20,644 nucleotides of DNA from a virus, in IMG/VR virus record IMGVR_UViG_3300042374_000580, positions 1 through 20,644 of that record. The stretch is one strand, 5' to 3'. Positions 1-20,644 of this stretch are shown here, piece by piece. The stretch's first letter is position 1. Each line of letters opens with the position of its first letter. The translations under genes and the position numbers were made by a program. Below the pieces are notes generated by a model. The model saw nothing but the letters and a program-made list of their open reading frames with translations. It searched no databases and had not been told where the DNA came from.

Positions 1-495
1 GAAAATACCCTCAACTGCTGCAAAAGCAACCAATCTTTCTTGAAACGAAGCATTTTGAATCCAATTCAATGCCCAATTTGCTTTTTTCTGTACCGCAGGT
101 AATCTATCAATTGCGTGGAAACATTCGTCTTTTTCCTCAGCACTTGAAACATAAGTATCAATAAGTAACGAGTACATTAATGAATGTATATTTTCCATCA
201 TTAGTTGAAACCCATAAAAGAATTTCGCCTCAGGGTATTGAACTTCTTTTAAGAAGTTTTCCGCTAAATTCTCATTTACAATACCATCGGATGCTGCAAA
301 AAATGACAATATATTCTTAACAAAATACTTTTCGTTATCTGATAAATTTTCCCAATCACGAATGTCGTTTGTTAAATCTATTTCCTCTGCAGTCCAAAAC
401 GCCGCTTGATGTTGTTTGTAGTATTCCCAAATGTCATTATGTTCAATAGGGAAGATAACAAACCTATTTGGGTTTTCTTTTAAAATTTTTTCCAT
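1..495 (-). CDS. nrdB: Ribonucleotide reductase class I small (beta) subunit, N-terminal part, cut by window edge
   Basis: This is the radical-generating subunit of class I ribonucleotide reductase, which pairs with NrdA to make dNTPs for phage replication. The window shows the first 165 residues; the C-terminus lies off the left edge. Translating the strand gives the ferritin-like diiron ligands in the expected pattern: Asp70 (in FAASDG), Glu101 and His104 (in MENIHS), the radical Tyr108, and Glu162 (in AVEGIF). The Asp-Glu-His-Tyr spacing of +31, +34 and +38 matches that known for E. coli R2. The wording around ENIHS and LLIDTY is closer to eukaryotic-type R2 than to E. coli R2. The ATG at 495 follows the helicase stop by 11 bases, so it is probably the distal gene of the replication operon. 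The leader is A/T-rich with no Shine-Dalgarno sequence. The family assignment is secure. Confidence 0.95.
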
Positions 496-506
496 AATTA
501 TTTTTT

Positions 507-1880
507 TTACGATTGTTGTTCTCTTTGTTTTCTCTTTTCTAAGAGTTCTTTAACTCTGTCACGTTTTCTTTCTTCTTGTTGTTCTCCAAACCCTAAGAAG
601 GTTACAGATGACTCTGTATCAATTTCAAGTAGTTCGTTGTTAAACTTACAGTTCTCAAACACTACCCCATCTTTACCAATACGTGATTTGGTAATAGCAA
701 TTGTTGCCAAGTTCATTTCTTTTTGTTGTAAAGTTTTAGCCACAGTAATGATAACGTGTCCAACTTGTGCTTTCTTAATAGAACCACCCATTTGGTCGGT
801 AGTAACAACCTCAGAAGATATAGAGCTTCTATTACCCTGTGTTGCTGTCCATCCAACCAATGATAGTTCGTGACACATTGCCTCAAAACCTCTCATTACC
901 GAACCCTCAGCTTTCCATTCATCTTTACTTGAACTTTCAGGAACAACGCAATCAATGTAGTCCAAAAGAACCAAGTCAATCTTTGTACCATCAGCAATCA
1001 TCTTTCTGATTTGGTTTTTGATTTGGTTCATAGTCATTGAATCTGAAGGAAGCTTTTTCATAATTAACTCGTTCTTCATTGTTTCTTTGATGTCTGTAAG
1101 TTTGGCCATAACCTCTTCTTTGTGATTTACCAAGTTGTCTGGTTCAATACCTGTCCAAAGTGTGAAGTGTTTACGTTGTACAATCTTTGGGTTGTCCTCA
1201 AAAAATATTTGAAGAACATTATACCCAAGATTAAACGCAGTGTTCGCAATCTTTGTTAAGATAGTGGTTTTACCAACACCTGTGGGTGCTAAGATAACAC
1301 CAATTTCTCCTTTTGCCAAACCACCTTTAAGTAATCTGTCAATACCTGGTATTCCTAATGGAATTGGGTGTCTAAAATCCTCATCAAGTACTGTGTCAAG
1401 GTTAGAAAAAACATCAGTTGTACCCGTGTCTTTTTCTCCAACTTGTAGCGCTTCACGAACCAAACTCTCAACTTTGTCATAAGATTCAAAGTCACCTTCA
1501 GTAATAATCTTTTGGGCTTTGTCCATCGCCTTTTGAAGTTCTTGTTGTTTACAGAACTTTAACGCTTTCTCTTGAACAAACTGTGTTCCTTCAAATGGGG
1601 CGTCTTTTACTTGTTTGATGGTGTCAAGGACAATTTTTGCTACTAATTCTTGTGAAATTTCAGATTTAACTATTTGTTCAAGAATATCAAAATTAGGTGT
1701 AGACTGATATTTCGCATGATACTCCTTTGTCATCTGCAAGATGATTTTAAAGTACTTGTTGTCAAAATAAGCACTTTCAATAACATCCATAATTGATGTT
1801 GAAAATTCTTTATCTACAATAAGTTGGTTTAAAAGTTGTATCTGGAAAGTGTTCCCTAAGTAGTCAAAATTCTTATTCAT
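507..1880 (-). CDS. 41: Replicative DNA helicase, DnaB/T4 gp41 family
   Basis: This is the 457-aa hexameric 5'-3' helicase expected to unwind DNA at the phage fork. Residues 1-150 form a helical N-terminal region, and the RecA-type ATPase core starts near residue 170. Visible motifs are Walker [10 protein letters not shown] (198-206, Lys204), a likely catalytic glutamate at Glu228 (IFFEDN), Walker B LVLLDYID (303-310, Asp307), the sensor Gln348 in TATQGN, and a C-terminal KSR motif (398-400) placed like the DnaB arginine finger. The order and spacing fit DnaB-family helicases, and the length is close to T4 gp41 (about 475 aa). It begins 35 bases after the unrecognised 150-aa gene, with an A-rich leader and no Shine-Dalgarno. 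No primase domain is fused, so the primase must be encoded elsewhere or come from the host. Confidence 0.93.
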
Positions 1881-1915
1881 ATCTTGTTTTTGTAATCCCC
1901 TGTTTTATTAAATAT

Positions 1916-2368
1916 TTACTTGTTTAGGTCAAATCCCAAATATTCAAAACTTAATTTTGGGGCTGAAAAAATGTCAGTTAATTCACGGAGAACGTCTTTT
2001 AAAAAGGGTCGTACGTCAACCGTATAACGAACTTTTGGTGGGAATAATTTTCCGTCAAAGTATCTGTGACAAATTGTCTGCTCCCCAATTCTAACATAAA
2101 GATTGAATTGTTCGCTACCTTCAGTATATGAAGTGTCCATAATTGCAGGGTCATTAACAATTGCATCTTTGTTATCAATCATATAGATAACCGTCTTCAT
2201 CTTTAAGTGATACTGAAGTTCTTCTTTCAGTTGTTTCATAAAGTAATACAATTCCAATGAGTTTTTTGCCTCAGGATTGAATCCTCTAACGTTAAAGAAT
2301 CTCTGAACTACGATGTTGTCATTCAACGTCAATAGGAATTCCATTTTGGTGCTGTCTTGCTCTTTCAT
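1916..2368 (-). CDS. Unrecognised 150-aa protein in the replication operon
   Basis: I do not recognise this family. The product is 150 aa and mixed alpha/beta. It has a hydrophobic strand near FLLTLND (residues 11-17), a central YVRIGEQ strand, and a C-terminal helical segment around PFLKDVLREL. No signal peptide, membrane segment, nucleotide-binding loop or cysteine cluster is visible; the only cysteine lies in TICHRYF. Its ATG is 3 bases after the stop of the 5'-3' nuclease gene (TAA ATT ATG) and the helicase follows 35 bases later, so it is very likely co-transcribed and translationally coupled with both. Met9 is a possible alternative start. Its place between nuclease and helicase suggests a replication accessory such as a helicase loader (T4 gp59-like role), but nothing in the sequence shows this. 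Confidence 0.8.
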   Translation of the reverse strand: MKEQDSTKMEFLLTLNDNIVVQRFFNVRGFNPEAKNSLELYYFMKQLKEELQYHLKMKTVIYMIDNKDAIVNDPAIMDTSYTEGSEQFNLYVRIGEQTICHRYFDGKLFPPKVRYTVDVRPFLKDVLRELTDIFSAPKLSFEYLGFDLNK

Positions 2369-2371
2369 AAT

Positions 2372-3376
2372 TTAATTTTTGTTTGTTATGTTTCTTTTTT
2401 CTTTTCTTGTTAATTTCATAAATGGTTTGAGGAAGTTGACCCAAGCTTCATCATTCTTGGGTAGATACTTAAAGAGACCGTCTTCCATCATCATTCTCAT
2501 TAAGTTTTTGTAACCTCTATCTGTAGGGTCTATCGTGTCCATCAATATCTGTTCCACCAATTCTTTTCCATCATCTGTTATTAAAGGATTACTAAGGTCT
2601 ACTATAGTTTTATTGGTAAGGTAAAACTGTTCTCCAATTATAGTTGATTTTGTTTTACCTTCCAAAAGATTAACCAATGTTTTTATAGGTTTCTTTTGCG
2701 GGATATTTCGTGCATAATCCAAGATTTCTTCTATAGTGCATGGTTTCTCCTGCACCTGAGGGAAAAACTTAACTAATGTTTTTTCTCCAAGACCTTGGAT
2801 TCCATCAATATTATCAGATTTGTCACCCGTAAATATTTTTGTTAATAATACATTGTAGTGAGGTATATCTACTTTGTTCAGAGATATCATATCTCCGTTT
2901 TTAAAGTATTGTTTTGTGATAGGTGAATAGATTGTCACATCAGCCGAGATAAGCTGTGTAAGGTCCTTATCTGCAGAAAAAATGATAATCTTTTCGTCTT
3001 TAGATATCTTACAATAATAAGCAATAAGGTCATCCGCTTCATTGTCATGCATTTCAACTTGTCTTACAAATATCTCTTCAAGATATTGTTTGATTCTGGA
3101 CTTCTGATACAAATACGATTCGTATTTATATTCATTCATGTCTTGTCGTCTGTTTGCCTTGTACTGTGGATATATGGATTTTCTAATAGATGAGTTTGAG
3201 TCCCCATCCCAAAACACAACAACTTTATCATGGTTGTGCTCTTCAAGGAATTTGCGGAGTATGTTCACAAAGTGAAATACTCCACCCACATGAGCCCCGT
3301 CGTTATACACGTCTTTTGCTCCATGGAATCCTATCTTAAATAAATTATCTCCGTCTACTAATAATGTTTTAATCAC
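2372..3376 (-). CDS. rnh: 5'-3' exonuclease / RNase H, FEN family (T4 Rnh-like)
   Basis: This 334-aa flap/5' nuclease probably removes RNA primers and 5' flaps from lagging-strand fragments, as T4 RNase H does. The metal-binding acidic residues of the PIN/FEN fold are in order: Asp8 and Asp10 (LLVDGDN), Asp57 and Asp59 (FWDGD), Glu113, Asp115 and Asp116 (NEADDLIA), Asp136 and Asp138 (SADKDL), and Asp185, Asp188 and Asp191 (GDKSDNIDG). The YKANR arch-type motif lies near residues 72-76. A helix-3-turn-helix follows at IQGLGEKT (193-200). The start is GTG at 3376: an in-frame TAA lies 12 bases upstream, and the next residues are needed for the first metal motif. It is 28 bases after uvsX and 3 bases before the next gene. 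The family is clear; RNase H versus general 5' exonuclease is not resolved by sequence. Confidence 0.92.
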   Translation of the reverse strand: MIKTLLVDGDNLFKIGFHGAKDVYNDGAHVGGVFHFVNILRKFLEEHNHDKVVVFWDGDSNSSIRKSIYPQYKANRRQDMNEYKYESYLYQKSRIKQYLEEIFVRQVEMHDNEADDLIAYYCKISKDEKIIIFSADKDLTQLISADVTIYSPITKQYFKNGDMISLNKVDIPHYNVLLTKIFTGDKSDNIDGIQGLGEKTLVKFFPQVQEKPCTIEEILDYARNIPQKKPIKTLVNLLEGKTKSTIIGEQFYLTNKTIVDLSNPLITDDGKELVEQILMDTIDPTDRGYKNLMRMMMEDGLFKYLPKNDEAWVNFLKPFMKLTRKEKRNITNKN

Positions 3377-3404
3377 GTTTGTGATTTATAATGTGAACAA
3401 CATA

Positions 3405-4409
3405 CTAATCCTCTTTCTCTTCTTTTAAATCAAAATCTAAAGATGTAACTCCAAGAATATCTTTCCAATAGTCAGCATGTTCTTTTTTGTAAGCCTCAAT
3501 AGATATTTTTTCTTCTGCAGCTTCTTTTCCTGCTAAGAACCCGTGTGGTGTTACAATTATCTTTCCATCTTCATAACCCAATCCATTGATGTGGTTTTTC
3601 ATAACAGAAACTTTTGTTCTAATTGCAAACTTAACACTTCTCTTATCTTTTGTTGCGGTAATCTTGTTTGTTCCCGCTCCTTTTTGATTACCAAATAAGA
3701 ATACTAATGATGAGTTTAACCAAATGGCCTCACCACCTTTAGCTTTAATTTTTGGTTGACCAAACGGATTGTCAGGTAATTCAACCCATGGTTGGTTAAC
3801 AATAACCAACGTGTTTTCGTATTTTGAATCAGATTTACGAGAACCTGAAATACGTTGGTTGATACCCATACCAATTTTGTCTGCGAGTGTAGACGCGTTG
3901 TGTTGTTTACCACCTTTACCTTCAAAGGTCATCTTACAAGGAACTGAACCAACAGAATCCCATAAGAATAATAAACTATAATCCAACTCACCTTTTTCTT
4001 GTGCGTCTAACAAACTATTGATGTAGTCAGTAATTTGTTCAATGTAGTTGAAATTGTTATTGAAGATGTAAAAACCATCCCAATCTAATTCCCCTGTTGC
4101 TTCATCAACAACTTCTTCACAATCAAAACCCATAAGTTTTGCGTGTTCAAAAGACCATTTTTGTTCTGTAATAATGAATACAGGTAAGATACCTTTCTTC
4201 TGAGCATCAACGGCAGTTTTGACTAACGCTGTAGTTTTTCCTGTATCTGAGTGACCCAACAACATATTCAAATGTCCGATAGCGGGACCAGGTAATCCAA
4301 CCGCATCTAAGAAATCTTGTCCTAAGTCAAAGAATCTTTGGGGTTTGTATTTTGCAGAGGTTGAGAATTTCTTCTTAACTGAACTGAAATCGTTTTTCTT
4401 TATTGCCAT
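3405..4409 (-). CDS. uvsX: UvsX/RecA-like recombinase
   Basis: This 334-aa strand-exchange ATPase would form filaments on ssDNA coated by the adjacent gp32-like protein and drive recombination-dependent replication and repair. The RecA core is visible: Walker A GHSDTGKTT (52-60, Lys58), the likely catalytic Glu82 in a segment resembling RecA's Glu96 region (TEQKWSFEHAKLMG), Walker B LLFLWDS with Asp151, and the nucleotide-sensing VNQ at 204-206 followed by a KAKGGEAIW segment aligning with the RecA L2/TTGGNAL region. It lacks the extended RecA C-terminal domain, as UvsX proteins do. The last stop is TAG, while every other gene here ends in TAA. It sits 65 bases downstream of gp32, and that gap contains a strong hairpin (4426-4461). 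The ATG at 4409 has no Shine-Dalgarno. Confidence 0.93.
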   Translation of the reverse strand: MAIKKNDFSSVKKKFSTSAKYKPQRFFDLGQDFLDAVGLPGPAIGHLNMLLGHSDTGKTTALVKTAVDAQKKGILPVFIITEQKWSFEHAKLMGFDCEEVVDEATGELDWDGFYIFNNNFNYIEQITDYINSLLDAQEKGELDYSLLFLWDSVGSVPCKMTFEGKGGKQHNASTLADKIGMGINQRISGSRKSDSKYENTLVIVNQPWVELPDNPFGQPKIKAKGGEAIWLNSSLVFLFGNQKGAGTNKITATKDKRSVKFAIRTKVSVMKNHINGLGYEDGKIIVTPHGFLAGKEAAEEKISIEAYKKEHADYWKDILGVTSLDFDLKEEKED

Positions 4410-4425
4410 GTGTGATATAAATTAA

Positions 4426-4461
4426 ATCATGCATGGTACCATACAAGATACCATACATGAT
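4426..4461 (-). promoter_or_regulatory. 13-bp RNA hairpin between gp32 and uvsX genes
   Basis: Two 13-base arms, 4426-4438 (ATCATGCATGGTA on the plus strand) and 4449-4461 (TACCATACATGAT), are inverted repeats around a 10-base loop. Twelve positions pair perfectly. The thirteenth is a G-U wobble in the minus-strand transcript but a C-A mismatch in the plus-strand transcript, which favours a function in the mRNA of this operon. There is only a weak T-rich stretch after it, so it is not a standard intrinsic terminator. It ends 16 bases before the uvsX ATG. It may tune uvsX translation, block a nuclease or mark an RNA-processing site; this is inference. Confidence 0.6.
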
Positions 4462-4474
4462 GTGTTTTGTTTTA

Positions 4475-5335
4475 TTAGAAAGGTAATTCTGTGTCAACCT
4501 CGTCATTCGCTTGAGGGTCAACGATAGGTGTTTTTGTTTCAGCTTTTTTAGCTCCACCCATAGATGTTGTAGATTCGCTGCTGTTTAGATAAACATACCC
4601 ACCTTTATCACTATCCCATTTTGGAGTTTCTCCACGAGCGATTGCTTCAAGATAGTCAACAGGTTTTTTAGAATATACGTCCAACCAAGTCAACTCGTCA
4701 TTAATCCAAGAGTCACCTTGAACTTTTTCTTCGTGGATTGCTGTTGGGTCGTCATACATAATTGTAGATACACTTGTGTATTCTTTACCTGCAGGTGTTT
4801 TAGATTTTGTTAATTCAATGATAAGGTCACGTCCTTTTTCAGGGTCAGTGATATCACCTTTGTTTCTCCAAATTGGAATGATTTTATCCAAGATACCATC
4901 ATTCTTGTAATTGTGTTTAAATCTCCAAAACTTTGGACCGTCTTCTTCGTGGTCTCTGTCAATTACTTTTACGATATAGAATTTACGAGACTTATATTGT
5001 TTCGCCAATTCTTTATCAGATTCTTTACCTGTTGACATCAATTCTTCATAAACCTCATTTAATGGAGAACGCTCATTGTCATTCTTTCCTGGGTCATAGA
5101 ATTTTTGCCATTGTCCACCTACTTGGATTTCGTGATACCAAGCTTCTTTAAATGGTGAAGAACCATCTGGTGTAGGTAGGATACGTACTCTACGTTGTCC
5201 TGATTTCTCTTTGTCTCCTAAGATTAAAGCGAAATACTTTTTCATTCTTTCGTCTTGCGACATTTTGCTTTGGGCCCCGCCCCCTTGTTGTGATTTTTCG
5301 TACTGTGCCAATACGGCGTCTAATGAACTCATCAT
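4475..5335 (-). CDS. 32: Single-stranded DNA-binding protein, T4 gp32-like
   Basis: This 286-aa product (T4 gp32 is about 300 aa) is expected to coat ssDNA and organise replication and recombination proteins. The OB-fold core begins at GQRRVRILP (46-54) and includes aromatic and basic strands such as YHEIQVGGQW (67-76), SRKFYIVKVIDRD (116-128) and KFWRFK (135-140). In T4 gp32 a Cys/His zinc site sits in this region. Here the corresponding loop reads DPGKNDNERSPLNE (81-94) and the whole protein contains no cysteine, so the zinc site is absent. The tail is acidic and ends DEVDTELPF, like the protein-interaction tip of bacterial SSB. Two consecutive ATGs (5335 and 5332) are possible starts. It is the first gene after the 5369-5400 promoter, with a leader of roughly 25-30 bases. 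The family call rests on the core pattern plus the uvsX/rnh/helicase neighbourhood. Confidence 0.85.
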   Translation of the reverse strand: MMSSLDAVLAQYEKSQQGGGAQSKMSQDERMKKYFALILGDKEKSGQRRVRILPTPDGSSPFKEAWYHEIQVGGQWQKFYDPGKNDNERSPLNEVYEELMSTGKESDKELAKQYKSRKFYIVKVIDRDHEEDGPKFWRFKHNYKNDGILDKIIPIWRNKGDITDPEKGRDLIIELTKSKTPAGKEYTSVSTIMYDDPTAIHEEKVQGDSWINDELTWLDVYSKKPVDYLEAIARGETPKWDSDKGGYVYLNSSESTTSMGGAKKAETKTPIVDPQANDEVDTELPF

Positions 5336-5368
5336 GTTTTTCTATTTTTAAATTGTTAAGTTGTTATG

Positions 5369-5400
5369 CAAATATAGTATAGTTTTCTGGTTTTGTCAAA
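5369..5400 (-). promoter_or_regulatory. Bacteroidetes-type promoter for the replication operon
   Basis: On the minus strand, TTTG (5400-5397) is followed after 20 bases by TATATTTG (5376-5369). This matches the -33 TTTG and -7 TAnnTTTG elements known for the primary sigma factor of Bacteroidetes. Transcription would start near 5362-5364, leaving a short A-rich leader before the gp32-like ATG at 5335. The upstream box abuts the T tract of the preceding terminator. TTGAC within the same element could also be read as a sigma70-like -35, but the -7 TTTG favours the Bacteroidetes reading. Confidence 0.75.
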
Positions 5401-5427
5401 TAAAAAAGCCACCTTTTGGGTGGCTTT
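5401..5427 (-). terminator. Rho-independent terminator closing the structural gene block
   Basis: On the minus strand, AAAGCCACC (5427-5419) pairs with GGTGGCTTT (5413-5405) around a 5-base loop, giving a perfect 9-bp stem. A T run continues to 5402, then A. It lies 20 bases after the stop of the 224-aa gene and directly before the replication promoter. The stem also has A residues before the left arm, so it might act weakly in the other direction, but no plus-strand gene needs it. Confidence 0.9.
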
Positions 5428-5447
5428 CATTAGTATCTCAATTAATA

Positions 5448-6122
5448 TTATTTGTATTGATATTCATCTTTGAATCCGTTTCCTTGAAAAGAACCTTTGA
5501 TGTCGTTAACATTAATGTCTGTAACATCATCAGGAGTTAAAACATAATCATTTTTTCCCGTTTTTTCCATCTCTTCTTGTTTGTCATCAAAAAATTGTGA
5601 AAGTTTTTGGTTGAATGGGTATGAATCATAACTTCTTAACTCTAATTTTTCTTGAGGTGTCTTTTCTCTATACTTCTCAATTTTGTTTTCAAGAGCATTA
5701 AGTTTATTCATAATCGCATCCATCTCACCTAATCTTGATTCCAATTTACTTAATTGACCAAATAAGTTTTCAAAATAGTCGTCTTGTTTAGATTGAATAT
5801 CTTTTTGAGCCGTAACCAATTCTGTGATGTCTAATTCTTCTGAATCAGATGAACCATCTTTCTTTTCGTCAGATTTACCTTCATCATCAATTTTTTCAAC
5901 ATCAGGGTCGTTTTCAACATCAATTGGGTCTGACCCGACTGGTGCCGCTGGTGGCGGTGGAGGTATTACCGCAGCGTCTGCTGGTGGCGGTGGAGGTGTT
6001 GCTCCTGCTTCAGGTGCTAATGCTCCTAAATCTAAAGGTGCTTCAGCTTCTTGCTCCATTATATACTTATTGATACTTCTGTATCTATTTATTTCACTTA
6101 ATATTTTTTTATCTAAACTCAT
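5448..6122 (-). CDS. Unrecognised 224-aa proline-rich, acidic, coiled-coil protein
   Basis: I do not recognise a family. The layout is clear: a basic/amphipathic N-terminal helix (DKKILSEINRYRSINKYI, 4-21), an Ala/Pro linker with two PPPPPA runs (43-48 and 54-59), a strongly acidic stretch (64-105), a predicted coiled coil (about 105-152, with regular Leu/Ile spacing such as LSKLESRLGEMDAIMNKL), and a charged C-terminal part with a KLSQFFDDKQEEM segment. No transmembrane segment or catalytic motif is visible. It starts 4 bases after the 74-aa gene's stop and is the last gene before the terminator, so it belongs to the late structural transcript. A virion component, tail accessory or assembly chaperone is plausible but unproven. 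The proline-rich part is GC-rich compared with its surroundings and contains a repeated DNA unit. Confidence 0.8.
   Translation of the reverse strand: MSLDKKILSEINRYRSINKYIMEQEAEAPLDLGALAPEAGATPPPPPADAAVIPPPPPAAPVGSDPIDVENDPDVEKIDDEGKSDEKKDGSSDSEELDITELVTAQKDIQSKQDDYFENLFGQLSKLESRLGEMDAIMNKLNALENKIEKYREKTPQEKLELRSYDSYPFNQKLSQFFDDKQEEMEKTGKNDYVLTPDDVTDINVNDIKGSFQGNGFKDEYQYK
5947..5997 (-). repeat. Two 18-bp direct repeats encoding PPPPPA runs
   Basis: GCTGGTGGCGGTGGAGGT on the plus strand occurs identically at 5947-5964 and 5980-5997, a 33-bp (11-codon) period. On the coding strand each copy encodes most of a PPPPPA segment of the 224-aa protein. Identity at the DNA level suggests a recent in-frame duplication, and the length of this linker may vary between relatives. 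Confidence 0.8.
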
Positions 6123-6126
6123 AGTA

Positions 6127-6351
6127 TTAACCGTTTAATAATTGTTTTATACCGTTAGCAGTTTCAACTCTAACTTTTCTGTTGGCAGTTGTTTGGTACC
6201 CAGCTCTTTCAATAAGACCGTCTCTTTCTCTTACAGTATAACAATCTCCTGTATCTAAGTCGCAAACTTGTTTAGTTCCGTCACCGTTATCTTCTTGGGA
6301 GAATCTTGTTGATTTACCAAGGTAGTTGTCTAATGCTGATTTAATATCCAT
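6127..6351 (-). CDS. Small unrecognised 74-aa protein
   Basis: I do not recognise this 74-aa product. It starts with a short helix (MDIKSALDNYLGKS), then a polar segment rich in Asp and Gly (EDNGDGTK) and two cysteines seven residues apart (Cys30 and Cys37, in VCDLDTGDCYTV) that could form a disulfide-closed hairpin. A basic, soluble C-terminal part follows. No membrane segment or signal peptide is visible. It lies 31 bases after the giant hub gene and 4 bases before the 224-aa gene, so it is almost certainly on the same transcript. Tight packing and no competing frame support it as real. A small virion or assembly role is only a guess from context. Confidence 0.75.
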   Translation of the reverse strand: MDIKSALDNYLGKSTRFSQEDNGDGTKQVCDLDTGDCYTVRERDGLIERAGYQTTANRKVRVETANGIKQLLNG

Positions 6352-6382
6352 AATAATGTTTCTATATAAATATATGATTAAA

Positions 6383-9300
6383 TTATAAAGTGAATGGAGG
6401 TCCTGTCACTGTTTGTTTTAATACTTGACCTCCAACTGGATATGTTTGTCCATATGGGTAATACTCTATTTGTAATTTAAACACTCCTTTACCTGATAGA
6501 GTACATTCATTAGTATATTTTGTGTCTATACCACCAAGACAACTATATGCGGCAATTTCACCATTAGAATTAAGATATTGAATAGGTCCCTGATTTTGTA
6601 AATCAAAGTTTGGGGCGTTGAATTTAAATGTAATGTAACCACTATTGTCAGGTTTTTTTATGTTGTAATATTGAAATCCATTACCTTGTAATGATGGACT
6701 TTCACCCACTAATGTAATTGAAAGTGGTTGTTCAGGGAATGTTGGTGTTGTTGATGGCGTAGGAGTAAAATTAAAATTAAACGATTGCGGTACGTTTTGA
6801 GGATTTTTAACTTTATCGGTAGGAACGGCAGTAACAGTAAATTTAAGGTTAACTGTTTGTCCATCTTTAACAGGAACTGTTTTAAACTCAGGTATTGGGT
6901 TATTAACCAATATGTCCGCAACATTATTATAAGTTATGTTAAATGTATTGTTTGATACGTAACCTAAAATTGGTGTAGTAACAGTTCTATTTAAAGTCTG
7001 TGTTCTAACATTATTTACAATTGTGTTATCATAAACCGAAACAATCATACTTACTTCATTTTGTAATGTCCAAGTATTAAGTGCCGCAGCATTAGGATTA
7101 ACCGTAACAATTAAATTTAAAGTTGTTCCATTTGGAGTTGTTTGTGTATTATCATCTAAAGTAACTGGTCCAGTTTGTTGTGGTTGAGTATTAGTATTTG
7201 TTGAATTACCTGGTGTTGGAGTTACTTGAGCGGGGTTATAAGTAAACCCACTTAAAGTTGTTCCATTACCGTAAGTTCCTCTAAGAACTATTGGGTTAGT
7301 TTGTGCGGTAGTTGTATTACTATAAGGAACAACAACACTAATGTTAAATGCATTTAAAATAGTAATTCCTGTAGTTGTAGTCACATTATTTATTGTTACA
7401 CCTGTTACTTCGTCTAAGTTCTTACCGACAATAGTTAAAATAGTACCACTCACACCCGTTAACGGTGATAAAGATGTTATAGTTGGTGGAGGACATGATG
7501 GTATAACATTTGTAGTTGTATTTAAATTGTTTGGTAGTGGTGTCACTCCCGCATATGTATCGGCAATTTTTTTCTTTTGTTTGGCATTTGCAACTTTTAA
7601 TTTTGTTGTTGCCTCAACATTTAATCCTGCATCACCTGCCGATTTAAACGCTTTATTAAATGTCGCTTCTAAAGTTTTAAATTCTGTTATATGAGAATCA
7701 AAATATTCTTCTGTAACTCCAGCAACTGGCCAATAACAAACATAATACTTAGTAATACCTAATCCTGTAGTTGCGCCAAATACCCTACTTACATTTGCGG
7801 ATAATTTAGATATCATAAAGTCAAAGAATTTTCCAATAGTATCAAAATTTGCAATAGGCTGTGATGTTTTTTCACTTGTTAAGTTTGGAATATTAACACA
7901 AGAGTATTTTTTAGGACTAAAGAATCCACTACTTTCACCGTAATCTGTTGTTAATGTTACGTTAGCATAATTGTTATTATAACCATAAAATTTATTTTCA
8001 TTAAATATTTTAGCATAACATATCATGTAAATAAGAACTTGTAAATCAGGGTTATTCGTTTTCTTTTCAAGTTCAGAAACAAATTGAGATGGGGTAAGAC
8101 TAACAGTGTTTGATGTCTGTGCGTCACCAAAACTATTATAGGCGGTTGCCAAATTATTACGACACGAGTTTTGTGCCGCGGCAGTACTATCACCTGTTTG
8201 ACTCACATATTTAGATTTATTAATATTTGTAATAGCCTTACCTGAAACATCATCTTTTTTACTTTTAATAATAGCCTCAATTTTACTCAATAAATTTTGA
8301 TTAATACTTTGTAAATAAGTGTCTATTGACGGTAAATCATATATCCCTTGTCTTGTACCTTTAAACGTTGTTTGAAAACTTCCTTGTGTAATATTATGGT
8401 CTACTTCAGTTATAAAATACGGACCATTAAACATTGGAACATGTCTAAGATTAAAATACATTGTTGGTTGCAATAAAGCATTACCTAAACAAACAACACT
8501 ACATTGATAACTTCTCTGTTTGTATAAATTATATAGACTAACATTTTGTGTCGCAACATTTCTACCTGACGCTTGGTCAACCATATTAAGTTGGGTTTGA
8601 ATACTTTCAGAAGTTGCTCTTCCTCCATCCATTCCAACCTGCAACGAATAAAATATATTTTGGTTTCTAATACCAACATCAACATTAAAACCAACACATT
8701 TATTTGAAACCGCATAATCTTTTTTACCTGCAGGGTCTTCAATTAGTGGGTTATCCGACGCTCTTCTTAATTCAAAAGCGTCGTCCCTAAATCTTGAATT
8801 TCCTTTTGGTAAATCTAAATGTGTTGATGGTTGACCAGCATAAAAACAAATCATTTTAGGCCCTGATTTTCTATAATCAACATCTAAAAATGTTCCCCAC
8901 ATGTTGTCAGCAAATTCTAATTTACCTTCAGGTTGCGGTATTGTAGTACCATCCACATCTTGTATATTATAAAAATTAACATAAGCAGGTAACGGCATCA
9001 CATTAAATTTATTTTTAATTAATAAACCACTAACAAATGTGAATACACTCATTTCCATGTTAAGAGAATTCTTACTGAACATATTTTTTAAGTCAAAAAT
9101 ATCAATAATAATTGTATCACCAATATTTCTTGATGCTCTATCTAAAAACATAAAATCTTCAAATAAAGTTTTTGAAGTATAATCTGACCCAGCAATCCAC
9201 TTATCATTTAATCCTTTAAATACTTCATAATTTTCTACCTTACTTTGTTGCCCGTCAATTGTACTTTGAATTACTCTTTCAGGTAATTGTTGTTGGTCAG

Positions 9301-12300
9301 GTAATTTATCTCTTACTTTTGTTAGAATTTGATTTAATATATTGTTTTGAAACTGTGAGGTCAATCCTAAATAAGTTTCAAGACTGTTTTTAAAATCAGC
9401 TGGATTTAAATTTGGATTATACAATTTTTGTGTGGCATACATTTTAATAATTGGCGCCAACAGTACTACATTATCGGAAGTAAATTCAATATTATTATCA
9501 ATAAAAAAATCTGTAATATATGAACCATTATTATCATATATTAAATTTTCAATTGTTGAAAATCCTACTTCCGTTTCTAATGACAACCAAGCTTGTGGAT
9601 ATCTTGACTTAGACAATGCCAAAGTAATTGTATTGGCCTTTGACGGTAAACTATCTTTAATATATGGTGCAAAGTTAATTGGGTCTTGTATTGGGTAATC
9701 TCCATTACCTTGAGTCAAATAAGACGCCATTACCCTTCTATCATATTCTGCAGGGTTACCGTATTTTAAAATCACATCGTACTCTAAAAACGATTTTATA
9801 GTATTTGAAAATATTGTTAATTGTGATTCCCCAATAGTTTTAAAATATTCTCCAGTCGTGACAGAGTCACCTTTACCTTCAATTTCCATTAAATTTCTAA
9901 ACAAGTATTGGAAATTTTTAAATAGGGCATTTTGGTCAACAGGTGAAACACCAATAGGTACAACAAGTTGTGGACCTAAATCAATATTGGCAACTGGTTT
10001 AGAAAAGTTTAAAAACTCCTGTTCAAATTTATCTAAAATAGTTTTATCAAAAACAGAAAATATTTCTTCAATTTTTGAATAATCAAAATCATTTAAGAGT
10101 TTAAAAGATGATTGTTGTTTTGTACCAGTTTCAATTTTATTTATATAAGAATCTGGTAGCGGCCTTGAAATCTCGCTATTTTTAAAATAACCATAATTTG
10201 GTGATGACCATAATAATCTAACGGAACCGTTATAAATTGATGGGTTGTTAATAAATGGACAAACAGGAATATTATTAACTAAACATTCATTTTTAACTTG
10301 GTTAATTTCCGAACCAAAAGACGGTACCACATAATATTTTACCGCAGTTGTGTTGTTACTTGGGTTACATACATTTCCAACATCTGTTGGGTCAAAAGTA
10401 TTATTAGGTAACACAACTGACCATGTTTGAATAGTTGAAAATATTGAACTTGCAATTAATGGAAATGCAACACTTTGTGCATTAATGTTTGAATCCGTAA
10501 AATTATATACTTTAACACCATTATCTATACTTGCCTGTATTTCTGTATCAGTATAACCACTGTATAAATCATAACCATTATAAAAAACATTAAAGTCGTT
10601 AATTACTTTTGGGTAAAATCCTGTTTGAATTTTGGTTATGTTATTTGCGGAACTTTGTAATGTAATCTTATTAACACCGTCAAAATTAAAGGTATATGTT
10701 TTAGTATCTGAACTTGTTATTGGGTCAAAATTTGTTTTGTAATTAAAATCTTTCCATGCCGAATCTAAAATATCAACATTACTATTAACGTAAGTTTTAT
10801 ATCTATACCACACAGAACCCATTTTTAATACCCAAGCATATGGCATTTTGTGAATCGCTCCAAACTTTTTAAAACAAGATGCAATATAATCTAAGTCACT
10901 TGAAACACCATTTGTTTTATATTTTTCTTTTAGAGATGCTAACGGTAAAGAATTAATAAATAGATAAGCGGCTTGTGTGTATGGATACGGGTCTTTCCTT
11001 CTCCAATTATAAACACCATTTTGAATTGCATTAACAAAATAAGGTGTGTTCAACATTGAGGTTGTTGTTTCAATTGGTATATTTTTACTTGGTGAAAGGT
11101 AGTTAACATATCCTTCTGTAGGTATAAAATAAGTGGGGTCTTTTCTAATTAAGTAAAACCCATCCAAACCAATTGAGGTTATTTGATTTACTGGATTGGA
11201 AACATTTAAATATGAAAAATTAGTAACAGGTCTATTTTTACTGTAATCGTAAACACTATTAAAATTTGAAATGACATCTCTATCTTCAAAAACCGTTAAT
11301 ACTCTATTTGTATTATACACAGAATTTTTAGTACTACTAACACTATTCGCCATATTTTTAGAAACCCATGTTGGGTCCGTGAATGGATAAGTGTCAATAA
11401 TTAATGGGTCGTTAGTTACATTTTTGGTTAATTGTAATAGTCCATCTGAGTTTGTAGTTGTTTGAGGTTCTTTACCCAAATCAGTTAAACTTAAAATATT
11501 AAAAGAATTTTGAGTTAAATTTCTAAGATATGGTGTAACAAAAAAATCTCTAAGGTAATCTTGATATGCCCTACCTGTACCTTGATTTGATATGTTTGAT
11601 AAAAACTCTGGGTAGTTTTGCGCGGTAATATTATAATTTTTAAGTTTTAATGTTAAAAATGGTGAACTTATACCCAAACCTGTTACAATGTTATTTGTTT
11701 CAGCACTAACAATTAATTTTGTTAGTTGGTCTATCTGATTGTTATTTGCTCTTATAAATCCAGAATAATTTGATGTTAAAAATTGTCTTTCCCATATTTC
11801 ATAAAAAAACTTAATTTCTTCTTTATTGACATAGGCAATACCTTCTGAAGGATATTCAATTGCATTTACATTAATAATGTTTGTAGTGTTTTGACTATCT
11901 ATTGTAGGTTGAGTTATAGGCAGATTAAATTTTTGTGTTAACCCTTTCATATACTCTTCAACAAATTCAACTTCAGGCCATTTGTCATAAAGATATCCTT
12001 TAGTTAAATTAACTACTGAAGGGTCGGCAATATATTTTAATTGGAATCTACCTTTTTTATCTTCAGGTGTTTCAACAAAAAATTGAGGCCATGGGTAAAC
12101 AGGTATTTGTCCGTTAACTAACCCTTGATTATCATTTTGAGCGGCATTAGTAATTTTAACATTACCCTCTGTATCTGTACCTTGAGCGGATGATGGGTTA
12201 TCAAGTATGGCGTTTTTTCTTACAGGGTCATATTTTACATTCCAAGCATTAGTATGAACCTCATCAAGTAAGCGAATGAATCCTTCAGCCGATGCCATAA

Positions 12301-14038
12301 TTACCGCACAAATATTTCTAACAGTTGGTTTAAACCCAAGACCTGTAGACGAGTCTTCAATCTTTTTAGCCAAATCTGCGGTTATAGCTGTTTCATATTC
12401 AGATAACTTTTTATTAGCTTCGGTTTCCATCTTTGATAATAAATTTTGAAATTCATCAAAAATAAATGCACCTGGTTTAACCAAATTCCCAAACAGATTT
12501 TCAAATGTAGTATTAGAAGTGTCCTTTTCTAAAGTTGGTTTAAACCCTTTTTCTAACAACAATAAAACCGCTTTAGTATCTGCGGTTGTTGGTGATAAAA
12601 CACCTGTTTGTGATGTTGTTGTTTTAACTATGTCTATTTCGGTTGGTGCAACTTGTTTAACCATAGTATTATATGTTATACTATTTTTAATTGGTGTTTT
12701 ACCTAACGTACCTAAAGTTGGGTTAGGACCCAAAACATTAACGTTAAAATCAATAGTATACGCACTTAATAAACTTTTAGCCTCTTCTTTTTTTGTAGGA
12801 TTATCAATAAACTCTTGTTTGAAAATATAAACTTCTTGATTAGTTCCTTTTAATATTATTGGTTTTGGATTCATGTATGTATTAAACCAAGAATCTTTAT
12901 TACCATAAATCTCATTAAAATAATTTTTTAAACCTTCTTTATAATTTCTAATATTAGTTAATGGTTCAATAATAACTGGCGGGTATGCATTTTGAATTGT
13001 TTGTTCAAATGTTTGTAATTGATTCATTAGTTGAGCCACTGTCCATTCTGGAAAATCTGGACTAAGTAACCCTTTAGCTTTATACTCACTATAAACTTCA
13101 GTAATTTTTTGATATCCTCTCTCAGTAACTAATTCACTTGTAAAATTGTCTGTTGATATTGTAGACTGACTTCCCGACGCTCGGTCAACCGTGCCTAATT
13201 GAGATTGAATGTTTGCGTTTCCTGCCCCCTCAGGAGATGTTGGTGATTTTGAAACACCAAAAGTTGTACTGTACATGTGTGGAGTAGCAAATAAACTACC
13301 CATTGAAATTTCATTTAAAATGTTAAATTTATATCCAACAAACTCTAATGTTATTTGGTAATTTCCACTGAACGTGTTGAACCTGGCATTAAATGTTTTA
13401 AGATTTAATTGATATCTAATTGCTTGTCCGTAATAACCTTTAAGGGTTAAATAAAAAGGGCAATATGGTAAATTAAAAAATGCCGAATAAGGTGAGTCAT
13501 TTCCTAATTGAAACAACGCTCTTCCTTGGATATCTTCCAATTCCATCGTTACTTGTGGTACAAAAGACGAATTAGTTTTAACTGAAATACTTGTAATACC
13601 TAATAATCCATTGTCTGTCGCGGTTTGACCTGGATTGTTAACAGTCATTTTTGAATATGGTTTGGTACCATTTTTTGGGTCAATAATTTGTTCCGTCATT
13701 TGGTTTACACCTAAACCATTTCTTGAGTTTTTACCCGTTAATTCATCATAATAACCAGTAGTTAAATTAGTACCTTCGGTAGGTCTTAAAAAGTTCATTT
13801 TAGCAACAGATAGAATTCTAATCCTATCTTCGGGGCTACCACCCACAGACAACTTTGTTCTTGGTACAACTTCAGCCTCAAGATTGGCGTACATCACCAA
13901 ATTCTCATGGTCAACCAATCTTTCACGAATATTTCCAAACGCATCAATGGTTTTATTAGGGTCAACTACAATAATATTATTGTAATCAAACTCTACTAAA
14001 ACATTACCACTGTTATCTCCTTGTACATTACCTGCCAT
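6383..14038 (-). CDS. Giant baseplate hub / tail-tip protein (2551 aa) with IPT/TIG domain
   Basis: This very large structural protein appears to be the central hub or tip of the tail. Residues about 150-290 form a beta-rich region (FYLTLKGYYGQAIRYQLN, then YQITLEFVGYKFNIL) ending in IQSQLGTVDRASGS (277-290). A similar arrangement recurs at about 1770-1910, with IQTQLNMVDQASGR (1813-1826), then CLGNALLQPTMYF and GPYFITEVDHN, which read like late-control-D/gp27-type hub strands. Between them lies an insertion of roughly 1500 aa, rich in Asn, Thr, Tyr and Ser. Residues about 1980-2100 (NENKFYGYNNNYANVTLTTDYG) could be a lysozyme- or glucosaminidase-like domain; this is weak. Residues about 2180-2270 form an IPT/TIG Ig-like domain (TSLSPLTGVSGTILTIVGKNL), then a Pro/Thr linker and a beta-rich C-terminus. 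It overlaps the 107-aa gene by 11 bases. The structural role is confident; the exact T4 counterpart is not. Confidence 0.8.
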   Translation of the reverse strand: MAGNVQGDNSGNVLVEFDYNNIIVVDPNKTIDAFGNIRERLVDHENLVMYANLEAEVVPRTKLSVGGSPEDRIRILSVAKMNFLRPTEGTNLTTGYYDELTGKNSRNGLGVNQMTEQIIDPKNGTKPYSKMTVNNPGQTATDNGLLGITSISVKTNSSFVPQVTMELEDIQGRALFQLGNDSPYSAFFNLPYCPFYLTLKGYYGQAIRYQLNLKTFNARFNTFSGNYQITLEFVGYKFNILNEISMGSLFATPHMYSTTFGVSKSPTSPEGAGNANIQSQLGTVDRASGSQSTISTDNFTSELVTERGYQKITEVYSEYKAKGLLSPDFPEWTVAQLMNQLQTFEQTIQNAYPPVIIEPLTNIRNYKEGLKNYFNEIYGNKDSWFNTYMNPKPIILKGTNQEVYIFKQEFIDNPTKKEEAKSLLSAYTIDFNVNVLGPNPTLGTLGKTPIKNSITYNTMVKQVAPTEIDIVKTTTSQTGVLSPTTADTKAVLLLLEKGFKPTLEKDTSNTTFENLFGNLVKPGAFIFDEFQNLLSKMETEANKKLSEYETAITADLAKKIEDSSTGLGFKPTVRNICAVIMASAEGFIRLLDEVHTNAWNVKYDPVRKNAILDNPSSAQGTDTEGNVKITNAAQNDNQGLVNGQIPVYPWPQFFVETPEDKKGRFQLKYIADPSVVNLTKGYLYDKWPEVEFVEEYMKGLTQKFNLPITQPTIDSQNTTNIINVNAIEYPSEGIAYVNKEEIKFFYEIWERQFLTSNYSGFIRANNNQIDQLTKLIVSAETNNIVTGLGISSPFLTLKLKNYNITAQNYPEFLSNISNQGTGRAYQDYLRDFFVTPYLRNLTQNSFNILSLTDLGKEPQTTTNSDGLLQLTKNVTNDPLIIDTYPFTDPTWVSKNMANSVSSTKNSVYNTNRVLTVFEDRDVISNFNSVYDYSKNRPVTNFSYLNVSNPVNQITSIGLDGFYLIRKDPTYFIPTEGYVNYLSPSKNIPIETTTSMLNTPYFVNAIQNGVYNWRRKDPYPYTQAAYLFINSLPLASLKEKYKTNGVSSDLDYIASCFKKFGAIHKMPYAWVLKMGSVWYRYKTYVNSNVDILDSAWKDFNYKTNFDPITSSDTKTYTFNFDGVNKITLQSSANNITKIQTGFYPKVINDFNVFYNGYDLYSGYTDTEIQASIDNGVKVYNFTDSNINAQSVAFPLIASSIFSTIQTWSVVLPNNTFDPTDVGNVCNPSNNTTAVKYYVVPSFGSEINQVKNECLVNNIPVCPFINNPSIYNGSVRLLWSSPNYGYFKNSEISRPLPDSYINKIETGTKQQSSFKLLNDFDYSKIEEIFSVFDKTILDKFEQEFLNFSKPVANIDLGPQLVVPIGVSPVDQNALFKNFQYLFRNLMEIEGKGDSVTTGEYFKTIGESQLTIFSNTIKSFLEYDVILKYGNPAEYDRRVMASYLTQGNGDYPIQDPINFAPYIKDSLPSKANTITLALSKSRYPQAWLSLETEVGFSTIENLIYDNNGSYITDFFIDNNIEFTSDNVVLLAPIIKMYATQKLYNPNLNPADFKNSLETYLGLTSQFQNNILNQILTKVRDKLPDQQQLPERVIQSTIDGQQSKVENYEVFKGLNDKWIAGSDYTSKTLFEDFMFLDRASRNIGDTIIIDIFDLKNMFSKNSLNMEMSVFTFVSGLLIKNKFNVMPLPAYVNFYNIQDVDGTTIPQPEGKLEFADNMWGTFLDVDYRKSGPKMICFYAGQPSTHLDLPKGNSRFRDDAFELRRASDNPLIEDPAGKKDYAVSNKCVGFNVDVGIRNQNIFYSLQVGMDGGRATSESIQTQLNMVDQASGRNVATQNVSLYNLYKQRSYQCSVVCLGNALLQPTMYFNLRHVPMFNGPYFITEVDHNITQGSFQTTFKGTRQGIYDLPSIDTYLQSINQNLLSKIEAIIKSKKDDVSGKAITNINKSKYVSQTGDSTAAAQNSCRNNLATAYNSFGDAQTSNTVSLTPSQFVSELEKKTNNPDLQVLIYMICYAKIFNENKFYGYNNNYANVTLTTDYGESSGFFSPKKYSCVNIPNLTSEKTSQPIANFDTIGKFFDFMISKLSANVSRVFGATTGLGITKYYVCYWPVAGVTEEYFDSHITEFKTLEATFNKAFKSAGDAGLNVEATTKLKVANAKQKKKIADTYAGVTPLPNNLNTTTNVIPSCPPPTITSLSPLTGVSGTILTIVGKNLDEVTGVTINNVTTTTGITILNAFNISVVVPYSNTTTAQTNPIVLRGTYGNGTTLSGFTYNPAQVTPTPGNSTNTNTQPQQTGPVTLDDNTQTTPNGTTLNLIVTVNPNAAALNTWTLQNEVSMIVSVYDNTIVNNVRTQTLNRTVTTPILGYVSNNTFNITYNNVADILVNNPIPEFKTVPVKDGQTVNLKFTVTAVPTDKVKNPQNVPQSFNFNFTPTPSTTPTFPEQPLSITLVGESPSLQGNGFQYYNIKKPDNSGYITFKFNAPNFDLQNQGPIQYLNSNGEIAAYSCLGGIDTKYTNECTLSGKGVFKLQIEYYPYGQTYPVGGQVLKQTVTGPPFTL

Positions 14039-14351
14039 AATAATAAAAATAGTTATCTAATGACGCTTTATAGTCTTGTAATGAAGGTAGTAGAGGATAA
14101 GGAATAATCAATATAGCACCATCATATATATAATTTTCTAAACCCCCAAACTCAGGATTTGCTTGCAAAATTAACCATCCAAAATACGGAGAGTTATAAA
14201 ATTCTTGGGAAACAATATCTAACCTACTTCTAGCAACTTTATATATGTAAGTCTTATCTGTTGTCTTTTGTGGTATGTTAACAAAGGGCACAACAGTTTG
14301 TTCACCATTAATTAAAAATTCATTATATCTGTTTGAATATTGATATGCCAT
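14028..14351 (-). CDS. Baseplate protein, gp53/LysM-like
   Basis: This 107-aa protein has a LysM-like core: RSRLDIVSQEFYNSPYFGWL (about 42-61), then ILQANPEF, and a closing strand IYDGAILIIPYPL. That pattern is typical of T4 gp53-type baseplate wedge proteins and of the short LysM tail proteins (gpX-like) of contractile phages. In those families the domain packs in the baseplate wedge or around the hub rather than acting as an enzyme. It is shorter than T4 gp53 (about 196 aa). Its ATG overlaps the stop of the 1668-aa gene by one base (TAATG), and its own 3' end overlaps the hub gene by 11 bases, so the three large tail genes are translationally coupled. The N-terminus (AYQYSNRYNEFLINGEQ) shows no signal peptide. 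Confidence 0.72.
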   Translation of the reverse strand: MAYQYSNRYNEFLINGEQTVVPFVNIPQKTTDKTYIYKVARSRLDIVSQEFYNSPYFGWLILQANPEFGGLENYIYDGAILIIPYPLLPSLQDYKASLDNYFYYYGR

Positions 14352-17300
14352 TAGCTAAGTTTTGCTTTAGATATAAATACGTTTGCAGGCTTTTCGTCAT
14401 TCCACGTTTTATTATTTGTGTTTTGGTTTTCAACCCAACCTAAACCTTTTATCAATTGTTGTTGTGCTTCAGTATTTGCGTTTTCAGTATCATAAGTAAA
14501 CGTTCTTTTCTTTTTAAGTGTGAATGGAGTGTATTTTAAGAAATCTTTTAATTTTTCTTTTTCCATATAATTTATAAATTCTTTAGTGATGTTGTTTTCT
14601 TCAACAAATGCAGGTTTTGCAATTTTATCCCAATAAGCATCAAAAACTTCACTAATATTATCAGCACCGTTACCTATTAATCCCGTGTTACCAAGTATAT
14701 TACCAATTAATGCATTTTTAAATGTTTCATATTTTTTACTATCGGTAACATCGTCAGAAACAATCATATAAACATTTCTAAAAATATCATTTTCAAATAA
14801 AGTATTTTCACTAAAAGGTACGAATACTTTTTCACCTGAAGGTAATTTATAAGGTAAAGGTAAAACTAAAGTTCCTTTATATTTTTTACCAGAATAAGTA
14901 AATTCTTGTTCAGTTTCTACAATCGTATTAAATTCAGTAATTCCGCTGTTTATTTTTTTAACATCATTTTCAAGTTCAACTAAAGTATCTGTTGCTGGTG
15001 ATGAACTAGTATCAACCTCTGTTGTTGGATATAATATATATGAAAACACTTTACCGTTACTTTGTTGATACCCATCAGTTCCTGTATTAGGGTTTACACT
15101 ATATGTTATAGTATTAATTCTTCCAATATATCCAATATAACTTTGTTGTACTGCAACCATACTATTTGTAATATTAGTTATCGCACTTTGAAATGAACTT
15201 CTTTTACCACCAACAAAGTTTGAATAGTTTTCCTTAACTTGTCTTATAAGTTTGTTTGAAAATAATTTAGAACTATCCGAGATAAACGTTATAAATCCTT
15301 CGTCACCGTCTTTAATGTCTTTAACAAGTTGTGCAAATATCTCATCTGTTCTCTTTTCTAAATTAGAAGACTTACCAAAAAGTATTGTTTTCTTATCTTT
15401 TTCTATTGTAAAATTACCCTCAGTATATACTCGTTCCATCATCCATTGTTGACGAACGGCATTATTATATTGGTTAACCGTTTCTCTATTTTTATTAACA
15501 ACATTTGTAAAATATGATTGAGTCTCTGTCACAACTTTATCCATGAAAATACTATAGTTAATTGTACCTGTTTGACCTGTATCACTTATAACATTACTTG
15601 TTACAGTACCAATTGGTTTATCATTACTTTGACCATTATTAGGTGTTGATTGATTAATAGTTGGAGGCCCAACATTGCTTGGCGCCAATTTTAAAAATTC
15701 AGCGTCAATTACTTTATAACTTAAATCGGTTGCGTCCGCCCTATCATCATATATTTCAGTATTAGCATAATAGTTAAACGTTAACGCATTTTGTAATTTA
15801 TCAACCGATTCTTTTAATCCGCTACCACCAACAAAATTAAATGATAAAGTAACATTAGCAATCATAGGTTGAACCCCAATACCTTCAGGGTTTATATCTA
15901 AATTTTCATATTGAATAGATAAGTTATTTGGAATTATCTTTGTATTGTAAAAATCTCCAACCCTTAAAATTAAAACGGGTGGTGCACCAAAAGACGTGTT
16001 TGTTGCATCATTATATACGGGTGTTGGTGCTCCGTCAATAGTTTTAATTGTTGGTATTGTATCACCAGGTCTCATACATTGTTGTAAGAACGTTAATCTT
16101 GAATTAAGACCTTCTGGAGTAATTGAGTGGAATGCTGGCTGAAAGAATTTTAATTTATCTCTAAGGTTGTCATAAACCATTGGAGTTTCTTCTTTAATTG
16201 TTTCAAAATAATCACACTCTGATAATAAAGAACGTAAAATTCTTTTACTTATATTATCTTTATTAACTATTTTTTCTTCAATTACTGGAACTGTTTCCGT
16301 TTTTGTAACAACATTACCTGTAATTACAGTAGTTTCTTTAGGAGGTGGTACAACTTTTGGCGCCTTTAATGTTGATTGAATGTCAGAAATATAGGCTCTT
16401 CTACAAGCCATTGCATTTGTTGTATAAATTTCTTTATTTAAAGCTTGACTGTCAGCACCATCACCATCACCACAAGAAACACTGCTTCCTGGCACAAAAC
16501 TTTTAGTTTTATCGTCATACTTTAATACTTGAGCATTTTCACCTAACGCGGCACCAACTTTAACAATTAATCTTTGTGGAGTACCAGTGACATATTTTTT
16601 CATCTTAGTGTTACCTGTAATGTATATCGCAGCAGAATCAATTCTTCTTGCGGATAATTTATCGTTATATGCCTTTTTGGCTGCGGGTGATGTACTACTA
16701 CTAATAATAATAGTTACCGTACCTTCGGGGTTATTAGTAAATTGTTTATCTAATTCATTAATTAACTTATCAATATTATCTTTGTTTGGTGTGACTACAC
16801 TATCAAAGAATGAGGTTGTTTGAGCAGAAGTACTTGGTGATTTTTTCTGATAATCGGTTTTTTGTGAAATATATGGTCCATATAATTCAGCAAAATTTTG
16901 ATTAAGTTTTTTTGGTATATCATTATCAAAATAAAAACCACTTTGTTTGTAGATTTTTAATTCGTCTTCAGGAGAACCTCCAGTTCCTGTATCACTAGAT
17001 AAGTCAGGAGTTGTTTTAATTGTACTAATAGTATATTCTAACTGTTCTTTTGTTAATTCTTTTGATGAAATAGCTTGTTGTATGTCAAATAAATCATTAG
17101 GCGATATTGTATAATATTTTTTTGCAAGTTCATATAAATCATATTTTCTACATCCAGCAAAAAATGATTCTAAAATACTATCAACTCTAACTTTATTTGT
17201 TTCATTTGCCAACACTTTATTAACAATAACATTTAAAACAGACGGATGGTCAACAACTATTTTCCAAGTTAAACTACCAGACCTATTTGTACTCTTATAA

Positions 17301-19357
17301 GTGTATATTGGCTCTGGTCTGCCTATAAATTCATTGGCATTCCAATTAGCGGTAACAGTTTCACTAAAAGTTAAACCATATGGCGGGAACCACATAACTC
17401 TACCTCCGTTTGGTCCTCGTTCACAAACTGGTAAATCCGCAACAGCAAATCCTGGTGTGTTTGAAGTTGCCCATGCCAAATTTTCAAGTGAGAACATATA
17501 TTTTTTAGCATACGCATTATTATAACTTCCAATCAAATTGGTTGAATCTTGTCCACCTTCTTGTTTGTTTGGAGCAATATTAAGATTATATGTCTTATCT
17601 AATACTGAATATGAAAATCTTCTACCTTCGGTTACAATACCATCAGTTTTTTGAAGGTCATTATATTGAAGATATGGTACGTCTTTAGCAAAAACTCTAC
17701 AATATTCAGTTCCAACTTCTTGTCCAATAGAACCCGTATATTGTATAACCCTTGAGCCCTTAGTTAATTCTTTGTAACCATCATGGAATACCTTACTAAC
17801 TTGGTCAATCGCATTACCAACGTGTTGTAATCTTTTACCACCTTCTGGTTGACTATCAATAAGTCTTTGAGTATCGTCAAGTATAGAACCTTGTTTAAAT
17901 TTCCTTTCTGTAGATTCAGTTGTATTATATGATGAAGGTTTAAAGTCTTCATCTTGGTCCAATATAACCCCACCAACACCTACTTTCTTACCTGCATTTC
18001 CTTTGTATTTTGGAGATACCCAAGTAAATCCACCTTCAATACCACCACCATTACTATATGTCGGACCATTAGCCCCTAAACGAATTTCTTTACTTGGACC
18101 TTCATATAATTGTGCCAACTCATGTGGTCCATATACAGGTGATTGTTGTTCGTTACCAAACGCATCAACAGGTAATGCCCTACTTGGTGAGAATACTCTT
18201 GACGGGTCAGAACTTGTTGACCCAACATAAAAGTTAGAATTATTTGTTTCGGTACCTACAATTGCACCTCCTAATCTATCAAGTAATGTTCTATCGTAAT
18301 TTGGTTTATATCTATTGTAGTTAATGTTTTTCCACAATATAGATTTTTGTCCCGCACCAGTATTGTTATAGAATATCTGTGTACCTGTTTTACCCGCCCC
18401 TAATAAATTACTAACAAAGTTACCTACCGCAGCAAGTGGATTTGCTAATAAAGCTTGTCCAATTGTTGTTGGTTGGCCAGGATTAATATTTGGGTCAAAG
18501 TATGAACCAGGTATTAATGAAAACGGTAAAAGACTACCACCTAATCTAAGTCCAAAGTCGGCTGCGGCTGTTATAGGATTAGAAGGAACGGTAATCTGAT
18601 AATTAGGTTCAATTAACGGAACTCTACCTGTTAAAATATTAACAAGATTTGTACTACTATTAACATTTAAAAAGTTTGCACGACCAATAGTTTCTCTAAT
18701 AATCGCTCTACCAATTCTTTCTTCAAATTCTTTTTTAAGTGTCTTTGCACCTAAACGGGCTATAAATGAATCTTGACTTAATAATCCATTACTACCTGTT
18801 GGGTCGGGACTTAATAAAATTGATAACGGTGTATATGAAGATGAATTAAAGGTTGTTGGATAAGGTTGATTATTATATAACTGTCTTATACCACCTGGTA
18901 ATGAACTTGAGATTGTATCTGGTGTTGTAATATAAACACCAGCATCATATTGTTCTAACCCTCCATTACCAAAAGCATTAACGGCCAAATAAGGCCCAGT
19001 AATACCATTAAACCCTGTTTGTGCAGCAATCTTGGCTTGGTCAATAATGTTAGCGTCTTGTTGACCAGGACCATATTCACCTTTGTTTGATACTGTATTT
19101 AAGTTTCCACTAATATCAGGTGCTTGTTTATAACCTCCGTCATTACCCCATTTATTAAGTGGGTATTGTTTATCAGCAAAAAAAGTTGTATCAATAAGAC
19201 CATCAGGACTATCAACTACAGAATAATCTGATTGAATGACTTCATAAGTTGTTGGAGGCGTAACTTTAGTAGGGGACTTAGCATATGGTACTAAATTCCT
19301 TGTTATAAGTTTTTTTCTAAAACCTTCTGAGCTTATATAATCTAATGGACTACCCAT
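14351..19357 (-). CDS. Large baseplate/tail-tube-cap-like protein (1668 aa) with internal OmpA-like domain
   Basis: This structural protein follows the tape measure gene. Residues 1-620 are Gly/Pro/Asn-rich with no recognised fold. Residues about 655-705 (MWFPPYGLTFSETVTANW, FIGRPEPIYTYKSTNRSGSL) resemble the GR-x-DP-x-x-x-Y-x-x-T-x-R segment of T4-like baseplate tube-cap proteins (gp48/gp54 class). Residues about 1125-1205 (PPVLILRVGDFYNTKIIPNN, NPEGIGVQPMIANVTLSFNF, NYYANTEIYDDRA) read like the second half of the same fold. Between them, about 805-992, is an OmpA-C-like module: GFYFDNDIP, a helix ending at FTNNPEGT, strand VTIIIS, YNDKLSARRIDSAAIYI, and a final ACRRAYISDI. Residues 1210-1668 are helical and mixed, unrecognised. 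No signal peptide is present. It is likely a virion baseplate component that may touch the cell wall; the OmpA module is confident, the T4 counterpart tentative. Confidence 0.78.
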   Translation of the reverse strand: MGSPLDYISSEGFRKKLITRNLVPYAKSPTKVTPPTTYEVIQSDYSVVDSPDGLIDTTFFADKQYPLNKWGNDGGYKQAPDISGNLNTVSNKGEYGPGQQDANIIDQAKIAAQTGFNGITGPYLAVNAFGNGGLEQYDAGVYITTPDTISSSLPGGIRQLYNNQPYPTTFNSSSYTPLSILLSPDPTGSNGLLSQDSFIARLGAKTLKKEFEERIGRAIIRETIGRANFLNVNSSTNLVNILTGRVPLIEPNYQITVPSNPITAAADFGLRLGGSLLPFSLIPGSYFDPNINPGQPTTIGQALLANPLAAVGNFVSNLLGAGKTGTQIFYNNTGAGQKSILWKNINYNRYKPNYDRTLLDRLGGAIVGTETNNSNFYVGSTSSDPSRVFSPSRALPVDAFGNEQQSPVYGPHELAQLYEGPSKEIRLGANGPTYSNGGGIEGGFTWVSPKYKGNAGKKVGVGGVILDQDEDFKPSSYNTTESTERKFKQGSILDDTQRLIDSQPEGGKRLQHVGNAIDQVSKVFHDGYKELTKGSRVIQYTGSIGQEVGTEYCRVFAKDVPYLQYNDLQKTDGIVTEGRRFSYSVLDKTYNLNIAPNKQEGGQDSTNLIGSYNNAYAKKYMFSLENLAWATSNTPGFAVADLPVCERGPNGGRVMWFPPYGLTFSETVTANWNANEFIGRPEPIYTYKSTNRSGSLTWKIVVDHPSVLNVIVNKVLANETNKVRVDSILESFFAGCRKYDLYELAKKYYTISPNDLFDIQQAISSKELTKEQLEYTISTIKTTPDLSSDTGTGGSPEDELKIYKQSGFYFDNDIPKKLNQNFAELYGPYISQKTDYQKKSPSTSAQTTSFFDSVVTPNKDNIDKLINELDKQFTNNPEGTVTIIISSSTSPAAKKAYNDKLSARRIDSAAIYITGNTKMKKYVTGTPQRLIVKVGAALGENAQVLKYDDKTKSFVPGSSVSCGDGDGADSQALNKEIYTTNAMACRRAYISDIQSTLKAPKVVPPPKETTVITGNVVTKTETVPVIEEKIVNKDNISKRILRSLLSECDYFETIKEETPMVYDNLRDKLKFFQPAFHSITPEGLNSRLTFLQQCMRPGDTIPTIKTIDGAPTPVYNDATNTSFGAPPVLILRVGDFYNTKIIPNNLSIQYENLDINPEGIGVQPMIANVTLSFNFVGGSGLKESVDKLQNALTFNYYANTEIYDDRADATDLSYKVIDAEFLKLAPSNVGPPTINQSTPNNGQSNDKPIGTVTSNVISDTGQTGTINYSIFMDKVVTETQSYFTNVVNKNRETVNQYNNAVRQQWMMERVYTEGNFTIEKDKKTILFGKSSNLEKRTDEIFAQLVKDIKDGDEGFITFISDSSKLFSNKLIRQVKENYSNFVGGKRSSFQSAITNITNSMVAVQQSYIGYIGRINTITYSVNPNTGTDGYQQSNGKVFSYILYPTTEVDTSSSPATDTLVELENDVKKINSGITEFNTIVETEQEFTYSGKKYKGTLVLPLPYKLPSGEKVFVPFSENTLFENDIFRNVYMIVSDDVTDSKKYETFKNALIGNILGNTGLIGNGADNISEVFDAYWDKIAKPAFVEENNITKEFINYMEKEKLKDFLKYTPFTLKKKRTFTYDTENANTEAQQQLIKGLGWVENQNTNNKTWNDEKPANVFISKAKLS

Positions 19358-19405
19358 TTATACTTTTATTAATAAATAGGTTGATGGTGTTTTTTTGTTA
19401 GACAT
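19358..19405 (-). CDS. Possible 15-codon mini-ORF between tape measure and baseplate genes
   Basis: Directly after the tape measure TAA (19408-19406) an ATG opens a 15-residue frame (MSNKKTPSTYLLIKV) whose own TAA is directly followed by the ATG of the 1668-aa gene. All three frames are the same. It may be only a spacer, or a device for keeping ribosomes moving from one gene to the next. There is no further evidence that the peptide is made. Confidence 0.2.
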   Translation of the reverse strand: MSNKKTPSTYLLIKV

Positions 19406-20644
19406 TTATCTTCTTTCTAACTCTTTTGCTTTCTGATTATAGTATTCGTAAATTTTTCTTTTGAATTCATCTGATTCAAAAAATGTTTTAAATTGTTGTT
19501 CACTAACACCTGGAGGAGCATCTACTTTAATTGTAATTGTGCCACCAAAATCTACTTGTGAATTAACATTTGTTGTCTTTGTTTTATTTTCTTGGGCAAT
19601 CGCTGAACTTCCTTTACCAAAAACCGCACTTCTTGATAATGGTTCTGATTTTTGTGTTCCTGTAATTCCCGCAACTTTTGCTGTTGTATTCCCACCAATA
19701 CCTGTTAAAATATCTGAAGTATATTTTCTAAACTCTTTTTCAATACCACTATCACCTTTAACTTTTTCATTACTTTTAACTAATATGTCTCTTAAGGCGT
19801 CCATACCTTTTGGACCTAAACTTGATGCTTGGGCTTTAAGGTCAGATTGAATTGATTCTAAGTTTTTAGTAAATGTTGCGTTATCCATTTTACCTTGTTC
19901 TTTACCAACAAATAAATCACGCATTCTATCAATAGCCCCTGTTACTTTTTCAGAAATAACTCTACTTTCAGGTACTTCACCTTCAACAGAAGAACTAACC
20001 GCTCTTGCAATTCTCTCAGCACCTCTAACGTTACCTTGAACATACTTTGAGGACGCAACCCCAAAAGTTGCCTTTGCAGCAGCAGATTGCATATTTGCCA
20101 ATATGTCTTTTTGAACACCTAATTGACTTTTTTGTATATCTTCAACAGTTTTTGGAGCGTTCTTTTGTTGTTCAATTAACTCATCAAATTCTTCTTGATT
20201 AAGGTTTTGTAATTCTTTTTTGGTTCCATCTTTTAATTCAACCTCATATTTTCCACCTTTACCCATTTTGGATATGTTAGCCAAATATTGTTTGTCTTCC
20301 TCATTTTCAAACTTTAAACCCGCCAAACTAACTTCAGACAATCTTTTGTCTAATTCCGCTGCAGCTAAACCCATTTTACTCATTTCCGCAGCACTAACAC
20401 CAGTTTGTTTTTCCATTTCTCTTAATGTTAAAACACCTTGGGGATTTATTTTAAATGATTTTGTCTCTTCATCAAAATATGTGAATTGTTTTGATACTTC
20501 AGCTAAACTATTTTGTAATCCAGATGGGTCGTTAATAGATTGATTCATTAAAGCAAATGGGTCTGCCAAATTACCAACAGACACTCCTAATCTTTGAAAC
20601 GCGGCTGCGGTATCAATAGCTCCTTCAGGGTCTAAAACTCTATT
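19406..20644 (-). CDS. Tail tape measure protein, C-terminal part, cut by window edge
   Basis: The window holds the last 412 residues. The frame is open through the right edge, starting NRVLDPEGAIDTAAAFQRLG, so the GTG at 20584 is not a real start. The segment is helical and Ala/Lys/Glu-rich (QTGVSAAEMSKMGLAAAELDKRLSE), then a long low-complexity helical stretch. It ends in a short beta segment GGTITIKVDAPPGV and a charged helix FESDEFKRKIYEYYNQKAKEL, an ending common in tape measure proteins of large myophages. Such proteins set tail length inside the tube. The place directly upstream of large baseplate genes fits the usual tail gene order. The call rests on composition, ending and position rather than a catalytic motif. 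The gene ends with TAA, immediately followed by an in-frame ATG. Confidence 0.78.
   Translation of the reverse strand, partial: NRVLDPEGAIDTAAAFQRLGVSVGNLADPFALMNQSINDPSGLQNSLAEVSKQFTYFDEETKSFKINPQGVLTLREMEKQTGVSAAEMSKMGLAAAELDKRLSEVSLAGLKFENEEDKQYLANISKMGKGGKYEVELKDGTKKELQNLNQEEFDELIEQQKNAPKTVEDIQKSQLGVQKDILANMQSAAAKATFGVASSKYVQGNVRGAERIARAVSSSVEGEVPESRVISEKVTGAIDRMRDLFVGKEQGKMDNATFTKNLESIQSDLKAQASSLGPKGMDALRDILVKSNEKVKGDSGIEKEFRKYTSDILTGIGGNTTAKVAGITGTQKSEPLSRSAVFGKGSSAIAQENKTKTTNVNSQVDFGGTITIKVDAPPGVSEQQFKTFFESDEFKRKIYEYYNQKAKELERR

Follow-up and report, generated by a model that had tools for sequence, protein, structure and literature searches.

The window, which is the whole 20.6-kb virus record analysed here, covers the end of a tail structural module together with a replication module. 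The minus strand holds every recognisable gene, and searches across the window for tRNA genes and Rfam families returned none. It carries an open reading frame for a 1,668-residue baseplate protein (14351..19357, −), a probable tail-tube initiator carrying an OmpA domain. The reading frame itself, viral homologues, synteny with gp035 of Flavobacterium phage vB_FspM_immuto_2-6A (NC_055915; immuto below) and Foldseek matches of the regions flanking the domain all contribute to this description. The previous gene encodes a partial tape measure protein (19406..20644, −), assigned by position and by its resemblance to tape-measure reading frames of two relatives, L046 and L147. The next encodes a 107-residue gp53-like baseplate wedge protein (14028..14351, −; phrog_7145, E = 0.0018), whose syntenic counterpart, immuto gp034, matches the same PHROG family at 1.1e-10. 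Beyond it, in the hub position, is a 2,551-residue protein (6383..14038, −) that has no family match of its own and was assigned by position and by the wall hydrolases of its syntenic relatives.

A gene placed between the tape measure and the hub of a contractile tail is common to the window, L046, L147 and immuto; the sheath genes of L147 (PF17482, 6.7e-6) and immuto indicate that the tail is contractile. At least 588 viral contigs encode homologues of the 1,668-residue protein. A PHROGs search with this protein gave nothing useful, BLAST of the window and L046 proteins against isolated phages gave no match, and the nearest viral match by structure is to an uncharacterized protein from an uncultured phage.

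An OmpA-family domain in a baseplate protein

Residues ~806–996 of the 1,668-residue protein (16370..16942, −) form a domain of the OmpA/Pal/MotB family. Profile searches, predicted fold, synteny and comparison with an empty site support this identity together with the insertion of the domain in a tail-baseplate domain. A preliminary description of the sequence had placed an OmpA-like module at 16382–16945 (−), that is, residues 805–992 of the frame 14351–19357. These coordinates are correct, and the motifs it listed are in place: YFDND at 809–813, Ser890, Asn898, Arg905 and CRR at 985–987. Its identification of the module as OmpA-type also holds, both in the profiles of relatives, which match OmpA-type proteins, and in the predicted fold.

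Taken alone, the window sequence gives a faint signal. PF00691 scored 16.1 bits (E = 2.1e-4), below the Pfam cut-off of 27.2 bits; a whole-protein Pfam scan missed the domain, and the excised piece had PF00691 as its top Pfam match at E = 0.028. Such scores would suit a chance resemblance in a domain that is not OmpA at all. The relatives give a clear match. Members of another clade, which comes from rumen and related samples and shares ~30–33% identity with the window protein over the aligned region, match PF00691 at the homologous place with E-values down to 5.6e-6. Across the family, 21 of 35 diverse members match PF00691 (best 5.1e-7), and any other family is matched in at most one member. 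Pfam gave no LysM match in the protein. A profile of the freshwater clade, built from 19 relatives of the domain and searched against all PDB sequences, matched 38, nearly all of the OmpA, Pal, YfiB or MotB type, with PorE as the best (1.3e-5); the rumen-clade profile likewise found OmpA-family chains first (1.9e-5 and 2.3e-5).

AlphaFold modelled the domain with a pLDDT of 85.3 and a pTM of 0.85. The order of elements, beta-alpha-beta-alpha-beta-(hairpin)-beta, is the OmpA topology of beta-alpha-beta-alpha-beta-beta with two additions, helices after strand 1 and a hairpin before the last strand. Foldseek ranked PorE first, followed by Acinetobacter baumannii OmpA (with glycine or diaminopimelate, DAP), Capnocytophaga OmpA and Pal; the E-values are modest singly (0.003 and above), and the weight lies in the list as a whole. 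Independent profile matches from two diverged clades, the fold, and an invariant motif at the exact spacing of the family together refute chance resemblance, to which we assign a negligible probability.

Two cysteines, Cys962 and Cys985 (window 16403–16474), are invariant in the window clade and stand on either side of a disordered loop before the last strand. A disulfide is present in a comparable bulge of E. coli OmpA and of RmpM (PMC7192894), so a Cys962–Cys985 disulfide in the virion is possible.

Insertion between two conserved halves

Comparison with uninterrupted relatives supports the insertion of a complete OmpA/Pal-type domain between two halves of a tail-baseplate domain. The first half of this tube-like domain (residues ~648–706; 17240..17416, −) is 80–90% identical across the family, and the second (residues ~1081–1180; 15818..16117, −) is 80–93% identical. 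Between them lies the inserted region, with approximate boundaries (residues ~707–1079; 16121..17239, −), which is absent from immuto gp035. In 40-residue blocks, mean identity to the window is 80–93% in the flanks, which rank with the best-conserved parts of the 1,668-residue protein, and 43–61% in the OmpA domain. With the OmpA region cut out, the joined flanks match an uninterrupted domain (profile–profile P = 3.2e-6, probability 88%) carried by immuto gp035, Microcystis phage Mel-JY01 and the 484-kb record LR756508. This alignment spans both halves, and the second half alone reaches P = 0.0016. A flank-profile search of the immuto genome found gp035 at E = 1.1e-4, by way of the first half.

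Immuto was reached through its recombinase, which is 44% identical to that of the window over 98% of its length. Replication genes follow one order in both genomes (SSB, recombinase, exonuclease, DnaB and ribonucleotide reductase), and the immuto tail genes run in a matching order: sheath, tube, hub subunit, tape measure, gp036, gp035, gp034 and a hub 'carboxypeptidase'. Immuto gp035 is syntenic with the 1,668-residue protein and has homologous tube-domain halves, but it is only 716 residues long and its halves are contiguous; PF00691 found no match in the whole immuto genome at E-values up to 10. With the same gene order and no OmpA domain, immuto is effectively the empty site. The comparison is compatible either with gain of the insertion in the lineage of the window or with its loss in that of immuto. 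A literature search for structural proteomics of immuto found none.

The insertion is old, since OmpA-like sequence occupies this position in contigs from freshwater, from rumen and from MAG bins, including relatives down to ~24% best-segment identity. Among the divergent relatives, Pfam detects OmpA in L146 and L151; in L147, L148 and L150 the domain was recognised from the motif by eye or at a lower score.

Gene position and weak fold matches of the flanks suggest that the 1,668-residue protein is the tail-tube initiator (tube cap), which we consider probable and hold with moderate confidence. The AlphaFold model of residues 540–1245 (706 residues) is poor outside the OmpA island (pLDDT 55), and this keeps the tube-cap assignment at a moderate level. 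Foldseek of this low-confidence flank model returned, beside OmpA, baseplate proteins of AFP, PVC, AlgoCIS, cyanophage A-1(L), P1 and Milano, with E-values of 0.05–0.5 for the AFP, PVC, AlgoCIS, A-1(L) and P1 chains. Comparison of the flank profile with 14 CIS_tube proteins was no more than suggestive (P = 0.008), and a PDB search with the profile of the flanks alone returned only weak matches to unrelated proteins, such as aequorin. The preliminary description had seen the segments on either side as halves of a tube-cap domain; the match of the joined flanks to an uninterrupted domain and the Foldseek matches of the flank model uphold this, more weakly than the OmpA identity.

A conserved pocket in a variable domain

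PorE, the protein of the Bacteroidota type IX secretion system whose C-terminal OmpA-like domain (PDB 6TOP) is the top PDB match by both profile and fold, provides a map of the ligand pocket. In its complex with natural stem peptide, DAP is held by Arg591, Asp576 and Asn584, and Phe541, Tyr583 and Ile587 make hydrophobic contacts to it (PMC7192894). Similarly, the type VI secretion protein TagL needs Asn494, Leu497 and Arg501 for wall binding (PMC8253398). The phage counterpart is the motif Ser890-x6-Tyr897-Asn898-x2-Leu901-x3-Arg905 (16643..16690, −). It corresponds to PorE Asp576/Tyr583/Asn584/Ile587/Arg591, and its residues have offsets identical to the Asp/Tyr/Asn/Leu-Ile/Arg series of 0, 7, 8, 11 and 15.

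Across residues 875–925 in 91 window-clade sequences, no columns other than these five reach 95% identity. Asn898, Leu901 and Arg905, at the canonical spacing of the DAP pocket, each occur in 91/91 sequences, and Phe810, which maps to PorE Phe541, is also invariant. The chance that all five motif positions fall among the 19 most conserved of the 189 domain columns is P ~6e-6, a value that treats columns as independent and ignores the role of some of these residues in the fold.

Ser890 is likewise present in 91/91 sequences, so the usual DAP-contacting Asp is absent from the window clade. This substitution had been read from the window sequence in the preliminary description, and it proves true of all 91 relatives scored. 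Most rumen members also have Ser at this position, and a small rumen group (L142, L143 and L145) has Asp. Ser-type bacterial OmpA proteins exist in Bacteroidota MAGs (L168 and L171), which indicates that the Asp does not strictly define the OmpA family. Together with the presence of Ser throughout the clade, they mark the Asp-to-Ser change as a clade feature and not as decay in the window.

The conserved pocket must be set against the rapid change of the domain around it. Between the window and L054, the adjoining flanks reach 95% amino-acid identity and most of the OmpA domain is 31–50% identical. Mean divergence at four-fold sites is only modestly higher in the OmpA domain than in the flanks, but single pairs (L082/L079) resemble domain exchange. 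The mosaic pattern plus fast evolution is compatible with either cassette exchange or plain fast evolution. A second hypervariable segment lies near the N terminus of the protein (window 18866–18997, residues 121–164), where residues 121–160 have a mean identity of 0.32 compared with ~0.7–0.8 in most adjoining blocks.

Conservation of the pocket within a fast-changing domain favours putative binding of stem peptide over a purely structural role, although the needs of the fold may also maintain the Asn, Leu and Arg. The structural alternative, which we regard as the main rival although unlikely, is that the OmpA fold was exapted as a spacer or clamp linking the initiator with the wedges or the hub, with peptidoglycan binding lost. 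It draws on the Asp-to-Ser change throughout the window clade and on a precedent in other tube initiators: phage Mu gp43 and AlgoCIS Alg7 each join a tube-like beta-barrel to a LysM module, from a peptidoglycan-binding family, and these comparably placed modules are described as contacting wedges and as structural clamps (PMC11915804, PMC8894135). Purely structural use sits poorly with the conservation of Tyr897, Asn898, Leu901 and Arg905, which vary least of all columns in a domain whose identity elsewhere falls to ~30%. A separate gp53-like protein is encoded for the clamp position, and immuto manages without an OmpA domain.

The variation could instead reflect an altered pocket that binds another ligand or partner, for example a component of the cell envelope or of the virion, and so contributes to host specificity, with fast and partly mosaic change as host adaptation. 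Strong variation outside the pocket, even between phages with near-identical flanks, and the apparent domain exchange in single pairs would suit this reading. Stem peptides differ very little between Gram-negative bacteria, and an invariant pocket fits such a constant ligand; we therefore consider a different ligand improbable.

A proposed model of wall docking, and the likely host

Our best explanation, which we rate as somewhat probable, is that the 1,668-residue protein is an OmpA-bearing tube initiator of a contractile-tailed phage, with a wall-docking module at the tube tip. Because the OmpA domain is inserted in the tube domain, the ring that starts the tail tube would display OmpA domains around the tip, six of them if the ring is hexameric by analogy with Mu. 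Sheath contraction would drive the tube and hub across the outer membrane and bring the tip into the periplasm. There the OmpA domains would meet peptidoglycan and could bind the DAP-containing stem peptide through Phe810, Tyr897, Asn898, Leu901 and Arg905. Bound domains would hold the tip against the wall while hydrolases of the hub open it.

For the docking step itself, in which virion-borne OmpA domains would fasten the injection machine to the stem peptides of the target with Ser in place of the pocket Asp, we put the prospects at about even. The evidence leans towards it, since the five mapped contacts are kept in a domain that otherwise drifts, and the far greater variability of the domain than of its flanks is as expected of an exposed module. 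In L147, a rumen relative, and in immuto, the syntenic hub genes encode wall hydrolases. The L147 hub protein (12960–18206) carries at its C terminus (residues ~1576–1739) an endolysin/Peptidase M15-like domain (phrog_894, 6e-22; Peptidase_M15_3), and the hub-position gene of immuto is annotated as a carboxypeptidase. Family searches recognised no hydrolase in the 2,551-residue hub protein of the window, and a lysozyme-like fold guessed there was unsupported on checking.

Known systems offer partial parallels. PorE has the same spacing of pocket residues and belongs to a large envelope-spanning machine, but it is a cellular periplasmic lipoprotein that anchors the machine of its own cell, has the Asp and lacks a tube domain. 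In TagL an OmpA-type domain serves a phage-tail-like contractile machine; unlike the phage protein, TagL is a membrane protein outside the tail and anchors the attacker's membrane complex to the attacker's own wall. Mu gp43 and AlgoCIS Alg7 differ in having the LysM fold, placed C-terminally or in a helix-rich domain, whereas here an OmpA domain lies inside a phage tube domain. Tube initiators with modules of wall-binding families are thus already known in the LysM form; a search limited to open-licence papers found no precedent for an OmpA domain in a phage baseplate.

Little is settled about how a contractile tail deals with peptidoglycan once it has crossed the outer membrane, and the OmpA domain gives a handle on this step. 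The domain is defined and expressible and its pocket is mapped, the cultured phage immuto serves as a natural domain-free control, and natural variants number in the hundreds. The finding also brings an annotation to a protein found in several hundred viral contigs. If wall binding is true, phages would anchor to the wall of their target with the domain family of OmpA, Pal, flagellar motors and secretion systems. The phage itself would then supply the wall-anchoring step, as a counterpart to type VI and type IX machines, which fasten to the wall of the cell that makes them.

The phage lineage likely infects Bacteroidota, as contigs of relatives fell into MAG bins of Bacteroidales, Paludibacteraceae and other Bacteroidota, and the closest phage in culture infects Flavobacterium; two other relatives were binned elsewhere, with Mycoplasmatota and Nealsonbacteria. 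A host-gene origin of the phage OmpA domain is plausible. When phage OmpA domains were placed in one tree with bacterial ones, the freshwater clade and the rumen clade each formed one group, and the branches were very long; the tree placed no close bacterial donor and did not separate a single from a double origin.

One of the 35 aligned family members gave a weak match to TssR_C (E = 0.0021); TssR is part of the Bacteroidota type VI secretion system. Two 412-kb rumen phage records encode a separate OmpA-type outer-membrane protein (L155, 724–1755 in G004; L156 in G005), with an apparent signal peptide, a barrel-like region and, at the C terminus, an OmpA domain that scores above the Pfam cut-off. 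Such a putative outer-membrane protein of phage origin could help to exclude superinfecting phages or to remodel the envelope.
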